In this document: piece by piece, positions 1 to 64,000 of the stretch
Position numbering within the stretch: the stretch's first letter is position 1
Layout: each line of letters starts with the position of its first letter
Assembly (NCBI RefSeq): GCF_017916505.1
Contig: NZ_JAFMSZ010000002.1
Span: 186,001-250,000, forward strand
DNA: 64,000 nt
Direction: 5' to 3'
From: Naasia sp. SYSU D00057
GTDB lineage: Bacteria > Actinomycetota > Actinomycetes > Actinomycetales > Microbacteriaceae
The notes under the pieces: generated by a model
What the model was told of the DNA's origin: nothing
What the model saw: only the letters and a program-made list of their open reading frames with translations
The model's database searches: none
Translations under genes and position numbers: made by a program

Positions 1-617
1 CGAGCGACCTCGGTGAGGACGGCCGCCCGCTCCTCCCGCACCGGTCGTGGCGGCAGTGCGAGCAGCAGCACCGCGGCGGCCCCGACGAGCGCGACGGCGG
101 CGAGCAGCTGCAGCGCCACTCGCCCGGAGGCCGACGCCAGGGCGAGGGCGGCGATCGCCGGCCCCGCCACCCCGGCGATGTTGTAGGAGAGGGTGTCGCT
201 CGCGAAGGCCTTCTCGTGGCCGGGGATGACATCCGCGGCGAAGCTGCTGAGACCCCCGCCGAACGCGGGCGTGCAGCAGCCGGCGAGCAGGAGGGCGACC
301 ACGACCGCGGCCGTCGGCAGGATCCCGAGCAGGCTGCCGATCGCGAGCGCCGCGGCGACGACGAGCGCGGAGCCGAGCACGAGCGCACGCGGACGCCTCG
401 CGCGGTCGAGGGCGACGCCGGCGAACGGCGCGACGATCACGCTCGGCGCGAGCAGGGCGGCGATGAGCAGGCCGCCGAGCGCGACGCTGCCCGCCTCCTG
501 CACCGCGACGACCGCGAGCGCGACGCGGGCGCCGTCGAGCGCCAGCCGCAGCGGCACCGCGGCGAGCAGGTAGGCCGCGATGCGGCCGCCCGCCGCGGTG
601 CCGGTTGCCGTGGTCAG
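1..617 (-). CDS. MFS transporter, N-terminal part (runs off window)
   Basis: The reverse strand carries an open frame of about 205 codons that is still open at base 1, so the C-terminal half lies outside the window. The translation has alternating hydrophobic helices with a loop reading LDRARRPRALVLG between helices 2 and 3, typical of a major facilitator; substrate unknown. No ATG or GTG lies near the N-terminus. The best start is CTG at 617-615, which overlaps the TGA stop (616-614) of the upstream aldo/keto reductase as CTGA and implies translational coupling. A GTG about 20 codons further in would cut into helix 1. The start is uncertain; the family call is good. Confidence 0.7.
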   Translation of the reverse strand, partial: MTTATGTAAGGRIAAYLLAAVPLRLALDGARVALAVVAVQEAGSVALGGLLIAALLAPSVIVAPFAGVALDRARRPRALVLGSALVVAAALAIGSLLGILPTAAVVVALLLAGCCTPAFGGGLSSFAADVIPGHEKAFASDTLSYNIAGVAGPAIAALALASASGRVALQLLAAVALVGAAAVLLLALPPRPVREERAAVLTEVA

Positions 618-1453
618 CGGAAGCTGGCGGTCGCGGGGTCCGCCCCCACCCGCCGGCCCGCGTCGAGGCTGTCGAAGACGGCGAGCTCGTCCGGCGTCAG
701 CGAGAAGTCGAGGATGTCGAAGTTCTCGCGCTGCCGGTCCGGGTTGTTCGACTTCGGGAACACGATCCGCCCCTCGTCGAGGTGCCAGCGCAGCGTGACC
801 TGTGCCGCCGTCTTGCCGTACTTCTCGGCGATCGCGGCGACGTCCTCGCGGTCGACGATCTGTCCGGACGCGAGCGGCGACCACGCCTCGATGGCGATTC
901 CGTGCTGCTTGCAGAACTCGGTCACGTCGCGCTGCTGGAGCTCGGGGTGCAGCTCGATCTGGTTGACCGCCGGCACGATGTCGCTCGCGGCGAACAGGTC
1001 CTGCAGGTGGTCGGGCAGGAAGTTGGAGACGCCGATAGTCTTCGCGCGGCCGCTCGCGAGGATCTCCTCCAGCGCCTTCCACGCCTCGACGTACTCCCCG
1101 TACATCGGGACCGGCCAGTGGATGAGGTAGAGGTCGACGAAGTCCAGGCCGAGGCGCTCGAGGCTCTGGTCGAACGCGGCGAGCGCCTTGTCGCGCTTGT
1201 GGTTCGAGTTCCACAGCTTGGTGGTCACGTAGAGGTCGTCGCGCGCGATGCCGGAGGCGGCGATCGCGGCGCCGACGCCCTCCTCGTTGCCGTAGATCGC
1301 GGCCGTGTCGATGTGGCGGTAGCCGACGCCGAGCGCGCTCTCGACCACCTCCTGGGTCTTCTCGGGCTCCACCTGGAATACCCCGAAGCCGAGCTGCGGG
1401 ATCTCGGTGCCGTTGTTGAGGGTGACCGTTGGGACAGCGGTGTTCGTCGTCAT
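614..1453 (-). CDS. Aldo/keto reductase (AKR5-type, 2,5-diketo-D-gluconate reductase-like)
   Basis: A 279-residue NAD(P)H-dependent oxidoreductase with a TIM-barrel fold. The catalytic tetrad is visible as D49, Y54 (in HIDTAAIYGNE), K79 (VTTKLWN) and H112 (LIHWPVP). The segments GVSNF, NQIELHP and EAWSPL are characteristic of AKR5-type enzymes that reduce diketogluconate or other small carbonyls; the true substrate is unknown. The ATG at 1453 has GGAAGAG about ten bases upstream and was preferred to the longer open frame to 1564, whose extra residues are not family-like. The gene overlaps the downstream MFS gene at its stop, so the two probably form an operon. A close paralog is at 19582. Confidence 0.88.
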   Translation of the reverse strand: MTTNTAVPTVTLNNGTEIPQLGFGVFQVEPEKTQEVVESALGVGYRHIDTAAIYGNEEGVGAAIAASGIARDDLYVTTKLWNSNHKRDKALAAFDQSLERLGLDFVDLYLIHWPVPMYGEYVEAWKALEEILASGRAKTIGVSNFLPDHLQDLFAASDIVPAVNQIELHPELQQRDVTEFCKQHGIAIEAWSPLASGQIVDREDVAAIAEKYGKTAAQVTLRWHLDEGRIVFPKSNNPDRQRENFDILDFSLTPDELAVFDSLDAGRRVGADPATASFR

Positions 1454-1661
1454 GGCTACCACTCTTCCATCGCATCCCGACTCGGCGGAAAACGCCGGTC
1501 GGGGCCTTGACGGCGAGGATCGCGTCGTCCCCTCGCCAGGAGCCTGTCCCTCGAGCAGGAGCACGGACCCCCGGCTGCTGCGAGAGGGACGCCGTGCTGC
1601 CGAAGGGACGGGGTCGCTGCCGTCCTTCCGCTGATCGGCGGCGACTTACGATGGAGGGCTC

Positions 1662-4600
1662 ATGTCCCTCGACGCCCCTGCCATCGTCTACCCCGCCGAG
1701 CTGCCGGTCTCGGCGGCGAAGGACGAGATCGCGGCCGCCATCCGGGACCACCAGGTCATCGTGCTCGCGGGTGCCACCGGCTCCGGCAAGACCACGCAGC
1801 TGCCGAAGATCTGCCTCGAGCTCGGCCGGCAGTCGATCGGGCACACACAGCCCCGGCGCATCGCGGCCCGCACCATCGCGGAGCGCATCGCCGAGGAGCT
1901 CGGTGTCGAGCTGGGCGGGCTCGTCGGCTACCAGGTGCGCTTCACGGACAGAGCGAGCGCCGACACGCGCATCAAGCTGATGACGGACGGCATCCTGCTG
2001 AACGAGCTCAGCCACGACGGGATGCTCAGCCGCTACGACACGATCATCATCGACGAGGCCCACGAGCGAAGCCTCACGATCGACTTCCTGCTCGGCTACC
2101 TCACCCGGCTGCTGCCCCAGCGCCCCGACCTCAAGGTGATCGTCACCTCGGCGACCATCGATCCGGAGAGCTTCGCGCGCCACTTCGCCGCGGCCGACGG
2201 CGAGCCCGCGCCGGTGCTCGAGGTGTCCGGCCGCACCTACCCCGTCGAGATCCGCTACCGCCCGCTCGTGGCGGACGACGCGGAGGACGGCGGCTCGCGC
2301 GAGGACCGCGACCTCTTCGACGGCATCGTCGCCGCCCTCGACGAGCTGGCCGGCGAGCCGCCCGGCGACGTGCTCGTGTTCCTCTCCGGCGAGAACGAGA
2401 TCCGCGACGCCGAGGACGCCATCCGGGCGCGCAACCTTCCCGGCACCGAGGTGCTGCCGCTCTACGGCCGCCTCTCCGCCACTGAACAGCACCGCGTGTT
2501 CGACACCCGGCGCGCCCCCGGCATCCGGCGCCGCATCGTGCTCGCGACGAACGTCGCCGAGACGAGCATCACCGTGCCGGGCATCAAGTACGTCGTCGAC
2601 GGCGGCACCGCCCGCATCTCCCGCTACGGCGCGCGCTCGAAGGTGCAGCGCCTGCCAATCGAGCCGATCTCGCAGGCGTCCGCGAACCAGCGCTCGGGCC
2701 GCGCGGGCCGCACCAGCGAGGGCATCGCCATCCGGCTCTACTCGGAGGAGGACTTCGAGAAGCGCCCCGAGTTCACCGATCCCGAGATCCTCCGCACCGG
2801 CCTGTCCGCGGTCATCCTGCAGATGCTCGACCTCGACCTCGGGGAGATCGAGGACTTCCCGTTCCTCCAGCCGCCCGACAAGCGGGGCGTGCGCGACGGG
2901 TTCGAGCTGCTGCGCGAGCTCGGCGCCCTCACCGGGGACGGGCGGCTCAGCCGCACCGGCCGCGACCTCGCGCGGCTGCCCATCGACCCGCGATTCGGCC
3001 GCATGGTGCTCGAGTCGAAGCGCAACGGCGTCGTCCGCGAGGTGCTCGCCATCGTCGCGGGGCTGAGCATCCAGGATCCGCGGGAGCGGCCGCTCGAGAA
3101 GCGCGAGCAGGCGGACCAGTCGCACGCCCGGTTCGCCGACCCGACGAGCGACTTCCTCTCGATCCTGAACCTCTGGAACCACCTCGAGGAGCGGCAGCGG
3201 GAGCTCTCCTCGAGCGCGTTCCGCCGCCTGTGCAAGGCCGAGTTCCTCAACTATCTCCGCGTCCGCGAATGGCAGGACGTCTACCGCCAGCTCGACCGCC
3301 TCGCCCGCCGCATCGGCATCCGTGCCGGCGAGCCGAAGGTCGATCCGGACGGCATCGCCCGCTCCCTGCTCTCCGGCCTGCTGTCCCAGATCGGGGTTCT
3401 GGATCAGCGCAGCGCGGCCAAGGGCGGCGGCGTCGGCAAGGAGAAGGATCGGGACAAGCGCCGCCGCAGCGCGGAGTTCCTCGGCGCGCGAGGCGTGAAG
3501 TTCGCGATCTTCCCGGGGAGTCCGCTCGCCAAGAAGCCCCCGGCAGCCGTGATGGCCGCGGAGCTCGTCGAGACCTCGCGGCTCTTCGCCCGCACCGTCG
3601 CCGCGATCGACCCCGCCTGGGCCGAGCGCCTCGCCGGCGACCTCGCCAAGCGGAACCACGCGGAGCCGCACTGGGAGGCGCGGCAGGGCGCCGCCGTGGG
3701 CTTCGAGACGGTGACCCTGTTCGGGGTCCCGCTGGTGGTCCGCCGCAAGGTGCAGTGGGCGCGGGTGGATCCGGTCGCCGCGCGCGAGCTCTTCCTCCGG
3801 CACGCGCTCGTCGAGCAGGAGTGGCCGCCCCACCTCGACCGGTCGAAGGACCCCGGGTTCGAGTTCGAGCGGCGCAACGCCAAGCTGCTGCGGGAGCTCG
3901 GCGAGGTCGAGGAGCGCACCCGCCGCCGCGATATCCTCTCCGGCGACGAGGCGATCTACGAGTTCTACGACGCCCGCGTTCCCGCCGACGTCGCGACCGT
4001 GCGTGCCTTCACGGCCTGGTGGGCGGACGCTCGGAAAGAGGCGCCTGCGCTGCTCACGATGACCCGCGCCGACCTCCTCGAGGAGGACGAGGAGAAGCCC
4101 GACGCGCAGGGGTTCCCCACCACCTGGCGCACCGGCGACCAGCGCCTCTCGCTCCGCTACCGCTTCGAGCCCGGCGCGGTCGACGACGGCGTCACGGTCG
4201 AGGTGCCGCTGCCGCTCCTGCCGCGGCTCGAGCCGGCGGGCTTCGACTGGCAGGTGCCGGGGCTCCGCGAGGAGCTCGTCACCGCGCTGATCCGCACCCT
4301 GCCGAAGGCGATCCGGCGCACCGTGGTGCCCGCGGCGGAGTGGGCGGCGCGGCTTGTCGCCGACCTGCCGTCGTCGCCTGACGGCGATCCGCTGACGGCC
4401 GCACTCGCGACCGCCATCCGCCGCGCGAACGGCACCGCGGTCGGCGCCGACGACTTCGACGTCGAGCGCCTTCCGCCCCACCTGCGGATGTCGTTCGCGG
4501 TCGTCGATGACCGGGGCCGCCGGCTGGGGCTGTCGAAGGACCTCGCCGAGCTGCAGCGGCGGCACGCGGACCGGGCGCGGGAGTCGGTGTCGAAGCTGTT

Positions 4601-5507
4601 CGACGCCAAGGCCCGCCGCGACGACTCCCCCGCGCCGAGCATCGAGCGGACCGGCCTCACCTCCTGGGACCTCGATGGGCTGCCGCGCGAGCTCGACCTG
4701 CGCCGCGGCGGCAGCCGCGTTCACGCCTATCCGGCGCTCGTCGACCGGGGCGAGACGGTCGACATCCGGCTGTTCGGCACGGCGGCGGAGCAGGCGGTCG
4801 CCCACCGGCGCGGCGTGCTCCGGCTGCTGCAGCTCGCGACCCCGTCGCCCGTCTCCTACCTCAACGAGCACCTCACCGGGGCCGAGAAGGTGGCACTCGC
4901 GACCAGTCCCTACGCGAACGCCCGCGCCCTGTTCGACGATGCGCTCCTCGCGGTGATCGAGGGACGCCTCCGGTCGAGAGCATCCGAGGGACTCCTCTGG
5001 ACGCGCGCCGAGTTCGAGGCGGTCCGCGCGGACGTCTCCGCCCATGTGGTCGACGACCTCTTCGCCACGGTCGCCCTCGCGGCCCGCACCCTCACGGCCG
5101 CACGTGCGGCGGACGCGGCGATCCGGTCGGCGACGAGCCTCGCGCTGCTGCCCGCGCTCACCGACGCGCGCGCACAGCTCGACGCGCTCGTGCACCCCGG
5201 CTTCGTCGCGGTGACGGGCGTCGAGCGGCTGCGCCGGGTTCCCGTGTACCTCGACGGCATCCCGGCCCGGATCGCGAAGCTCCGCGAGAACCCGGGGCGC
5301 GACCGGGTCTGGCTCAACGAGGTGCAGACGGCCACCGAGCGCTACCTGGCGGCGGGCGGCACCCTGCCCCTGCGCCCGGACGCGGAGCCGAAGCTCGCCG
5401 AGGTCCGCTGGATGCTGGAAGAGCTGCGCCTCAGCCTCTTCGCCCAGCAGCTCGGCGCCTCCGGCCCGGTGTCCCTGCAGCGCATCACGAAGGCCCTCGC
5501 CGGCTGA
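1662..5507 (+). CDS. hrpA: ATP-dependent RNA helicase HrpA (DEAH box)
   Basis: A 1281-residue DEAH-box helicase, the expected length for HrpA, thought to act in RNA processing and ribosome rescue. Motifs appear in order: Walker A GATGSGKT at 37-44, DEAH at 131-134, SAT at 163-165, and motif VI QRSGRAGR at 343-350. These are followed by the helicase-associated domains and the long HrpA-specific C-terminal half, with a lysine/arginine-rich insertion near residue 590 (EKDRDKRRR). The ATG has GGAGGG just upstream and a TACGAT hexamer at 1647-1652. It is monocistronic, ending against a long palindrome shared with the convergent MFS gene. Confidence 0.96.
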   Translation: MSLDAPAIVYPAELPVSAAKDEIAAAIRDHQVIVLAGATGSGKTTQLPKICLELGRQSIGHTQPRRIAARTIAERIAEELGVELGGLVGYQVRFTDRASADTRIKLMTDGILLNELSHDGMLSRYDTIIIDEAHERSLTIDFLLGYLTRLLPQRPDLKVIVTSATIDPESFARHFAAADGEPAPVLEVSGRTYPVEIRYRPLVADDAEDGGSREDRDLFDGIVAALDELAGEPPGDVLVFLSGENEIRDAEDAIRARNLPGTEVLPLYGRLSATEQHRVFDTRRAPGIRRRIVLATNVAETSITVPGIKYVVDGGTARISRYGARSKVQRLPIEPISQASANQRSGRAGRTSEGIAIRLYSEEDFEKRPEFTDPEILRTGLSAVILQMLDLDLGEIEDFPFLQPPDKRGVRDGFELLRELGALTGDGRLSRTGRDLARLPIDPRFGRMVLESKRNGVVREVLAIVAGLSIQDPRERPLEKREQADQSHARFADPTSDFLSILNLWNHLEERQRELSSSAFRRLCKAEFLNYLRVREWQDVYRQLDRLARRIGIRAGEPKVDPDGIARSLLSGLLSQIGVLDQRSAAKGGGVGKEKDRDKRRRSAEFLGARGVKFAIFPGSPLAKKPPAAVMAAELVETSRLFARTVAAIDPAWAERLAGDLAKRNHAEPHWEARQGAAVGFETVTLFGVPLVVRRKVQWARVDPVAARELFLRHALVEQEWPPHLDRSKDPGFEFERRNAKLLRELGEVEERTRRRDILSGDEAIYEFYDARVPADVATVRAFTAWWADARKEAPALLTMTRADLLEEDEEKPDAQGFPTTWRTGDQRLSLRYRFEPGAVDDGVTVEVPLPLLPRLEPAGFDWQVPGLREELVTALIRTLPKAIRRTVVPAAEWAARLVADLPSSPDGDPLTAALATAIRRANGTAVGADDFDVERLPPHLRMSFAVVDDRGRRLGLSKDLAELQRRHADRARESVSKLFDAKARRDDSPAPSIERTGLTSWDLDGLPRELDLRRGGSRVHAYPALVDRGETVDIRLFGTAAEQAVAHRRGVLRLLQLATPSPVSYLNEHLTGAEKVALATSPYANARALFDDALLAVIEGRLRSRASEGLLWTRAEFEAVRADVSAHVVDDLFATVALAARTLTAARAADAAIRSATSLALLPALTDARAQLDALVHPGFVAVTGVERLRRVPVYLDGIPARIAKLRENPGRDRVWLNEVQTATERYLAAGGTLPLRPDAEPKLAEVRWMLEELRLSLFAQQLGASGPVSLQRITKALAG

Positions 5508-5529
5508 GCGGGCGGCTCGCCGAGCCGAC

Positions 5530-5585
5530 GGGCCGGTCCGGCTGATCCGGGCCGCCTAGGTGGCCCGGATCTGCCGAATCGGCCC
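5530..5585. repeat. CCTAGG-centred 56-bp palindrome, copy A
   Basis: A near-perfect palindrome centred on CCTAGG (5555-5560). The 24-base arms on each side of the central GCCTAGGT differ at three positions. It lies between the convergent ends of hrpA and the MFS gene and could act as a bidirectional terminator. Further copies with the same core are at 11832-11887 and 62177-62232, so it is a dispersed family rather than a one-off hairpin. Confidence 0.85.
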
Positions 5586-5622
5586 AGGCTTGGATCGCGC
5601 GCGTCGGCCCGCGAGGAGCCGG

Positions 5623-6855
5623 TCAGCGGCGGAAGCGGATGAGGTAGGCGACCGCGAGGAGCGTGACCAGGGCCGCGCAGCCGAGCGCCAGCAGGAATCC
5701 GGCGGTGGGACCGCCCGCCTCGACCGCGGCTCCCGCACCGGCGATGACGAGCGCCTGGCCGACGGTCAGGGCGCTCTGGAGCATCGTGACCACCATCGTG
5801 GTTCGCCCGTGCGGCGCCGCAGCGGTACCGAGGCTGAAGAGGGTGACGAGGACGGCGCCGACCCCGCAGCCCGCGAGGAACAGGGAGAGCACCGCCGTAC
5901 CCACCCCACCGGCGAGGGTGAGCGCGGAGAGCCCGGCGATGGCGACACCGCCGAACGCGAGCCAGCGCCCGGGCAGCGCGAAACGCTGCGGCAGGGCGGC
6001 GACGCCGAATGCGACGAGGATCGAGCCGACGCTCATCGCCCCGTAGACGGTGCCCGTCTGCGACTCAGCCCCGCGATCCCCCAGGAAGCCCGTCAAGCCG
6101 GTCAGAGTTGCGCCGAACACCCCGCCCACGAGCGCCATCGCCGGGACCAGTAGGAGGACCCGCACCGACAGCACCGAGCCGCGTGGGGCGGCGCCGGGCA
6201 TCGCCGCGTGCGGCTCGAAGGCACCCGACGGATGGAGGGCGAACGCGACCGGGAAGATCGCGGCGAGCACGGCCGCCACCGCGAAGGGCGCCCACGCCCC
6301 ACCCAGGGTGGCGAGCACCCCCACGAGAACGGGGCCGAGGACGAACGACGCCTCGTCGGCGATGGACTCGTAGCTCATGACGAGCGACATGGCTCGCCGG
6401 CTCTCGCCGCCCGGCACGATCGAGGCATACCGCGCCATCCGTGATCGGGAGAAGGGGCCGACCTGCGGCACCGCGCCGCCGAGCAGCAGTGCGGCGAGCG
6501 CGACGGCGCCCACCGGCGCGGAACTGTAGACGAGGGCCAGCAGCAGCACGAGAGCCACTACCGTGACCGCGCTGCAGGCGAGGAGGACGCCGCGCTGGCC
6601 CCGCCGGTCCGCCTCGCGGCCGAGCAGGGGACCGGAGACCGCCGTGGCAACGCCCGCCGCCGCAGACGCGAGCCCGGCCTCCGCCACGGAGCCGCGGACC
6701 CCCACCACGAGTGCGAGCACGCCGACGGTCGTCATCGCGAAGGGAAGACGGCCGAGGAACGCGATCGGGTAGTAGTCCCAGCGGGCGAGACCCGCGAAGA
6801 GACGGAACGGCGTGATCCGAGCGGGCATCGGGACTGCCGGCACGTCGCCTGTCAT
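5623..6855 (-). CDS. MFS transporter
   Basis: A 410-residue polytopic membrane protein with about 12 hydrophobic segments and the MFS loop motif GREADRRGQRGVLL after helix 2, so probably a proton-coupled exporter or a nucleoside-type permease. The ATG at 6855 has AAGGAG upstream. It lies 70 bases downstream of the BMP nucleoside-binding lipoprotein on the same strand, separated by a strong hairpin. A role in nucleoside traffic is therefore possible but is inferred from position only; no substrate-diagnostic motif is visible. Confidence 0.8.
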   Translation of the reverse strand: MTGDVPAVPMPARITPFRLFAGLARWDYYPIAFLGRLPFAMTTVGVLALVVGVRGSVAEAGLASAAAGVATAVSGPLLGREADRRGQRGVLLACSAVTVVALVLLLALVYSSAPVGAVALAALLLGGAVPQVGPFSRSRMARYASIVPGGESRRAMSLVMSYESIADEASFVLGPVLVGVLATLGGAWAPFAVAAVLAAIFPVAFALHPSGAFEPHAAMPGAAPRGSVLSVRVLLLVPAMALVGGVFGATLTGLTGFLGDRGAESQTGTVYGAMSVGSILVAFGVAALPQRFALPGRWLAFGGVAIAGLSALTLAGGVGTAVLSLFLAGCGVGAVLVTLFSLGTAAAPHGRTTMVVTMLQSALTVGQALVIAGAGAAVEAGGPTAGFLLALGCAALVTLLAVAYLIRFRR

Positions 6856-6877
6856 GGCTTCTCCTTCTGCACGACGA

Positions 6878-6916
6878 AGGACCGGCCCCGCGGACGACGT
6901 CCGCCGGGCCGGTCCT
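6878..6916 (-). terminator. Stem-loop after the BMP lipoprotein gene
   Basis: An 11-bp outer stem (AGGACCGGCCC with GGGCCGGTCCT) encloses a second 6-bp stem (GCGGAC with GTCCGC). It follows the lipoprotein stop and precedes the MFS gene on the same strand. There is no U-rich tail, so it may be an attenuator or mRNA-stabilising hairpin rather than a full terminator. Confidence 0.65.
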
Positions 6917-6925
6917 GATGTGCTG

Positions 6926-8032
6926 CTACTGCTGAGGCGCCGAGGGTGAGTCGACGGTGATCTCCCCCGCGACGATGTCGGCGGTGAGCGCCTCGAGCTC
7001 CTCGACGAGTTCGGGAGCGACCTTCGACTCCCAGTCGTGCAGCGGGGCGATGCCGACGCCGTCGTTCTCGAGGGTGCCCACGTAGGGCTCGTTGTCGAAC
7101 TCCCCGTTCGCGGCCGCCATCGTCACCTCCTTGGTCGCGCTGGTGAGGTTCTTCAGCACGGACGTGAGGTAAAACGCTTTGTACTCCGGCGCGCTCACGT
7201 AGGCGTCGTCGTTCACGCCGATGATGGCACCGTCGAGCCCGCGCTCCTTGACCGCCTCGGCCGACGCCTTGAACAGCGTGCCGGCGACGGGCATCAGCAC
7301 GTCGACACCCTGGTCCAGCAGTCCCTCACTCAGCACCTTGGCCTGCCCCTGGTCGTCGAAGCTGCCGACGAACAGCCCGTCCTGCTTGGCCTTGTCCCAG
7401 CCGATCACCCTCACCTCGGTGTCGTGCACCGAGTTGTAGTGCGCGACGCCGTCCACGAACCCGTCCATGAAGATCGTGACGGACGGGAAGGGCATGCCGC
7501 CGTAGGTGCCGACCACGCCGGTCTTCGAGGCGCCCGCTGCCGCATAGCCGGCGAGGAACGCCGCCTGCGCGGTGTCGAAGAGGACCGGCTTCACATTGTC
7601 GGCCTCGATCGGGTTGAAGTCATCGTCCGTGAGGGTCGAGTCGATGAGGGCGAAGTCGACGTCGGGGTTGTTGGCCGCGGCGTCGCGGGTCGCGGTGGCG
7701 AGCGCGAAGCCGACCGTCACGATCAGGTTGCAGCCCTGGTCGACCATCCCGTCGATGTTCCCGGCGTACTGATCCTCGGAGTTGGACTCCGCCGACTTCG
7801 GCTCCAGGCCGAGCTCGTCGGCCGCCTCGGTGAGGCCGGCGAAGGTGAGCTCATTGAAGGACTTGTCCTTGAAGCCGGTCAGATCGGAGACCGCACAGGG
7901 GATGTAGTCACCTCCGGCCGCTGCCCCGCCCCCCTCGGTCTCCTCGGGCGCAGAGGCGCACGCGCTGATCGCGATGACGGTGGCTGCGATCGCGAGGCCG
8001 GCCAGCGACCGCGCGGTGGTGCTTCGTCTCAT
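6926..8032 (-). CDS. BMP-family nucleoside-binding lipoprotein (ABC transporter substrate-binding protein)
   Basis: A 368-residue exported lipoprotein. The signal peptide ends in the lipobox ISAC with C25 as the lipidated residue, followed by a Gly/Glu-rich linker. The mature part reads as a periplasmic-binding-protein-like domain of the BMP/PnrA family (GFKDKSFNELTFAGL, then VGFALATATRDAA and WDKAKQDGLFVGSF). BMP proteins bind purine or pyrimidine nucleosides for ABC uptake, which fits the neighbouring nucleoside-salvage enzymes. No ATPase or permease gene for this importer is in the window. An operator-like palindrome lies 46 bases upstream of the ATG, between this gene and the divergent GntR gene. 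Confidence 0.9.
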   Translation of the reverse strand: MRRSTTARSLAGLAIAATVIAISACASAPEETEGGGAAAGGDYIPCAVSDLTGFKDKSFNELTFAGLTEAADELGLEPKSAESNSEDQYAGNIDGMVDQGCNLIVTVGFALATATRDAAANNPDVDFALIDSTLTDDDFNPIEADNVKPVLFDTAQAAFLAGYAAAGASKTGVVGTYGGMPFPSVTIFMDGFVDGVAHYNSVHDTEVRVIGWDKAKQDGLFVGSFDDQGQAKVLSEGLLDQGVDVLMPVAGTLFKASAEAVKERGLDGAIIGVNDDAYVSAPEYKAFYLTSVLKNLTSATKEVTMAAANGEFDNEPYVGTLENDGVGIAPLHDWESKVAPELVEELEALTADIVAGEITVDSPSAPQQ

Positions 8033-8077
8033 GTCGTTCTCCGTGATATTCGAGGGATGACCAGCACCCGCGTTGGT

Positions 8078-8093
8078 GGTATGAAGTTATACC
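8078..8093. promoter_or_regulatory. Putative GntR operator 1 (bmp/gntR divergent promoter)
   Basis: GGTATGAAGTTATACC, an inverted repeat with GGTAT and ATACC half-sites, lies between the divergent lipoprotein and GntR genes. Closely similar sites stand in front of the nucleoside phosphorylase (10732) and nucleoside hydrolase (11761) genes. The neighbouring GntR regulator is the natural candidate to bind all three. Confidence 0.7.
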
Positions 8094-8144
8094 TCCTTCT
8101 GAGGCGGAGCAAGCAGGCGGCGCGGGCGCGTCCGGCAGTCGCCG

Positions 8145-8150
8145 TAGGAT
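8145..8150 (+). promoter_or_regulatory. -10 hexamer TAGGAT of gntR
   Basis: TAGGAT fits the actinobacterial -10 pattern TAnnnT and lies 28 bases before the GTG start of the GntR gene. This leaves room for a short leader with the GAAGGGG ribosome-binding site. Confidence 0.45.
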
Positions 8151-8178
8151 GATCGCGCCCGACGATCGAAGGGGTTCC

Positions 8179-8970
8179 GTGAGCACCACCACCGCGTCCG
8201 ACTACCTGACGACGCCGCTCCTCACGTCCCCCGGAGTCCCCCTCCGCGTCGCGGTCTACTCGCGCATCGCCGACGGCATCCGGGAAGGGGTCTTCCCCTC
8301 GAGCACCGCCCTCCCCCGCGAGACCGAGCTCGGTGTCGCCCTCGGCGTGAGCAGAACCGTCGTCCGCGAGGCGCTCATGCTCCTCCAGGAGGACGGGCTC
8401 ATCGTGACCAAGCGCGGAGTCGGCCGGTTCGTCGCGGACGCGATCCCCCGGGTCGGACTTGAGGAGCTCCGCGCACTCGACGACGTCCTCGCCGATCCGA
8501 CCGCCGACATCCGCGTGCGCGGCGGCGGCCTCGAGCGGCAGCCCGGCACCGACTTCGCCACCACCCACCTCGCCCTGGATGCGGACGCCGAGATCTGGTT
8601 CCGCGAGTCCATCGTCCTGCGGGACGGCGACCCCGTGGCGATCGTGCAGGAGTATCTGCCGGCCGGCCCAGCTCTGCCCGCGGTGAGCGAGACGCTCGAC
8701 CGGCTCCTGCCCTCCGCGGCCGGCGAGGACTCGACCCTCCTCAGCGCCCTGACCCGCCGTGCCGGGCAGATCTTCTCGGCGGGCGTGTGCGAGATCGCGG
8801 CGAGCGTCGCTGGACCGACGCGGGCCGAGCTCCTCGAGATCGAGGCCGACGCGCCCCTGCTGCTGCTCACGCAGACCGCGCTCATCGACGGCAGGCCCGC
8901 CTATCTCGCCAAGTGCGCCGTCTCCTCGACCGTCGGCCACCTGTCGGTGCGCCAGTCGATCCCGAGCTAG
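8179..8970 (+). CDS. GntR-family (HutC subfamily) transcriptional regulator
   Basis: A 263-residue regulator. Residues 23-87 form the winged helix (YSRIADGIREGVFP, then SRTVVREALMLLQEDGLI and the wing KRGVGRFVA), and the rest matches a UTRA ligand-binding domain. The GTG at 8179 with GAAGGGG upstream was chosen; the longer frame from 8149 would include the promoter. It is divergent from the nucleoside-binding lipoprotein and convergent with adenosine deaminase, with the two TAG stops interleaved in one CTAG. It probably represses the nucleoside genes through the three GGTATGAnGTTATACC-like sites, with a nucleoside or breakdown product as effector (inferred). Confidence 0.88.
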   Translation: MSTTTASDYLTTPLLTSPGVPLRVAVYSRIADGIREGVFPSSTALPRETELGVALGVSRTVVREALMLLQEDGLIVTKRGVGRFVADAIPRVGLEELRALDDVLADPTADIRVRGGGLERQPGTDFATTHLALDADAEIWFRESIVLRDGDPVAIVQEYLPAGPALPAVSETLDRLLPSAAGEDSTLLSALTRRAGQIFSAGVCEIAASVAGPTRAELLEIEADAPLLLLTQTALIDGRPAYLAKCAVSSTVGHLSVRQSIPS

Positions 8971-9941
8971 GTCCGCTCCAGGGCGCGCGTGAGAGCTTCC
9001 CGCGTGCCGGGCTCGAGGAACGCGGCCGCGATGCTGACGCGGTCGAGCTCCGCGAGGTCCGCCTCGGTCCAGCCGAGCGTGCCGGTGAGGACCTCCCGTT
9101 CACCACGAAGGTCCGACCCGGTCTGCATCGGGTTGTCGTCACCGAGCACCAGCCGCACACCGGCATCCCGGAAGTCGGGAGCGGGGTGGTCGCGGACGTC
9201 CGCGATCGCACCGGTGTACCAGTTCGACGTCGGGCACACCTCGACGACGATCCCCGATTCGGCCGCCCACGCGAGCACCTGCGGATCGTCGAGGATGTGC
9301 GCACCGTGCCCGATCCGCGTGGCGCCGAGCAGCTCCGCCGCCTGGCGCGCCGCGAGGGCAGGCCCGGCCTCCGCCGCATGGCAGGTGATGCCGAGCCCCG
9401 CCGCGCGCGCGATCGCGAAGGCGGGCTGATGCGGCTCCAGCGCCGGATAGAGCAGCTCGTCGCCAGCGAGGTCGAAGCCGACGACCCCGCGCCCCGCGAA
9501 CGAGGCGGCGCTGCGCGCCAGCGCCACGTTCACATCCGCGTCGTGGTGTCGCAGGGCGGCGACCACCGCCCCGGAGGGCATGCCGGTGGCCCTCGAGCCG
9601 TCGGTCATCCCCTCCGCCACGGCCGCGATCACGTCCTCGACGCGCAGCCCCGCCCGCGCATGCGTGACCGGGCCGAACCGCAGCTCCAGGTAGTCCAACC
9701 CCGCTGCTGCGGCGTCCTCGACGGCCTCCCGGGCGATGCGGGCGATGGCGTCGCGGGAGTGGAACAGGGGGTAGGTGGAGGCCACCTTGCGGAGGTAGAC
9801 CGTCAGGTCCGCGGGCGCGTCGAGTCGGATCGCCTGCCCCCATCCGCCGGCCGGATCCGCGATGCCCGCTGCCCGTGCGAGCTCGGCCGCCGTCTCCGGG
9901 CGAACCCGCCCCTCGAGATGGCTGTGCAGATCGACGAGCAC
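8967..9941 (-). CDS. add: Adenosine deaminase
   Basis: A 324-residue zinc hydrolase of the adenosine/AMP deaminase family that converts adenosine to inosine. Metal and catalytic signatures are present: HxH at H6 and H8 (DLHSHLEG), CHAAEAG (the HAxE catalytic motif), RIGHGAHI, and LGDDNPMQTG, where typical enzymes have a TDDP motif. The start is GTG at 9941, one base after the TAG of the phosphorylase gene, with GGAG upstream, so the two are translationally coupled. The 3' end is convergent with gntR. In this operon it would feed the phosphorylase and hydrolase steps of nucleoside salvage. Confidence 0.87.
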   Translation of the reverse strand: MLVDLHSHLEGRVRPETAAELARAAGIADPAGGWGQAIRLDAPADLTVYLRKVASTYPLFHSRDAIARIAREAVEDAAAAGLDYLELRFGPVTHARAGLRVEDVIAAVAEGMTDGSRATGMPSGAVVAALRHHDADVNVALARSAASFAGRGVVGFDLAGDELLYPALEPHQPAFAIARAAGLGITCHAAEAGPALAARQAAELLGATRIGHGAHILDDPQVLAWAAESGIVVEVCPTSNWYTGAIADVRDHPAPDFRDAGVRLVLGDDNPMQTGSDLRGEREVLTGTLGWTEADLAELDRVSIAAAFLEPGTREALTRALERT

Positions 9942-9942
9942 G

Positions 9943-10713
9943 CTAGAGCTCCAGGCGGACGGCGGTCTCGAGCGCCGCTTCGATGCTCATCCGCCACCCG
10001 GCCGCCAGTCGCTCCTTGACTCCCGAGTAGAGGCTCGTGCCGTCGAAGAGGTTGCTCGACGCGGCGCAGATCATTCCGGCTCGCACGCCGCGCAGCCGGG
10101 AGACCACGTACAGGGCCGAGCTCTCCATCTCGACGTTGAGGATGCCGAGCCTGTTGAGCTGCGCGATCCACTCCGGTCCCTCCGCGTAGAAGGCGTCGTC
10201 GCTCACGTTGAGCCCCGAGTGCACCGCGGTGTCGGTGCCTGCGGCGAGCTCTCGTGCGGTCTCCGCCAGCGACATCGCGATGGCGAGATCCGGCACTGCC
10301 GGGTAGCCGGGGTGCGCGTAGGCCGCGGTGGTGCCGTCGTTGCGGAGGGTGCCCTCGCTGACGAGGAGGTCACCCGGCTTCACGCCGGCCTGGAGCCCAG
10401 CGGACGACCCGACGCGGATGAAGGAGGTGACACCGACGCGGATGAGCTCTTCGACCGCGATGGCCGTGGACGGGCATCCCATCCCGGTCGAGGTGGCTGT
10501 GATCCGCCTGCCCTTGTACAGGCCGGTCATGGTCATGTGCTCGCGCTGGTGTGCGACCGTCTTCACGTCGGTGAGGTATTCGGCGATGAGGGGCACCCGG
10601 AAGGGATCCCCGGGCAGCAGGGCGACGGTGGACACCTCGCCGGGCGCGATGCCGATGTGGTACTGCCTCTCGCCGATCCCCACGGCATCCTTGTCGACGG
10701 CTGCAGTGCTCAT
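9943..10713 (-). CDS. udp: Uridine phosphorylase / nucleoside phosphorylase
   Basis: A 256-residue enzyme of the PNP/UDP phosphorylase family, which splits a nucleoside with phosphate into base and (deoxy)ribose-1-phosphate. Family marks are VALLPGDPFRVPLIAEYL near the N-terminus, the phosphate/ribose site region STGMGCPSTAIAVEEL, and NVEMESSALYVV near residue 195. The TLYSG-like C-terminal region and hexameric type resemble uridine phosphorylase, but purine specificity cannot be excluded. It is first gene of a two-gene operon with add, and an operator-like site lies 19 bases before the ATG. Confidence 0.82.
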   Translation of the reverse strand: MSTAAVDKDAVGIGERQYHIGIAPGEVSTVALLPGDPFRVPLIAEYLTDVKTVAHQREHMTMTGLYKGRRITATSTGMGCPSTAIAVEELIRVGVTSFIRVGSSAGLQAGVKPGDLLVSEGTLRNDGTTAAYAHPGYPAVPDLAIAMSLAETARELAAGTDTAVHSGLNVSDDAFYAEGPEWIAQLNRLGILNVEMESSALYVVSRLRGVRAGMICAASSNLFDGTSLYSGVKERLAAGWRMSIEAALETAVRLEL

Positions 10714-10731
10714 CCAGGCCTCCTCGCTTGT

Positions 10732-10747
10732 GGTCCGATGTTATACC
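10732..10747. promoter_or_regulatory. Putative GntR operator 2 (udp-add promoter)
   Basis: GGTCCGATGTTATACC matches operator 1 at 13 of 16 positions: the right half-site TTATACC is intact and the left is degenerate (GGTCC for GGTAT). It lies directly upstream of the phosphorylase start and in the gap after the nucleoside hydrolase gene. Confidence 0.55.
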
Positions 10748-10765
10748 GCAGGCCCGACGATTGGA

Positions 10766-11725
10766 TCAGACGAGCAGGTCGACGAGGTGGGGACCAAGGG
10801 GGCGATCGATCTCGAGCACCACGCGGACGGTCGCGCCCTCTTGGTCGAGCGCTCCCCTGCGCTGGCCACGGAGGTCCGCGATCGTCTGCCCTCGGCCGGG
10901 GCCATCCGTCGTGTCGACCTCGACGGCCACGGCCGGGGCCCGAGTCGGCACGACCCCACGCGCCGCGACCGCAGCCGCCATCGGGTCGTGCAGCGGGCAG
11001 CTGCGCACGCCGTAGAGCGGGAGGTAGAACTCGAAGTAGTGGTCGAGCATCTGCCCGAGAGCGCGCGCGAGCGGCACGGGAGAAGCGAGGAGCCGAGCCC
11101 GGTCGCCCTCGTCGAGCGTGTTCTCGAGCGTGATGTCCAGCGGGACGAGCGTCACCTTCCAGCCGGCCTCGATCACGATCTGAGCCGCCTCGGGATCGTT
11201 CCAGATGTTCGCCTCGGCCACCGCCGTGACGTTGCCGGGTGCGAGCGCAGCGCCGCCCATGGCCGTGACGGCCGCCACTCGGCCCGCCAGGGCCGGGTCG
11301 AGAGCGAGGGCGCGTGCGAGGTTCGTCTGCGGCCCGACCGCGACGACCTCCAGCGCCCCCTCGTACTCGCGGGACAGCCGGAGGAGCAGCTCGGCCGCTG
11401 TGCCCTCCTCGGGACGGCGGGAGGCTTCCGGCACCTCGACGCCGCCGATGCCGTTGTGCCCGTGGATGTGGGGCACTCCTCCGTCGAAGCGCCCGCGCAG
11501 CGGGTCGTGCGCTCCAACCGCCACGGGCACGTCGCTGCGGCCGGCCAGTTCGAGCAGTGCCAGCGAGTTGCGGGCGGCCTGCGCAGCGCTCGTGTTGCCG
11601 CTCACGGTCCCCACGCCCACGAGCTCGACGTCGGGCGACGCGAGGAGATAGGCCAGCGCGAGCGAGTCGTCGATTCCGGTGTCGCAATCCAGGTAGATCG
11701 GACGCTTCTCGGCCGCGGCGGTCAT
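10766..11725 (-). CDS. Inosine-uridine preferring nucleoside hydrolase
   Basis: A 319-residue calcium-dependent N-ribohydrolase that splits nucleosides into base and ribose. The hallmark DCDTGIDD is at residues 13-20, with GHNGIGG, AVGPQTNLA and NIWNDPEAAQ further on, all typical of the IunH/RihA family. The ATG at 11725 has GGAAAGG upstream; the longer frame to 11809 runs back through the operator and was rejected. It lies upstream of the phosphorylase-deaminase pair on the same strand but with its own operator at 11761, so it is probably a separate unit of the same regulon. Confidence 0.9.
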   Translation of the reverse strand: MTAAAEKRPIYLDCDTGIDDSLALAYLLASPDVELVGVGTVSGNTSAAQAARNSLALLELAGRSDVPVAVGAHDPLRGRFDGGVPHIHGHNGIGGVEVPEASRRPEEGTAAELLLRLSREYEGALEVVAVGPQTNLARALALDPALAGRVAAVTAMGGAALAPGNVTAVAEANIWNDPEAAQIVIEAGWKVTLVPLDITLENTLDEGDRARLLASPVPLARALGQMLDHYFEFYLPLYGVRSCPLHDPMAAAVAARGVVPTRAPAVAVEVDTTDGPGRGQTIADLRGQRRGALDQEGATVRVVLEIDRPLGPHLVDLLV

Positions 11726-11760
11726 GAGGTGCCTTTCCTCGACGAGCCTCCCGAGGCCGT

Positions 11761-11776
11761 CGTATGACGTCATACC
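11761..11776. promoter_or_regulatory. Putative GntR operator 3 (nucleoside hydrolase promoter)
   Basis: CGTATGACGTCATACC contains a perfect 14-base palindrome GTATGACGTCATAC. It aligns with operators 1 and 2 (shared GTATGA and ATACC halves with the same spacing) and lies 36 bases before the nucleoside hydrolase start. Confidence 0.65.
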
Positions 11777-11831
11777 TCTCCACCTTACGACCGCTCCCCG
11801 GCCGACCAACCTCCAGCGCCGCCGAGCCGGC

Positions 11832-11887
11832 GGGCCAGTTCGGCAGATCCGGGCCGCCTAGGTGGCCCGGATCTGCCGAACTGGCCC
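11832..11887. repeat. CCTAGG-centred 56-bp palindrome, copy B (perfect arms)
   Basis: Two 24-base arms, exactly complementary, flank GCCTAGGT; the centre CCTAGG is at 11857-11862. It lies just after the stop of the DUF1697 gene and before the promoter of the nucleoside hydrolase gene. Members of the same family are at 5530 and 62177. As RNA it would form a 24-bp or longer hairpin on either strand. Confidence 0.9.
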
Positions 11888-11909
11888 GGATCCGGAATTG
11901 CGGCGGCGG

Positions 11910-12428
11910 TCAGCCGGCGGCGAGGATCTTCGCGAGGGTGCGGAGGTTGCGCGTGGTCGTGAACTCGGCGCGACGCTTGCCGAGGAGCTTGCCGAAGGGG
12001 CTGTCCAGGGTGCTGCCCTTGGCGACCGACCAGTAGAGGACGGCGCCGTCCGCGCGCACCTCGTCCCCGGGCGGCAGGTCGGCGGCCGCGGAGGCGAGAG
12101 CGGAAGCGGTCCGGGGCCCGTCGGTGAACACGACATAGGCGTGCTGGTCGTCGAAGCGGTCGAACGGATACGCGGCCGCCACCCGCTCGACCTCCGCGAG
12201 CGGCAGCACCAGGATGCGCGCCGAGTAGCCGAACCGCTCCCCGACCAGCTGCTCGAGCCGCGGAGCGACCGACGCCGGATCGTCGTCGGTGTCGAACAGC
12301 ACGTTGCCGCTCGCGAGGACGGTCGCCACGGCGCCGAACTCCGCGCCCTCGAGGAGGGCACGGAGCTCGGCCATGGGGACCTTGACGCCCCCGACGTTCA
12401 CGCCGCGCAGCAGCGCCACGCATCTCAC
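11910..12428 (-). CDS. DUF1697 domain-containing protein
   Basis: A 172-residue protein matching the DUF1697 family from its first residues (CVALLRGVNVGGVKVPMAELRALL), a signature seen in many actinobacterial proteins of unknown function. A second conserved stretch, VLASGNVLFDT, follows near residue 40. There is no signal peptide or membrane segment, so it is cytoplasmic. It starts 27 bases after the stop of the DHA2 exporter on the same strand and is probably co-transcribed with it; no functional link is known. Its transcript would end at the perfect palindrome just downstream. Confidence 0.88.
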   Translation of the reverse strand: MRCVALLRGVNVGGVKVPMAELRALLEGAEFGAVATVLASGNVLFDTDDDPASVAPRLEQLVGERFGYSARILVLPLAEVERVAAAYPFDRFDDQHAYVVFTDGPRTASALASAAADLPPGDEVRADGAVLYWSVAKGSTLDSPFGKLLGKRRAEFTTTRNLRTLAKILAAG

Positions 12429-12455
12429 GTCGCTGCCCTTCCGCCGTCGCCGAAC

Positions 12456-14000
12456 TCAGTGACCGGCGAAGCTCCCGCGCGGCGCGTCGGCGGGCTTCTT
12501 CACGAACAGGACCGCCACGATCAGGCCGAGGGACATGAAGCCCGCCACGGTGAACGCGGCGCGCACGCCGGCGACGGTGGCCGACGGGTCGCTCGACACG
12601 TCGCCACCGGCCGCCGCCGCGCCGACCGCCATGACGGTGACGAACAGGGCCGTTCCGGCGGCCGCGGCCACCTGCTGGAAGGTGCTGAGCACGGCGCTGC
12701 CGTGTGAGTACAGGTGCGGGCGCACCGACCCGAGGCCGGAGGTCATCAGCGGGGTGAACGTCGCCGCGAGGCCGACGCTCATCGCGATGTTGACGACGAC
12801 GAGGATCCAGAACGGGGTGTCGAGGCTCACCGTGGTGAGCAGCCACATCGCGCCGCTGATGAGGATGGCGCCGGGGATGAGGAGCAGCTTGGGGCCGCTG
12901 CGGTCGTAGATGCGGCCGATGAACGGGCTCGCGATGCCCTGCAGCAGGCCGCCGGGCAGGGTGATCAGACCCGTCTCCAGCGGACCCAATCCGAGCGCGC
13001 GCTGGGCGAAGAAGGGCAGCAGGATGAACGCGCCGAACATCGTCATGGTCGCGATCAGCATCGACACCATCGAGACGGAGAAGATCGGCGACGCGAACAC
13101 GCGCAGGTCGAGCAGCGCGCGCTCCTTCCGCTGCAGCTGAAGCTGCCGGGCGAGGAACAGCGCGAGGAACACCCCGCCGACGGTGAAGAGGACCCAGACC
13201 GGGATCGCGGCGCCGCCCTCCGCGGACTCGCCGATGCTGGCGAGGCCGTAGACCAGGCCGCCGAAGCCGAGGGCGGCGAGCGGCACGGAGATCACGTCCA
13301 TGCGGGTGCGGGAGGTCTCGGACACGCTGACCATCCACTTCGCGCCGAGCGCGAGCGTGACGAGCGCGATCGGGAGCACGACCCCGAAGATCCAGCGCCA
13401 GCCCCAGTGCTCGAGGATGAAGCCGGACACGGTGGGCCCGAGTGCCGGCGCGACCGAGATGACGATCGAGATGTTGCCCATCATCATGCCGCGACGCGCC
13501 ACCGGCACGAGCGTCATGACGGTGGTCATGAGCAGCGGCATCATGATCGCCGTGCCGGACGCCTGGATCACGCGTCCCGCCAGCAGCACCACGAAGGACG
13601 GCGCCAGTGCGGCCGCCAGCGTGCCGATCGCGAAGAGGCTCATCGCCGTGACGAACAGCGTGCGCGTGCGGACGCGCTGGATGAGGTACCCCGTGATCGG
13701 GATGACGACGGCCATCGTCAGCATGAAGACGGTCGTGAGCCACTGGCCGACGCTCGGCGTGACGTTGAAGTCCTCCTGCAGCACCGGGATCGCGACGCTC
13801 ATCACCGTCTCGTTGAGGATGACGGTGAACGCGGACACCATGAGCACCGCGATGACCTTGCGGTGGTGTCGCGGCAGCTTGGACGAGCCGTCGGAGGAGC
13901 CCGCCTCGGCAGCGGCGGGACGGCCCGCCGCGACGGGAGACGCCTCCGCTACCTCGGGGGTGGAGGGCGGAGTGCCCTCGCTGATGTCGGCGCGTGTCAT
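12456..14000 (-). CDS. Multidrug MFS transporter, DHA2 (EmrB/QacA) family
   Basis: A 514-residue membrane protein with about 14 predicted helices, as expected for DHA2 drug:proton antiporters. Diagnostic segments are QWLTTVFMLTMAVVIPITGY near helix 2 and GPTVSGFILEHWGWRWIF, the antiporter motif C region. A Ser/Ala/Glu-rich cytoplasmic N-terminus of about 45 residues precedes helix 1. It probably exports amphipathic drugs. Upstream, a GTGGAC-AGC-GTCCAC palindrome overlaps the likely transcription start, as for repressor-controlled efflux pumps, but no repressor gene is adjacent. Confidence 0.9.
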   Translation of the reverse strand: MTRADISEGTPPSTPEVAEASPVAAGRPAAAEAGSSDGSSKLPRHHRKVIAVLMVSAFTVILNETVMSVAIPVLQEDFNVTPSVGQWLTTVFMLTMAVVIPITGYLIQRVRTRTLFVTAMSLFAIGTLAAALAPSFVVLLAGRVIQASGTAIMMPLLMTTVMTLVPVARRGMMMGNISIVISVAPALGPTVSGFILEHWGWRWIFGVVLPIALVTLALGAKWMVSVSETSRTRMDVISVPLAALGFGGLVYGLASIGESAEGGAAIPVWVLFTVGGVFLALFLARQLQLQRKERALLDLRVFASPIFSVSMVSMLIATMTMFGAFILLPFFAQRALGLGPLETGLITLPGGLLQGIASPFIGRIYDRSGPKLLLIPGAILISGAMWLLTTVSLDTPFWILVVVNIAMSVGLAATFTPLMTSGLGSVRPHLYSHGSAVLSTFQQVAAAAGTALFVTVMAVGAAAAGGDVSSDPSATVAGVRAAFTVAGFMSLGLIVAVLFVKKPADAPRGSFAGH

Positions 14001-14061
14001 AGGAGACCTCCCGGAAGGGGTGAGCTGGGATGGCGCCTACGGCAGTGGAAGCGCGAACGAA

Positions 14062-14076
14062 GTGGACAGCGTCCAC
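14062..14076. promoter_or_regulatory. Putative repressor operator of the DHA2 exporter
   Basis: GTGGACAGCGTCCAC is a perfect inverted repeat with a 3-base centre, 62 bases before the exporter start. On the reverse strand a TAGAGT hexamer (14092-14087) lies just upstream of it, so the palindrome would cover the transcription start. Its form resembles TetR/MarR-type sites. Confidence 0.5.
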
Positions 14077-14137
14077 ATGCGAGAGGACTCTATCGGGTAC
14101 CTCGGACAACGCACGCGGTTCGCACGTTATGCCCAGG

Positions 14138-14171
14138 TCGGCCCGGGCGATGCGATTTCAGCCCGGGCCGA
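14138..14171 (-). terminator. Hairpin after nrdB
   Basis: An 11-bp stem TCGGCCCGGGC / GCCCGGGCCGA with a 12-base A/T-containing loop starts nine bases after the nrdB stop. It probably ends the nrdA-nrdB transcript. No U-tract follows, as is common in high-GC actinobacteria. Confidence 0.65.
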
Positions 14172-14179
14172 CGGGCGGT

Positions 14180-15169
14180 TCAGGAGCGCGCGGTCGCCTG
14201 CGCGTTGACCTCGTACGAGGTGTTCGTGGACTCGAAGAAGTTGACGAGCTGCAGCGTGTCGTTCGCCGTCGCCATCCACTTCGCCGGGTTCGAGACGTTG
14301 TACTCGGGCTCGAAGCCGAGCTCTTCGAGGCGCCGGTCCGCGAGGTACTTCACGTACTGGTTGATGTAGTTGGCGTTGAGGCCGAGGATGCCGTTCGGGA
14401 GCAGGTCGTGGTTGTACTGCTCCTCCATCTCGACGGCGTCGGTGATCATCTTCTTGATCTCCGCCGCGAACTCGGCCGTCTGCAGGTCCGGGTTCTCGTC
14501 GAGCACCGTGAGGATCAGGTTGATGCCGAACTTGAGGTGCAGGCTCTCGTCGCGGACGATCCAGTCGACGAGCGAGCCGAAGTTGCGCAGCAGGTTCCGC
14601 TGGCGGAACGACAGCGCCACCATGAAGCCCGAGTAGAACCAGATGCCCTCGAGGATGATGTTGTACGCGACCAGGTTGCGGACGAAGTCCTTCTTGCCGG
14701 CCGTCGTCGTGATGTCGAGCTGCTGCTCCGTCATGCGGCGGATGAAGCCGACCTCGAACTCCTCCTTGCGAGCCATCGAGGGCACCTCGACGTGGGAGTT
14801 GTAGGCCTCGTCACGGTCGATCGGGAACGTCTCGAGGACGTACTCGAACGACATGCAGTGGTTCGCCTCCTCCCACATCTGCTTCGCGAGGTAGAGGTGC
14901 GCCTCCGGAGCGTTGATGTAGGGGTAGACGCCGAACGCGAGCGCCTTGTTGACGAGCAGCTCGCTCGGGTTGAAGTAGGACATGAGGAACGTGATCGCGT
15001 GGCGCTCCTCGTCCGTCATCCGCTTGAAGTCGGCGATGTCCTCGCCGAGCTGGATCTCGTTCGGGAACCACGTGTTCGCCACGGCCTGCTCGTACAGGTC
15101 CATCGCCCACTTGTACCGGACGGGCTTCAGCAGGAGGCCTTCCTGAATGCCTGTGCCGAGGATGCTCAT
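14180..15169 (-). CDS. nrdB: Ribonucleotide reductase class I beta subunit, class Ic-like (Phe at radical site)
   Basis: A 329-residue R2 subunit that generates the oxidant used by NrdA to reduce ribonucleotides. Metal ligands can be assigned as E70, E101, H104 (in WEEANHCMSFEY), E174 (LEGIWFYSGF), E208 and H211 (RDESLHL). The residue four after H104, where E. coli R2 has radical Y122, is F108. The first ligand is Glu rather than Asp. Both features match the Chlamydia class Ic enzyme, which uses a Mn/Fe centre and no tyrosyl radical. The ATG has AAGGA upstream. It is the last gene of the nrd operon, 124 bases after the mini-ORF. Cofactor identity is inferred from residues only. Confidence 0.92.
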   Translation of the reverse strand: MSILGTGIQEGLLLKPVRYKWAMDLYEQAVANTWFPNEIQLGEDIADFKRMTDEERHAITFLMSYFNPSELLVNKALAFGVYPYINAPEAHLYLAKQMWEEANHCMSFEYVLETFPIDRDEAYNSHVEVPSMARKEEFEVGFIRRMTEQQLDITTTAGKKDFVRNLVAYNIILEGIWFYSGFMVALSFRQRNLLRNFGSLVDWIVRDESLHLKFGINLILTVLDENPDLQTAEFAAEIKKMITDAVEMEEQYNHDLLPNGILGLNANYINQYVKYLADRRLEELGFEPEYNVSNPAKWMATANDTLQLVNFFESTNTSYEVNAQATARS

Positions 15170-15193
15170 GTCGTGTCCTTGTCTGTATCGGTT

Positions 15194-15230
15194 GGAATCG
15201 GGCGGGGCAGGTGCCGCACCGCCCGATTCC
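15194..15230 (-). other. Intercistronic hairpin before nrdB
   Basis: A 12-bp stem GGAATCGGGCGG / CCGCCCGATTCC encloses a small GGCA/TGCC stem. It lies in the nrd operon between the mini-ORF stop and the nrdB ribosome-binding site. It could tune the nrdA:nrdB ratio by partial termination or by protecting a processed 3' end. Confidence 0.55.
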
Positions 15231-15293
15231 GCAGCCGAAGGAGTTAACGCGTTCCGTCGGCGATTTAGTTCTGCTGAGGGAGGTTTCGTGCGC

Positions 15294-15395
15294 CTACTGG
15301 CAGGAGTCGCACATGAGGAGGTCCATCGGGTCCATCGGGACGAAGTAGGTCTCGCCCGCGGCCGTGAAGACGGTGTCGGTGCCGAACTCGCTCAT
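15294..15395 (-). CDS. 33-residue CxxCQ mini-protein, apparent detached C-terminal redox tail of NrdA
   Basis: A 33-codon frame whose ATG (15395-15393) shares its A with the nrdA stop (TGATG), with a weak AAGGCGGA site upstream. The product ends MDPMDLLMCDSCQ. Class I NrdA proteins normally end with a mobile tail carrying two cysteines, often CxxC near the last residue, that reduces the active-site disulfide. The NrdA frame here ends without such cysteines, so the tail seems to be encoded separately in the -1 frame. Two TGA codons in a row close the nrdA frame. It could be translated by re-initiation, fused by -1 frameshifting, or reflect a sequencing or mutational frameshift. It is too small for most gene callers. 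Confidence 0.6.
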   Translation of the reverse strand: MSEFGTDTVFTAAGETYFVPMDPMDLLMCDSCQ

Positions 15396-17902
15396 CAGCT
15401 GTCCGCCTTCGGGGCGAGGCCGCCGAAGCCGAAGCCGCGGCGGGCCGGGGCCGGGACGGCCGGCTCGGCGTCCGGGACGGCCGACACGGCGGTCGCCTTC
15501 TCCGGGCTGACCGGCTGCGCGGCGCCGAAGCCGCGCTTCTGGCCCTCGCCGATGCCCTCCGACTTGTTGACGCGCACCGTCGACTGCTCGGCGGTGTGCC
15601 GCGGCTTCATGTGCAGGTAGTACGTCGTCTTCACGCCGCGCTCCCAGGCCGCGTAGTAGATGTCCATCATCTCGCCGACGTCGCGCGTCTCGAGGTACAT
15701 GTTGCGGCTGATGGCCTGGTCGATCCACTTCTGGGCACGCGCCGCGACCTCGAGGAAGGCGTACGGCGAGAGCTGGAAGCTCGTCTTGTAGGTCGCCTTC
15801 ACCTCGTCCGGGATCTCGGCGATGTTCTGGATGTCGCCCTGGCTGCGCAGGATCGACACGCGCACCTTCTCCCAGAGGCCGCGCTTCTGCAGGTCGGCGA
15901 CCAGGTTGCGGTTCACCTCGAGGAACTTGCCCGAGGACGTCGCGCGGCTGAAGATCTGCGAGAACTGCGGGTCGAGGCCGGGCGTGGTGCCCGCGACGAG
16001 GCCGATCGACGCGGTCGGCGCGATGGCCATGAGCGTCGCGTTGCGCATGCCGCCCTTGACCTTCTCGCGGAGCGCGTCCCAGTCGAGGCGGGTCTTGCGG
16101 TTCACCTTGATCGGCACGCCGCGGTCGGCCTCGGTGAGGGCGATCGAGTCGAGCGGCACGAGGCCCTGCGACCAGCGCGAGCCGGCGAAGTTGGTGTAGG
16201 CGCCGCGGCTCTGGGCCAGGTCGGCCGACTCGTCGATCGCCGCGTAGGAGACGTGCTCCATGATCTCGTCGATCAGGTCGTAGGCCTCCTCGCTCTCGTA
16301 CGAGAAGCCGAGCTTCTCGACGACGTCGGTGAAGCCCATGACGCCGAGGCCGATCGCGCGGTTCTGCTGGTTCGAGAAGTCGGCCTCGTCGACGCTCGAG
16401 AGCGTGATGTCGATGAGGTTGTCGAGCTGGCGCACCGCGAGGCGGGCGCTCTCCTCGACCTGGGCCCAGTCGAAGCCGAGCGTGCCGTCGCCCTGGTCGT
16501 GCAGGTGGCGGGACAGGTTGATCGACGCCAGGTTGCAGACGGACACGTTGTCACGGTCCTGCGGGAGGCAGATCTCGGTGCAGAGGTTCGACAGGTGGAT
16601 CGTGCCCGTGTTGTTGTTGAGGGCGCGGTTGTTGATCGTGTCCTTCCAGGTCAGCCAGGGGTGGCTGGTGGTCTGGAGGGCGATGAGGATCGCCTTGAAC
16701 TGCTCGCGCGCCTTGATGCGCTTGAACATGCGCAGCCGGCCGGCGTCCGCCTCGGCGACGTAGTGCGCGTAGCGGGCGGAGAACTCCTTCCCGTACAGCT
16801 CGTTGAGGTCGGCGACCTCCAGCGGGTCGAAGAGGTACCAGTCCTCGTCGTTCTGCACGCGCTTCATGAACTCGTCGGAGATCCAGACGGCGGTGTTCGC
16901 GGTGCGGGTGCGGCGGTACGGGTCGCCGGAGTTCTGGCGCAGGTCGAGGAACTCGGGGAAGTCGAGGTGCCAGTTCTCCATGTAGAAGCAGAGGGCGCCG
17001 AACTTCTTGCCGCCGCGGCTGACCGCGCGGAGGATCGAGTCGATCGTGTGCATGAACGGGATCGGGCCGGTCGAGGTCGTGTTGTTCGACCGGATCGGCG
17101 AGCCCTGCGCCCGGAGCTTCGTGACCGAGAGGCCGATGCCGCCGGTGCCCTTGGTGAGCCACATGACGTCGCGCGTGGTCTTCGCGATGTGCTCGATGTC
17201 GTCCTGCATCTCCATGACGAAGCAGTTGGAGAGCTGCGGGTACTTGGTGCCCGCGTTGACGAGCGTGGAACCGGCCGCGAGGTAGTCGAGCGTCGACATC
17301 TTGCGGTAGAAGGCGATGGCGGTCGACGTGGCGTCCTGCTCGTTCAGCGAGAGACCCATCGCGATGCGCATCCAGAAGTACTGGGGGACCTCGAGCGGAT
17401 CGTTGTTGCGGGCCTTGATGCCGTAGCGGTTGTTCAGCGTCACGACGCCGATGTACTTGAGCTGCTCGTCGCCGGCCGGGTCGATGGCCGCGGCGAGGCG
17501 GTCGAGGTCGAAGTGCGTGGCGAGGCGGTCGTCGAGGAGGTCCTCGGCGACGCCGCGCTCGATGTAGGGACGGAAGCCGGAGGCGTGCAGCGACTTCAGC
17601 TCCTCGGCGGTCGTGTAGTCGCCGAGCACGCGCTTGTAGATGGTCTTCAGCAGCAGGCGGGCGGCGACGGTGTCGAACGCCGGGTCGTCCTTGACGTTCT
17701 GGAGCGCGACCTGGATGACCGCCTCGTCCAGCTGCTGGGTGGTGATCCCGTCGAACAGGGTGAGCTCGAGCTCGGACGCGATCTGGGTGACCCACGTGAT
17801 GTTCTCGTCGAGACCGGCACTGGCGTGCTCGATCGCGAGGTTGATCTTGTTCGCGTCGTAGGGCTCCCGCTCCCCATTGCGCTTGACGACGGTTATCGAC
17901 AC
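15395..17902 (-). CDS. nrdA: Ribonucleotide reductase class I alpha subunit
   Basis: An 835-residue catalytic subunit reducing ribonucleoside diphosphates. An N-terminal ATP-cone (about residues 3-92) gives allosteric activity control. Active-site residues can be assigned as C227 (SNCFVM), N439, C441 and E443 (SNLCTEICLP) and C456 (SVCNLAS), and the radical-transfer Tyr pair lies in KTTYYLHMK near 761-762. After this comes a Pro/Ala-rich linker with the repeated RGFG motif, ending GLAPKADS with no redox cysteines. The GTG at 17902 was chosen because GGGAGG lies five bases upstream. NrdR boxes and DnaA-like sites lie about 220-320 bases upstream, and the long leader carries three hairpins. Confidence 0.93.
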   Translation of the reverse strand: MSITVVKRNGEREPYDANKINLAIEHASAGLDENITWVTQIASELELTLFDGITTQQLDEAVIQVALQNVKDDPAFDTVAARLLLKTIYKRVLGDYTTAEELKSLHASGFRPYIERGVAEDLLDDRLATHFDLDRLAAAIDPAGDEQLKYIGVVTLNNRYGIKARNNDPLEVPQYFWMRIAMGLSLNEQDATSTAIAFYRKMSTLDYLAAGSTLVNAGTKYPQLSNCFVMEMQDDIEHIAKTTRDVMWLTKGTGGIGLSVTKLRAQGSPIRSNNTTSTGPIPFMHTIDSILRAVSRGGKKFGALCFYMENWHLDFPEFLDLRQNSGDPYRRTRTANTAVWISDEFMKRVQNDEDWYLFDPLEVADLNELYGKEFSARYAHYVAEADAGRLRMFKRIKAREQFKAILIALQTTSHPWLTWKDTINNRALNNNTGTIHLSNLCTEICLPQDRDNVSVCNLASINLSRHLHDQGDGTLGFDWAQVEESARLAVRQLDNLIDITLSSVDEADFSNQQNRAIGLGVMGFTDVVEKLGFSYESEEAYDLIDEIMEHVSYAAIDESADLAQSRGAYTNFAGSRWSQGLVPLDSIALTEADRGVPIKVNRKTRLDWDALREKVKGGMRNATLMAIAPTASIGLVAGTTPGLDPQFSQIFSRATSSGKFLEVNRNLVADLQKRGLWEKVRVSILRSQGDIQNIAEIPDEVKATYKTSFQLSPYAFLEVAARAQKWIDQAISRNMYLETRDVGEMMDIYYAAWERGVKTTYYLHMKPRHTAEQSTVRVNKSEGIGEGQKRGFGAAQPVSPEKATAVSAVPDAEPAVPAPARRGFGFGGLAPKADS

Positions 17903-17972
17903 GATGCCTCCCACAGTCCGGTCGCGCTGCGACCACGAGCGGCTCCTGTACGGAGTCGCGATTCCCCCCAAG

Positions 17973-18104
17973 CGTCCCGCCGGTTCGGCGGGACGAGAAC
18001 TGGCTCGTCTCCGGACCCCGGGCCACCCGAAGGCCGGGGTCCGGAGAACGATTCCGAACAGCCGTCCGCCTGGGATTCCAGAGCCACCCGAAGACCTGGA
18101 ATCC
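17973..18104. other. Three tandem hairpins in the nrdA leader, two with the same loop
   Basis: This part of the 364-base gap before nrdA holds three stem-loops: 17973-17995 (9-bp stem), 18009-18046 (13-bp stem) and 18073-18104 (9-bp stem). The last two have unrelated stem sequences but share the 11-base loop GCCACCCGAAG (CTTCGGGTGGC on the nrdA strand), at 18022-18032 and 18083-18093. Conserved loops on different stems suggest RNA recognition elements or copies of a small repeat. Confidence 0.6.
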
Positions 18105-18125
18105 GTGCGGCGAGCCGGCCGGGAA

Positions 18126-18173
18126 TCACTATATATGGGGCGTGGAGCATGGCGGCAACCCTAGATATTGCGG
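18126..18173 (-). promoter_or_regulatory. Pair of NrdR boxes upstream of nrdA
   Basis: Two 16-base boxes, 18126-18141 and 18158-18173, read on the nrdA strand as GCCCCATATATAGTGA and CCGCAATATCTAGGGT. Both resemble the NrdR consensus ACACwATATATwGTGT. Their starts are 32 bases apart, three helical turns, which is the usual NrdR arrangement. NrdR represses ribonucleotide reductase genes when dATP is high; the nrdR gene itself is not in this window. Confidence 0.75.
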
Positions 18174-18187
18174 CGTGTCGTGCACAC

Positions 18188-18218
18188 GTTGTGCACAACG
18201 AGGGCGAACTTATCCACA
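18188..18218. promoter_or_regulatory. DnaA-box cluster next to the NrdR boxes
   Basis: TTATCCACA at 18210-18218 is a perfect consensus DnaA box. Just before it, GTTGTGCACAAC (18188-18199) is a 12-base palindrome that contains TTGTGCACA, a DnaA-box-like sequence, on both strands. E. coli nrdAB is also controlled by DnaA boxes, so coupling of nrd expression to replication is plausible here. Confidence 0.55.
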
Positions 18219-18251
18219 CGCTAGGCCCGACCCCTGACAGTTGCTGGGCTC

Positions 18252-18257
18252 TAGGAT
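18252..18257 (+). promoter_or_regulatory. -10 hexamer TAGGAT of the MFS gene at 18267
   Basis: TAGGAT ends nine bases before the GTG start. This spacing predicts an almost leaderless transcript, which agrees with the lack of a good ribosome-binding site. Confidence 0.45.
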
Positions 18258-18266
18258 GTAAGCCCT

Positions 18267-19475
18267 GTGAGTAGTTACGCCGATCTGTTGCGCACCAGGG
18301 GCGTCGCCCGCATCATGTCGGCCCAGCTGCTGGCCAGATTCCCGAGCGGAATGCTCTCGCTCGGCTTCCTGCTGCACATCGAGCGCACCACCGGCTCGTA
18401 CACCGCGGCGGGCCTCGTGCTCGCCGCGCTCAGCGCGGGGCAGGCCGTGTCCGGACCGCTCACCAGCCGCCTGATGGGGCGGCTCGGGATGCGCCCGGTC
18501 CTCATCGTGACCACGGTGCTCTGCGCCCTCGCGATCACGGAGATCGCGCTCGTGCCGCAGGCCGTGCCGTTGTCGATGGCGGTCGCTCTTCTCGCCGGGC
18601 TGACGTATCCGCCGATCCAGCCGGCCGTGCGCACCATCTACCCGAAGATCGTCAACTCGCGGCAGCTCACTCCGCTGTTCTCGCTCGACGCGTCCGCCCA
18701 GGAGCTGATCTGGGTCGGCGGTCCCGTGATCGTCACCTTCGTCTCGACTCAGATCGGCACCGTCGAGGGCATCCTGCTCTCCGTCGCGATGACGGTGGTC
18801 GGCGGCGCCTGGTTCATCTCCTCCCCCGAGCTCGGCCGTGTCCGCATCCCGCGCAGCAAGCGCCGCTTCGGAGCGGTCCTCCGTCGGCCCACTGTGCTGC
18901 TCGCCACTGTCGTCGGCTTCCTGCTCGTCGGCTCGTGCGCCGCGGTGGAGGCGGGCGTCGTCGCCGTCTTCGGCGACCACGGCCCGGAGGCGGGCGTCAT
19001 CCTCGCCATCTGGTCGATAGGGTCGCTCGTCGGCGGCCTGCTGTTCGGTCACGTGCCGATCGGACCGTGGGCGCTCGCGCGGCGCATGCTGCTCGTCACC
19101 GCCGGCCTGGGCCTGGCGCTCGCGATGCTCGACTTCTGGTGGCTCGCGATCACGCTCGTGATCTCGGGGCTGGGCCTCGCCCCCGCCCTGGCAGTGCTCT
19201 TCGCGATCACCTCGTCGAGCGTCAAATTCAGCGACACCGCGGAGGCGTACGGCTGGATCGGCACAGGCCAGCTGATCGGCGCCGCTCTCGGCTCGGCCGC
19301 CGCCGGCTTCTACATCGACACGGCGGGGCCGGCGGGCGCCTTCTGGATCGCCGTCGCCCTGGCCGCGGCCGGCACGATCGCGGCCGTGGCGGGCAAGCGC
19401 TGGCACCCGGATCTCCGGCATCGCGACGCGAGCCCGATCCCGGACACCGAGCCGGTCGCGATCCAGCCCAGCTGA
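18267..19475 (+). CDS. MFS transporter
   Basis: A 402-residue protein with about 12 hydrophobic helices. The first segment reads RIMSAQLLARFPSGMLSLGFLLHIE, and the MFS loop motif appears as SRLMGRLGMRPVL after helix 2. This looks like a DHA1-type exporter, substrate unknown. The start is GTG at 18267, with TAGGAT nine bases before it. The gene is divergent from nrdA, sharing the gap with the NrdR and DnaA sites, and ends at a long inverted repeat before an aldo/keto reductase. Confidence 0.82.
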   Translation: MSSYADLLRTRGVARIMSAQLLARFPSGMLSLGFLLHIERTTGSYTAAGLVLAALSAGQAVSGPLTSRLMGRLGMRPVLIVTTVLCALAITEIALVPQAVPLSMAVALLAGLTYPPIQPAVRTIYPKIVNSRQLTPLFSLDASAQELIWVGGPVIVTFVSTQIGTVEGILLSVAMTVVGGAWFISSPELGRVRIPRSKRRFGAVLRRPTVLLATVVGFLLVGSCAAVEAGVVAVFGDHGPEAGVILAIWSIGSLVGGLLFGHVPIGPWALARRMLLVTAGLGLALAMLDFWWLAITLVISGLGLAPALAVLFAITSSSVKFSDTAEAYGWIGTGQLIGAALGSAAAGFYIDTAGPAGAFWIAVALAAAGTIAAVAGKRWHPDLRHRDASPIPDTEPVAIQPS

Positions 19476-19488
19476 CCGCGGCGTGCTC

Positions 19489-19544
19489 GCAACCGAACGA
19501 CCGTCTCGCAACCGCGTGCCGTTGCAGAACGGTCGTTCCGTTGC
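19489..19544. repeat. 26-base inverted repeat with GCAAC words
   Basis: Left arm 19489-19514 and right arm 19519-19544 pair at 21 of 26 positions around a 4-base centre. Within each arm GCAAC recurs (on the opposite strand in the right arm). It follows the MFS stop and precedes the aldo/keto reductase start, so it would form a long hairpin and could terminate MFS transcription. Confidence 0.7.
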
Positions 19545-19581
19545 AGGCCCGTCGCGGATTCCGGGCCGGGATACTGGCGGC

Positions 19582-20409
19582 GTGACCTCCGACCGCGTTC
19601 CCTCGCTCGAGCTCAACGACGGCCGCACGATCCCGCAGCTCGGGCTCGGCGTCTACAAGGTGCCGGAGAGCGAGGTGGAGTCGGTGATCCGCTCGGCCCT
19701 CGAGGTCGGCTACCGGCACATCGACACGGCGACGCTGTACCGCAACGAGCGGGGCGTCGGTCGCGCGGTGCGGGATGCGCCGGTCGCCCGCGAGGACCTC
19801 TTCGTCACCACGAAGGTCTGGAACGACGACCACGGCTACGACCGGACGCTGCGCGCGTTCGACGAGAGCATGGCCCGCCTCGGCCTCGACTACGTCGACC
19901 TCTACCTCATCCACTGGCCGGTGCCGAGTCGCGACCTCTACGTCGACACCTGGCGGGCGCTGGAGCGCCTCCGGGCCGACGGGCGCGCCCGCTCGATCGG
20001 CGTCTCCAACTTCTCGCCCCAGCACCTCGAACGCGTCCTCGCCGAGGGCGAGGTGCCGCCGGCCGTCAACCAGGTGGAGCTGCACCCGTGGCTGCCGCAG
20101 GATGAGGTGCGCGCCTTCGACCAGGCGCACGGCATCGTCACGGAGGCGTGGTCGCCGCTCGCACGCGGCCGCGTGCTCGGCAACCCGGTGCTCGACAGGA
20201 TTGCCGAGAAGCACGGGCGGACGGCCGCGCAGGTCGTGCTGCGCTGGCATGTGCAGCAGGGCACGGTGGTGATCCCCAAGTCGGTGACGCCGGCCCGCAT
20301 CCGGGAGAACTTCGAGGTGTTCGACTTCGAGCTCGACGCCGACGACATGAGCGCCATCGCGCGCCTCTCGACGGGCGAGCGCACCGGCCGCAATCCGGAC
20401 CTCGACTGA
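19582..20409 (+). CDS. Aldo/keto reductase (AKR5-type)
   Basis: A 275-residue NAD(P)H-dependent reductase, closely similar in layout to the gene at 614-1453. The tetrad lies in YRHIDTATLYRNE (Asp and Tyr), VTTKVWND (Lys) and LIHWPVP (His), followed by GVSNFSP, NQVELHPWLP and TEAWSPLARG. The GTG at 19582 fits the family N-terminus (PSLELNDGRTIPQLGLGVYKV). No clear ribosome-binding site precedes it. Its stop is one base before the GTG of the hydrolase gene, so the two are probably translated together. Substrate unknown. Confidence 0.87.
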   Translation: MTSDRVPSLELNDGRTIPQLGLGVYKVPESEVESVIRSALEVGYRHIDTATLYRNERGVGRAVRDAPVAREDLFVTTKVWNDDHGYDRTLRAFDESMARLGLDYVDLYLIHWPVPSRDLYVDTWRALERLRADGRARSIGVSNFSPQHLERVLAEGEVPPAVNQVELHPWLPQDEVRAFDQAHGIVTEAWSPLARGRVLGNPVLDRIAEKHGRTAAQVVLRWHVQQGTVVIPKSVTPARIRENFEVFDFELDADDMSAIARLSTGERTGRNPDLD

Positions 20410-20410
20410 C

Positions 20411-21277
20411 GTGCGGCTCCCCCGATACACCGACGGCCCGGTCGACGGGCCGTCGACACTGCTCGTGCACGGGCTCTCGAGCATCGCGTCGAGCTGGTGG
20501 CGGGTCGCCGCGCACCTCGCCGAGCGGGGCCGACGCGTGACCGCCGTCGACCTCCGCGGACACGGCGAGGCCGACCGTGCCGACTCCTACCGGATCACCG
20601 ACTACGCGGCCGACCTCCTCGGCGTGCAGCCGGACCGCGGCGGCCCGTGGGACCTCGTGGTCGCCCACTCGTTGGGCGGCACCTCGTCGCTCCGCGCGGC
20701 GGCCGAGGACACCTCCTGGACGTCCCGGCTCGTCCTCGTCGATCCGGTGCTCGCTCCCGACGCCCGGGGACTCGCGCGCATCCGCGCGGGCATCCTGCGC
20801 GACGTGGAGCACGCGACCGCCGAGAGCGTCCGGGCCGGCCATCCGCGGTGGCACGAGCGCGACGTCGCCGCGAAGATGGCGGCGATGGAGCACGTCGAGG
20901 CGGCGACCGTCGTCGCGAGCACCGATGACCTGTCGGAGTGGCAGGTCGCCGACCGGCTCCGCTCGCTACCGCTGCCCACCCTGCTCATCGCCGCCGACCC
21001 CGAGCTGGGCGGACTCCTCCCGCCGCAGCTGGCCGAATCCCTCGCGGCGGTGAACCCGCGCGTGGAGGCGGTCACGGTTCCCGGCTCCGGGCACAACATC
21101 CACCGCGACGACCCGGAGGCCTTCCTCCGGATCCTCGACGGCTTCCTCCAGACGCCGAACCCACCGGTCGGGCCAGCGACGGGGAGCGGGCCCGACCGAA
21201 CAGCGGCCGCCGCTCAGCCGACGGGCACGGGCCCGCCCACAACACTCCGCAGCGCACCGAAGTACCCGTCCCGATAG
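20411..21277 (+). CDS. Alpha/beta hydrolase
   Basis: A 288-residue alpha/beta hydrolase. The oxyanion region LLVHGLSS is near residue 18, the nucleophile elbow is AHSLGGTSS near residue 85, and the catalytic His lies in PGSGHNIHRDDPEAF near 230. A substrate cannot be assigned; esterase, peptidase or dehalogenase-like activity are all possible. It starts with GTG one base after the aldo/keto reductase stop. The last 40 residues (Pro/Thr/Ala-rich) extend past the normal domain end and overlap the 3' end of the convergent SGNH gene by 64 bases. Confidence 0.82.
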   Translation: MRLPRYTDGPVDGPSTLLVHGLSSIASSWWRVAAHLAERGRRVTAVDLRGHGEADRADSYRITDYAADLLGVQPDRGGPWDLVVAHSLGGTSSLRAAAEDTSWTSRLVLVDPVLAPDARGLARIRAGILRDVEHATAESVRAGHPRWHERDVAAKMAAMEHVEAATVVASTDDLSEWQVADRLRSLPLPTLLIAADPELGGLLPPQLAESLAAVNPRVEAVTVPGSGHNIHRDDPEAFLRILDGFLQTPNPPVGPATGSGPDRTAAAAQPTGTGPPTTLRSAPKYPSR

Positions 21278-22032
21278 CCCTCGGCTGTCGGATGCAGGAA
21301 ACCAAGCGTCCCGAAGGCGTGACTGATCCAGGTCGGGTGCGCGTCGAACGCCTCGGTCACGCTCGCGTACCGCACTCCGGTCTTGCCGGCGGAGTTCCGG
21401 ATGATGCTGTTCAGATCATCGACCGCCTTGTGCAGTCGGTTGGTGAAGTCCGTTCCCGCCGGGAAGAGGTGCGGGTAGCCGAGGGCCACCACTCTCGCGA
21501 ACGGGAAGGCGCCCCTCACCGCCAGGTAGGTCCCGGTGAGCCGGACGGTGAGGTCCGCGGTTTCCCAGCGGTTGATGTCGAGCAGCTGAGCGCATCCCGG
21601 GCTCACCGGCGGGGGAACGACACGAGGGTCGGCCAGCGCCGTCAGCTCCGCCTGGCACTTGACCCCGAGCAGGGGGAAGCCGGCGTCGTTCCCGCCCACC
21701 GTGAGGGACACGAGGCCGACCTGCCAGTAAGGCGTGCCGGAGAGCTGACTTCTGAGGAGACCGAGGGTGGTCGTTCCCTGGCAGGCCCGATTCTCGACTT
21801 TGTAGCCGAGCTGCGAGACGTGGGACGGGTAGCCGTTCGGGCTGCGGAAGCAGGTCGGGTCCTCGCCCCCCGCGCCCTGCCCGGCGGTGTACGAGTCGCC
21901 GAGCGCGACGTACTCGTCCGGAGTGTGGGCGGCGGCGGGCTGAGCGGCCCCTACCAGGAGACCCAGCGAGAGTGGAATGGCCGCGGCGATACCGGCCAGG
22001 CGGCCCTTCCGGCCGCGGAGGTTCTGGAACAT
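21214..22032 (-). CDS. Secreted SGNH/GDSL-family hydrolase
   Basis: A 272-residue exported esterase/lipase-type enzyme. A signal peptide (RKGRLAG, then a hydrophobic core) ends near AQPAAA, residue 35. GDSY with nucleophile S47 is block I, GGNDAGF is block III, and HPTAEGY near the C-terminus gives the catalytic His. Several cysteines (CFRSP, RACQG, VKCQAE, GCAQL) suggest disulfides outside the cell. The ATG at 22032 is used; a GTG three codons upstream is an alternative. The family layout resembles secreted Streptomyces lipases and esterases. It overlaps the convergent hydrolase gene. Confidence 0.88.
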   Translation of the reverse strand: MFQNLRGRKGRLAGIAAAIPLSLGLLVGAAQPAAAHTPDEYVALGDSYTAGQGAGGEDPTCFRSPNGYPSHVSQLGYKVENRACQGTTTLGLLRSQLSGTPYWQVGLVSLTVGGNDAGFPLLGVKCQAELTALADPRVVPPPVSPGCAQLLDINRWETADLTVRLTGTYLAVRGAFPFARVVALGYPHLFPAGTDFTNRLHKAVDDLNSIIRNSAGKTGVRYASVTEAFDAHPTWISHAFGTLGFLHPTAEGYRDGYFGALRSVVGGPVPVG

Positions 22033-22132
22033 GGCGCGCACGGTAACGTCCGGTCCTCGACGCCGGACAGGGCGTTTGGACCCAGGGGCGTCACGGGGAC
22101 GACCACACACGTCAGCCCCCGCGACGGCGCGC

Positions 22133-23116
22133 TCACCAGCGGGCGTGCACGGCCTCCCGGAAGCGGCGGTCGTAGATGTCGCGGACGCCGCGGCGGAAGT
22201 CGTCGCCGAGGTCGGGCACGGAGCCCGCCGCCGCGTTCGCCCGCGCCTGCTCGGGGTTGCGGGCGCCCGGGATGACGGTGCTCACCTCAGGCAGCTGCGC
22301 GATCCAGGCGAGCGCCGCCTGGGCGGAGGTGAGGCCGTCCGGCACGAGCTCCGCGAACTCGCGGGCGGCGGTGACGCCGGTCGCGAAGTCGACGCCCGAG
22401 AACGTCTCGCCGACGTCGAACGCCTCGCCGCGCCGGTTGTAGGTGCGGTGGTCGTTCTCCGCGAACGTCGTGCTCTCGGTGTACTTGGCGCTGAGCAGGC
22501 CGGACGCGAGAGGCACGCGCGCGATGATGCCGACACCGGCGGCCGCCGCGGCGGGCAGCACCTCGTCGAGCGGCTTGAGGCGGAACGCGTTGAGGATGAT
22601 CTGGACGGTCGCCACGCCAGGCCGCGCGATGGCGGTGAGCGCCTGCGCGGTCTCCTCGACGCTGACGCCGTAGGCGGCGATGGCCTGCTCCTCGACGAGG
22701 GTGTCGAGCGCGTCGAAGACCTCCTCGGACTCGTAGACGGCCGTGGGCGGGCAGTGCAGCTGCACCAGGTCGAGGGTCTCGACGCCGAGGTTCTCCCGGG
22801 ACCGGTCGGTCCACGCGCGGAAGTTGTCGAGGACGTAGTTCTCCGGCACCTGGTCGACGCGGCGCCCCATCTTGGTGCCGACGGTGATGCCCGCGTCCGG
22901 GTTCGCGCGGAGGAACTCGCCGAGGAAGCGCTCGCTCCGGCCGTCGCCGTACACGTCGGCGGTGTCGTAGAAGGTGACGCCCTCCGCGAGGGAGGTGTCG
23001 AGGACCGCGCGGGCGTCCGCCGGGTCGACGTCGCCCCAGTCGGCCCCGAGCTGCCAGGTCCCGAGTCCGATCACCGAGACCGTCCGTCCGGTCCGTCCGA
23101 GCGTGCGCGTCTGCAT
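22133..23116 (-). CDS. Aldo/keto reductase (voltage-gated-channel-beta/YdhF-like group)
   Basis: A 327-residue aldo/keto reductase of a different branch from its two neighbours. It begins MQTRTLGRTGRTVSVIGLG, with the Asp/Tyr pair in FYDTADVYGDGRSE, Lys in VGTKMGRR and His in VQLHCPP. The C-terminal cofactor segment reads STVIPGARNPEQ. The ATG at 23116 gives the family N-terminus. It stands alone between the SGNH hydrolase and the DUF4349 gene. Its role is probably general carbonyl or sugar reduction; no specific substrate can be read. Confidence 0.87.
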   Translation of the reverse strand: MQTRTLGRTGRTVSVIGLGTWQLGADWGDVDPADARAVLDTSLAEGVTFYDTADVYGDGRSERFLGEFLRANPDAGITVGTKMGRRVDQVPENYVLDNFRAWTDRSRENLGVETLDLVQLHCPPTAVYESEEVFDALDTLVEEQAIAAYGVSVEETAQALTAIARPGVATVQIILNAFRLKPLDEVLPAAAAAGVGIIARVPLASGLLSAKYTESTTFAENDHRTYNRRGEAFDVGETFSGVDFATGVTAAREFAELVPDGLTSAQAALAWIAQLPEVSTVIPGARNPEQARANAAAGSVPDLGDDFRRGVRDIYDRRFREAVHARW

Positions 23117-23242
23117 CCTGTCCTCCGTCCGGGCCGGGTTCCCGGCGACCTCCCTTTTCTACCCGCTCAGGCCTCGAATGCCGAACCGGCGACGGATCCA
23201 TAACGATCCTCGCCGCCCCCGTCCGACCAGGGACGGCGGAAC

Positions 23243-23248
23243 TAGCGT
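23243..23248 (+). promoter_or_regulatory. -10 hexamer TAGCGT of the DUF4349 gene
   Basis: TAGCGT ends seven bases before the ATG at 23256, the spacing expected for a leaderless actinobacterial transcript. The same hexamer with similar spacing precedes the gene at 26923. Confidence 0.5.
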
Positions 23249-23255
23249 GTGCGAC

Positions 23256-24162
23256 ATGAGGGTCCCTCTGCGAATCGCCGCGGTGGCGGCGCTGGTTCTC
23301 ACCCTCGCCGGATGCACGGGCACGGCGGGCGGCTCGAGCTCGAGCGGCGGGGACTCCCCCGGAGTCGTCGCACCGGACCAGCCGGTGCGCGAGCCCGCCG
23401 TCGGGGAGCCGGCCGTCGGCGAGGATGCCGCCGGTGAGGACGGCGACGCGAGCGACGGCCGGGACGTCGTGGTCACCGGCTACCTCACGCTCGTCTCCCC
23501 CCGACCCGCTGGAGGCCGCGGACGAGGCCCGCCGGGTCGTCGAGGCGGCCGGCGGCCGTCTCGACGGCGTCACCAAGGAGCCGCCGAGCGACCGGCAGAA
23601 GGCGAGCGCTCAGCTGGTCGCACGCATTCCCGCCGACCGGCTGGATGCGACGCTCGCCGACCTCGAGGAGCTCGGCACGGTGCAATCGCTGTCGACGAGC
23701 TCCAACGACGTGACCCAGCAGACCACCGACCTCGACGCGCGGATCGCGAGCCTGCAGGCCTCCGTCGACCGGCTGCGCCAGCTGCTGACGAGCGCGGCGA
23801 GCACGGCGGACCTCGTCGCCATCGAGACGGCGCTGAGCGAACGCGAGGCGGAGCTCGAGAGCCTCACCGCGCAGCGCACCTACCTCGCGGACCAGGTCGA
23901 CTACGCGACCATCACGATCGCGATCAGCACTCCGGCGGCGCTGCCGACCCCGACGCCGACCGACTTCCCGGGCGCCGTGGCGGCGGGATTCGCGGCGCTC
24001 GTCGCCGCCCTCGGCTGGACCCTCGTCGCGGTCGGCGCCGCACTGCCGTGGATCGTGTTCCTCGGCCTGGTCGGGCTCATCGTCTTCGCCCTGTTGCGGC
24101 TGCGCCGCCGGCGCTCCCGGGGAAGGGGTCCGGAAGCGCCGGAGGCACCGCCCGCCGCCTAG
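23256..24162 (+). pseudogene. DUF4349 lipoprotein, frameshifted at a run of six C
   Basis: The N-terminal part in one frame gives a lipoprotein signal with lipobox LAGC (C20), a Ser/Gly/Pro linker and VVVTGYLTLVSP. The continuation EAADEARRVVEAAGGRLDG, the DUF4349 core with coiled coil (LDARIASLQASVDRL) and a C-terminal membrane helix lies in the next frame. The two join if the C6 run at 23497-23502 is read as C5. DUF4349 proteins are membrane-anchored with unknown function. The shift may be a sequencing error in a homopolymer, a slippage-based on/off switch, or a real pseudogene. The stop is interleaved with the convergent gene in one CTAG. Confidence 0.8.
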
Positions 24163-24953
24163 GAGCGACCGGCCTTCGCGAGGTGGCGGGGACGGGCGCG
24201 CTTCCGCAGCACGACCGCGGCGACGGCGCAGCCGGCGCTCGCGACGCCCATCGCGACGATGAGGGCGAGCAGGCCGGAGTCGTCCGGCGACGGCATCAGC
24301 GACCCCTTCGACGACGTGTTGCCGGCCAGGAGGCGGGTGTTCGGCTCCACCGTGGTGGGCAGCGTCTCGCGGGCCTCCTCGAGCGCGCGCGTCGCGGCCT
24401 GCGACTCCACCTGGGTCAGCACGGGGCCCTGCGGCGCCACAGGAACGGCCGGCGCCGCCGTCGTGGTGTCCGGCACGTCCGAGACGGCGGATCCGCTCTT
24501 CGCCGCGGACCCGGAGTTCGACGCCGACCCGGACGAGGGGGCCGGGGCTGATCCCGAGGAGCCGGCGGCGGGGGCGGGTGCCGGCGCGGCCGGCGCGGGT
24601 GCCGGCCCAGCAGGAGCGGGCACGGCGGGCGCGGGGGCGGCGGGCGCGGGCGCGGGCTGGGTGCCGGCGTTCCCGGGAGCGGTCTGGTTGCCGCCCGTGT
24701 TCGCTCCGCCCGAGCCTGCTCCGGCGTCCCCGCCGGTGGAGCCGCTGTCGTCCGGCGGAGGCGTGGACTGATCCGGCTCCGGCTCGGGGTCCTCCTCGAC
24801 CGGGAGGTCGGGGATGCACGCCTCTGCCATGGGCAGGCTCATGCAGACCTCGGAGTCGGTCTCGTTCGCGAACGCCGCCGTCGCTCCCGCGGCGGTCAGA
24901 CCGGTGACGAGAGCGAGTGCGGCGGCGACGCGGAACGCGATCGTCGTGCGCAT
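24159..24953 (-). CDS. Secreted Pro/Ala-rich cell-surface protein with C-terminal membrane anchor
   Basis: A 264-residue protein. A signal peptide ends near ATAAFA (about residue 29). A short acidic part with two cysteines (SEVCMSLPMAEACIP) follows, then a long low-complexity stalk rich in Pro, Ala, Gly and Ser. The C-terminus is a hydrophobic helix (LLALIVAMGVASAG) followed by a basic tail (RKRARPRHLAKAGR). This is the layout of a wall-spanning anchored protein, but there is no LPxTG before the helix, so sortase attachment is unlikely. Function unknown. The stalk is the least complex coding sequence in the window. Confidence 0.72.
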   Translation of the reverse strand: MRTTIAFRVAAALALVTGLTAAGATAAFANETDSEVCMSLPMAEACIPDLPVEEDPEPEPDQSTPPPDDSGSTGGDAGAGSGGANTGGNQTAPGNAGTQPAPAPAAPAPAVPAPAGPAPAPAAPAPAPAAGSSGSAPAPSSGSASNSGSAAKSGSAVSDVPDTTTAAPAVPVAPQGPVLTQVESQAATRALEEARETLPTTVEPNTRLLAGNTSSKGSLMPSPDDSGLLALIVAMGVASAGCAVAAVVLRKRARPRHLAKAGRS

Positions 24954-24973
24954 CTGCTTCCCCCCGAGCGTGT

Positions 24974-24997
24974 CTTGTCCCTCCCCCGAGGGACAAG
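24974..24997 (-). terminator. Stem-loop between the 25051 gene and the surface protein gene
   Basis: A perfect 10-bp stem CTTGTCCCTC / GAGGGACAAG with a 4-base loop. It follows the stop of the gene at 25051-25461 on the same strand and precedes the surface protein start, so it would end the former transcript. Confidence 0.6.
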
Positions 24998-25050
24998 AAC
25001 TATCCTGCGCAATCCGAAAGCGACGCGCCAGAGCCTCGGCGAATTCCGAG

Positions 25051-25461
25051 TCAGAACTCGGCGGAGGCCGTCACGAGCGTCAGCAGAGCCTCCGCGTACG
25101 CGTCCGCTGCGCTCTCGGCGCGGTAGGCGCTCTCCTCGCCGCGGAACACGATCCGCACCTCGAAGCCACCCTCGACCGCCGAGAGGGAGCGGAACGTGCC
25201 GCCGAGGAGCTCCCGCAGCTGGTCCTCGCGCGGCAGCCACAGCGCGTCCTCGATGGCGACCGAGTCGAGGGCCCACTCCGTGGTGCCGTTGAAGCCGAGG
25301 ATCGTGCCCGTCGGATAGCTGTGCGCCTCGACGGTCATCTCGCTGACCGTGAAGACGTCCCCCAGCACCTCCGCCCGGTCGATGCTGAACCGGTCGCCCG
25401 AGGCGGGCTTCCAACGGAGGCCGGCGGTGTGCAGGGCACGGGCGAGGGGCAGCGAGATCAC
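25051..25461 (-). CDS. Conserved actinobacterial protein of unknown function
   Basis: A 136-residue soluble protein starting at GTG 25461. It reads LPLARALHTAGLRWKPASGD, then DVFTVSEMTVEAHSYPTGTI, FNGTTEWALDSV and ALWLPREDQLRELLG. I recognise this as a family widespread in Actinobacteria, sometimes labelled 'pilus assembly protein CpaE' in databases, although nothing in the sequence looks like a CpaE ATPase. There is no catalytic motif, signal peptide or membrane segment. It is divergent from the aldose epimerase gene, 65 bases apart. No function is proposed. Confidence 0.75.
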   Translation of the reverse strand: MISLPLARALHTAGLRWKPASGDRFSIDRAEVLGDVFTVSEMTVEAHSYPTGTILGFNGTTEWALDSVAIEDALWLPREDQLRELLGGTFRSLSAVEGGFEVRIVFRGEESAYRAESAADAYAEALLTLVTASAEF

Positions 25462-25526
25462 GCGGCCATTATGCGCGCCCCCGCCCGAGAGCAGGCCGGG
25501 GGCGTTCCCAGGGCAGAATCGTCAGC

Positions 25527-26429
25527 GTGACCCCTCTCTCCGGAACCCAGTTCTCGCTCGCCTCCGGCGAGTACCGTGCCGAGATCGCCAGCGTCGGCGC
25601 CACCCTCCGCACGCTCCGCCGCGGCGAGCGCGACCTCATCCTCCCCTTCGACGCGGACGAGCTGCGCCCCCGCTACCTCGGTGCCGCCGCCCTCTTCCCA
25701 TGGCCCAACCGGGTGGTCGACGGCCGCTACACGTTCGAGGGCGAGGAGCGGCAGCTCGCGATCACCGAGCCGGAGCGCGGTCACGCCCTGCACGGGCTCG
25801 CCTCCTGGCTCGACTACACCGCCACCGAGCAGTCGGCGGACGCGGTGACGCTCGAGGCGACCGTCGAGCCGCAGCAGGGCTACCCGCACCGGATCACGAC
25901 CTTGGTCCGCTTCGCGCTCGGACCGGACGGCCTCACCTGCACCGTGTCCGCGACCAACGCCGGCCCGAGCCGGGCGCCGTTCGGCACGGCGACGCACACC
26001 TATCTGGTCGGCGGACCGGGCACGGCCGACGACTGGACGCTGACCCTGCCCACGTCCCGCGTCCTCGAGGTGGACGAGCGCCTCTCCCCGATCCGCGAGG
26101 TGGATGTGCCGGCCGAGCTCGACTTCCGGCAGGCCCGCAGCGTCGGCGGCACGCAGATGGACCACGCCTTCACCGGCCTGGCGCGGGGCGGCGACGGGCT
26201 CGCGGAGGTGCGTCTCCTCGCCGGCGACGGGCACGGCGTCTCCCTCACCTGGGGCGAGGAGTACCCGTGGGTGCAGGCGTTCACCGCCGACGTGCCCGAT
26301 CTCGCCCGCGGCGGCATCGCCGTCGAGCCGATGACGTGCGCACCCGACGCCTTCAACACGGGCACCGGGCTGATCGTCCTCGAGCCCGGCGAGAGCTTCT
26401 CGGGCTCCTGGACGCTCACCGCCGTCTGA
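25527..26429 (+). CDS. Aldose 1-epimerase family protein (galactose mutarotase-like)
   Basis: A 300-residue protein of the aldose 1-epimerase fold, interconverting alpha and beta anomers of aldoses. ASVGATLRTL and LFPWPNRVVDGRYTF open the beta-sandwich. H86 and H89 lie in RGHALHGLASW, a further His in GTATHTYLVG, and the catalytic Glu in VEPMTCAPDAFN near the end. The start is GTG at 25527, and a CAGAAT hexamer seven bases before it suggests a leaderless transcript. It stands alone, and its sugar is unknown. Confidence 0.88.
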   Translation: MTPLSGTQFSLASGEYRAEIASVGATLRTLRRGERDLILPFDADELRPRYLGAAALFPWPNRVVDGRYTFEGEERQLAITEPERGHALHGLASWLDYTATEQSADAVTLEATVEPQQGYPHRITTLVRFALGPDGLTCTVSATNAGPSRAPFGTATHTYLVGGPGTADDWTLTLPTSRVLEVDERLSPIREVDVPAELDFRQARSVGGTQMDHAFTGLARGGDGLAEVRLLAGDGHGVSLTWGEEYPWVQAFTADVPDLARGGIAVEPMTCAPDAFNTGTGLIVLEPGESFSGSWTLTAV

Positions 26430-26468
26430 CCGCCTCGTCAACACCTTCCGGCCGGGCCCGGGCAGGGC

Positions 26469-26474
26469 TAGCGT
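26469..26474 (+). promoter_or_regulatory. -10 hexamer TAGCGT of the DUF2795 gene
   Basis: TAGCGT lies 25 bases before the ATG at 26500. The leader contains a strong GGAAGGAG ribosome-binding site. Confidence 0.45.
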
Positions 26475-26499
26475 CGCGGGCGAGAGGAAGGAGACGTCC

Positions 26500-26685
26500 A
26501 TGGTGAGTCCCATCGAGATCCAGAAGGCGCTCGGCGGCATGGAGTACCCGGCCGACAAGGACGCGATCGTGAAGCACGCCGAGTCGTCCGGTGCGGGCGA
26601 CGACGTGATGGAGGCGCTGCGCGGCCTGCCGGAGCGCAGCTACGAGCGCCCGACCGACGTCAACGAGGCGATCAGCAACAGCTGA
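26500..26685 (+). CDS. DUF2795 domain-containing small protein
   Basis: A 61-residue soluble protein. SPIEIQKALGGMEYPADKD, VKHAESSGAGDDVMEALRGL and PERSYERPTDVNEAI match the DUF2795 family of small actinobacterial and cyanobacterial proteins, thought to adopt a helical, possibly nucleic-acid-associated fold; its function is not established. A strong ribosome-binding site (GGAAGGAG) and a TAGCGT promoter suggest high expression. It is monocistronic and followed by a palindromic repeat element. Confidence 0.85.
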   Translation: MVSPIEIQKALGGMEYPADKDAIVKHAESSGAGDDVMEALRGLPERSYERPTDVNEAISNS

Positions 26686-26718
26686 CCCGTTCCCGGTGAC
26701 TGCGGCCCCAGGCCCCAC

Positions 26719-26857
26719 CCCGGTGATCGAGGAGCGGGCCGCAGGCCCGCGTCTCGAGATCGCGTGACCTGCTCCAGACCCGACCGACGCCGCTGGGTTC
26801 GAGGACGAGGTCGCCTGATCTCGAGACGGCCGCTGCGCGGCCTCCTCGGTCACCGGG
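26719..26857. repeat. GGTGATYGAGGAG palindromic element, copy 1
   Basis: A 139-base element with inverted ends of about 45 bases: the left runs CCCGGTGATCGAGGAG to GTCTCGAGATC (26719-26763), and the right is the near complement (26811-26857). Each end also holds its own small hairpin (GCGGGCC/GGCCCGC on the left). About 47 bases of unrelated sequence lie between. It contains no coding capacity. A related, more complex copy is at 30321-30612. It fills the gap between the DUF2795 gene and the next promoter. Confidence 0.85.
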
Positions 26858-26910
26858 TGGGGAGGCTCCCGAGACGCGTCAACCCGGTTGAGGGGCCGCT
26901 GGGGCGGACC

Positions 26911-26916
26911 TAGCGT
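26911..26916 (+). promoter_or_regulatory. -10 hexamer TAGCGT of the lipase maturation factor gene
   Basis: TAGCGT ends six bases before the ATG at 26923, and there is no ribosome-binding site between them. This predicts a leaderless transcript. Confidence 0.5.
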
Positions 26917-26922
26917 GACCCC

Positions 26923-28356
26923 ATGGAGTGGCTGGCGGCGAACGACTCCGAGATCGCCCGGCAGGTGCTGCAGCGCGGCATCGGGGCGGTCTACCTGATC
27001 GCCTTCCTCTCCACCCTCGCGCAGTTCCCCGCCCTCCTCGGCGAGCGCGGACTCCTGCCCGTCCCCCGCCTGATCGCCCGGGCCGGAGGCGCGATCGGTC
27101 CCACGCTCTTCCGCTGGCGGTACTCCGACGGCCTCCTGCGGGCCGTCGCGATCGTCGGAGCGGTGCTGGCGGCCCTGGTGGTGGTGGGCCTGCCCCAGAC
27201 CGGGCCGCCGTGGGTGCCGATGCTCGTGTTCCTCGTGATGTGGGCTCTCTACCTGTCGATCGTCAACGTCGGCCAGACCTTCTACGGCTTCGGCTGGGAG
27301 TCGCTGCTGCTCGAGGCCGGATTCACGGCCGCGTTCCTCGGCTCGAACGAGGTCGCGCCGCCGACGACGATCATGATCCTGTTCGTCTGGCTCGTCTTCC
27401 GGCTCGAGTTCGGAGCCGGGATGATCAAGATGCGCGGCGGCGAGGAGTGGCGCAACCTGACCGCCCTCTACTACCACCACGAGACCCAGCCGATGCCGAA
27501 CCCGGTCAGCCGCTTCGCACACCTGCTGCCGAAGCCGATCCACCGGCTCGAGGTCATCGGCAACCACATCGCACAGCTCGTCGTCCCGTTCCTGCTGTTC
27601 CTTCCGCAGCCGATCGCGACGATCGCCGCGGCGCTCGTCATCGTCACCCAGGGCTGGCTCGTGCTGAGCGGCAACTTCGCCTGGCTGAACTGGATCACCA
27701 TCGTGCTCGCGTTCGCGGCGGTCGGCGACTCGGCCGTGCACTGGCTGGTCCCGGCGATCCCCGCCGACCTCGGCCAGGACGCCCCGCTCCCTCTCTACTG
27801 GACGGCGATCACCCTCGGCGCCACGGTCCTCCTCGTGGTGCTGAGCTTCTGGCCCGCCCGCAACCTGCTCTCCCGCAACCAGCTGATGAATGCGAGCTTC
27901 AACCGGCTGCATCTCGTCAACGCGTACGGGGCGTTCGGCAGCGTCACGCGCCGGCGGTACGAGATCGCGGTCGAGGGCACGCTCGACTCCCAGCCGACGG
28001 CGGATGCGGACTGGCGGGAGTACCTGTTCAAGGGCAAGCCCACCGAGCCGGGGCGGATGCCGCGGCAGTTCGCGCCGTACCACCTGCGCCTCGACTGGCT
28101 GATGTGGTTCCTGCCGCTCGGCGGCGACGACCGCTGGTTCGTCGCGTTCCTCGGGAAGCTCCTCGACGCGGACAAGCAGACGCTGCGGCTCCTGCGGAAG
28201 GACCCGTTCGGCGGCGAGCGCCCCCGCTGGGTGCGCGCCCGCCTCTACCTGTACCGGTTCACGACGCGGCAGGAGAAGAAGGAGACGGGCGACTGGTGGG
28301 TCCGCGACCCCATCCGCCTCGCCGTGCGCCCCGTGAACCGGGACGACTTCCGCTGA
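26923..28356 (+). CDS. Lipase maturation factor (LMF1)-like membrane protein
   Basis: A 477-residue polytopic membrane protein of the lipase maturation factor family. Family-diagnostic segments include GVVYLIAF-like helix 1 (GAVYLIAFLSTLAQFPALLGE), YGFGWESLLLEAGF, KMRGGEEWRNLTALYYHHE and QPMPNPVSRFAH. The last 150 residues form a soluble domain (VNAYGAFGSVTRRRYE). In vertebrates LMF1 matures secreted lipases in the ER; the bacterial role is unknown. Five kb away is a secreted SGNH hydrolase, but no functional link is shown. The ATG has a leaderless-type promoter. Confidence 0.9.
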   Translation: MEWLAANDSEIARQVLQRGIGAVYLIAFLSTLAQFPALLGERGLLPVPRLIARAGGAIGPTLFRWRYSDGLLRAVAIVGAVLAALVVVGLPQTGPPWVPMLVFLVMWALYLSIVNVGQTFYGFGWESLLLEAGFTAAFLGSNEVAPPTTIMILFVWLVFRLEFGAGMIKMRGGEEWRNLTALYYHHETQPMPNPVSRFAHLLPKPIHRLEVIGNHIAQLVVPFLLFLPQPIATIAAALVIVTQGWLVLSGNFAWLNWITIVLAFAAVGDSAVHWLVPAIPADLGQDAPLPLYWTAITLGATVLLVVLSFWPARNLLSRNQLMNASFNRLHLVNAYGAFGSVTRRRYEIAVEGTLDSQPTADADWREYLFKGKPTEPGRMPRQFAPYHLRLDWLMWFLPLGGDDRWFVAFLGKLLDADKQTLRLLRKDPFGGERPRWVRARLYLYRFTTRQEKKETGDWWVRDPIRLAVRPVNRDDFR

Positions 28357-28392
28357 CCGGCGCAACGGGTGCCGCACGGCGGCTCCCCTCTA

Positions 28393-28398
28393 TAGCGT
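28393..28398 (+). promoter_or_regulatory. -10 hexamer TAGCGT of the GH15 gene
   Basis: TAGCGT (in TATAGCGT) lies 26 bases before the GTG at 28425; GGAGG follows in the leader. The GH15 gene therefore probably has its own promoter although it directly follows the LMF1-like gene. Confidence 0.45.
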
Positions 28399-28424
28399 CG
28401 AGGCACCAGGACGAAGGAGGACGC

Positions 28425-30299
28425 GTGGCGGAGACGGCACCGACCGAGACCGCGCCGATCGAGGACTACGCGATGATCGGCGACCTGCACACGGCAGCGC
28501 TCATCTCGCGGACGGGCAGCATCGACTGGCTCTGCATGCCGCGCTTCGACTCCCCCGCCATGTTCGCGGCGCTCCTCGACACGGACAACGCCGGTCACTG
28601 GAGCGTGCGGCCCGCCGGCGAGGTGCTCGAGACCATCCGCGAGTACCTGCCCGGCACCTTCGTGCTGCGCACCCTATGGCGCACGGCGGAGGGCGAGGCG
28701 GAGGTCCTCGAGTTCATGCCGCTGCACGACAGACGGGCGAACATCGTCCGGCGGGTGACCGGCCGCTCCGGCAGAGTCCGCTTCGACGAGCACCTGCGCA
28801 TCCGCTTCGACTACGGCGAGGCCGTGCCGTGGGTCCGGCAGATCCCGGACGAGGGCGGCAACGCGATGCTCGCGACCGCCGGTCCGGACGCCGTCATCCA
28901 TCGCGGCCCCAAGCTGCGGCCGTCCGGCGGGCTGCGCCACGTCGCCGAGTTCGAGGTGGCCGAAGGCGAGACGGTCGACCTGGTGCTCACCTGGTACCCC
29001 TCCTTCCGAGAGCCCCCGTCGCCCATCAACGTGGACCTCGAGCTGCGCCGCACGACCGAGTGGTGGAAGGACTGGGCGGCGCGCAGCAATCCGCCGTCCC
29101 CGTTCGACGAGCAGGTGCAGCGGTCGCTGCTCGTGCTGCGCGCCCTCACGCACGAGGACACCGGCGGGATCGTCGCGGCCGCGACGACGAGCCTGCCCGA
29201 GGAGCTCGGCGGCATCCGCAACTGGGACTACCGGTACGTGTGGCTGCGCGACGCGGCGCTCACCATCGGTGTGCTGATCACCCACGGCTACCGCGAGGAG
29301 GCGCAGGAGTGGCGCGGCTGGCTGCTGCGCGCGATCGCCGGCGACCCCGCCGACGTGCAGATCATGTACGGGATCGGCGGCGAGCGGCGCCTGCCCGAGT
29401 ACGAACTGCCCCACCTCTCCGGCTACGGCGGCGCGGCCCCGGTGCGGATCGGCAACGCGGCCTACACGCAGCGGCAGTGGGACATCTTCGGCGAGGTGAT
29501 GGTCGCGCTGCACGGCGCCCGCAAGCTCGGCCTGAAGGAGACGCGTGCGTCCTGGCCCCTGCAGGTGGCGCTGCTGCGCTTCCTCGAGGAGAACTGGCAG
29601 CAGCCGGACCGCGGCATCTGGGAGATCCGCGGCGAGGAGAAGCACTTCACCCACTCCCGCGCCATGGTGTGGGCCGCGTTCGACCGCGGCGCACAGGGCA
29701 TCCGGGAGTTCGGGCTGCCGGGTGACGCGGAGCACTGGGAGGCGCTGCGCGATCGGGTGCGCGACGAGATCCTCGAGCGCGGCTACGACCCGGAGCGGAA
29801 CACGTTCACCCAGTACTACGGCGGCACCGGCGTCGACGCGGCCCTGCTGCAGCTGCCGCAGATCGGCTTCGTCGCCGCCGACGACCCGCGGATGCTCGGC
29901 ACGGTAGCCGCCATCGAGGAGGACCTGATGGAGGACGGCCTGCTCCTCCGCTACCGCACCGAGACGGGCGTCGACGGGCTCGCCGGAACCGAGCACCCCT
30001 TCCTCGCCTGCTCTTTCTGGCTTGTCGAGCAGTACGCCGCGTCGGGTCGGACCGCGGACGCGCGGAAGCTGATGGAGCGGCTGACCGGACTCGTCAACGA
30101 CGTCGGACTGCTGAGCGAGGAGTACGACCCCGCCAGCGGCCGGCACATCGGCAACACCCCGCAGGCGCTCTCCCACCTCACCCTCGTGCGGGCGGCGGAC
30201 GCGATCGCGGCGGCGGAGCGGGGCCGCGAGGACGAGCTGCCGTTCGTCCGCGGCGAGGGCGAGGTGGAGCAGGAGTCGACGGCCCGCCAGGCGAGCTGA
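28425..30299 (+). CDS. Glycoside hydrolase family 15 (trehalase/glucoamylase-like)
   Basis: A 624-residue cytoplasmic GH15 protein. The N-terminal beta-sandwich starts with YAMIGDLHTAALISRTGSID and MPRFDSPAMFA, typical of bacterial GH15 enzymes, and the (alpha/alpha)6 barrel contains GIRNWDYRYVWLRDAALT, THSRAMVWAAFDRG and GTEHPFLACSFWLVE. Actinobacterial members include trehalases (trehalose to two glucose) and glucoamylases; which one this is cannot be read from the sequence. The GTG at 28425 with GGAGG upstream was chosen; the longer frame running back through the LMF gene is a shadow. Confidence 0.9.
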   Translation: MAETAPTETAPIEDYAMIGDLHTAALISRTGSIDWLCMPRFDSPAMFAALLDTDNAGHWSVRPAGEVLETIREYLPGTFVLRTLWRTAEGEAEVLEFMPLHDRRANIVRRVTGRSGRVRFDEHLRIRFDYGEAVPWVRQIPDEGGNAMLATAGPDAVIHRGPKLRPSGGLRHVAEFEVAEGETVDLVLTWYPSFREPPSPINVDLELRRTTEWWKDWAARSNPPSPFDEQVQRSLLVLRALTHEDTGGIVAAATTSLPEELGGIRNWDYRYVWLRDAALTIGVLITHGYREEAQEWRGWLLRAIAGDPADVQIMYGIGGERRLPEYELPHLSGYGGAAPVRIGNAAYTQRQWDIFGEVMVALHGARKLGLKETRASWPLQVALLRFLEENWQQPDRGIWEIRGEEKHFTHSRAMVWAAFDRGAQGIREFGLPGDAEHWEALRDRVRDEILERGYDPERNTFTQYYGGTGVDAALLQLPQIGFVAADDPRMLGTVAAIEEDLMEDGLLLRYRTETGVDGLAGTEHPFLACSFWLVEQYAASGRTADARKLMERLTGLVNDVGLLSEEYDPASGRHIGNTPQALSHLTLVRAADAIAAAERGREDELPFVRGEGEVEQESTARQAS

Positions 30300-30320
30300 G
30301 CCGCGGCGCATCGCACCCCC

Positions 30321-30612
30321 GGTGATCAAGGAGCATCCGCACCCCCGGTGATTGAGGAGCGGGCCGCAGGCCCGCGTCTCGAAATCACGCGACGTGTCTT
30401 CGGACTCAGCCACGCGTGGTCGGGCTCTCGAGGCACGTCGGGTGATTTCGAGACGGCCCGCTCCGCGGGCCTCCTCAATCACCGGAGGGTAGACGGCCCG
30501 CTCCGCGGGCCTCCTCAATCACCGGAGGGTAGACGGCCCGCTCCGCGTGTCTCCTCAATCACCGGGGGGGGGCGAGACCGCCCGCCGCGCGGGCCTCCTC
30601 GAGCACCGGTGG
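30321..30612. repeat. GGTGATTGAGGAG palindromic element, copy 2, with tandem right arms
   Basis: A partial left arm (30319-30341), a full left arm (from 30342), and a full right arm ending near 30485 form a palindrome like that at 26719. The right arm is then repeated: two further 40-base copies (30486-30525 and 30526-30565), each running from AGGGTAGAC to CTCCTCAATCACCGG, and a degenerate fourth copy to 30612. A run of nine G lies at 30564-30572. It fills the convergent gap between GH15 and zwf and has no coding capacity. Confidence 0.85.
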
Positions 30613-30623
30613 GCGGGACGGCC

Positions 30624-31997
30624 CTACGCGCTGGTCGGCGCGGTCCAGCCCTCCGGGCCCTGGGACCCCGCCGGGTACTCCTCGAGGGGGACGCGGTCCT
30701 CGCGCCACGCCTTGAGGACCGGCTCCACGATTCGCCAGCTCTGCTCCGCGATGTCGCCGCGGACCGACAGGAGCGGGTCGCCGTCGAGGATGCCGCGCAG
30801 CACCTGGCCGTAGGGCAGCATCTCCCCCGGGTCCTTCTTCACGCGCAGCACGGTCTGCTCCAGCTCGAAGGGGTCGTCGCTGCCGTTCATGCTGAGGCGG
30901 AACTCCACCTCTCCGGTCTTGAGGTCGAGCACGATGCGGTCCGGTTCGGGCGCGCCGGCCATCCCGGGCATGGTCTCCACCGGCTTCATCGTCACGCGGA
31001 CCTCGGTGACGTACTTGCCGATCGCCTTGCCGGAGCGGAGGGTGAACGGAACACCGCGCCAGCGGGCCGTGTCGACGCCGAAGGTGACCTGCGCGAGCGT
31101 CTCCGTCTTCCGTGCGGCGTCGACGCCGGGCTCGTCCGCGTAGGACGGCAGTTGCCTGTCGCCGACTCTGCCGGCCGAGTACCGGGCGCGCTTGCTGGCG
31201 GTGACCGGGTCGCCCTGCCACACGCGGGTGCTGCGGAGCACCTGGGCGATGTTCGAGCGGAGCTCCGTCTCGTCGAGGCGCGGGGGCTCCTCCATGGCGA
31301 TGAGCGCGAGCACCTCGAGGAGGTGGCTCTGCAGCATGTCGACAAGGGCGCCCGCCTTGTCGTAGTAGCCGCCGCGGCCCTCGAGGCCGAGGGTCTCGTC
31401 GTAGATGATCTCGACCTTGTCGACCGTGCCCGAGTGCCACACCGGCTCGAGGAACTGGTTCGCGAAGCGCAGGCCCAGGATGTTCAGCACCATCGACATG
31501 CCGAGGAAGTGGTCGATCCGGAACACCTGCTCCTCGGGCACCAGGCGCCCGATGAGCCGGTTGAGCTTCCGCGCGCTCGCCTCGTCGACGCCGAACGGCT
31601 TCTCCAGGGCCAGGCGAGTGCCCTCGGGCAGATCGATCCGCCGGAGGGCCGCGCACACCTTCGCGGTCACGGCGGGCGGCAGCGCGAAGTAGATGACGGG
31701 AGTGCCGTCGCACGCGTCGAGGAGCTTCTGCAGGTCGGCCTCCTGCGTGGCGTCAGCGGTGAGGAAGCGGGCGTCGCGGAGGTACTGCTCGGCGATCGAG
31801 GGGTCCTCGACCTTGGCGAAGCTGTCGCGGATCAGCTGCTGCCAGTCCGCGTCGCTGCGCTCGTCGATGCCGGAGCCGATCACCTGCACGTCGTAGGGAT
31901 GCTTCGCGAGCAGGCTCGCGAGTCCCGGCAGCAGGAGCCTCTTCGTGAGGTCGCCGCCGGCGCCGAGGATGAGCACGCTGACCCGTGGAGTCGCCAT
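30624..31997 (-). CDS. zwf: Glucose-6-phosphate dehydrogenase (paralog)
   Basis: A 457-residue NAD(P)-dependent dehydrogenase oxidising glucose-6-phosphate to the lactone. The nucleotide-binding motif GAGGDLTKRLL (residues 12-22) replaces the usual GASGDLAKRK, EKPFG is near 134, and the substrate-binding RIDHFLG near 160. The C-terminal half follows the family (MLQSHLLEVLALIAMEEPP). The slightly divergent motifs and the absence of opcA, pgl or tal neighbours suggest a secondary copy rather than the housekeeping gene. It is divergent from the ThDP enzyme gene, 138 bases apart. Confidence 0.9.
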   Translation of the reverse strand: MATPRVSVLILGAGGDLTKRLLLPGLASLLAKHPYDVQVIGSGIDERSDADWQQLIRDSFAKVEDPSIAEQYLRDARFLTADATQEADLQKLLDACDGTPVIYFALPPAVTAKVCAALRRIDLPEGTRLALEKPFGVDEASARKLNRLIGRLVPEEQVFRIDHFLGMSMVLNILGLRFANQFLEPVWHSGTVDKVEIIYDETLGLEGRGGYYDKAGALVDMLQSHLLEVLALIAMEEPPRLDETELRSNIAQVLRSTRVWQGDPVTASKRARYSAGRVGDRQLPSYADEPGVDAARKTETLAQVTFGVDTARWRGVPFTLRSGKAIGKYVTEVRVTMKPVETMPGMAGAPEPDRIVLDLKTGEVEFRLSMNGSDDPFELEQTVLRVKKDPGEMLPYGQVLRGILDGDPLLSVRGDIAEQSWRIVEPVLKAWREDRVPLEEYPAGSQGPEGWTAPTSA

Positions 31998-32135
31998 GCG
32001 TCCGAGGTTAGGCGCGCCCCCGCGGCGCGGGCCAGGGCGGCCCCGGGGCTTGGCGCCGGCCGCTCCGGAGTGCTAGCGGTGTCAACCCCTTACCCGCCCT
32101 CGGGGCCGGTGGAACCGTGGAGCCGGAGGTGCCGG

Positions 32136-33920
32136 ATGGCGAGCAGGACGGTGTCGGACGTGATCGTGGAGCGCCTCACGGAGTGGGGCGTCGACCGCGT
32201 CTTCGGCTACAGCGGCGACGGGATCAACGGGTTCCTCGCGGCGCTGCAGCGGGCGGGCGAGGGCGGACCGCGTTTCGTGCAGGCGCGGCACGAGGAGACC
32301 GCGGCGTTCATGGCGGTGGGGCACGCGAAGTACGGGGGCGGGGTCGGCGTCGTCACCTCCACGCAGGGCCCCGGGGCCATCCACCTGCTCAACGGGCTCT
32401 ACGACGCGAAGCTCGACGGCGTGCCCGTGGTCGCGATCGTCGGCCAGCAGAGCCGCACCGTGCTGGGATCCGCCTATATGCAGGAGGTGAACCTGCAGAC
32501 GCTGTTCGCCGACGTGGGCGCCCAGTTCACGCAGCTGGTGTCGGCGCCCGAGCAGGTTCCGCTCGTGATCGACCGGGCGTTCCGCACGGCGCTCGCCACC
32601 CGCTCCCCCGCCGTCGTCATCGTCCCTCACGACGTGCAGAAGGCGGAGGCCCCCGAGCTCGAGGCCGAGCACGGCATCGTCGTGACCGCCGCCGAGTACA
32701 CGCGGCCCATCGTCCGCCCCGCTGACGACGACCTCGACCGGGCGGCCGCGGTGCTGTCCGCCGGGAGCAAGGTGGCGCTGCTCGTGGGTCAGGGCGCCCG
32801 GTCGGCGGCGGCCGAGGTCGTCGAGATCGCGGAGCGGCTCGGCGCGGGGATCGCCACGAGCCTCCTCGGCAAGCCTTACGTCGACGAGACGCTGCCCTTC
32901 GCGGTCGGCACGATGGGGCACCTCGGCACGACGGCGAGCGCCGCGCTGCTCGGCGAGTGCGACACCCTGCTCCTCGTCGGCACCAACGACCCCTGGACCG
33001 AGTTCTACCCGCCGCCCGGCCAGGCGCGGGCGGTGCAGATCGACCTCGATGGCCGCGTCATCGGCAACCGCTACCCGATCGAGGTGGGGCTCGTCGGGGA
33101 CGCCGCGGAAACCCTCGCCGCCCTCCTCGACCGGTTGGAGCCGGCCGCGGACCGCAGCTGGCGGACGCACATCGAGGAGGAGGTGCGCCGCTGGGAGGGG
33201 ATCGCGGAGACCCGGTCGCAGGTGCCGGCACGGCCGGTGAATCCGGAGCTGGCCGTCCGCGAGCTCGGCTCGCGGCTGCCGGCGGACGCGTCGATCGCGC
33301 TCGACGTCGGCAGCGTCGTCTACTGGTACGCGCGGCAGCTGCGTCTCCCGCCGGGCGTGCCCGCGCACGTGTCCGGCACGCTCGCGTCCATGGGGTGCGG
33401 CGTCCCGTACGGCATCGCCGCCAAGCTCGTGGCGCCGGACCGGCCCGTGATCGTGCTCGCCGGTGACGGCGGCATGCAGATGACGGGCGTCGCCGAGCTG
33501 ATCACCGTCTCCCGCATGTGGCCGGCGTGGGCCGATCCGCGGTTCGTCGTGCTCGTCCTCAACAACGGCGACCTCGCCGAGGTCTCGTGGGAGCAGCGCG
33601 AGATGGAGGGGGCGCCGCGGTTCGAGGAGACCCAGGCGCTGCCCGCCTTCCCGTTCGCCGCGTACGCCGACCTGCTCGGCCTCACCGGCATCCGCGTCGA
33701 CGACCCGGCGCAGATCGGACCCGCCTGGGATGCCGCGCTCGCCGCCGACCGTCCGGTCGTGATCGAGGTGATCGCCGACCCGTCCGTCCCGCTGCTGCCG
33801 CCCTTCCCGGCCGGCGAGGCGAAGCTCGAGCAGATGCGCAGCAGCATCGACGCGGAGGGCGAGGGTTCCGAACACACCCGCACCCTCCTCGACACCTACG
33901 CCTCGCACGAGGAGGAGTGA
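32136..33920 (+). CDS. Thiamine diphosphate-dependent enzyme (pyruvate oxidase/acetolactate synthase-like)
   Basis: A 594-residue protein with the three domains of the POX/ALS superfamily. The N-terminal part has VFGYSGDGINGFLAAL and the catalytic Glu in QARHEETAAFMAVG (near residue 53), the middle part is Rossmann-like, and the C-terminal cofactor site reads GDGGMQMTG with NNGD about 30 residues later. It probably decarboxylates a 2-oxo acid such as pyruvate; electron acceptor and product are unclear. The ATG has GGAGGT six bases upstream; the long open frame further upstream is a shadow of zwf. It ends at a nested palindrome. Confidence 0.9.
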   Translation: MASRTVSDVIVERLTEWGVDRVFGYSGDGINGFLAALQRAGEGGPRFVQARHEETAAFMAVGHAKYGGGVGVVTSTQGPGAIHLLNGLYDAKLDGVPVVAIVGQQSRTVLGSAYMQEVNLQTLFADVGAQFTQLVSAPEQVPLVIDRAFRTALATRSPAVVIVPHDVQKAEAPELEAEHGIVVTAAEYTRPIVRPADDDLDRAAAVLSAGSKVALLVGQGARSAAAEVVEIAERLGAGIATSLLGKPYVDETLPFAVGTMGHLGTTASAALLGECDTLLLVGTNDPWTEFYPPPGQARAVQIDLDGRVIGNRYPIEVGLVGDAAETLAALLDRLEPAADRSWRTHIEEEVRRWEGIAETRSQVPARPVNPELAVRELGSRLPADASIALDVGSVVYWYARQLRLPPGVPAHVSGTLASMGCGVPYGIAAKLVAPDRPVIVLAGDGGMQMTGVAELITVSRMWPAWADPRFVVLVLNNGDLAEVSWEQREMEGAPRFEETQALPAFPFAAYADLLGLTGIRVDDPAQIGPAWDAALAADRPVVIEVIADPSVPLLPPFPAGEAKLEQMRSSIDAEGEGSEHTRTLLDTYASHEEE

Positions 33921-33934
33921 CGTTCGCCTGCTTT

Positions 33935-34013
33935 CCCTCAACAGGCGGAAATCCCGGAAACAGGCAGAATCAGCCGTTCTCTGCCTGTTGAAGGGGTTTC
34001 CGCCTGTTGAGGG
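33935..34013. repeat. Nested AACAGGC palindrome between convergent genes
   Basis: A perfect 17-bp outer stem (33935-33951 with 33997-34013; CCCTCAACAGGCGGAAA) encloses an inner stem AACAGGCAG / CTGCCTGTT (33959-33967 with 33981-33989). The word CAACAGGC(G/A)GAA thus appears twice in each direction. It resembles the units of the array at 48781, with CAGCAGGCAGAA in place of CAACAGGCAGAA. It lies between the ThDP enzyme and mug ends and could serve both as terminator. Confidence 0.85.
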
Positions 34014-34033
34014 ACAGGTGAGGGCGGCGAGCG

Positions 34034-34591
34034 TCAGACGACGCCGGCCGCCTCGGCGGGTTCCCGGTAGGCGGCGGCGAGCGAGGCAAGGGTCGCGTGG
34101 GCGTTGAGGCCGCTCGGGTTCGGCACCACCCACAGCTGCGCCCCGGCCAGGTCCTCCGGCTGCCGTCCTGAGGCGGCGCGAGGGCGGCCGAAGCCGAGCC
34201 GGTAGGCGGTGATCCCGGCGACCGCGACGACGGCCGGTCGCCAGGCGGCCACGTTCCGCTCGAGCCGCATCGCCCCCGCGCGGAACTCCTCGGCGCTCAG
34301 CTCGTCGGCGCGGTTGGTGGCCCTGGCCACCAGGTTCGTGATGCCGACGCCGCGCTCGACCAGGTGCGCGCGGTCCCCCTCCGTCATGCCGGCGGACGCG
34401 TCCACGAGGTGCTCGGTGATGCCGGCTTCGGCGAGCGCCGGCCAGAAGCGGTTGCCGGGCCGGGCGAACGGCGCGCCCGTCGCCGCCGTCCAGAGCCCCG
34501 GGTTGATGCCGACGAACAGCAGCCGAACACCGGGCCCGACGAGGTCGGGGATGCTCTTCCCGCGGAAGGACTCGAGGTGCTCGCGCGTCAT
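34034..34591 (-). CDS. mug: G/U mismatch-specific DNA glycosylase
   Basis: A 185-residue protein of the uracil-DNA glycosylase superfamily, Mug/TDG branch, which removes uracil or ethenocytosine from mismatches. The active-site motif GINPGLWTAATG near residue 30 and the second motif NPSGLNAH near 155 are both present. The ATG at 34591 is used; a GTG two codons upstream is an alternative, and GGAG lies before both. It is divergent from the DUF503 gene with only 44 bases between, and convergent with the ThDP enzyme. Confidence 0.9.
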   Translation of the reverse strand: MTREHLESFRGKSIPDLVGPGVRLLFVGINPGLWTAATGAPFARPGNRFWPALAEAGITEHLVDASAGMTEGDRAHLVERGVGITNLVARATNRADELSAEEFRAGAMRLERNVAAWRPAVVAVAGITAYRLGFGRPRAASGRQPEDLAGAQLWVVPNPSGLNAHATLASLAAAYREPAEAAGVV

Positions 34592-34635
34592 GGCCACCGC
34601 TCCATCCTCCCCGGGTGAAGTGGCAGGCTGAACCC

Positions 34636-34929
34636 ATGTGGATCGGCTGGATCGAGTTCGACCTGCTCCTCGGCGACGTCCACTCCCTCAAGGAGAAGCG
34701 CGGCTACGTCCGCCCGCTCGTCGCGGAGCTGGGCCGCCGGTTCTCGGTGTCCGCCGCCGAGGTCGGCGACCAGGACCTGCACCGCCGCGCCCGGATCGGC
34801 GCGTCCGTGGTGTCCGCCGACCCGGGACACGTGAACGAGGTGCTCGACGCCATGGATCGCTTCGTCGCCGAGCGCCCCGAGATCGAGCTGCTCGCCAGCC
34901 GCCAGCGGCTCGCCAGCTCGGACGACTGA
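34636..34929 (+). CDS. DUF503 (YlxP-like) protein
   Basis: A 97-residue protein matching DUF503: WIGWIEFDLLLGDVHSLKEKRGYVRPLVAELGRRF at the N-terminus is highly characteristic (the HSLKEKR stretch). In other bacteria members lie next to rbfA or nusA and may be RNA-associated; the function is not established. A CAGGCT hexamer six bases before the ATG suggests a leaderless promoter. It is followed by two small coupled genes. Confidence 0.87.
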   Translation: MWIGWIEFDLLLGDVHSLKEKRGYVRPLVAELGRRFSVSAAEVGDQDLHRRARIGASVVSADPGHVNEVLDAMDRFVAERPEIELLASRQRLASSDD

Positions 34930-34959
34930 CGTCGATTCATCAGGGGGCGGGGAGGGCGC

Positions 34960-35139
34960 ATGGCGACGCTGCTGATCGGCTGCGACGTGGAGCACGTCGT
35001 GCCGGACGGGAGGAGCAGCGTCCGCGGAGACCCCGACCTCGTGCGCGTCGACGGCATCCTCGGCCATGCCCGCGCGCTCGGCATGGAGATCGCCACCGAC
35101 GAGACGGTGCACCCGCGGCTCGCGGACGCCCGCCCGTGA
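34960..35139 (+). CDS. 59-residue protein of unknown function, coupled to the YeiH gene
   Basis: A 59-codon ORF with a strong ribosome-binding site (GGGAGGG) directly before its ATG. It begins MATLLIGCDVEHVVPDGR and has His and Asp/Glu residues spread through it (DGILGHARALG, ATDETVHPRLAD). The final GTGA overlaps the GTG start of the YeiH-family gene, so translation is coupled. It shows actinobacterial codon use with G/C third positions. I do not recognise a family; the pattern might be a leader peptide or the N-terminal remnant of a larger polysaccharide-deacetylase- or PHP-like protein. Confidence 0.55.
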   Translation: MATLLIGCDVEHVVPDGRSSVRGDPDLVRVDGILGHARALGMEIATDETVHPRLADARP

Positions 35140-36104
35140 CGGCGGCGCGCCTCCTGCCCGGCGCAGCGCTCGCGGCGGCCGCGGCGCTCGCGGCGTGGGC
35201 GGCGAGCGCCGCGCTGCCGGCTCTCCCGCTGCTCACCGCCGCCGTCCTGCTCGGCATCGTCGTGGGCCAGTTCCGGCTCCCCGACCGTCTCGCGCCGGGC
35301 CTCGCCCTCGCCTCCCGCCGGCTCATGCGCATCGGCGTCGTGCTGCTCGGCCTCAAGCTCAGCCTCGGCGACATCGCCCGCCTCGGCGGCGGCGCGATCG
35401 CGACGACCGTCGCCATCACGATCGTCACCTTCGGTGCCACCCTGCTCCTCGGCCGCCTCCTCCGGCTCCCGGGCCGGGAGCCGCTGCTCGTGGCCGCCGG
35501 GTTCTCGATCTGCGGCGCGTCCGCGATCGGGGCGGTGAGCGGCGCGGTCCGCGCGAAGGACACCGAGGCCGCCACCCCGGTCGCCCTCGTCACCCTGTGC
35601 GGGTCGCTCGCGATCTTCGTGCTGCCCGCGCTGCGTGGACCGCTCGGCCTCGACGAACAGGAGTTCGGCCACTGGGTCGGCGCCGGAGTGCACGACGTCG
35701 GCCAGGTCGTCGCGACCGCCTCCACCGCCGGATCCGCCGCGCTCGCCATCGCGCTGGTCGTCAAGCTCACGCGCGTGCTGATGCTCGCGCCCATGGTTGC
35801 GGTGACCGCCGCGGTCGAGCGCCGGCGGGATTCGACGGCGTCGACCCGTCCTCCCCTGGTGCCGCTGTTCGTCGCCGGGTTCCTGGCGGCGATCGTCGCC
35901 CGGACGCTGCTGCCCATCCCCGACGCCGCGCTCCACGCCGCCGACCTCGCACAGACCGCGCTGCTCGCGATGGCCCTGTTCGCGCTCGGCACCGGCGTCA
36001 GGGTGCGCAGCCTCGTCACGACCGGCTGGCGGGCGCTCGTCGTCGGGCTCGCGTCGTGGGCGCTCATCGCCGCGCTCGCGCTTCTCGCGGTGCGGCTGGC
36101 CTGA
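35136..36104 (+). CDS. YeiH/UPF0324-family membrane protein (putative sulfate/anion exporter)
   Basis: A 322-residue membrane protein with about ten helices. GIVVGQFRLPDRLAPGL, RLMRIGVVLLGLKLSLGDI, FSICGASAIGAVSGAV and HWVGAGVHDVGQVVA are signatures of the YeiH (UPF0324) family, annotated as putative sulfate exporters. The GTG at 35136 overlaps the stop of the small upstream gene. The usual LysR partner (YeiE/CysB-type) is not adjacent. The substrate remains an inference from the family. Confidence 0.87.
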   Translation: MTAARLLPGAALAAAAALAAWAASAALPALPLLTAAVLLGIVVGQFRLPDRLAPGLALASRRLMRIGVVLLGLKLSLGDIARLGGGAIATTVAITIVTFGATLLLGRLLRLPGREPLLVAAGFSICGASAIGAVSGAVRAKDTEAATPVALVTLCGSLAIFVLPALRGPLGLDEQEFGHWVGAGVHDVGQVVATASTAGSAALAIALVVKLTRVLMLAPMVAVTAAVERRRDSTASTRPPLVPLFVAGFLAAIVARTLLPIPDAALHAADLAQTALLAMALFALGTGVRVRSLVTTGWRALVVGLASWALIAALALLAVRLA

Positions 36105-36121
36105 CCGGCCGCCCGCCGCCG

Positions 36122-36127
36122 TACAAT
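36122..36127 (+). promoter_or_regulatory. -10 hexamer TACAAT of the 36134 gene
   Basis: TACAAT, close to the -10 consensus, ends six bases before the ATG at 36134, and no ribosome-binding site lies between. This is the clearest leaderless promoter in the window. Confidence 0.55.
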
Positions 36128-36133
36128 CCCGGC

Positions 36134-36661
36134 ATGGAGCGGGCGAACAGCACCACTCTCGTGGTGGTCGGCGGGTCGGCCTCACTGCTCGAGGACCTCG
36201 ACCGGCTCCCCAACGTGCGCGCCGCGAGCCTCGCCGGCAGGCCCGAGACGGCAGTGAAGTCGTTCGTCGAGGGGGCGCGCACCGCCTACGTCGCGCACGA
36301 CCGTGACCCGCTCGAGCACGTCGCGGCCGCCTGGGTGGAATTCTTCGACGACCAGGGCACCCTCGGCACGCTCGACGTCGAGGTCGAGGCCACCTCGGGG
36401 GCGCTCCGCCGCGGCGAGGCATCCCTGCCCGACTACTACCTCGTGCTCGACCCGGAGGACCTGCCGGTCACCTGGAAGCACTGGTGGCTCGGAGTGCTGC
36501 CCGGGGTGGCGCCGATGCGGGTGCTGCCCACCGAGTCCGACTACTACGCCGTCCGGCGGCTGCTGAGGAGGCTTCCGTCGGGGCGCACCTGGCCGGAGTC
36601 GGTCGACTGGCTGCGCGGCCTCACGAAGCACGCCCCCGACCGGGTGGGGCTGGAGGACTGA
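36134..36661 (+). CDS. Hypothetical soluble protein
   Basis: A 175-residue soluble protein, mildly acidic, without signal peptide or membrane segment. The N-terminus TTLVVVGGSASLLEDLDRL looks like a beta-strand and loop, and the second half is Trp/Tyr-rich (WKHWWLGVLPG, SDYYAVRRLLRRLP, WPESVDWLRGL). I recognise no family. The start is set by a leaderless-type promoter (TACAAT six bases upstream). It is convergent with the small zinc-ribbon gene, 15 bases apart. Codon use is like its neighbours. Confidence 0.7.
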   Translation: MERANSTTLVVVGGSASLLEDLDRLPNVRAASLAGRPETAVKSFVEGARTAYVAHDRDPLEHVAAAWVEFFDDQGTLGTLDVEVEATSGALRRGEASLPDYYLVLDPEDLPVTWKHWWLGVLPGVAPMRVLPTESDYYAVRRLLRRLPSGRTWPESVDWLRGLTKHAPDRVGLED

Positions 36662-36676
36662 CGGCCGCGCCGCCCG

Positions 36677-36925
36677 CTACCGGCGGGCGGCCGCCCACTG
36701 CAGCGCATGGTGCGCCTGCTGCTCGGTGAGGGCCGTCGTGCCGCCGCAGTTGGAGCATTCGACGAAGTGCCGCCGCGACACCGTGAACAGCGGGATGAAG
36801 AAGAGCGTGAAGCGGTTGACGCGGCGGTACACCTGCTGGGGCACCGACAGTCCGCAGAATGCGCAGACGAAGGTCACCGTGACGATCGGCTCGAGGAAGG
36901 CGCGGGTGCCGAACAGGAGGATCAT
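36677..36925 (-). CDS. Small zinc-ribbon protein
   Basis: An 82-residue protein with two Cys pairs, CAFC near residue 21 and CSNC near residue 58, the second in VECSNCGGTTALT. This is the pattern of an actinobacterial zinc-ribbon family in which a hydrophobic stretch (FTLFFIPLFTVS) separates the two knuckles. The function is unknown. The first codons (MILLFGTRAF) fit the family start. A TACGCT hexamer lies just before the ATG on the reverse strand, consistent with a leaderless transcript. Confidence 0.85.
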   Translation of the reverse strand: MILLFGTRAFLEPIVTVTFVCAFCGLSVPQQVYRRVNRFTLFFIPLFTVSRRHFVECSNCGGTTALTEQQAHHALQWAAARR

Positions 36926-37069
36926 CCGGTCGAGCGTAGGGGCCCCCGGCGGCGCCCGCTCCGCCTTGACGCGCCCCCGCCTGGTCTGCAAGCCCGCCCC
37001 CGCGCGCACGGCCGCTCGCGCGTGCCGGGGTAGTGTGTCGAGGTCTGCGGAACGGGGAGGAACGGCACA

Positions 37070-37744
37070 CTGAGGATCGTCAGCTACAACCTGCGCAAGC
37101 ACTCGGCGGTCGGCGAGCTCATGGCTCTGTCGGAGGAGAACGACGTCGACGTGCTGTGCCTCCAGGAGGCGGACACCACGGACCTCCCGCCCGGCGTCGG
37201 TCATCTCGCGCTCGCGGACGCGACGCGGAGCAACCGCCTGGGCCTCGCGGTCTACACGCGCAGCGACAAGTACATCGTGAAGGCGACGAAGCTCGTCTCG
37301 GTGCACAAGTCGCTGCACGACCGTGTGCTCGCCCCGGCGCACGAGCGGCTGCTCGCGGTGCACCTGCTCGACCGGGAGACCGGCCGCGAGGTGCTCGTGG
37401 GCGACTTCCACGCCGCGCCGCTGACGGCGTCGAACAAGCTGCGCCGCAAGCAGATCGCGGCCGCGCACGACGGGATGCGCTCGCTCGCGATGCACCTGCC
37501 CGCCCTCATGGTGGGCGACTTCAACTACCCGTGGTTCATCAACGGACTCGAGCGGCGCCTCCTCACCTCCGGGTACACGCTGACGCGCACCACCGAGCCG
37601 ACGTACGTCCGCTACAAGTTCTTCTCGGGCTACTTCGACTTCGTGACCTCCACGGGCTTCACCATCGACCGCGTCGACGTGCTCCCGGCGGGCGCCTCCG
37701 ACCACCGCCCCATCAGCCTGAAGGCGCACATCACGGAGGAGTGA
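37070..37744 (+). CDS. Endonuclease/exonuclease/phosphatase (EEP) family protein
   Basis: A 224-residue protein with the DNase I-like EEP fold. RIVSYNLRKH is the first strand, LCLQEAD carries the metal-binding Glu, MVGDFNYPW the Asp/Asn pair, and GASDHRPI the terminal catalytic His. The substrate could be nucleic acid or a phosphoester. No ATG or GTG fits the N-terminus: the conserved sequence begins right after a CTG at 37070 with GGGGAGG ten bases upstream, so CTG is the likely start. The first ATG (37121) would delete the first strand. A TAGTGT hexamer lies at 37031. Confidence 0.8.
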   Translation: MRIVSYNLRKHSAVGELMALSEENDVDVLCLQEADTTDLPPGVGHLALADATRSNRLGLAVYTRSDKYIVKATKLVSVHKSLHDRVLAPAHERLLAVHLLDRETGREVLVGDFHAAPLTASNKLRRKQIAAAHDGMRSLAMHLPALMVGDFNYPWFINGLERRLLTSGYTLTRTTEPTYVRYKFFSGYFDFVTSTGFTIDRVDVLPAGASDHRPISLKAHITEE

Positions 37745-37857
37745 CGCGCCCGCCCTGCGCCGCCCGCTGAGCGCGGCTCCGGATGCCGGGCCCGGGCCGT
37801 ACGGGGGAGCCATGCTCGGCGGCTCAGCCCGCGCTCGGGGTCAGCGGCCGCGTGCCA

Positions 37858-38298
37858 CTACTGCGGCGGGTTGCCCTCCTCGGCGCCCTGGCCGCCGGCG
37901 ATGTTGACGAGCCAGCGCACGCCGAAGCGGTCGTTGAGCATGCCGAAGCTGTCGCCCCATGGCGCCTTCTCCAGCGGCTCGACGATGGTCGCGCCCTCCG
38001 AGAGCCGGTCCCAGAAGCCGCGCAGCTGCGTCTCGTCCTCGCCGCTGAGGGAGACGGAGATGTCGGTGCCCCGGCTGAACTCCATGCCGTTAGGGGTGTC
38101 GGCGCCCATCAGCACCAGGCCGTCCGGGGCCTCGAGCTGGGCGTGCATGATCTTGTCCTGCTCGGCCGGGTCCTCCGACATCCCGAACTCGCCGAAGCTG
38201 CTCATGTTGAGCTCGCCGCCGAACACGGACTGGTAGAAGGTCATGGCCTCCCGCGCCTCGTCGCGGAAGTTCAGGTACGGGTTGAGTCGGGTGGGCAT
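37858..38298 (-). CDS. VOC-family protein (PhnB-like glyoxalase fold)
   Basis: A 146-residue protein of the vicinal-oxygen-chelate superfamily, PhnB-like branch. NPYLNFRDEAREAMTFYQSVFGGEL at the N-terminus and FWDRLSEGATIVEPLEKAPWGDSFGMLNDRFG in the second half are characteristic (the WG..FG..D..G pattern). Such proteins are often mislabelled as demethylubiquinone methyltransferases; the true activity is unknown. The ATG has a GGAGAG site upstream. It lies downstream of the OsmC gene on the same strand, separated by a long inverted repeat. Confidence 0.86.
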   Translation of the reverse strand: MPTRLNPYLNFRDEAREAMTFYQSVFGGELNMSSFGEFGMSEDPAEQDKIMHAQLEAPDGLVLMGADTPNGMEFSRGTDISVSLSGEDETQLRGFWDRLSEGATIVEPLEKAPWGDSFGMLNDRFGVRWLVNIAGGQGAEEGNPPQ

Positions 38299-38403
38299 CG
38301 TCGCTCTCCTTCGTTCGGGTTCGGGTTCCGCCTCGCATTATTCAGGCGGCACCGGGCGCGCCGCCAGAGCCGATCCGGATGCCGCGCCGAGTGCGGGCGG
38401 GAA

Positions 38404-38458
38404 CACCGAATGCGCCCCGGGCCCGAGGTGCACTCGGTGCCGCGGGGCGCATTCGGTG
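38404..38458. repeat. CACCGAATGCGCC inverted repeat after the OsmC gene
   Basis: A perfect 16-bp stem, CACCGAATGCGCCCCG (38404-38419) with its complement (38443-38458), encloses a 5-bp stem CCGAG/CTCGG. It begins six bases after the OsmC stop and would work as its terminator. The arm word recurs in varied form in the repeat at 62486-62574. Confidence 0.8.
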
Positions 38459-38463
38459 CGGTG

Positions 38464-38898
38464 CTACGAGTCGAGCGAGACCGACTCGAGCACGATGTCG
38501 ACTCCGGCGAGCGCCTTCGACACCGGGCAGTTCGCCTTCGCGTCCTCGGCGAGCTCCTGGAACTTGCCGGCGTCGAGGCCGGACACCCGGCCGACGACCG
38601 TCAGGGCGCTCTTCGTGACGCCGGTGCCGGGCACGAAGCTCACGACCGCGGACACGTCGAGCCGCTCCGGCGGGGTGCCGTTCTGGGCGAGCCCGTTCGA
38701 GAACGCCATCGAGAAGCAGGCGGCGTGGGCGGCGGCGAGGAGCTCCTCGGGCGTCGTGGTGCCCCCACCGCCACCGCTCTCAGCGCGTGCCTTCCAGTTG
38801 ACGTCGAACTCGCCGGCGGACGAGCTGTCGAGCTTGGCCCTGCCGCTGCCCGAGAAGAGGTCCCCCTGCCAGACGGCGGAGGCTTTGCTGTCGACCAT
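38464..38898 (-). CDS. OsmC/Ohr-family peroxiredoxin
   Basis: A 144-residue protein of the OsmC superfamily, thiol peroxidases that detoxify organic hydroperoxides. The two redox cysteines are in AAHAACFSMAFS (near residue 69) and NCPVSKALAG (near residue 124), the expected spacing, with GGGGTTTPEELLAAAH before the first. The start MVDSKAS is preferred over a GTG 14 codons upstream whose extra residues are not family-like. It stands between the lactonase gene and the VOC gene, all on the same strand. Confidence 0.88.
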   Translation of the reverse strand: MVDSKASAVWQGDLFSGSGRAKLDSSSAGEFDVNWKARAESGGGGGTTTPEELLAAAHAACFSMAFSNGLAQNGTPPERLDVSAVVSFVPGTGVTKSALTVVGRVSGLDAGKFQELAEDAKANCPVSKALAGVDIVLESVSLDS

Positions 38899-38973
38899 GG
38901 TGCGGATTCCTTCCCATCGGTACGCAGCGCATCGCTGCACTGCTCATACAAGCACGCGCGCCGGGCGCGGGGG

Positions 38974-39825
38974 TCAGCCCTGGAAGGGCCGGACCGCGGC
39001 ACCGCCGACGCCGACCTCGGCGACGAACAGCGCGCCCGCGCCCGGCTCCTGCTCGACGTCGACGCCCTGCTGCGAGGTCGTGATGTAGAGCGTGCGGCTG
39101 CCCTCCCCTGCGAAGGCGCACGCGGTCACGTTGGTTGCCCCCACCTCGATGCGCTCGCTGAGGGATCCGTCGGGCGCGTACCGCTGCACCGCGCCGCCGC
39201 CCCAGAGGGCCACCCAGAGGCCGCCCTCCTCGTCGATCGCGACCCCGTCGGGCGCTCCGGTCTCGGGGTCGAGCTCGGCGAACGTGCGCCGGTTCTCGAG
39301 CGTGCCGCGGTCCGCATCGAAGTCGTAGGCCGAGATGAGCGCGGGCCCCGTGTCGGCGTGGAACACCGTGGCGCCGTCCGGCGACCAGACCAGGCCGTTC
39401 GGGATGGTCACCTCGGGCAGCACGACGTGCACGCTGAGGTCCGGGTCCAGGCGGTACAGGGCGCCCGCGCCTTCCGCGGTGTCGTAGCCCATCGACCCGC
39501 AGTAGAACCGTCCCTGCGGGTCGCAGCCGCCCTCGTTCATCCGGACGGTGGGGCTGTCGAACACCGGCACCGAGCCGACCTGCCGCCAGTCCTCGTCGAG
39601 CAGGGCGAAGCCGCGCTCGACGGCGACGACGTATCCGCCCTCCTCACGCCGGCGCAGGACGGCGGCCACGTCGCCGATGTGCCGCCTCGTGACCGTCCCG
39701 GTGGGCAGCAGGGTCACCACGTCGCCGGCGAGCATGTCGACGAAGCGGAGCCGCTGCTCCCCCTCGTCCCAGAAAGGGCCCTCTCCGTGGTACGCAACAC
39801 TCGCGGTCGCCTGCTCGGCCTTCAT
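38974..39825 (-). CDS. SMP-30/gluconolactonase family sugar lactonase
   Basis: A 283-residue six-bladed beta-propeller that hydrolyses sugar lactones. GEGPFWDEGEQRLRFVDM with its metal-binding Glu, RMNEGGCDPQGRFYCGSM, IPNGLVWSPDGATVFHADT and GAPDGVAIDEEGGLWVALW follow the family blade by blade. The ATG at 39825 has GAGGAG five bases before it. It is divergent from the FAH-family gene and probably shares its promoter region. In the Weimberg-type pathway encoded next to it, this would be the second step, opening the aldonolactone. Confidence 0.88.
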   Translation of the reverse strand: MKAEQATASVAYHGEGPFWDEGEQRLRFVDMLAGDVVTLLPTGTVTRRHIGDVAAVLRRREEGGYVVAVERGFALLDEDWRQVGSVPVFDSPTVRMNEGGCDPQGRFYCGSMGYDTAEGAGALYRLDPDLSVHVVLPEVTIPNGLVWSPDGATVFHADTGPALISAYDFDADRGTLENRRTFAELDPETGAPDGVAIDEEGGLWVALWGGGAVQRYAPDGSLSERIEVGATNVTACAFAGEGSRTLYITTSQQGVDVEQEPGAGALFVAEVGVGGAAVRPFQG

Positions 39826-39870
39826 CGGCACTCCTCATCGGATCCGGGCTGTAACTTTCGCTTCGCCCCT

Positions 39871-39882
39871 GGCAATATTTCC
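39871..39882. promoter_or_regulatory. Candidate operator in the lactonase/FAH divergent promoter
   Basis: GGCAATATTTCC (GGAAATATTGCC on the other strand) lies between the two divergent catabolic genes. It resembles GGAAACATT(T)CC-like sites at 41142, 58166 and 58287 near other genes of the sugar island. The half-site spacing is that of a LacI-type operator, but the central CG usual for LacI is absent. Confidence 0.35.
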
Positions 39883-39962
39883 TACATCGCGGCGCGGCGC
39901 ACGGTCGAGCGGCGCAGCCATCCCCCAGCCTGGCGCACGACGGGGACGACGAGGGAGTTCTT

Positions 39963-41165
39963 GTGGTCGAGCATGCATCCGCCTACCGTCCCGCCGACAT
40001 CTCGGCAGTGCTGCCCGAGGACCGCGCCGACGCGGTGCTCGTCGGCCGGGTGTGGGATCCCGCCGCCGGCGGCCCGCTCGTCGTCGCGGTGCGCGGGGAC
40101 GAGTACGTGGACCTCAGCGCGTCGGCCGCCACGATGTCGGAGCTCCTCGAGCGGCCGGATGCCGTCGACGTCGCGGCAGGCGCCACGGCGCCGGTCCGCG
40201 GCAGCGTCGCCGACCTCGTCCGCGCCTCCCTCGAGCAGGACGCGGACTCGCCGCGGCTGCTCGCACCGGTGGACCTGCAGGTCGTGAAGGCGTGCGGCGT
40301 CACCTTCGCCGAGAGCCTCCTGGAGCGGGTCATCGAGGAGCGCGCCGGCGGCGACCGGGCCGCCGCCGCCCCGGTGCGCGAGCGGGTGCTCGCCGCGCTC
40401 GGCGGCCCCATCCACTCTCTGCGCCCGGGCTCCCCCGCAGCCGCCGAGCTGAAGCGAACCCTCATCGAGGAGGGCCTCTGGTCGCAGTACCTCGAGGTGG
40501 GCATCGGGCCGGACCCCGAGGTCTTCACCAAGGCGCCCGTGCTCGCCTCCGTCGGCTTCGGCTCCGGCATCGGCGTCCCGTCGACCTCGGAGTGGAACAA
40601 CCCGGAGCCCGAGCTCGTGCTCGTCGCCGATTCGGCGGGCCGGCTGGTCGGCGCGACGCTCGGCAACGATGTGAACCTGCGCGACGTCGAGGGACGCAGC
40701 GCCCTGCTCCTCGGCAAGGCGAAGGACAACAACGCGTCGAGCTCGATCGGCCCCTTCATCCGCCTCTTCGACGGCCGCTTCACGCCGGAGACCGTGCGGC
40801 AGGAGGAGATCCTCCTCACCGTCGAGGGGACGGACGGCTACGTGCTGGAGGGGCGCAACAGCGTCGCCCGGATGAGCCGGACCTTCGAGGACCTCGTGCA
40901 CGCGACGCACGGCCGCCACCACCAGTACCCGGACGGTTTCGCGCTCTACACCGGGACCCTCTTCGCGCCGGTGCAGGACCGGGACGTTCCCGGCGAGGGC
41001 TTCACGCACAAGCCGGGCGACGTCGTCTCGATCCGGAGCCGGCACCTGGGCGCGCTCGTCAACACGGTCGGCCGCAGCGAGGAACTGCCCGAGTGGACGT
41101 TCGGCATTGCGGCGCTGTTCCGCTACCTGGCAGGACGGCGCGGAAACATTTCGCATTCCCATTGA
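39963..41165 (+). CDS. Fumarylacetoacetate hydrolase-family protein (2-keto-3-deoxy-pentonate dehydratase-like)
   Basis: A 400-residue FAH-superfamily enzyme. KACGVTFAESLLERVIEE, VGFGSGIGVPSTSEWNNPEPEL (metal-binding Glu residues), GNDVNLRDVEGRSALLLGKAK and the late FTHKPGDVV segment match the long (about 390-residue) FAH proteins that dehydrate 2-keto-3-deoxy-xylonate or -arabinonate to 2-oxoglutarate semialdehyde (XylX type). The start is GTG at 39963. The neighbours supply the dehydratase before it and the semialdehyde dehydrogenase after it. A diketo-deoxy-sugar-acid hydrolase role is the main alternative. Confidence 0.82.
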   Translation: MVEHASAYRPADISAVLPEDRADAVLVGRVWDPAAGGPLVVAVRGDEYVDLSASAATMSELLERPDAVDVAAGATAPVRGSVADLVRASLEQDADSPRLLAPVDLQVVKACGVTFAESLLERVIEERAGGDRAAAAPVRERVLAALGGPIHSLRPGSPAAAELKRTLIEEGLWSQYLEVGIGPDPEVFTKAPVLASVGFGSGIGVPSTSEWNNPEPELVLVADSAGRLVGATLGNDVNLRDVEGRSALLLGKAKDNNASSSIGPFIRLFDGRFTPETVRQEEILLTVEGTDGYVLEGRNSVARMSRTFEDLVHATHGRHHQYPDGFALYTGTLFAPVQDRDVPGEGFTHKPGDVVSIRSRHLGALVNTVGRSEELPEWTFGIAALFRYLAGRRGNISHSH

Positions 41166-41169
41166 AAAG

Positions 41170-41259
41170 TTGTGAGCCCGGGAAGCGGAAAGATAGCCTG
41201 ACAACTCCGCAAGGGCGGTTTCTCGGACAACGGAAAGCCGGCCCCGCGATGCCGCGGGG
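41170..41259 (+). promoter_or_regulatory. Promoter and leader hairpin before the IlvD/Edd dehydratase
   Basis: TTGTGA (41170-41175) and TAGCCT (41194-41199), 18 bases apart, form a plausible -35/-10 pair starting just after the FAH stop. A 7-bp hairpin CCCCGCG/CGCGGGG lies in the leader at 41242-41259. The dehydratase gene may thus have its own promoter inside the island. Confidence 0.4.
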
Positions 41260-41283
41260 ACCTCGGCAGAGACGAAAGATGCA

Positions 41284-42999
41284 ATGACCGAACAGCGCAG
41301 TTCGCAGTGGTACGCCGGCTCCGATCGGAACGCCTACCTCCATCGGGCGTGGATGCGCCGGGGAGTGCCCAGCAGCGCCTTCGAGGGGCGGCCGCAGATC
41401 GCGATCGCCAACACGGCGTCCGACCTCACCCCGTGCAACGCGCACCTGAACGAGGTCGCCGAATCGGTCAAGCACGGCATCTACGAGGCGGGCGGAATCC
41501 CGCTCAACCTCCCCGTCGTCTCCCTGGGTGAGACGAATGTGCGCCCCACCGCCATGCTCTGGCGCAACATGGCGGCCATGGCGACGGAGGAGATGCTCCG
41601 GGCCAACCCGATCGACGGCGTCGTGCTGCTCGGCGGGTGCGACAAGACGATCCCTTCCCTGCTGATGGCGGCGGCGTCCGTCGACATCCCGGCCCTCGTG
41701 GTCCCGGGCGGTCCGATGCTCAACGGCACCTTCCGCGGCGTCCCGCTCGGCTGCGGCACCGACGTGTGGAAGCTCAGCGAGGAGGTGCGGGCCGGCACCC
41801 TCTCCGAGAAGCTGTTCCTCAAGTCCGAGTCGTCGATGATCCGCAGCAAGGGCCACTGCAACACCATGGGCACCGCCTCGACCATGGGCCTGCTCGCCGA
41901 GGCGCTCGGCACCGTGATCCCCGGCCTCGCCGGCACCCCGGCCCCCGACGCCCGGCTCCTAGAGGCCGCGCACGAGTCGGGCCGGCTCGCGGTCGAGATG
42001 GTCGCCGCGGGCCGCACGCCGAGCCAGGTGATCACCAAGGAGTCGTTCCACAACGCGATCGTGGCGCTCGCCGCGATCGGCGGGTCGACGAACGCCGTCG
42101 TCCACCTGCTGGCCATCGCGGGCCGGCTCGGCATCGACCTGACCCTCGACGACTTCGATCGCATCGGCGCGGACGTGCCGCTGCTCGTCAACCTGCAGCC
42201 CGCCGGCAAGTACCTCATGGAGGACCTGCACCGGGCAGGCGGCTTCCTCGCCGTGCTCCAGCAGGTGAAGGACCTGCTGAACCCGACGGCGATCACCGTG
42301 ACCGGCGAGCCGCTCGTCTCCTACCTCGAGGACGAGCAGATCTGGGACAGGGACGTCATCCGCGAGCGCGAGCAGCCGCTCATCGACGAGGCCGGCATCG
42401 CGGTCCTCTACGGCAATCTCGCCCCGACCGGCGCGATCATCAAGCCGGCCGCCGCGAGCCCGGAGCTGCTCTCGCACCGAGGCAAGGCGGTCGTCTTCGA
42501 GTCCGTCGAGGACCTCCACGAGCGCATCGACGACCCGGATCTCGAGGTGGACGCCACCTCGGTGCTGGTCCTCCGCGGCTGCGGACCGAAGGGCTACCCG
42601 GGCATGCCCGAGGTCTCCAACATGCCGCTGCCGAAGAAGCTGCTCGAGCAGGGCGTGCGCGACATGGTCCGGGTCTGCGACGGTCGCATGAGCGGCACCG
42701 CCTACGGCACGGTGGTCCTGCACGTCACCCCCGAGGCCGCGGCCGGCGGCCTGCTCGGCCTCGTGGAGAACGGCGACGAGATCGTCCTCGACGTCGAGGG
42801 CCGCCGCCTCGAGCTGAATGTGCCGGAGGAGGAGCTGCAGCAGCGCCGGGTGCCGGCCTCCACGGCGGACGCCTTCGCGGCGCCGACGCGCGGCTGGGAG
42901 AAGCTCTACGTCGAGCACGTGCAGCAGGCGAACAGCGGCGCGGACCTCGACTTCCTCATCGGCGCGTCGGGTCCGGACGTCGCGCGCGAGTCGCACTGA
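41284..42999 (+). CDS. IlvD/Edd-family dehydratase (aldonate dehydratase-like)
   Basis: A 571-residue iron-sulfur dehydratase. The three cluster cysteines are C51 (TPCNAHLNEVAE), C119 (GGCDKTIPSLLMA) and C192 (GHCNTMGTAST), and the C-terminal swivel domain contains RGCGPKGYPGMPE and RMSGTAYGTVVLH. Family members dehydrate dihydroxy acids (IlvD), phosphogluconate (Edd) or pentonates such as xylonate and arabinonate. The RGCGPKGYPGMPEV form and the neighbours favour an aldonate dehydratase making the 2-keto-3-deoxy acid used by the FAH enzyme. It is the first of six genes in tight order. Confidence 0.9.
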   Translation: MTEQRSSQWYAGSDRNAYLHRAWMRRGVPSSAFEGRPQIAIANTASDLTPCNAHLNEVAESVKHGIYEAGGIPLNLPVVSLGETNVRPTAMLWRNMAAMATEEMLRANPIDGVVLLGGCDKTIPSLLMAAASVDIPALVVPGGPMLNGTFRGVPLGCGTDVWKLSEEVRAGTLSEKLFLKSESSMIRSKGHCNTMGTASTMGLLAEALGTVIPGLAGTPAPDARLLEAAHESGRLAVEMVAAGRTPSQVITKESFHNAIVALAAIGGSTNAVVHLLAIAGRLGIDLTLDDFDRIGADVPLLVNLQPAGKYLMEDLHRAGGFLAVLQQVKDLLNPTAITVTGEPLVSYLEDEQIWDRDVIREREQPLIDEAGIAVLYGNLAPTGAIIKPAAASPELLSHRGKAVVFESVEDLHERIDDPDLEVDATSVLVLRGCGPKGYPGMPEVSNMPLPKKLLEQGVRDMVRVCDGRMSGTAYGTVVLHVTPEAAAGGLLGLVENGDEIVLDVEGRRLELNVPEEELQQRRVPASTADAFAAPTRGWEKLYVEHVQQANSGADLDFLIGASGPDVARESH

Positions 43000-43010
43000 G
43001 CGGCAGCCGC

Positions 43011-44402
43011 GTGACCACCACTCCCCCGCGTCCCCTGCGCACGCAGGGCACGACCATCGTCGACGGCTTCGGCGAGGAGATCCGCCTCCGCGGCGTGTGC
43101 GTCGGCGGCTGGCTCAACATGGAGAACTTCATCACGGGGTACTCCGCCAACGAGTCGCTGATGCGCCGCCACGTCCGCGACGCGATCGGCGAGGAGAGGT
43201 ACGAGCGCTTCTTCGACCGCCTGCTCTCGGTGTTCTTCGCCGAGGACGACGCGCGGTTCCTCGGGGAGGCCGGCCTCAACTCGGTCCGGATCCCCGTCAA
43301 CTACCGGCACCTCGAGAGCGACGCGAAGCCGTTCGAGATCCGCGAGGAGGGCTTCCGCCACCTCGACCGGGCCATCGAGGAGTGCGGGCGGCACGGCGTC
43401 TACACGATGATCGACCTGCACGCCCTGCCCGGGTACCAGAACCACGACTGGCACGCCGACAACCCCACGCACGTCGCCTCGTTCTGGGATCACCCGCACT
43501 TCCAGGACCGGGTGGTGAACATCTGGGAGGCGATCGCGACCCGCTACCGGGACAACCCGTGGGTCGGCGGCTACAACCTGATCAACGAGCCGGCGGACGA
43601 GTCCCGCCGGGTGGTGGGCCCCTTCTACGAGCGGCTCGTCGCGGCGATCCGCGCCATCGACCCCGACCACATCGTCTTCCTCGACGGCAACACCTACGCG
43701 ACCCAGTTCGACGTCTTCCCCGACGAGCCCGCCGAGAACGCCGTGTACACCCTGCACGACTACGTCTCCGCCGGCCTCGGCCGCGGCGGCCCGTACCCGG
43801 GCACGACGATGGACGGCGTCTGGTTCGACAAGGCGAAGGTCGAGGAGAAGTTCCTCGCCCGCTCCGAGTACGCCCGGCGCACCGGCACGCCGATCTTCGT
43901 CGGGGAGTTCAGCCCCATCTACACCGGCGACCCGGAGCTCGACGTGCAGCGCCGGCAGATCCTCGACGACCAGCTCGAGATCTACCGCCGCTACAACGCC
44001 GGCTGGGCGTCGTGGATGTACAAGGACCTCGGCCGGCAGGGCCTCGTCAGCGTCCGCCCCGACTCCGCCTACGGGCGGCGGTTCGGCGACTTCCTCGCGA
44101 AGAAGGACCGGCTCGGCGCCGACCACTGGGGCAGCACCGGGGAGGGGGTCCGCGAGGTCACCCAGCCCGTGCAGGACCTCATCGCCCGCGAGTTCCCGGA
44201 CTTCGACCCGTATCCGTGGGGACGCTTCGACTACGTTCGGCGCCTGCTGCTCAACATCCTGGTCGCGCAGCCGCTCTCGCTCGAGTACGCGGACCTGTTC
44301 CGCGGGCTCGACGACAGCGAGCTCGACGCCCTCGCCGACTCGTTCGCTTTCGCCAACTGCACCGTCCGGGAGACGCTGCTCGAGCAGATGAAGGAGGGCT
44401 GA
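43011..44402 (+). CDS. Glycoside hydrolase family 5 (cellulase-like)
   Basis: A 463-residue TIM-barrel glycosidase. The catalytic acid is E193 in YNLINEPAD and the nucleophile E299 in IFVGEFSP, with RGVCVGGWLNMENFITGY and MIDLHALPGYQNHDWH earlier, all GH5-like. There is no signal peptide, so it probably acts in the cytoplasm on imported oligosaccharides or glycosides. The start is GTG at 43011, 11 bases after the dehydratase stop, and its stop overlaps the next gene (TGATG). This ties glycoside cleavage directly to the sugar-oxidising operon. The specific bond is unknown. Confidence 0.87.
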   Translation: MTTTPPRPLRTQGTTIVDGFGEEIRLRGVCVGGWLNMENFITGYSANESLMRRHVRDAIGEERYERFFDRLLSVFFAEDDARFLGEAGLNSVRIPVNYRHLESDAKPFEIREEGFRHLDRAIEECGRHGVYTMIDLHALPGYQNHDWHADNPTHVASFWDHPHFQDRVVNIWEAIATRYRDNPWVGGYNLINEPADESRRVVGPFYERLVAAIRAIDPDHIVFLDGNTYATQFDVFPDEPAENAVYTLHDYVSAGLGRGGPYPGTTMDGVWFDKAKVEEKFLARSEYARRTGTPIFVGEFSPIYTGDPELDVQRRQILDDQLEIYRRYNAGWASWMYKDLGRQGLVSVRPDSAYGRRFGDFLAKKDRLGADHWGSTGEGVREVTQPVQDLIAREFPDFDPYPWGRFDYVRRLLLNILVAQPLSLEYADLFRGLDDSELDALADSFAFANCTVRETLLEQMKEG

Positions 44403-45496
44403 TGCGCGCCGCCGTCCTGCGCACGCCGGGAGAGCCGCTGAGCATCGAGGAGGTCACCCTCGCGCCGCCGAAGCGCGGCGAGATCGTGGTGCGCGTCGAG
44501 GCCGCCGGCATCTGCCATAGCGACTACCACTACATGACCGGCGACATCACCTGCCCGCTCCCCGCGGTCCTCGGCCACGAGGGCGCGGGCATCGTGGAGG
44601 AGGTCGGGCCGGACAGCTCCGGCCGCGTCTCTGTCGGCGATCGGGTCGCCCTCATGTGGCGGCCCCGCTGCGGCGAATGTCCCGCGTGCATCGCCGGCAA
44701 CCCGGTGCTCTGCCGCTTCGGTCCGCTGCAGGCGACGACCGGCGGGCTGCCCGACGGCACCTCCCGGCTGAGCGCCGGCGACGAGAAGGTGCACCACTTC
44801 CTCGGCGTCTCCTGCTTCGCGGACCGCGTCGTCGTCTCCGAGCGCTCCGTCGTGCCGGTGCCGGACGGTGTGCCCCCGCAGATCGCGGCGATCGCCGGCT
44901 GCGCGGTGATCACCGGCGTCGGCGCCGTCTTCAACGCGGTCGGCGAGTGCGCCGGGCGCTCCCTCCTCATCCTCGGCGCCGGCGGCGTCGGGCTCTCCGC
45001 CGTCATGGGCGCACGGCTCTCCGGGGCGGATCCCATCGTCGTCGTCGACATCGACCCGGAGAAGCTCGAGCTCGCGCGCCGACTGGGCGCCACGCACACC
45101 ATCGACGGCCGGAACGGCGACGTGGTCGAGCAGGTGCTCGCCGCGGTCCCCGACGGCGTCGAGTACGCGATCGAGGCGATCGGCCGGCCGCAGACCCTGC
45201 AGCAGGCGTTCGAGGCGCTGAAGCCGGCCGGCACGCTCGTCGCAGTCGGGCTCGGCCGGGTCGGCGAGACCTTCTCCGTACCCGTCAACCTGCTCGTGCA
45301 GCGCCAGAAGCGGATCATCGGCTCCCTCTACGGATCCGCGAACCCGCTCCTCGACCTGCCGCGCATCTTCCAGCTCTACCTGTCCGGGCGCCTGCCGCTC
45401 GACGAGCTGATGGGGGCCACCTATCCGCTCGAATCGGTGAACCAGGCCTACGACGACCTGCGCGGCGCCGTGGGAAGAGGAGTGATCGTCCCGTGA
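44402..45496 (+). CDS. Zinc-dependent alcohol dehydrogenase
   Basis: A 364-residue MDR-family dehydrogenase. Catalytic zinc ligands are C38 (GICHSDYH), H59 and E60 (GHEGAG). Structural zinc is held by C90, C93, C96 and C104. The NAD site is LGAGGVGLSAVMGA near 196-209. The class III-like layout suits oxidation of a primary or secondary alcohol, perhaps a sugar alcohol or sugar, at an early pathway step. It starts by TGATG overlap with the GH5 gene and ends by GTGA overlap with the SDR gene. Confidence 0.88.
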   Translation: MRAAVLRTPGEPLSIEEVTLAPPKRGEIVVRVEAAGICHSDYHYMTGDITCPLPAVLGHEGAGIVEEVGPDSSGRVSVGDRVALMWRPRCGECPACIAGNPVLCRFGPLQATTGGLPDGTSRLSAGDEKVHHFLGVSCFADRVVVSERSVVPVPDGVPPQIAAIAGCAVITGVGAVFNAVGECAGRSLLILGAGGVGLSAVMGARLSGADPIVVVDIDPEKLELARRLGATHTIDGRNGDVVEQVLAAVPDGVEYAIEAIGRPQTLQQAFEALKPAGTLVAVGLGRVGETFSVPVNLLVQRQKRIIGSLYGSANPLLDLPRIFQLYLSGRLPLDELMGATYPLESVNQAYDDLRGAVGRGVIVP

Positions 45497-46272
45497 CCGA
45501 CGTCCAGCCGCAGTACGCCATCTACCCGAGCCTCCGCGGTCAGGTCGCCTTCGTGAGCGGCGGCGCGACCGGGCTCGGCGAGGAGTTCGTGAGCTCCCTC
45601 GCCGCGCAGGGCGCCCGGGTCGCGTTCGTCGACGTCAACGAGCAGGCGGGCGCCGCGCTGGCGCAGCGGATCGCGGAGCGAGGCGATCCGGAGCCGCTGT
45701 TCCTCCCGTGCGATGTCCGCGACATCCCCGCCGTCCAGCAGGCGATCGCGACCGCGGCCGAGCGCCTCGGGCCGATCACCGTCCTCGTCAACAACGCCGC
45801 CCGCGACGACCGCCACAAGGTGATGGAGATGGACCTCGCTCGGTGGGACGAGGAGATGGCGGTCAACCTGCGCCACCACTTCTTCACCGCGCAGGCCGTG
45901 GTCCCCATGATGCGCGAGGCGGGCCGCGGCTCGATCATCAACCTCGGCTCGATCAGCGCGCACATCGATCTCGTCGACCTGCCCGGTTACATCACCGCGA
46001 AGGCCGGCATCGAGGGCCTCACCCGCACGCTCGCCCGCGAGCTCGGCCCCTGGGGCATCCGGGTGAACTGCATCATCCCGGGCTGGATCATGACCGAGAA
46101 GCAGCTGCGGGAGTGGGTGACGCCGGAGGCCGAGGAGTCGATCGAGCGCAACCAGTGCCTGCCCCAGAAGCTCTACCCCGACGACGTGGCGCGGATGCTC
46201 CTCTGGCTCGCCGCCGACGACTCCCGGTCCTGCACCGCGCAGAACTGGGTCGTCGACGGCGGCTGGATGTGA
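45493..46272 (+). CDS. Short-chain dehydrogenase/reductase (sugar 1-dehydrogenase-like)
   Basis: A 259-residue classical SDR. The cofactor motif SGGATGLG is at 22-29, NNAA near 100, and the active site has S153, Y166 and K170 (GYITAKAG). IIPGWIMTEKQ and NWVVDGGWM at the C-terminus are typical of SDR sugar dehydrogenases such as the XylB-type xylose dehydrogenase. In the proposed pathway it would oxidise the pentose to its lactone, the first step. It begins by GTGA overlap with the alcohol dehydrogenase gene. Confidence 0.87.
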   Translation: MTDVQPQYAIYPSLRGQVAFVSGGATGLGEEFVSSLAAQGARVAFVDVNEQAGAALAQRIAERGDPEPLFLPCDVRDIPAVQQAIATAAERLGPITVLVNNAARDDRHKVMEMDLARWDEEMAVNLRHHFFTAQAVVPMMREAGRGSIINLGSISAHIDLVDLPGYITAKAGIEGLTRTLARELGPWGIRVNCIIPGWIMTEKQLREWVTPEAEESIERNQCLPQKLYPDDVARMLLWLAADDSRSCTAQNWVVDGGWM

Positions 46273-46309
46273 CGACCGCACCCCTTCCTCCTCACCGAAC
46301 GGAGCACCC

Positions 46310-47761
46310 ATGACGACGACACTCGACGAGCTGCGCCGCCTCACCGCCGCCGCGGCGAAGGCCGCACCGATCGCCGCGGCCGCCTCGGACGCCGAGCGGG
46401 CGGGCTGGCTGCGGGCGGTCGCCGACCGCCTCGACGAGCACGCGGACGAGCTGATCGAGATCGCCGACTCGGAGACGCGCCTCGGCTCGACCCGCCTGAA
46501 GGGCGAGGTGGCGCGCACCACCGGACAGCTGCGCCTGTTCGCTGACGTCATCACCGAAGGCTCGTACCTCGAGGCGATCATCGACCACGCCGACCCCTCC
46601 GCGACGCCGCCGAAGCCCGACCTGCGCCGCGTGCTGCACCCGCTCGGTCCGGTCGCCGTCTTCTCCGCCTCGAACTTCCCGTTCGCGTTCTCGGTGGCGG
46701 GCGGCGACACCGCGTCGGCCCTCGCCGTCGGCTGCCCCGTGATCGTCAAGGCGCACTCCGGGCACCTCGCCCTGTCGCTGCGGATGGCCGAGCTCGTCGG
46801 CGCCGCCCTCGAGGAGGCCGGCGCGCCTGCGGGCATGTTCGGCCTCGTGACCGGCCGGGAGGCGGGCAACGCCCTCGTCGGCGACCCCGACATCACCGCG
46901 GTCGGCTTCACGGGCTCGGTGGCGGGCGGCCGCGCGCTCTTCGACATCGCCGCGTCGCGCCTCGACCCCATCCCGTTCTACGGCGAGCTCGGCAGCATCA
47001 ACCCCGTCGTCCTCACCGCGGGCGCCGTTGAGCGCCGGTCCGATGAGCTGGCGAAGGGCCTCGTCGGATCCTTCACCCTCGGCGTCGGCCAGTTCTGCAC
47101 CAAGCCCGGCGTCGTCTTCGTGCCCTCGGGCGCCGGCTTCGAGGACGCCGTGGCGCAGTCCGTGGACGGCGCGGCCGGCGGCCCGCTGCTCACCGACCGG
47201 ATCGCCGAGGCGTTCCCGGGCGGGATCCGCCGGCTGCTCGACGACGAGGCGGTGCGTCTGGTGTCGGGCGCGGCCGAGCAGGACGCGGTGAACGACGGCG
47301 CCACCCCGGTGGTGCTCGCGACGACCGCGGCCGCCGTCCGTGAGCGCCCCGAGACGCTGCTGGAGGAGGTCTTCGGGCCGACGACTCTCCTCATCTCCTA
47401 CGACTCCGAGGACGAGCTCCTCGCCTCCCTCGCCGTCGTGCCCGGCAGCCTCACCGCGACGGTGCACGCCGAGGACGACGAGGAGGTCGAGGGGATCGTC
47501 GACGCGCTGCGGCGCCGCGCGGGCCGCGTGCTCTTCGCGGGCTGGCCGACCGGCGTCGCGGTGAACTGGGCCCAGCACCACGGCGGCCCCTACCCGGCGA
47601 CGACGTCGCTGTACACGTCGGTCGGCGCCACCGCCGCGCGGCGCTTCCAGCGCCCCGTCGCCTACCAGAGCGCACCCGAGCGGCTGCTGCCCCCGGCGCT
47701 CCGCGAGGACAACCCCCTCGGCATCCCGCGCCGCGTGGATGGAATCCTGGTCCTCCCCTGA
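46310..47761 (+). CDS. Aldehyde dehydrogenase, 2-oxoglutarate-semialdehyde (2,5-dioxovalerate) dehydrogenase type
   Basis: A 483-residue NAD(P)-dependent dehydrogenase. The catalytic Cys is C263 in GVGQFCTKPG and the general base E226 in FYGELGSINPV. ASNFPFAFSVAGGDTASALAVGCP and VIVKAHSGH are particular to 2,5-dioxopentanoate dehydrogenases, which finish sugar-acid pathways by making 2-oxoglutarate. The stop is 41 bases before the next AKR gene. It would be step five of the Weimberg-type route encoded here and link it to the TCA cycle. Confidence 0.87.
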   Translation: MTTTLDELRRLTAAAAKAAPIAAAASDAERAGWLRAVADRLDEHADELIEIADSETRLGSTRLKGEVARTTGQLRLFADVITEGSYLEAIIDHADPSATPPKPDLRRVLHPLGPVAVFSASNFPFAFSVAGGDTASALAVGCPVIVKAHSGHLALSLRMAELVGAALEEAGAPAGMFGLVTGREAGNALVGDPDITAVGFTGSVAGGRALFDIAASRLDPIPFYGELGSINPVVLTAGAVERRSDELAKGLVGSFTLGVGQFCTKPGVVFVPSGAGFEDAVAQSVDGAAGGPLLTDRIAEAFPGGIRRLLDDEAVRLVSGAAEQDAVNDGATPVVLATTAAAVRERPETLLEEVFGPTTLLISYDSEDELLASLAVVPGSLTATVHAEDDEEVEGIVDALRRRAGRVLFAGWPTGVAVNWAQHHGGPYPATTSLYTSVGATAARRFQRPVAYQSAPERLLPPALREDNPLGIPRRVDGILVLP

Positions 47762-47802
47762 CCGGCGCCCGCCTCTCCCTCTCCTCGACCGAACGGATCG
47801 CG

Positions 47803-48753
47803 ATGACCGCTCTTCCCCGCCACCGCCTCGGCCGCACCGGCCTCGAGGTGACCGAGCTCTGCTTCGGCACGAGCCCCCTCGCCAGCATGGCGGGGCTCTA
47901 CGGCTACGAGGTCGACGACGAGCGGGCGGTCGCCACCGTGCTCGCGGCGTTCGAGAGTCCGGTCCGGTTCCTCGACACCTCGAACGGATACGGCGCCCAG
48001 GGCGAGAGCGAGCGCCGGATCGGCGAGGCCATCCGGCGCAACGGCGGCCTGCCCGAGGACTACGTGCTCGCGACCAAGGTCGACCCGGCCCACGGCAGCA
48101 GCGACTTCTCCGGCGCCCGCGTGCGCGCCTCCTTCGAGGAGAGCCTCGAGCGCCTCGGCCTGGAGCGGATCCAGCTGCTGCACCTGCACGACCCCGAGCG
48201 CATCACCTTCGACGAGGCGATGGCGGAGGACGGCCCCGTCGCGGCCCTCGTGCAGCTCAAGGAGGAGGGCCGCGTCGACCACATCGGCGTCGCCGGCGGA
48301 CCCGTGCCGCTGCTGCGGCGATTCGTCGACACCGACCTCTTCGACGTCGTGCTGAGCCACAACCGGTACACGCTGCTCGACCGCTCCTTCGAGCCGCTCA
48401 TCGAGGAGGCGGGACGCCGCGACGTCGGCGTGCTCAACGCCGCGCCCTATGGCGGCGGGATGCTGTCGAAGGGCCCGTCCACCTTCACCAAGTACGCGTA
48501 CGGGGAGCGCGAGTCCGTTCGCCAGGCCGCGCTCGCGATGGAGGACGCCTGCCGCCGGCACGACGTGCCCCTCGCCGCGGCGGCCCTCCAGTTCTCGACC
48601 CGCGACCCCCGCATCGCCTCGACGGTGCTCGGCTTCTCGACGCCGGAGCGGATCGAGCAGTCGCTCGCGCTGCTCGCGCACCAGATCCCGGACGCCCTGT
48701 GGGATGAGCTCGACGCCCTGGTCCCGCCGTCCGACACCTGGCTCGACGCCTGA
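47803..48753 (+). CDS. Aldo/keto reductase, D-threo-aldose 1-dehydrogenase (L-fucose dehydrogenase)-like
   Basis: A 316-residue AKR. LGRTGLEVTELCFGTSPLASM, RFLDTSNGYGAQGESERRIG (catalytic Asp/Tyr), VLATKVDP (Lys) and LLHLHDPE (His) match the aldose 1-dehydrogenase group that oxidises L-fucose, D-arabinose and related sugars to lactones. It is the last gene of the catabolic operon and an alternative first enzyme to the SDR. Its presence widens the candidate substrates beyond xylose and arabinose. It ends just before the long repeat array. Confidence 0.86.
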   Translation: MTALPRHRLGRTGLEVTELCFGTSPLASMAGLYGYEVDDERAVATVLAAFESPVRFLDTSNGYGAQGESERRIGEAIRRNGGLPEDYVLATKVDPAHGSSDFSGARVRASFEESLERLGLERIQLLHLHDPERITFDEAMAEDGPVAALVQLKEEGRVDHIGVAGGPVPLLRRFVDTDLFDVVLSHNRYTLLDRSFEPLIEEAGRRDVGVLNAAPYGGGMLSKGPSTFTKYAYGERESVRQAALAMEDACRRHDVPLAAAALQFSTRDPRIASTVLGFSTPERIEQSLALLAHQIPDALWDELDALVPPSDTWLDA

Positions 48754-48780
48754 GCGCGCCGGGGGCCGCCACCGCTGCGG

Positions 48781-49253
48781 TTCAGCAGGTGCCCAGCGCC
48801 TTCAGCAGCCACGCCGTGCCTTCAGCAGGCAGAAACAGGGCAGTTCTTCCTGCTGAGGGGGATCGGCACCTGCTGAGGGGGATCGGCACCTGCTGAGGGG
48901 GATCGGCACCTGCTCAGGGCGGGTCTGTCCCTGCCGGGCGACACCCGCCGGTCCAGCAGGAGCGCAACCGCTACAGCAGGCAGAACTGCCGCGGATCTTC
49001 CTGCTGAAGGGGTTCTGTACCTGCTGGGTCAGTTGCCCGGGTATCACCGCCGGCCCACCAGATGCCAAGCGCCTCCAACGGGCAGAACCAGGGACGGATC
49101 TGCTGCTGAAGGCCGACCGCAACCCGCTGAAGCGCCTGGCCGGTCGCACCGGCCGCGCTCAGCAGTTGGCCCAGCGCCCCAGCAGGCACCCAGTGCCTTC
49201 AGCAGGCAGAAGCCGGCCTGTTCTGCCTGCTGAGGCCGCTCCGCTCCTGCTGG
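48781..49253. repeat. Array of CAGCAGG / CCTGCTG inverted words with 20-bp spacing
   Basis: This 473-base stretch of the 576-base convergent gap contains about twenty copies of TCAGCAGG or its complement CCTGCTGA, many spaced about 20 bases apart. It includes three exact 20-base direct repeats (48851-48910, CTGCTGAGGGGGATCGGCAC). The words form several nested hairpins; the best is a 13-bp stem TCAGCAGGCAGAA / TTCTGCCTGCTGA at 49199-49233. No frame in it looks coding. Word orientation switches from CAGCAGG to CCTGCTG within each of about three super-units. A single related unit is at 33935. Confidence 0.85.
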
Positions 49254-49281
49254 AGAGACCGAACCGCAACCCCAGAACGCG

Positions 49282-49317
49282 GAAGGGGCGGCGGTGCGCT
49301 CGCACCGCCGCCCCTTC
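49282..49317 (-). terminator. Terminator hairpin of the epimerase gene
   Basis: A 17-bp perfect stem (GAAGGGGCGGCGGTGCG with its complement) and minimal loop starts 12 bases after the epimerase stop on the reverse strand. It would also stop read-through from the catabolic operon. Confidence 0.8.
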
Positions 49318-49329
49318 GCGCAGAAGCCC

Positions 49330-50379
49330 CTACTTCGCGTCGGGCGCGAGGGCCGCGAAGGCCTTGCGCGCCTCGTGGTACCCCTGCGCCAGGCGGTCGA
49401 TGAAGGCGTCCGTCTCCGGGTTCGGCTTCGTCTCCTCCGGGTGCTCGGCGCGCCACTGCACCATGCCGAGGGCGGCGCGGTGGAACGTCAGCCGCGGCGA
49501 GAAGCTCGGCACGTACCGGCGGATCTTGCTGTTGTCGAAGATCGCGCTGTGCGCGAGGTCGCCGAGGATCAGGTCGGACCAGAACCAGTCGGGCGCGGCC
49601 ACGGGATAGAACTCGGACGGCACGTGCACGAGCTTGGCCTCCACGCCGAGGGCGTCGGCGAGGATCGTGTAGATCTGGTCCCAGGTGTAGACGTCGTCGG
49701 ACGTGATGTGGAACGCCTCGCCGATCGCCCTCGGGTTGCCGAGCAGGCCGACGAGGCCCTGCGCGAGGTCGTCCGAGTGCGTGAGCGTCCAGAGCGACGT
49801 GCCGTCGCCGTGCACGACGATCTCGTCGCCGCGCACGAGCCGGTCGACGATCGTCCAGTCGCCCGGGAGCGGCGGGTTCGCCTCGTCGTACGTGTGCGAG
49901 GGCCGCACGATCGTGACGGGGAAGCCGTCCTGCATGTAGCGCTGCATCAGCAGGTCTTCGGCGGCGAGCTTGTCGCGGGCGTACGCCAGGTACGGGTTCT
50001 CGCGCAGCGTCGACTCGACGATCGGGGCCTGGAGGATCGGCTTGTGGTAGATCGACGCCGAGCTGATGTAGACGTACTGCTTGGTGCGCGAGCCGAAGAT
50101 CTCGACCATCTGCTGCGCGTCCTCCGGCCCGTAGGACAGGAAGTTGACGACCGAATCGAAGGTGCGGTCGCCGAGCGCCTCCTCTGTGGAGGCGCGGTCG
50201 GTGATGTCCCCGGTCAGCCAGGTGACGCTGTCCGGGAGGTCCCGGCTCTTGGAGTTGTTGCCGCGGTTGAGGACGTACACGTCCATGCCCTCCGCGACGG
50301 AGCGGCGGACGCACGAGGCGCTGATCGTGCCGGTGCCTCCGATGTAGAGGACGCTGATGGGGGCGGACCCGGGAGTCAT
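49330..50379 (-). CDS. NAD-dependent epimerase/dehydratase family protein (atypical extended SDR)
   Basis: A 349-residue extended SDR. The N-terminal nucleotide motif is GGTGTIS near residue 14, differing from the usual GxxGxxG, and the active-site Tyr/Lys pair is in YLAYARDKLAAEDLL. VYVLNRGNNSKSRDLP and TLTHSDDLAQGLVGLL are typical of NAD-dependent epimerases of the isoflavone-reductase/CSP41-like branch acting on sugars or nucleotide sugars. It starts at ATG 50379, 39 bases after the tautomerase-like gene on the same strand, so the two are probably co-transcribed. The exact reaction is unknown. Confidence 0.83.
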   Translation of the reverse strand: MTPGSAPISVLYIGGTGTISASCVRRSVAEGMDVYVLNRGNNSKSRDLPDSVTWLTGDITDRASTEEALGDRTFDSVVNFLSYGPEDAQQMVEIFGSRTKQYVYISSASIYHKPILQAPIVESTLRENPYLAYARDKLAAEDLLMQRYMQDGFPVTIVRPSHTYDEANPPLPGDWTIVDRLVRGDEIVVHGDGTSLWTLTHSDDLAQGLVGLLGNPRAIGEAFHITSDDVYTWDQIYTILADALGVEAKLVHVPSEFYPVAAPDWFWSDLILGDLAHSAIFDNSKIRRYVPSFSPRLTFHRAALGMVQWRAEHPEETKPNPETDAFIDRLAQGYHEARKAFAALAPDAK

Positions 50380-50417
50380 TGGTGCCTTTCGCGAGCGAGC
50401 GGAGGGGGTGGTCGGGA

Positions 50418-50774
50418 TCAGAGGGTGCCGGCGTACCAGTCCTCGAAGCCGTTCTCGGCGACGGCGATGAGGATGTCCTCACGGCGGATGCCGAGCGCCT
50501 CGAGGCGCGTCACGATCGCGCGGAACAGCTTGCGCTTGGTGTCCACGCTGTACATGTGGACCATGAGGATCTGGATGAGCAGGAGGCTCTGGCGGTCGAC
50601 CCCGCCGAAGCCGCCGAACTTCAGCTCGCCGGGCTCGTGCGGCCGGAAGACGTGGAAGAGGTCGTCCGGCACGATGCCGAGGGCGTCCACCTGCGCCTGC
50701 TGGATCTCGCGGCTGATCGCGTCGCCGTGCGCTTCGTAGACCTCGCGCTCGAGGTCGATCTGGATGAGCGGCAT
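50418..50774 (-). CDS. Tautomerase-family protein
   Basis: A 118-residue protein of the 4-oxalocrotonate tautomerase superfamily. After removal of Met, PLIQIDLER gives the N-terminal catalytic Pro, and QILMVHMYSVDTKRKLFRAIVTRLEALGI follows the fold of the longer (about 115-130 residue) members. The ATG at 50774 has GAGGAGG upstream; the longer frame to 50870 is rejected because it would bury the Pro. It probably isomerises keto-enol acids, a sensible partner for keto-deoxy-sugar-acid metabolism. It is divergent from the sugar ABC importer. Confidence 0.82.
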   Translation of the reverse strand: MPLIQIDLEREVYEAHGDAISREIQQAQVDALGIVPDDLFHVFRPHEPGELKFGGFGGVDRQSLLLIQILMVHMYSVDTKRKLFRAIVTRLEALGIRREDILIAVAENGFEDWYAGTL

Positions 50775-50886
50775 GTTCCTCCTCGTCGAGGCGCCCGAAG
50801 GGTTCGACCGCAGCCGCGCCTCTGCGCTGACGGCCGGAGTCAGCCTACGGAGGGCGAAAACCTCCCGCAACTTTCAGGCCTCGGGA

Positions 50887-51026
50887 GGAAAAACTTTCCA
50901 CGGTGTGACCGATCCTCCACAGCCGGCTGACCGATAGCACCCATCGGAAGCGTTTCGGCGGGTGTCCTGGCGCTCAACGAACGCGCCCCTCGATCTCAGG
51001 TCTCGGAGCGATAACGAAACCTTTCG
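50887..51026. promoter_or_regulatory. Candidate LacI-type operators in the tautomerase/ABC divergent region
   Basis: This part of the 529-base gap holds three palindromic sites: GGAAAAACTTTCC (50887-50899), CGGAAGCGTTTCG (50945-50957) with the central CG typical of LacI operators, and CGAAACCTTTCG (51015-51026) just upstream of the -35 of the importer promoter. The LacI-family gene at 55185 is the obvious candidate to bind them. Confidence 0.5.
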
Positions 51027-51043
51027 GGATTCGCCCCAAAATG

Positions 51044-51072
51044 TTGACGCCCTTTCGGGGGCCGCGTACGTT
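51044..51072 (+). promoter_or_regulatory. Sigma70-type promoter of the sugar ABC importer
   Basis: TTGACG (51044-51049) and TACGTT (51067-51072) are 17 bases apart, the ideal spacing. The predicted start leaves a 5' leader of about 225 bases before the lipoprotein gene, in which I see no ORF with a convincing start. CTTTCGGG occurs both between the elements and in the operator just upstream. Confidence 0.6.
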
Positions 51073-51303
51073 GTCCCCGACTGCGATGGATTCGAGCCGA
51101 AAGCTCGGGTTGGAGACAAAGATGTTGTTCGCCTGACGAACGGTCGGCTGTGCCGGCTCTCCATCGCGGCGACCCCGCCCGGAGACCGGCTCATCCTCCG
51201 GACGATGGCGTCCCGTCCTCCCCCATCGCACTCCGCGGCGCAGCAGCGTCGCGGGATGCGGTACCGGTCACGAAGCTGTGCCGGCGACAAGTCAAGGAGA
51301 AGG

Positions 51304-52668
51304 ATGTTCACAGCACATCGAGGACGCCGCGGGCTGCGCACCGTCGCCGCCGTCGGCACGACGCTGATGGCGGCCGCCGCGCTCACCGCGTGCGCCGGCG
51401 GAGGCAGCGGCGGCAGCGAGGGCTCCGCCGACTCGGGCACGATCGACTGGTGGGGCTGGACCCCCGACGTCAACGTCGCCACGTCCTACATCGAGGCCTT
51501 CAACGAGGAATACCCCGACATCAAGGTCAACTACAAGCAGGTCCCGATCGAGGACTGGGAGGCCGCGCTTCGGCCCGCGCTGCAGACCTCGAGCGGCCCC
51601 GACATCTTCGGCGTGCAGCCCGGCTCGCGCGTCGACGCGTTCAAGACCTTCGCCGAGGACCTCACCCCGCTCGCCGAGGAGGCTCTCGGCGCGGACTGGC
51701 AGGAGAAGGTGTCGCAGATCGGCATCGACGGCCTCACCGCCGACGGCAAGCTCGTCGCGATGTCGGTCGGCGCCGTCTACGCCGGCTCGATGTGGGTGAA
51801 CCAGGCCCTGTTCGACCAGGTCGGCCTCGAGCACCCCACGACCCTCGACGAGTGGATCGACGCCTGCAACACGTTCCGCGAGAACAACATCGGCTGCTTC
51901 GTGCAGGGCGCCTCGCAGGAGGGCTTCGACCAGGACACGCTGCAGGCGATCGCCGAGCGCGTGGAGCCGGGCGCGTGGACCGAGGCCTCGAAGGGCGAGC
52001 GGCCGTGGAACGACCCCGCCATCGTCGAGACGTTCGAGATCTGGAAGCGCCTCTTCACCGACGGGATCATGCAGGAGGGCGCGATCGGCTACGCCCAGTA
52101 CCCCGACGCGAACAACGACTTCATGGCGGGCGAGTACGCGATGATCATGATGGGCTCCTGGTACACCCAGTACGCCCCCGAGGAGGGCATGCTCGCCGCC
52201 ATCGGCGCGGCCGGCGTCTCCAACCCGGAGCCGTTCCCGCTCGTGCCGATCGAGTTCCCGGACGTCGCGGGCAAGGGCAACCCCGCCGGCTACTTCGGTG
52301 ACGCGGACTACGGCCTCGCGCTCAGCAACAAGTCCGACAACAAGGCGGCAGCCCGCACGTTCATCACGTGGCTGACCACCAACGAGGACGCGCAGCAGCT
52401 CGTCGCGGACAAGCTGAACAACATCCCGGCCCTCAACGGCGCCGTGCCGAACTGGGAGAACATCAAGCTGCCGTTCCCGGACGTGCAGCTCGAGGCGCTC
52501 CAGAGCTACACGGAGACCGTCTCGGACACGGAGCTGGCCCGCTTCCTGCACCTCAACACGGACGAGCAGGATGCGATCCTGGCGGCCGCGGTCTCGATCG
52601 CGGAAGGCACGGCGACGCCCCAGGAGGCGGCGGACACCATGCAGTCCACCGTCGAGGCGCTCGGCTGA
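51304..52668 (+). CDS. Sugar ABC transporter substrate-binding lipoprotein (CUT1 family)
   Basis: A 454-residue extracellular binding protein. A long basic signal peptide ends in the lipobox LTAC with C30, followed by a Gly/Ser linker. The mature protein reads TIDWWGWTPDVNVATSYIEAFNEEYPDIKVNYK, typical of family 1 sugar-binding proteins for oligosaccharides or glycosides. The ATG at 51304 has AAGGAGAAGG directly before it; the frame is open far upstream but only into the leader. It is the first gene of the importer operon, followed by a strong double hairpin that probably raises its level relative to the permeases. Confidence 0.9.
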   Translation: MFTAHRGRRGLRTVAAVGTTLMAAAALTACAGGGSGGSEGSADSGTIDWWGWTPDVNVATSYIEAFNEEYPDIKVNYKQVPIEDWEAALRPALQTSSGPDIFGVQPGSRVDAFKTFAEDLTPLAEEALGADWQEKVSQIGIDGLTADGKLVAMSVGAVYAGSMWVNQALFDQVGLEHPTTLDEWIDACNTFRENNIGCFVQGASQEGFDQDTLQAIAERVEPGAWTEASKGERPWNDPAIVETFEIWKRLFTDGIMQEGAIGYAQYPDANNDFMAGEYAMIMMGSWYTQYAPEEGMLAAIGAAGVSNPEPFPLVPIEFPDVAGKGNPAGYFGDADYGLALSNKSDNKAAARTFITWLTTNEDAQQLVADKLNNIPALNGAVPNWENIKLPFPDVQLEALQSYTETVSDTELARFLHLNTDEQDAILAAAVSIAEGTATPQEAADTMQSTVEALG

Positions 52669-52703
52669 TCCCTTCGCACCATCCCCGCCGGTGATCCGGC
52701 ACC

Positions 52704-52764
52704 GGGTCGGCCGGCCGCTCGCGGCCGGCCGACCCCCACGACATCCTCCGGCGGAGCCGCCGGA
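52704..52764 (+). other. Double hairpin between binding-protein and permease genes
   Basis: A perfect 15-bp stem (GGGTCGGCCGGCCGC with its complement, 52704-52735) is followed by an 8-bp stem (TCCGGCGG/CCGCCGGA, 52747-52764). Such intercistronic hairpins usually stabilise the binding-protein message and reduce permease expression. Confidence 0.7.
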
Positions 52765-52785
52765 ACCCAACGCAAAGGAGCGGGT

Positions 52786-53748
52786 GTGGTCACCACCGAA
52801 CCCTTGACCGATGTCGACCCGGCCACGGCGACCGGCGGCACCGTCGCCGCCGCACGTCGAGGCCGGAAGGGACGCCGCGCCCTGCAGCCGCACGGCCTCC
52901 CGTGGATCCTGCCGGGCCTCGTGCTCTCGGTGGGCGTCCTCTACTACTGCATCGGCTACACGGCCGTCATCTCCACCTGGGACTGGGACGGCATCAGCCC
53001 GAACCCGGAGCAGGTCGGGCTGCGCAACTACACGCAGATGTTCGCGGACCCCATCTTCTGGGGCGCCATCCGCAACACCGTGCTCTTCTTCGTCATCACC
53101 TTCACGGTGCAGACCGTGCTCGGGATGCTCTTCGCGGTGCTGCTGCACTCGCGGGTGAAGCTCGCGGTGCTCTACAAGGTGATCATCTTCATCCCGGTCG
53201 TGCTCGCGCCGGCGATCATGGCGCCCGTCTTCCGCCAGTTCTTCGGCGCCGACGGCCAGTTCAACTGGATCCTCGAGCACATCGGCCTCGGCGCGATCAC
53301 GCAGCCGTGGCTCGGCCAGTCGAGCACCGCTCTGTGGGTGCTCATGGCGATCACCGTCTGGCAGTGGACGGGCCTCACCTTCGTGCTCTACTACGCCGCG
53401 ATGGGCCAGATCGACCAGTCCATCCTCGAGGCCGCGCGCATCGACGGCGCCGGCAACCTCCGGGTCATCTGGAGCATCATCTGGCCCGGCGTCCGCGGCA
53501 CCACCGTGGCGCTCGCCATGCTGGGGGCGATCGGCGCACTCAAGACCTTCGACTGGCCATGGCTCGTCACCGTGGCGGGCCCCAACCACGCCACCGAGTT
53601 CCTCGGCACGATCATCTACCGCCAGACGATCCCCAACTACCACGTCGGCTACGGCGCGGCGGTCTCGATCCTGCTGCTGGTGCTCGCCCTCATCATGGCG
53701 ATCTTCCTGCAGGTCCGCGGTCGCGAGAAGAACGAGAAGGCGAGCTAG
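52786..53748 (+). CDS. Sugar ABC transporter permease (MalF/UgpA-like)
   Basis: A 320-residue permease with six or seven helices. A cytoplasmic N-terminus rich in Arg/Lys (RRGRKGRRALQ) leads into helix 1 (WILPGLVLSVGVLYYCIGYT), and the EAA loop, which docks the ATPase, reads EAARIDGAGNLRVIWSIIWPGVRG near residue 220. The start is GTG at 52786 with AAAGGAG upstream. It pairs with the next permease. No ATP-binding gene is in the operon, so a shared MsiK-type ATPase encoded elsewhere is the likely energy source. Confidence 0.9.
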   Translation: MVTTEPLTDVDPATATGGTVAAARRGRKGRRALQPHGLPWILPGLVLSVGVLYYCIGYTAVISTWDWDGISPNPEQVGLRNYTQMFADPIFWGAIRNTVLFFVITFTVQTVLGMLFAVLLHSRVKLAVLYKVIIFIPVVLAPAIMAPVFRQFFGADGQFNWILEHIGLGAITQPWLGQSSTALWVLMAITVWQWTGLTFVLYYAAMGQIDQSILEAARIDGAGNLRVIWSIIWPGVRGTTVALAMLGAIGALKTFDWPWLVTVAGPNHATEFLGTIIYRQTIPNYHVGYGAAVSILLLVLALIMAIFLQVRGREKNEKAS

Positions 53749-53750
53749 GC

Positions 53751-54539
53751 ATGTTCGAAGTGCGTTCGCTGCCCGGCAAGATCGGGCTCCAGCTGCTCGT
53801 CACCCTGCTGACGATCCCGTTCCTTCTCCCCCTGATCGCGATGGTGCAGGGCTCGCTGGCGGGTGCCGGCTTCGCCAACTACGCCGCGGTGCTCAGCGTG
53901 GGGAGCATCTGGAACTTCTTCATCAGCTCGACGATCATCGCCGCGGGCGTGATCGTCCTGGTCTACGTGGTGACGATGCTCACCGCGTACGGGTTCGCGA
54001 AGTTCCGCATCCCCGGCAAGGAGGTCTACTTCTGGCTGCTCCTCGCCTGCCTGACGCTGCCGGAGGTGGTGCTCCTGGCACCGCTGTTCGCCACCGCGGT
54101 GCAGACCGGCCTGTACGACACGTACTGGGCGGTCATCCTGCCCCTCGCCGCGCTGCAGGTGCCGTTCGCGGTGCTCCTGGTCCGCAACTTCATCAACGGG
54201 ATCCCGGACGAGCTGTTCGAGGCCGCCCGCGTGGACGGCGCGAACTCGTTCCGCGGCTTCCTCTACCTCGTGATCCCGCTGACCCGGCCGATCGCCGCCG
54301 CGGTGCTGATCTTCACGCTGATCGGCGCCTGGAACAACTACCTGCTCCCGCTCGTGTTCCTGCAGGACCCGGCGAAGCAGACCATCACCCTGCTGCCCTC
54401 CTACTTCATCGGGCAGTTCAGCAACGACCAGACGAAGGTGCTCGCCTCCGCGGTGCTCACCGCGCTCCCGGAGGTCATCGCGTACCTGTCGCTCCAGCGC
54501 CTCTTCGAGCGCGGTCTGGCCGCCGGTGCCATCAAGTAG
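53751..54539 (+). CDS. Sugar ABC transporter permease (MalG/UgpE-like)
   Basis: A 262-residue partner permease with six helices and the EAA loop EAARVDGANSFRGFLYLVIPLTRP near residue 160. Helix 1 is LQLLVTLLTIPFLLPLIAMV. It starts at ATG 53751, two bases after the previous stop. The 3' end overlaps the ThuA-like gene by 14 bases, so the latter is part of the same operon. The substrate is not readable from the permeases; the neighbouring catabolic genes suggest a pentose-containing or glucose-containing oligosaccharide. Confidence 0.9.
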   Translation: MFEVRSLPGKIGLQLLVTLLTIPFLLPLIAMVQGSLAGAGFANYAAVLSVGSIWNFFISSTIIAAGVIVLVYVVTMLTAYGFAKFRIPGKEVYFWLLLACLTLPEVVLLAPLFATAVQTGLYDTYWAVILPLAALQVPFAVLLVRNFINGIPDELFEAARVDGANSFRGFLYLVIPLTRPIAAAVLIFTLIGAWNNYLLPLVFLQDPAKQTITLLPSYFIGQFSNDQTKVLASAVLTALPEVIAYLSLQRLFERGLAAGAIK

Positions 54540-55212
54540 CGCCGTCCCGTCCGCCCTTCTGCTGACGGGCGGACGGGACCCGTTCGTCGACCCCTGGCAC
54601 CCGTTCGCGGAGACGGCGCCCCGCATCGCGGCGGTGCTCGAGAGCGCGGGGCTCGCCGTCGAGGTCAGCGATCGGGTGGCGGAGCGGCTCGCCGACCTCT
54701 CCGGGGTCGACCTGCTCGTCGTCTCGGCGCCCGAGCCGGCCGCACTCGTGCCGGACGGTGTGCGGCAGGCGGCGCGGCGGGGCCTGCAGGCGCACCTCGC
54801 GCGCGGCGGGGCCGTGGCGGGCGTGCACATCGGCGCCGTCGGGCTGCTCGGCCTGCCCGAGTGGCGCTCGGCGATCGGCGCCCGCTGGGGCGAGCACACG
54901 ATGCACCCGCCCCTCGGCCCGGCCGACCTCGACGTGGTGCCCGGTCCGGCGACGGAGGGTATCGAGAGCTGCTCGGTCATCGACGAGCGCTACACGCGGC
55001 TCGAGATGGATCCGGGCGCCGAGGTGCTGATCTCGCACCGCCACGACGGCAGGGAGCACCCGCTGCTGTGGCGCCGGGAGCGCGACGGTGTGCGCTCGGT
55101 CGGCGACGCCCTCGGACACGACACCCGGTCCTTCGACTCTGGCGAGCACGTCGAGCTGCTGCGCCGCTCGTTCGCATGGGCGGCTCAGGCCGCGGGGGCC
55201 TCCGCCGGCTGA
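54526..55212 (+). CDS. ThuA-like protein (first copy)
   Basis: A 228-residue protein related to ThuA, a class I glutamine amidotransferase-like fold linked to trehalose and disaccharide use. ALLLTGGRDPFVDPWHPFAETAPRI at the N-terminus, VVSAPEP, AHLARGGAVAGVHIGAVGLL and GEHTMHPPL follow the ThuA pattern, though divergently. The only start that keeps the N-terminus is GTG at 54526, overlapping the permease by 14 bases. The 3' end overlaps the convergent LacI gene by 28 bases. ThuA proteins help convert 3-keto-disaccharides in rhizobia; here the role is inferred from context. Confidence 0.7.
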   Translation: MPSSSAVPSALLLTGGRDPFVDPWHPFAETAPRIAAVLESAGLAVEVSDRVAERLADLSGVDLLVVSAPEPAALVPDGVRQAARRGLQAHLARGGAVAGVHIGAVGLLGLPEWRSAIGARWGEHTMHPPLGPADLDVVPGPATEGIESCSVIDERYTRLEMDPGAEVLISHRHDGREHPLLWRRERDGVRSVGDALGHDTRSFDSGEHVELLRRSFAWAAQAAGASAG

Positions 55213-56231
55213 AGCGCGGTGGTGCTGTCGCGCACGACGAGGCTCGTCGCGAGGTCGACGCGCAGGGTCTCCGTCTCCTGCCCGTTCCGCAGCTGCAGCG
55301 CGAGCCGGGTGGCCTGCTCCGCCATCTCGGTGAGCGGCTGCCGGACGGTCGTGAGCGGCGGGCCCACCCACTGGGCGACCTGGAGGTCGTCGTAGCCGAC
55401 GACGGAGAGGTCCTCCGGCACCCGGAGGCCCAGCTCCCGCGCGGCCTCGTAGACGCCGAACGCCTGCAGGTCGCTGCCGGCGAAGATCGCGGTGGGCCGG
55501 TCCGGGCGGCTGAGCAGGCGCTGGCCGTGCTCGATGCCGTCCTCCCGATGGAAGTCGCCGAATACGACGAGGTCGTCGTCCACCTCGACGCCGGCCTCCT
55601 CCATGGCGGAGCGGAAGCCGGAGACCCGTGCGCGCGAGCACATCAGGTCGTCGGGGCCGGAGATCATCGCGATGCGGCGGTGCCCGAGCGAGAGCAGGTG
55701 GCGGGTGGCGAGAAGCCCGCCCGACCAGTTGGCCGAGCCCACCGACGGCACGTCGGGCGCGGGGTCGCCGGCGGGGTCGAGGATGACGAACGGGATGTTG
55801 CGCGACCGCAGCTGCAGCTTGTGCTGAGGCGACAGGTCCGAGAAGACCAGGATCACTCCCGCCGGCCGCCGCTGCAGCACGCCGTCGATCCACTCCGGGC
55901 CCGGCGAGTGCCGGTCCCCGGACTCCGTGACGACGACGCTCATGCCGTTCTCGCGGGCGATGTGCTCGACCCCGCGGAGGATCTCGATCACCCACACACT
56001 GACGAGGTCGTTGACCACGAGCTCGATGAGCGGGTTGGGCTGAGCGGCGCCGCGCCGGTTGTAGCCGCTGGCCTGCAGCAGCTCCTCGACGCGAGCGCGC
56101 GTCTCAGGGGCTACGCCGGGGCGGCCGTTGAGGACCTTCGACACCGTCGACATCGACACGGACGCCTCGCCGGCGATCCGGGCGAGGGTCGCCCGCGATG
56201 CCCGCGTTCCGGGGTAGATCTCGTCGGTCAT
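55185..56231 (-). CDS. LacI-family transcriptional regulator
   Basis: A 348-residue repressor. The N-terminal helix-turn-helix and hinge run from ATLARIAGEASVSMSTVSKVLNG to RARVEELLQASGY (about residues 14-58), followed by a periplasmic-binding-protein-like sugar domain (GVILVFSDLS, AIFAGSDLQAFGVY, VGYDDLQVAQWVGPPLTTVRQP). It is convergent with the importer operon and upstream of the Gfo/Idh gene region on the reverse strand. It probably controls the importer and perhaps the wider sugar island through GAARCGYTTC-type sites such as that at 50945; the effector is unknown. Confidence 0.92.
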   Translation of the reverse strand: MTDEIYPGTRASRATLARIAGEASVSMSTVSKVLNGRPGVAPETRARVEELLQASGYNRRGAAQPNPLIELVVNDLVSVWVIEILRGVEHIARENGMSVVVTESGDRHSPGPEWIDGVLQRRPAGVILVFSDLSPQHKLQLRSRNIPFVILDPAGDPAPDVPSVGSANWSGGLLATRHLLSLGHRRIAMISGPDDLMCSRARVSGFRSAMEEAGVEVDDDLVVFGDFHREDGIEHGQRLLSRPDRPTAIFAGSDLQAFGVYEAARELGLRVPEDLSVVGYDDLQVAQWVGPPLTTVRQPLTEMAEQATRLALQLRNGQETETLRVDLATSLVVRDSTTALQPAEAPAA

Positions 56232-56266
56232 CTGCTCACCTTAACTTCGAGGCGGCGCCTCGCCGC

Positions 56267-57364
56267 TCACCAGCTCTCGGGGCGCGCGTCGAGCGGCACG
56301 TCGGCGGGGCGGGCGGGCGCGCTCGTCAGCTCGACGACGCGGTGCTCGCGGCCGGCGCGGAGGATCGCGTCCATGATCTCGAGCACGTGGAAGGCGAGCT
56401 CGCCGGAGGCGCGGTGGGGCCGGTCCGTCTCGATCGCCCGCGCCATGTCGGCGAGGCCGACACCGCGACCCGCATCGGCGTAGCCGCCGGCAACCGGGGC
56501 GACGGTCCACTCCGGCTCGCTGCGGGTCCAGATCTCGACCGGGTCGGAGAACCGGTTCGGGTCGGGCACCGCGATCGTGCCCTCGGTGCCGTACAGCTCG
56601 AACAGCGGCGTGCGGGAGGCCCACACCTCGAAGCTGACCGTGATGGTGGAGTAGGTGCCGCCGGCGTGCTCGAGGATCGCCGACACGTGCGTGTCGACGT
56701 CCACGGTCAGCGCGGTGCCCTGCAGCGGACCGGTCGCCACCGAGCGCTCCCGCTCCGACCGCACCGCCGCGCCCGAGACGCGGACCACGGGTCCGAGCAG
56801 GCTCACGAGCGTCGTCAGGTAGTAGGGACCCATGTCGAAGAGGGGTCCGCCGCCGTCCTGGTAGTAGAACGCCGGCGCCGGGTGCCACAGCTCGTGCCCG
56901 GGCGCCGTCCACTGCGCGCTCGCCGACACGGGCGTGCCGATCCGGCCCTCGTCGAGCAGGCGGCGCGCCGTCTGCACGCCCGTGCCGAGCACGGTGTCCG
57001 GAGCGGAGCCGACGCGCAGGCCGCGCTCCTCCGCGAGAGCGAGCATCGGGGCCGCCTCGTCGGGGGCGAGGGCGAGCGGCTTCTCGGCGAAGACGTGCTT
57101 GCCGTTCTGCAGGGCGCGGGTGCCGACCTCGACGTGCGCGGCGGGGATGGTGAGGTTGAGCACGACGTCGACGTCGGGGCTCGCGAGGAGCTCGTCCACC
57201 GTGAGGGCCCGGACGCCCTGCTCCGCGGCGACCTCGCGGGCCCGCTCCTCGTTGAGGTCGGCGACGGCGGTCAGCTCGAGGTTCGGCAGGGTCGGCAGCT
57301 GCGCGAAGTACTGCTCGCTGATCTTGCCGACGCCGACGACCCCGACCCTCAGCGGGCCGCCCAC
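56267..57364 (-). CDS. Gfo/Idh/MocA-family oxidoreductase
   Basis: A 365-residue NAD(P)-dependent sugar oxidoreductase. The Rossmann motif is GVVGVGKIS (near residues 7-15), the catalytic Lys lies in EKPLAL, and GGGPLFDMGPYYLTTLVSLLG is the usual C-terminal-domain segment. The GTG at 57364 has GAGGGG upstream and overlaps the ThuA gene by 16 bases, so the two are coupled. Gfo/Idh plus ThuA pairs are known to oxidise disaccharides at C3 (3-keto sugar pathway). Here they probably act on the sugar brought in by the adjacent ABC importer. Confidence 0.88.
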   Translation of the reverse strand: MGGPLRVGVVGVGKISEQYFAQLPTLPNLELTAVADLNEERAREVAAEQGVRALTVDELLASPDVDVVLNLTIPAAHVEVGTRALQNGKHVFAEKPLALAPDEAAPMLALAEERGLRVGSAPDTVLGTGVQTARRLLDEGRIGTPVSASAQWTAPGHELWHPAPAFYYQDGGGPLFDMGPYYLTTLVSLLGPVVRVSGAAVRSERERSVATGPLQGTALTVDVDTHVSAILEHAGGTYSTITVSFEVWASRTPLFELYGTEGTIAVPDPNRFSDPVEIWTRSEPEWTVAPVAGGYADAGRGVGLADMARAIETDRPHRASGELAFHVLEIMDAILRAGREHRVVELTSAPARPADVPLDARPESW

Positions 57365-58059
57365 AGCAGGCCCCTCTCGATGATGGTGCGGACGTTGGAG
57401 TCGCGGACGATCTCGACGCGGTGGCCGGGCGTCGACACGAAGATGCGGCCCTTGCCCCACTGGCGGGTCCAGATCGCCGGCGAGGTGATCGGCCGGTTCC
57501 AGGCATCCCAGGGCCGCACCTCCTGGGTCGTCGTCGCGAGCACGTCGAGGTAGTCGTCGTGCAGCACCCAGTACTGCTCGGTCGTGAGCTCGAAGTCGTC
57601 GATGCCCTCGGTGATCGGGTGGCTCCGCCCGAGCTCGGTGATCTCGTACCGGTGGGGCAGGTAGTTGTCGGACTGCTCGCCCGTCCGCTCGTCGGGGTGC
57701 TTGCCCGGGTGCGCCGCGAACTGGCCGCCCATCATCTGGAGGTAGTCGGAGTTGTTGCGGTACGAGTCAGCGATGCCGCCGTGCCAGCCCGCGTAGCCGG
57801 CACCGTTCTCGATCGCGCGGCGCAGGCCCTGGAACTGCTCGTTCTCGATGGTCGACATCGTGTTGGTCTGCACGATCAGGTCGACGGTCGCCATGTACTC
57901 GTCGTCGGCGTAGACGGCGGGCGACTCCTCGACCCGCACCTCGAAGCCGCTCTGCTCGAGGAAGGGGATGAACTCCTCCGTGGTCTCGACGGGCTGGTGC
58001 CCGTCCCATCCCCCGCGCACCACCAGGGCGCGCTTGGCTCCCGTCTGCTCGACCGTCAT
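57349..58059 (-). CDS. ThuA domain-containing protein (second copy)
   Basis: A 236-residue ThuA protein, much closer to the family consensus than the copy at 54526: VVRGGWDGHQPVETTEEFIPFLE, NGAGYAGWHGGIADSY, GGQFAAHPG and VLHDDYLDVLATT. The active-site region carries His residues but no amidotransferase Cys, as in other ThuA proteins. The ATG at 58059 with GAGG upstream is used; the longer frame to 58302 covers the promoter region. It is coupled to the Gfo/Idh gene by a 16-base overlap and the pair probably forms an operon. Confidence 0.88.
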   Translation of the reverse strand: MTVEQTGAKRALVVRGGWDGHQPVETTEEFIPFLEQSGFEVRVEESPAVYADDEYMATVDLIVQTNTMSTIENEQFQGLRRAIENGAGYAGWHGGIADSYRNNSDYLQMMGGQFAAHPGKHPDERTGEQSDNYLPHRYEITELGRSHPITEGIDDFELTTEQYWVLHDDYLDVLATTTQEVRPWDAWNRPITSPAIWTRQWGKGRIFVSTPGHRVEIVRDSNVRTIIERGLLWAAR

Positions 58060-58364
58060 CGGCTCATCCTCACCGGCCGCGCACGGCGGCTCCCCGAAGC
58101 AGCGGAGGCGGGCGCACGGCTTCCTCGCCCTGCCCGTCTCCGTTGACGCTTTTCCATCTCGCGCCGGAAACATTCCTATCACTTCGGCCGCCGGAAGGGC
58201 AGGGGGAAGCGCGCGTCGAGCGGGATGACCGAGCGCTTCTGCGCCGCTCAGGGGCAGTAGAGCGGGCACCCGCCGGGCTCGGCGTGGGAAACATTTCTCC
58301 ACGTCCGTCCCCGCCGCGGTCGCCGAGGCTGGTGGGGGTCCGTCCGGCGTGGAAGCATCCGGTC
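58060..58364. promoter_or_regulatory. Divergent promoter region with GGAAACATT sites
   Basis: This 305-base gap between the divergent ThuA and PHP genes contains GGAAACATTCC (58166-58176) and GGAAACATTTC (58287-58297), resembling the sites at 39871 and 41142. An AAGCAT hexamer at 58353-58358, six bases before the PHP start, is a possible leaderless promoter. I see no ORF with a good start in the gap. Confidence 0.4.
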
Positions 58365-59195
58365 ATGACGCTGCCCGTCGACAGCCACGTGCACGGCGAG
58401 TGGTCGTGGGACGCGCGGCGCGGCTCCCTGGAGCGGACGTGCGCGCGGGCGCTCGAGCTCGGGATGCCCGCGGTCGTGTTCACCGAGCACGTCGACGCGT
58501 CCCCCACTGTGCTCGACCCGGAGGAGCTGGACGAGCCGCTCCGTCCGCTGATCGGCGGCGACGGGCTCCTGCGGCCGCCGCCGCTCGATCGGGACGGCTA
58601 CCTGGCGGCCGTCGAGGGCTGCCGCGGACGGTTCCCAGGACTGACGATCGTCGCCGGCATCGAGCTCGGCGACGGGCACCGCGCCGACTCCGCCGCCACC
58701 GCCCAGGCGGAAGGGTTCGGGCGGGTGCTCGGCTCCCTGCACTCGGTTCCGGTCGACGGGCGATTCCTCGAGCCGCCGGAGCTGCTCCGCACTCGCGGAC
58801 CGGAGCAGATGCTGCGCGACTACCTCACGGAGCTCTGCCGGATGGTCGAGGGCTGCGACCTGTTCGAGGTGCTCGCGCACATCGACTTCCCGCTCCGCTT
58901 CTGGCCGGCGGACGCCGCCCCCTTCGACGCCGCCGCCTTCGAGGACGACTTCCGTCCGCCTCTCCGCCTGCTCGCGGGCAGCGGCAGAGCTCTGGAGGTC
59001 AACTCGAGCGTCCCGCTGCCCGAGCCGGTGCTGCGCTGGTGGCGCGAGGAGGGCGGACGGGCGGTCACGTTCGGCAGCGACGCCCACGAGCCGGAGAGCC
59101 TCGGCCGCGAGCTGGAGGCGGCCGCCGCTCTCGCGCACGAGCAGGGCTTCCGCCCTGCCTCGCGCCCGCAGGATCCCTGGAGGCTTCCGGCCTGA
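58365..59195 (+). CDS. PHP-domain phosphoesterase (histidinol-phosphatase-like)
   Basis: A 276-residue PHP-domain protein. Metal-binding motifs are ordered as in the family: DSHVHGEWSWD at the N-terminus, FTEHVD near 41, GIELGDGH near 100, GSLHSVP, LAHIDFPLR and FGSDAHEPESLG near the C-terminus. HisK-type histidinol-phosphate phosphatases have this layout, but other phosphoesters are possible and no his genes are nearby. The ATG at 58365 lies close behind a possible -10 hexamer. It is separated by 174 bases from the methionine importer genes. Confidence 0.83.
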   Translation: MTLPVDSHVHGEWSWDARRGSLERTCARALELGMPAVVFTEHVDASPTVLDPEELDEPLRPLIGGDGLLRPPPLDRDGYLAAVEGCRGRFPGLTIVAGIELGDGHRADSAATAQAEGFGRVLGSLHSVPVDGRFLEPPELLRTRGPEQMLRDYLTELCRMVEGCDLFEVLAHIDFPLRFWPADAAPFDAAAFEDDFRPPLRLLAGSGRALEVNSSVPLPEPVLRWWREEGGRAVTFGSDAHEPESLGRELEAAAALAHEQGFRPASRPQDPWRLPA

Positions 59196-59369
59196 CGCAG
59201 CCCGCACCCCGCCTCCTGCCCCGGCTCGGGCCGGAACGGAAATCGCGTGACGCAGCGCTACGGACTGTGACGGCGGGGTCGCAACATTCCCGCCGCCCTC
59301 CGCGGCCGACGCGAGCATGGAAGTGCGGCGCTCCGCGCGCCGCGAGATTCCAGCAGCACGGAGGCACTC

Positions 59370-60359
59370 ATGTCCGAATCCCCGAACCTCGTCGCGCCGC
59401 CGAAGCGGCGCGGCCGCCTGATCGGCATCCTCGTCGCGGTGGTCGCCGTGATCGCCCTCGCGGTCGTCGCCATCGTCGCGACCGTCGGCGCCAACAGCTC
59501 GCCCGCGGACGAGGCCGGCAGCGGAGGCGGGGACGGCGCCGCGAGCGGCGCCATCGCCGAGGGCAAGGGCTCCGAGGCGGACCCGGTGAAGATCGGCGTC
59601 GTCGGCGCGAGCGACCCCTACTGGGCCGAATATGAGAAGGCCGCGGCCGACGAGGGCATCGCCATCGAGCTCGTCGACTTCACCGACTACGCCCAGCCGA
59701 ACCCGGCGCTGACCGAGGGCGACCTGGACCTCAACCAGTTCCAGCACATCATCTACCTCGCGCAGTACAACACCTCGGCCGGCGAGGACCTGACCCCGAT
59801 CGGCTCGACCGCGACGTACCCGCTGTCCCTCTACTCGACCGAGTACGGAAGCGTCGAGGACATCCCGGACGGCGAGACCGTCGCCGTGCCGAACGACGCG
59901 AGCAACCTCGCCCGCAGCCTCCTCGTGCTGCAGTCCGTCGGACTCGTCGAGCTCCAGGACGGCGGCAGCCCGTTCTCGACCCTCGACGACGTGCTCCCGT
60001 CCTCGCGGGTCGAGGTGACCTCGCTCGAGGCCGCCCTCACGCCCACCTCGCTGCCGGATGTCGCCGCCGCGATCATCAACAACGACTTCGTCGACGACGC
60101 CGGCCTCAGCTTCGACGAGGCGATCGCCTCCGACGACCCCGCCGACCCGAGCGCACAGCCCTACATCAACATCTTCGCCGCGCGCGCCGAGGACAAGGAC
60201 GACGAGCTGTACCAGCGCCTCGTCGAGATCTTCCAGAACACGAAGGCCGTCACCGACGGGCTGCTGGAGGTCTCCGGCGACACCGCCGTGCTGGTGCAGA
60301 CGCCGGTCGAGGAGCTCGAGGAGTCCCTGGCCGACGTGGAGTCGCAGATCGGGCAGTAG
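59370..60359 (+). CDS. metQ: Methionine ABC transporter substrate-binding protein (NlpA/MetQ family), membrane-anchored
   Basis: A 329-residue member of the NlpA/MetQ family: KIGVVGASDPYWAEYEKAAADEGIAIELVDF, then YAQPNPALTEGDLDLNQFQH, VAVPNDASNLARSLLVLQ and AAIINNDFVDDAGL. MetQ binds D- and L-methionine outside the cell. Unusually, no lipobox Cys is present; instead basic PPKRRGRLIG is followed by a long uninterrupted hydrophobic helix (about residues 18-40) and a Gly/Ser linker, suggesting a transmembrane anchor. It is first gene of the metQ-metN-metI operon, and a hairpin follows it. Confidence 0.88.
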   Translation: MSESPNLVAPPKRRGRLIGILVAVVAVIALAVVAIVATVGANSSPADEAGSGGGDGAASGAIAEGKGSEADPVKIGVVGASDPYWAEYEKAAADEGIAIELVDFTDYAQPNPALTEGDLDLNQFQHIIYLAQYNTSAGEDLTPIGSTATYPLSLYSTEYGSVEDIPDGETVAVPNDASNLARSLLVLQSVGLVELQDGGSPFSTLDDVLPSSRVEVTSLEAALTPTSLPDVAAAIINNDFVDDAGLSFDEAIASDDPADPSAQPYINIFAARAEDKDDELYQRLVEIFQNTKAVTDGLLEVSGDTAVLVQTPVEELEESLADVESQIGQ

Positions 60360-60375
60360 CCGCTTCCATCTCTCT

Positions 60376-60410
60376 CCGGGGGTCGACGTCGTCGTGACGT
60401 CGGCCCCCGG
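60376..60410 (+). other. Hairpin between metQ and metN
   Basis: A 15-bp stem with one G-T pair (CCGGGGGTCGACGTC with TGACGTCGGCCCCCGG) and a 5-base loop lies 16 bases after the metQ stop. It probably lets metQ be expressed above metN and metI. Confidence 0.65.
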
Positions 60411-60435
60411 ATTCTTCAGTTCCCCGAGGAGTCCC

Positions 60436-61464
60436 ATGCCGCTCATCGCCCTCAGCAACGTGACGAAGGCCTATCCCCCGCGCTCGAAGGGCGCCCCGCC
60501 GACCGTGGCCGTCGACGACGTCTCACTCGAGATCGAGGAGGGCGACGTCCACGCGATCATCGGCTACTCGGGAGCGGGCAAGAGCACGCTCGTCCGTCTC
60601 ATCAACGCGCTCGAGCGGCCGACCGGCGGCCGGGTCACGGTCGCCGGCCGTGATCTCGTCGGGCTCGACGAGCGCGCTCTGCGGCAGGTGCGCCGGGGCA
60701 TCGGCATGATCTTCCAGCAGTTCAACCTGTTCGAGTCGAAGACGGTGTGGGGCAACGTCGAGTTCCCGCTCAAGGTGGCGGGGATCCCCCGCGCCGAGCA
60801 CCAGAAGCGCATCTCGGATCTCCTCCACTTCGTCGGCCTCGTCGACCAGGCGCACGCCTACGTCGACCAGCTCTCGGGCGGCCAGAAGCAGCGGGTGGGC
60901 ATCGCGCGCGCACTCGCCACCAGTCCGCAGATCCTGCTCGCCGACGAGGCGACGAGCGCGCTCGACCCGGAGACGACCCGCGACGTGCTCGGCCTGCTCC
61001 GGCGCGTGAACACCGAGTTCGGCGTCACCGTCGTCGTCATCACGCATGAAATGGATGTCGTGCGCTCGATCGCGAACCGAGTGAGCGTCATGGAAGGCGG
61101 CCGCATCGTCGAGCAGGGCGAGGTGTTCGACGTGTTCTCGGCGCCGCGCACCGAGGCCGCCCGCCGGTTCGTCGCGGGCGTGGTGCCGACCGTGCCGGAT
61201 GCGGACACGCTCGCGACGCTGCGATCGCGGCACCCGGGCCGGATCGTGTCGTTCTCGTTCGCGGACGGCGGCACCGATCAGTCCGCCATCTTCCTGGAGC
61301 TCAACCGGCGGGGCGTCGGCTTCGAGCTGATCCACGGCGGCATCGAGGACATCCGGGGCCGCACCTTCGGCACGATCACCCTCGCGCTGACGGGCGACGA
61401 CGCGTCGATCGACGAAGCGCTCGACCGCCTCACCGCGGTCGCCACGATCGTGAAGGCGGCGTGA
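60436..61464 (+). CDS. metN: Methionine ABC transporter ATP-binding protein
   Basis: A 342-residue ATPase. Walker A GYSGAGKST is at 43-51, the signature LSGGQ at 146-150, Walker B LLAD with catalytic Glu at 168-171, and the switch His in VVITHEMD. The C-terminal part (from about residue 250, RHPGRIVSFSF, ending in GTITLALTGDD) is a NIL/ACT-like domain that in E. coli MetN binds methionine and inhibits transport. The ATG has CGAGGAG upstream. The stop is one base from metI. Confidence 0.94.
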   Translation: MPLIALSNVTKAYPPRSKGAPPTVAVDDVSLEIEEGDVHAIIGYSGAGKSTLVRLINALERPTGGRVTVAGRDLVGLDERALRQVRRGIGMIFQQFNLFESKTVWGNVEFPLKVAGIPRAEHQKRISDLLHFVGLVDQAHAYVDQLSGGQKQRVGIARALATSPQILLADEATSALDPETTRDVLGLLRRVNTEFGVTVVVITHEMDVVRSIANRVSVMEGGRIVEQGEVFDVFSAPRTEAARRFVAGVVPTVPDADTLATLRSRHPGRIVSFSFADGGTDQSAIFLELNRRGVGFELIHGGIEDIRGRTFGTITLALTGDDASIDEALDRLTAVATIVKAA

Positions 61465-61465
61465 C

Positions 61466-62125
61466 ATGGACCGGCTGATCGAACTCCTGCCCAAGCTCTG
61501 GCTGTCCGCCTGGGAGACCGTCTACATGGTGGGCATCGCCATGATCGTCGGCGGCATCCTCGGACTCGTCCTCGGCCTCGCGCTCTACCTGACCCGCCCG
61601 GGCAACCTGCTCGAGAACAAGGCGGTGTTCACGGTGCTCAACGTGATCGTGAACACGTTCCGGCCGATCCCGTTCATCATCCTGCTCGCCGCCGTCCAGC
61701 CGCTCGCTCGGGTGGTCATCGGGACGGGCATCGGCAACAACGCGGCCATCTTCGGGCTCGTCGTCGGCTCGTTCTTCGCGATCAGCAGGATCGTCGAGCA
61801 GAACCTCCTGACCGTGCGCCCCGGCGTCATCGAGGCGGCGCGCTCGGTGGGCGCGAGTCCGCTGCGGATCATCTTCACGGTGCTGATCCCCGAGGCGCTC
61901 GGCCCGCTGATCCTCGGCTACACGTTCATTTTCATCGCGGTCACCGACATGTCGGCGGTGGCCGGCCTGATCGGCGGCGGCGGGCTCGGCAACTTCGCAA
62001 TCCAGTACGGCTACCGGCTCTTCGAGCCCGCCGTCACGTGGGCCGCGGTGATCCTCATCATCGTGCTCGTCCAGTTCGTGCAGTTCATCGGCAACTCCCT
62101 GGCCCGCACGGTGCTGCGGCGCTGA
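61466..62125 (+). CDS. metI: Methionine ABC transporter permease
   Basis: A 219-residue permease with five hydrophobic helices. ETVYMVGIAMIVGGILGLVLG, NTFRPIPFIILLAAVQPLAR and the coupling loop VIEAARSVGASPLRIIFTVLIPE are typical of MetI. GLIGGGGLGNFAIQYGY is near the C-terminus. It directly follows metN (one base between stop and ATG) and completes the importer. The transcript probably ends at the CCTAGG palindrome 52 bases downstream. Confidence 0.94.
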   Translation: MDRLIELLPKLWLSAWETVYMVGIAMIVGGILGLVLGLALYLTRPGNLLENKAVFTVLNVIVNTFRPIPFIILLAAVQPLARVVIGTGIGNNAAIFGLVVGSFFAISRIVEQNLLTVRPGVIEAARSVGASPLRIIFTVLIPEALGPLILGYTFIFIAVTDMSAVAGLIGGGGLGNFAIQYGYRLFEPAVTWAAVILIIVLVQFVQFIGNSLARTVLRR

Positions 62126-62176
62126 CTCGAAGTTCACCCCGACCCACGCCGCCGATCCGGCCCGTCATGCGAAGGC

Positions 62177-62232
62177 GGGCCGGTTCGGCACATCCGGGCC
62201 GCCTAGGTGGCCCGTTTCACCCGAACCGGCCC
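62177..62232. repeat. CCTAGG-centred 56-bp palindrome, copy C
   Basis: The same size and centre as the copies at 5530 and 11832 (CCTAGG at 62202-62207), with the ends and core conserved but the middle of the arms diverged (five mismatches in 24). It lies between metI and tRNA-Ala, which are convergent. Confidence 0.85.
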
Positions 62233-62245
62233 GCATCCCCGGAAA

Positions 62246-62281
62246 CAGAAGAAGGCGCCCCTGGCGGGACGCCTTCTTCTG
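62246..62281 (-). terminator. Terminator of tRNA-Ala
   Basis: A 12-bp perfect stem (CAGAAGAAGGCG with CGCCTTCTTCTG) and a 12-base loop, followed on the reverse strand by TTTCC, lies a few bases after the 3' end of the tRNA gene. Confidence 0.8.
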
Positions 62282-62288
62282 TCTTCGG

Positions 62289-62361
62289 TGGACCTGAGGG
62301 GATTCGAACCCCTGACCTTCTCATTGCGAACGAGACGCGCTACCAACTGCGCCACAGGCCC
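62289..62361 (-). tRNA. tRNA-Ala, anticodon CGC
   Basis: The reverse strand folds into a complete cloverleaf. The acceptor stem GGGCCTG / CAGGTCC has the G3-U70 pair that identifies alanine tRNA. The D arm is GGCGCAGTTGGTAGCGC, the anticodon loop TTCGCAA gives anticodon CGC (codon GCG), and the T arm contains GGTTCGAATCC. The discriminator is A. The 3' end continues CCG, so CCA is not fully encoded. A terminator hairpin follows. Confidence 0.95.
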
Positions 62362-62485
62362 CTGAGTGCCCGTCCACACTACCAGGTCGCCGGACCCGCT
62401 CGTGACGCGCACGGCTTGAACGGCGACTCCCGATCGTCGAGGTGCGAGCGACGCGAGCCTCGCCGGCACCACCGAGGCGTGCCGT

Positions 62486-62574
62486 CGAGTGCGCCCTGGA
62501 ACGCCGAGCGCACCCTGTGCACGGGGCGCTCTCGGTGCTTCGAGGCGCACTCGGTGTTCGCAGGCGCTCGGCGT
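62486..62574. repeat. Interleaved inverted repeat with GGCGCnCTCGGTG words
   Basis: Two arm pairs are interleaved: CGAGTGCGCC (62486-62495) with GGCGCACTCG (62544-62553), and ACGCCGAGCGC (62501-62511) with GCGCTCGGCGT (62564-62574). The words GGCGCTCTCGGTG and GGCGCACTCGGTG resemble the GGCGCATTCGGTG arm of the repeat at 38404. It lies between the tRNA and the 3' end of the membrane protein gene and could terminate the latter. Confidence 0.7.
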
Positions 62575-62586
62575 GTGCCCGTCGTG

Positions 62587-63522
62587 TCAGACGGCGCGGC
62601 GGCGGCGCAGGACGTCGTTGAGGTCCGTGATCCCGGGCGTCGCGTCCTCGAGCACGCCCATGGCGGCGTAGCCGCTCCGCTCGGCGGCGGCGGTGCGCTT
62701 GGGCAGCGGAGTGACCTCGGGAGCGGACTGCGCCGCACGGAGGGCCGCCTCGGCCTTCGCGGCGGCCTGGCGCAGCGACTCGTCCACCGTGACCTCGATG
62801 CGCCGCGGGGCCACCACCGGCTCCGCCACCTCGCGGCGGGAGAGGTACAGCGGCTTCGGCAGCGGCACCGGCGTCCACGTGGGGCGGGCCGGCTCGGCGC
62901 GCTCCCAGTCGACGAAGCTCTGGACGGGCGGCGCGACCGTCACTGTGCGGTCGACCGCCTCCGTCGCCCGGCTGGCGGCGGCGACGGTCGCGATGCGCTG
63001 CAGCAGGGCGAGGGCGCCCATCCCGGCGACCGCGCTGACGGCGAGCAGCAGCCAGGCGCCGGAGGCGAAGAACTGGGAGACGCCGACGACGACGCCGAGC
63101 CCGGATGCCGCGAGCAGCAGCGTCGAGAGCAGGCGGCCGCGGCGCAGCCGGGACGCGGCGAGCGCAGACACGGCGGCCGCCTTCTGCTTCGGCTCACGGG
63201 GCGCGTGCGCGGTCCTCGCGAGCGCCCGCGCGGCGGCGGCCTCGCGGGCGCGAGCGACCGCCTCCGCCTTCTGCGCCGCCTCGCGAAGGGCTCGGTGCTG
63301 TTCCGCGACGCTCCGCGCGTGCACCTCGGCGCGGACCTCCGCGGGGACCTCGGCCGTCTCGGCGAGGATGCGCAGCGTCTGCTGGAGCCGGACGGCGTTG
63401 CGCTCGGTGGCGAGGTACTGGCGCCGGCGCAGCCAGCTCGGCATCAGATACACGAGCCAGAGCACCGCCGCGAGAGCGACGACGATGCCGCCGCCTGCGC
63501 TCTCTCCACCCATGTCGCTCAC
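62587..63522 (-). CDS. Membrane protein of unknown function with central coiled region
   Basis: A 311-residue protein. One N-terminal helix (GGGIVVALAAVLWLVYLMPSW) is followed by RRRQYLATERNAVRLQQTLRILAET, then an Ala/Arg/Glu-rich helical region (about 60-115) that could form a coiled coil. Two more helices (about 130-175) precede a soluble Pro-rich C-terminus. This layout is familiar from Microbacteriaceae proteins of unknown function. The start is GTG at 63522; an ATG three codons later is possible. It stands alone between the tRNA region and the acetyltransferase. Confidence 0.75.
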   Translation of the reverse strand: MSDMGGESAGGGIVVALAAVLWLVYLMPSWLRRRQYLATERNAVRLQQTLRILAETAEVPAEVRAEVHARSVAEQHRALREAAQKAEAVARAREAAAARALARTAHAPREPKQKAAAVSALAASRLRRGRLLSTLLLAASGLGVVVGVSQFFASGAWLLLAVSAVAGMGALALLQRIATVAAASRATEAVDRTVTVAPPVQSFVDWERAEPARPTWTPVPLPKPLYLSRREVAEPVVAPRRIEVTVDESLRQAAAKAEAALRAAQSAPEVTPLPKRTAAAERSGYAAMGVLEDATPGITDLNDVLRRRRAV

Positions 63523-63585
63523 GGTAGAGCCGTGTGCCGGGTCAGGACCGGATTGCCGGGGCGTGTCCCGCCGTTCTTCCGGGCG

Positions 63586-64000
63586 TCACCAGGCCGGGAA
63601 CGAGCGTGCCGCGGCCTCCCGATCCGCGTCCGGGATGAGGGCGGCGTCGACCGGGACGCGGTCCTCCTTCCAGCGGCGCAGGACCCCGTCACGGAGCTCC
63701 TCGGCGACGAGGGCGAAGCAGAAGTGGTCGCGCCAGTCGCCGTTGATGTGGATGTACCGGCGGCGCAGCCCCTCGTACCGGAAGCCGAGCTTCTCGACGA
63801 CCCGCAGCGACTTGGCGTTCTCGGGCCGGATGCAGATCTCCATGCGGTGCAGGCCGAGCTGCTGGAAGCAGTAGTCCGTCGTCAGCGCCACCGCGGTGGG
63901 GGTCGCGCCCGCACCGGCGAAGCGCTCCCCGATCCAGTACCCGGTCGAGGCGGACGACGTCGACCCGTAGGCGATGCCGGACACGTTCAGCTGCCCGGCG
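63586..64000 (-). CDS. GNAT-family N-acetyltransferase (RimJ-like), N-terminus cut by window end
   Basis: The reverse-strand frame is open through base 64000, so only the C-terminal part (about 138 residues) is seen. GQLNVSGIAYGSTSSASTGYWIGERFAGAG, then NAKSLRVVEKLGFRYEGLRRRYIHINGDWRDHFCFAL, are typical of the RimJ/RimL branch that acetylates protein N-termini; the acetyl-CoA loop lies in the first part. The visible GTG at 63984 is internal. C-terminal ERVPVDAALIPD-like residues are less conserved. Substrate unknown. Confidence 0.88.
   Translation of the reverse strand, partial: AGQLNVSGIAYGSTSSASTGYWIGERFAGAGATPTAVALTTDYCFQQLGLHRMEICIRPENAKSLRVVEKLGFRYEGLRRRYIHINGDWRDHFCFALVAEELRDGVLRRWKEDRVPVDAALIPDADREAAARSFPAW

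Follow-up and report, generated by a model that had tools for sequence, protein, structure and literature searches.

The window analysed here, i.e., the whole stretch of 64,000 nucleotides from Naasia sp. SYSU D00057, carries on its minus strand, in this order, nrdA, an open reading frame of 33 codons, and nrdB. nrdA (15395..17902) encodes the catalytic subunit of a class I ribonucleotide reductase (RNR), with 835 amino acids if translation begins, as we infer, from the GTG at 17902. Its frame ends with GLAPKADS followed by two TGA codons in a row, the first of which occupies 15397-15395, and the C-terminal end of the protein, GFGFGGLAPKADS, is devoid of C-terminal cysteines. The small open reading frame behind it (mini-ORF, 15294..15395) starts with an ATG on the last base of this first TGA, such that the two frames overlap by one base in the sequence TGATG. 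Its translation, MSEFGTDTVFTAAGETYFVPMDPMDLLMCDSCQ, runs to a stop codon and ends in VPMDPMDLLMCDSCQ, i.e., in MCDSCQ, and we regard its product as a putative redox-tail mini-protein. Downstream of the mini-ORF lies nrdB (14180..15169), which encodes a Chlamydia-like radical-generating subunit in which phenylalanine replaces the radical tyrosine (residue 108). An earlier note had described the NrdA end, the double TGA and the overlapping mini-ORF in the same way, and this part held, as did the coordinates 15294-15397 that it had given, the outer end of which takes in two bases of the nrdA stop codon.

NrdA reaches 1635 bits against the NCBIfam model NF005101 (cut-off 988) and contains the Pfam domains ATP-cone, Ribonuc_red_lgN (all-alpha) and Ribonuc_red_lgC (barrel). 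Membership in the B12-dependent class II is not supported, in that the class I profile is the best match, the score against NrdJ_Z (372 bits) remains below its cut-off of 399.95, and nrdB is adjacent. The genome encodes a single RNR large subunit (PF02867) as well as NrdR, and the closest named relatives of its NrdA are from Naasia (Microbacteriaceae). The closest solved structure to NrdB is 1syy (E 4.6e-74), which we take to be the class Ic NrdB of Chlamydia trachomatis. All 76 aligned NrdB sequences, the one in the window included, have phenylalanine in a column that we take to be the position of the radical tyrosine elsewhere, a feature shared with the Chlamydia protein. Because of this proximity and this substitution, the RNR is likely to be class Ic-like. 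This is inferred from sequence, and a Mn/Fe cofactor content can be inferred at most.

In class I RNRs, a pair of reduced C-terminal cysteines on a flexible tail is believed to gain access to the active site and to reduce the disulfide there, after which a redoxin recharges the pair (PMC5704485). The requirement that a class I NrdA carry this redox pair at the C terminus of its own chain is not met here: in an alignment of the window's NrdA with 79 named relatives, none of the 80 sequences has a cysteine within the last 60 residues. The columns of residues 225, 439 and 454 (of the 833-amino-acid stretch used), which we take to be the active-site cysteines with roles known from E. coli NrdA, are kept in 80, 79 and 80 of the 80 sequences, respectively. 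The 33-residue peptide encoded by the mini-ORF matched no Pfam or NCBIfam model at E-values of up to 10. Three lines of evidence indicate that the mini-ORF is more than a chance frame, namely a second copy in the same genome, a conserved position across the family, and purifying selection.

The position was read in two partly overlapping sets of loci (more than 20 named loci lie on contigs that equal contigs of the second set in length). The first comprised the best 80 of 451 nrdA loci from named relatives; in one of them the contig ended before the NrdA stop was reached, leaving 79 that were readable. A separate tail ORF lies between nrdA and nrdB in 76 of these, no tail ORF is found there in three, and a tail fused to NrdA occurs in none of the 79. 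The second set held 68 loci from the family (L033-L100), the window's own among them; here the tail is separate in 63 and absent from this position in four, and one locus (L092) could not be resolved, with a tail ORF in front of nrdB and an NrdA frame in which no stop precedes this ORF. The split of the tail from NrdA is thus a conserved trait of the family and not an artefact.

In the 76 split loci of named relatives, the mini-ORF has 21-57 codons (21-36 in 72 of them) and starts with ATG (65) or GTG (11). Measured from the end of the nrdA stop codon, the start positions range from 4 nt upstream to 16 nt downstream, and 57 of the starts overlap the stop. These lengths and offsets are estimates, because starts were assigned by a script that took the furthest in-frame ATG near the stop, or else a GTG or TTG. 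Relative to nrdA, 66 loci have the tail in frame -1, six have it in the same frame and four in the third frame; the corresponding numbers for the 63 split loci of the second set are 50, eight and five. Shine-Dalgarno sequences before the mini-ORF are modest, with five of six matching bases in 34 of the 76 loci and six of six in none (in 4000 random 18-mers, 295 had five and 34 had six matches). Conservation of the tail is strong over only about 15 residues, and pN/pS over the last 14 codons of the nrdA-linked copies is 0.217 (63 distinct sequences).

Outside the family, the picture is different. No relative with the tail in frame with NrdA was found within the family, while all 19 loci read from the order's other families (L103-L121) had it in frame, with ends such as CPVDPMERLQCESCQ and VDGVACPVDPMERLQCESCQ directly before the stop codon. 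At this level, 43 genomes matched, and the loci read were the 19 above the cut-off besides the window's own, not the 23 below it. Both NrdA and its C-terminal tail in these families are homologous to those of the Microbacteriaceae, but they form a single chain there, whereas the Microbacteriaceae have a separate chain plus stand-alone copies. A tail search across the order (248 genomes) matched 16 genomes outside the family, once each: 15 matches lie in frames of 873-1098 amino acids, and one (G225) in a frame of 458 amino acids that coincides with the partial NrdA match of that genome. A second, stand-alone tail copy outside the family was not found in this search at an E-value of 0.001 or better, though the search also overlooked four of the 19 fused tails that we had read, so its sensitivity is limited. 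A phylum-wide search (396 genomes) returned, beyond the window's genome, a match in a 909-amino-acid frame and a partial match in one of 357 amino acids.

The presence of the in-frame tail in 19 of 19 loci elsewhere and its absence in the family point to an old split. In a tree of 100 NrdA sequences, the 19 with a fused tail separate cleanly from the remaining 81, among them four that lack a linked tail ORF as well, with a support of 1.0 on the fused side and 0.426 on the other. Loss of the linked copy is nested within the group lacking the fusion, with one such locus (L190) inside Naasia and two others (L243 and L262) together. We infer from this a single old split of the NrdA tail. The fused tail would then be the ancestral state, an inference that rests on parsimony, as the tree was midpoint-rooted without a further outgroup.

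The tail also follows NrdA across genomes. Among 150 genomes of the family, 70 have this NrdA (68 above the cut-off and two as fragments), and the tail was found in all 70 of them vs three of the 80 others. Of these three, the match in G020 (E 0.3) was not read, that in G141 (E 0.13) is an open frame of 16 codons with no start codon before the motif, and G113, in which no NrdA was found, is a genome that is 77% complete. Of the 80 genomes without this NrdA, 76 match the NrdA profile only weakly, with about 175-204 bits among the scores examined, and the other four do not match it.

Two or more tail matches are present in 64 of the 70 NrdA-bearing genomes. In the window's genome, the second copy, MDFDNDLGYAVPVDPMDLLQCDSCQ, lies on contig C15 (366080-366157). 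hadA-hadB are nearby in 36 of the 40 stand-alone loci fetched (L122-L161), with murB also in view in 34 of the 36, and from this shared neighborhood the stand-alone tail appears to be a single gene that was inherited. Even a family genome of 0.93 Mb (G015) has it, which we take, by inference, to be that of Tropheryma whipplei, an organism whose RNR is listed as class Ic in a review (PMC4009431). pN/pS over the last 14 codons of the stand-alone chromosomal copies is 0.121 (33 distinct sequences). Further copies in longer frames (L162, L164, L172 and others) were seen by ORF listing. Six genomes have unlinked tails only, with none beside nrdA: G015, whose tail is 33 kb away, G053, G123, G138 (which we take to be the same genome as L243), Naasia lichenicola (L190) and a Cryobacterium MAG (L262). 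A CxxCQ end was absent from their nrdA-nrdB stretches when these were read in three frames. As there is no tail beside nrdA in these genomes, working as a chain of its own is the only option left for their tail, provided that NrdA requires a tail at all.

The nrdA gene and the stand-alone gene share a promoter motif. Upstream of nrdA in the window are two putative NrdR boxes on the minus strand, CCGCAATATCTAGGGT (18158..18173) and, 32 bp from it, GCCCCATATATAGTGA (18126..18141). NrdR boxes are known to be paired before RNR operons, commonly with a spacer of 15-16 bp (PMC12051234), and the spacing is the same at the nrdA and stand-alone tail promoters of the Microbacteriaceae. Paired NrdR-like boxes 31-33 bp apart precede nrdA in 30 of 30 and 80 of 80 promoters (two overlapping sets) and the stand-alone tail in 34 of 41, seven failing the box test, against a background of 4 of 1580 and 8 of 2910 sequence windows; with a stricter score, 23 of the 41 stand-alone promoters pass. 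We infer that the stand-alone tail gene belongs to the NrdR regulon by this paired-box test, for which there are no data on NrdR binding or repression. Unlike in the known NrdR regulon, the motif here also precedes a mini-gene that stands without the RNR core. The boxes are found before fused nrdA genes as well (11 of 19), and hence they mark the RNR regulon rather than the split. Only two of 19 further, longer-frame copies and one of 80 viral copies have them, which argues against one promoter common to all copies.

Copies of the tail are also carried by mobile elements. A tblastn search with a stand-alone peptide matched six phage records, which represent four different phages, namely phiPsal1 of Pontimonas (E 8e-4), CMP1 (E 0.07) and CN1A (E 3) of Clavibacter, and Pan2, which is listed under Pseudanabaena (E 0.07). 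The matches with weak E-values (0.07 to 3) were retained on the strength of the ORF, which was followed through to the stop codon in each phage. The copy in Pan2 is annotated as a hypothetical protein and the other three are not annotated, and no NrdA-type match was found in the records of the four phages. In three phage isolates, the tail copy adjoins lysis genes.

In IMG/VR, the tail is encoded on 194 contigs, of which the best 80 confirmed loci were fetched. All 80 copies have a C..CQ end and a start that gives 20-40 residues, though some sit in longer open frames of up to 350 codons. A match to nrdA or nrdB is absent from 77 of the 80 viral stretches, and the other three match nrdB only; in 16 viral records that were searched whole, which may be fragments, there was no NrdA-type match either. 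pN/pS over the last 14 codons of the viral copies is 0.118 (65 distinct sequences). Among plasmids, 19 records contain the tail (Clavibacter 15, Leifsonia 3, Gryllotalpicola 1). As far as the incomplete gene table allows one to tell, five have no annotated feature under the match and 12 have a hypothetical protein; in Clavibacter pCM2, the tail is inside a hypothetical gene of 162 bp, and one plasmid gene of 33 amino acids (WP_223361114.1) is misnamed as ribonucleotide-diphosphate reductase subunit beta.

We consider it very likely (with a probability of roughly 0.88) that the mini-protein is the detached C-terminal redox tail of NrdA, a diffusible mini-subunit that would re-reduce the enzyme in trans, although there are no expression, proteomic, binding or activity data. 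According to this model, ribosomes would translate the mini-ORF once they have finished nrdA, with termination and re-initiation probably coupled at TGATG. The mini-protein would dock on NrdA in trans, and following each turnover its CxxC pair would re-reduce the disulfide in the active site. A redoxin would then recharge the pair, as happens with the covalent tail elsewhere. The same tail would also be made from the second chromosomal gene, which is unlinked and has an NrdR-type promoter of its own. The sequences establish the split and its conservation, the fused homolog elsewhere, the match between the occurrence of tail and NrdA, the common promoter motif and the selection; translation of the mini-protein, coupling, binding and redox transfer are inferred. 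The proposal in the earlier note that the tail is a separate polypeptide acting in trans is therefore strongly supported by sequence evidence, but has not been shown biochemically.

A trans-acting redox tail is suggested by the cysteine pair being encoded on another chain, which at the coding level satisfies the definition of a split RNR as one with its redox cysteines on a separate polypeptide, and by a working precedent, NrdJa/NrdJb of Pseudomonas aeruginosa. There, too, the C-terminal cysteines are on a separate polypeptide, and the main role of NrdJb, which is needed in vivo, is thiol-disulfide exchange for NrdJa (PMC4520616). However, NrdJa/NrdJb is a class II, B12-dependent enzyme, NrdJb was purified and studied as a protein subunit and is not a tail of 20-35 residues, and the relevant sections of that paper mention no unlinked second gene or mobile copies and report the split for no bacteria other than P. 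aeruginosa and a few of its relatives among the gamma-Proteobacteria (PMC4520616). A second split enzyme is the NrdA of phage Aeh1, an aerobic RNR large subunit consisting of two polypeptides that form a working enzyme, where the split is due to insertion of the homing endonuclease gene mobE (reviewed in PMC2988022). In contrast to Aeh1, the Microbacteriaceae have no gene between nrdA and the tail, and only the redox tail is detached. The earlier note had suggested that a split RNR tail would be novel. Split RNRs were already known; in the open-licence PubMed Central literature searched, we recognized no description of a class I tail that is made as a mini-protein of its own. Within that literature, the new element is a class I redox tail that exists as a mini-protein across a family, with an NrdR-type locus and mobile copies.

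Of the alternative explanations, the one that survives best assigns the stand-alone copies, and those on phages and plasmids in particular, a decoy or inhibitory function, in which they would compete with the linked tail or sequester redoxins. In its favor, viral copies lack the NrdR-type promoter (the single case of paired boxes among 80), and the location beside lysis genes in three phage isolates means that the timing of expression need not serve dNTP synthesis. On the other hand, the sole tails of six genomes are unlinked copies, and all 80 viral copies fetched retain the C..CQ end, with the low viral pN/pS of 0.118. We therefore regard a decoy function as unlikely for the stand-alone copies as a whole.

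A second possibility is that programmed frameshifting or stop-codon read-through joins the tail covalently to NrdA; the -1 variant had been put forward in the earlier note. The predominance of the -1 frame (66 of 76 named-relative loci) and the overlap of 57 of 76 starts with the nrdA stop would fit. Programmed frameshifting would, however, call for a conserved relative frame and for linkage, and neither is given. Six of the 76 loci have the tail beyond the stop in the frame of nrdA itself and four have it in the third frame, and starts occur up to 16 nt past the stop; since all three relative frames occur, frameshifting cannot be general. Moreover, nrdA lacks an adjacent tail in six genomes, and the stand-alone chromosomal, phage and plasmid copies have a start of their own. 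The -1 proposal is thus not supported, and covalent joining by either route appears very improbable.

It could also be imagined that NrdA is reduced directly and works without a tail, the mini-ORF being a vestige. P. aeruginosa NrdJa alone is indeed slightly active with DTT, with low activity (PMC4520616). But a vestige would hardly be under purifying selection, be present in 70 of 70 genomes with this NrdA and have its own promoter and conserved neighbors, and we give this idea very little credence. The sequencing or assembly indel that the earlier note had named as the main alternative is practically excluded, as the same arrangement is found in assemblies of many genera, with 76 loci split, three without the tail and none fused among 79 from named relatives. 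A chance ORF is ruled out by the co-occurrence with NrdA, the paired promoter boxes and the purifying selection.

We lean, by inference and without much margin, towards phage and plasmid copies supplying the host NrdA with tails, and a decoy role remains possible for them. A bolder reading, to which we would give slightly better than even odds, is that the tail is a diffusible third RNR mini-subunit, the supply of which is controlled apart from the core enzyme and which is portable via phages and plasmids. As part of this reading, mobile elements without NrdA would carry tails of about 20-35 residues (together with nrdB on some viral contigs), and these tails would attach to the NrdA of the host so as to power dNTP synthesis or steer it differently.

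For the study of RNR itself, electron delivery by the tail is hard to approach, because structures of RNRs show this C-terminal part of the large subunit as disordered (PMC5819950). A tail that is naturally separate could be titrated, mutated, labelled and studied when bound to the core enzyme. Its gene is often missed or left nameless in annotation, as illustrated by the lack of any feature in three of the four distinct phages. If the tail works as proposed, the Microbacteriaceae would have an extra regulatory layer for their dNTP supply, and mobile elements would carry just a very small part of a host enzyme and not the complete protein. Under the bolder reading, the tail would be among the smallest auxiliary metabolic genes.

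The partner of this NrdA, the class I beta subunit NrdB (14180-15169 of the window), has phenylalanine at the position of the radical tyrosine, as do all of the aligned sequences (76/76), and its nearest solved structure is 1syy, of class Ic.

The tail also occurs on mobile elements and on some further contigs. On a Leifsonia plasmid (L393, 3962-4063), it is borne by a gene of 33 aa, WP_223361114.1, which is annotated as ribonucleotide reductase (RNR) subunit beta. Three contigs (L162, L172 and L164) carry a longer open frame that terminates in the tail, and these frames have a segment ...GEPAAA.MW..AHA... in common; by eye, the neighbours in L162 and L172 were named as ParA- and ArdC-like. 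It is conceivable that the tail has here been joined to another small protein. Pseudanabaena phage Pan2 (L185), whose listed host is a cyanobacterium, has an annotated 27-aa ORF with the C-terminal end CPNDPADLVSCESCQ. Either this host label is doubtful, or the use of a separate tail extends further.

Three IMG/VR viral contigs (L304, L314 and L317) harbor both nrdB and the tail mini-ORF, and no match to NrdA was found in the fetched stretches or in the whole viral records. Such phages could perhaps provide beta and tail for a host alpha.

Among the genomes of the family, G141 lacks this NrdA and contains a tail-like stretch of 16 codons ending CPVDSMDELNCDSCQ (L387, about 1485-1545, minus strand). 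No start codon precedes the motif in this stretch, which may be the remnant of a lost tail gene. Furthermore, G132, which has the same genus code as the genome of the window, carries neither this NrdA nor the tail, and its match to the NrdA profile is merely weak (about 181 bits), so that the type of RNR may have been exchanged within this genus.
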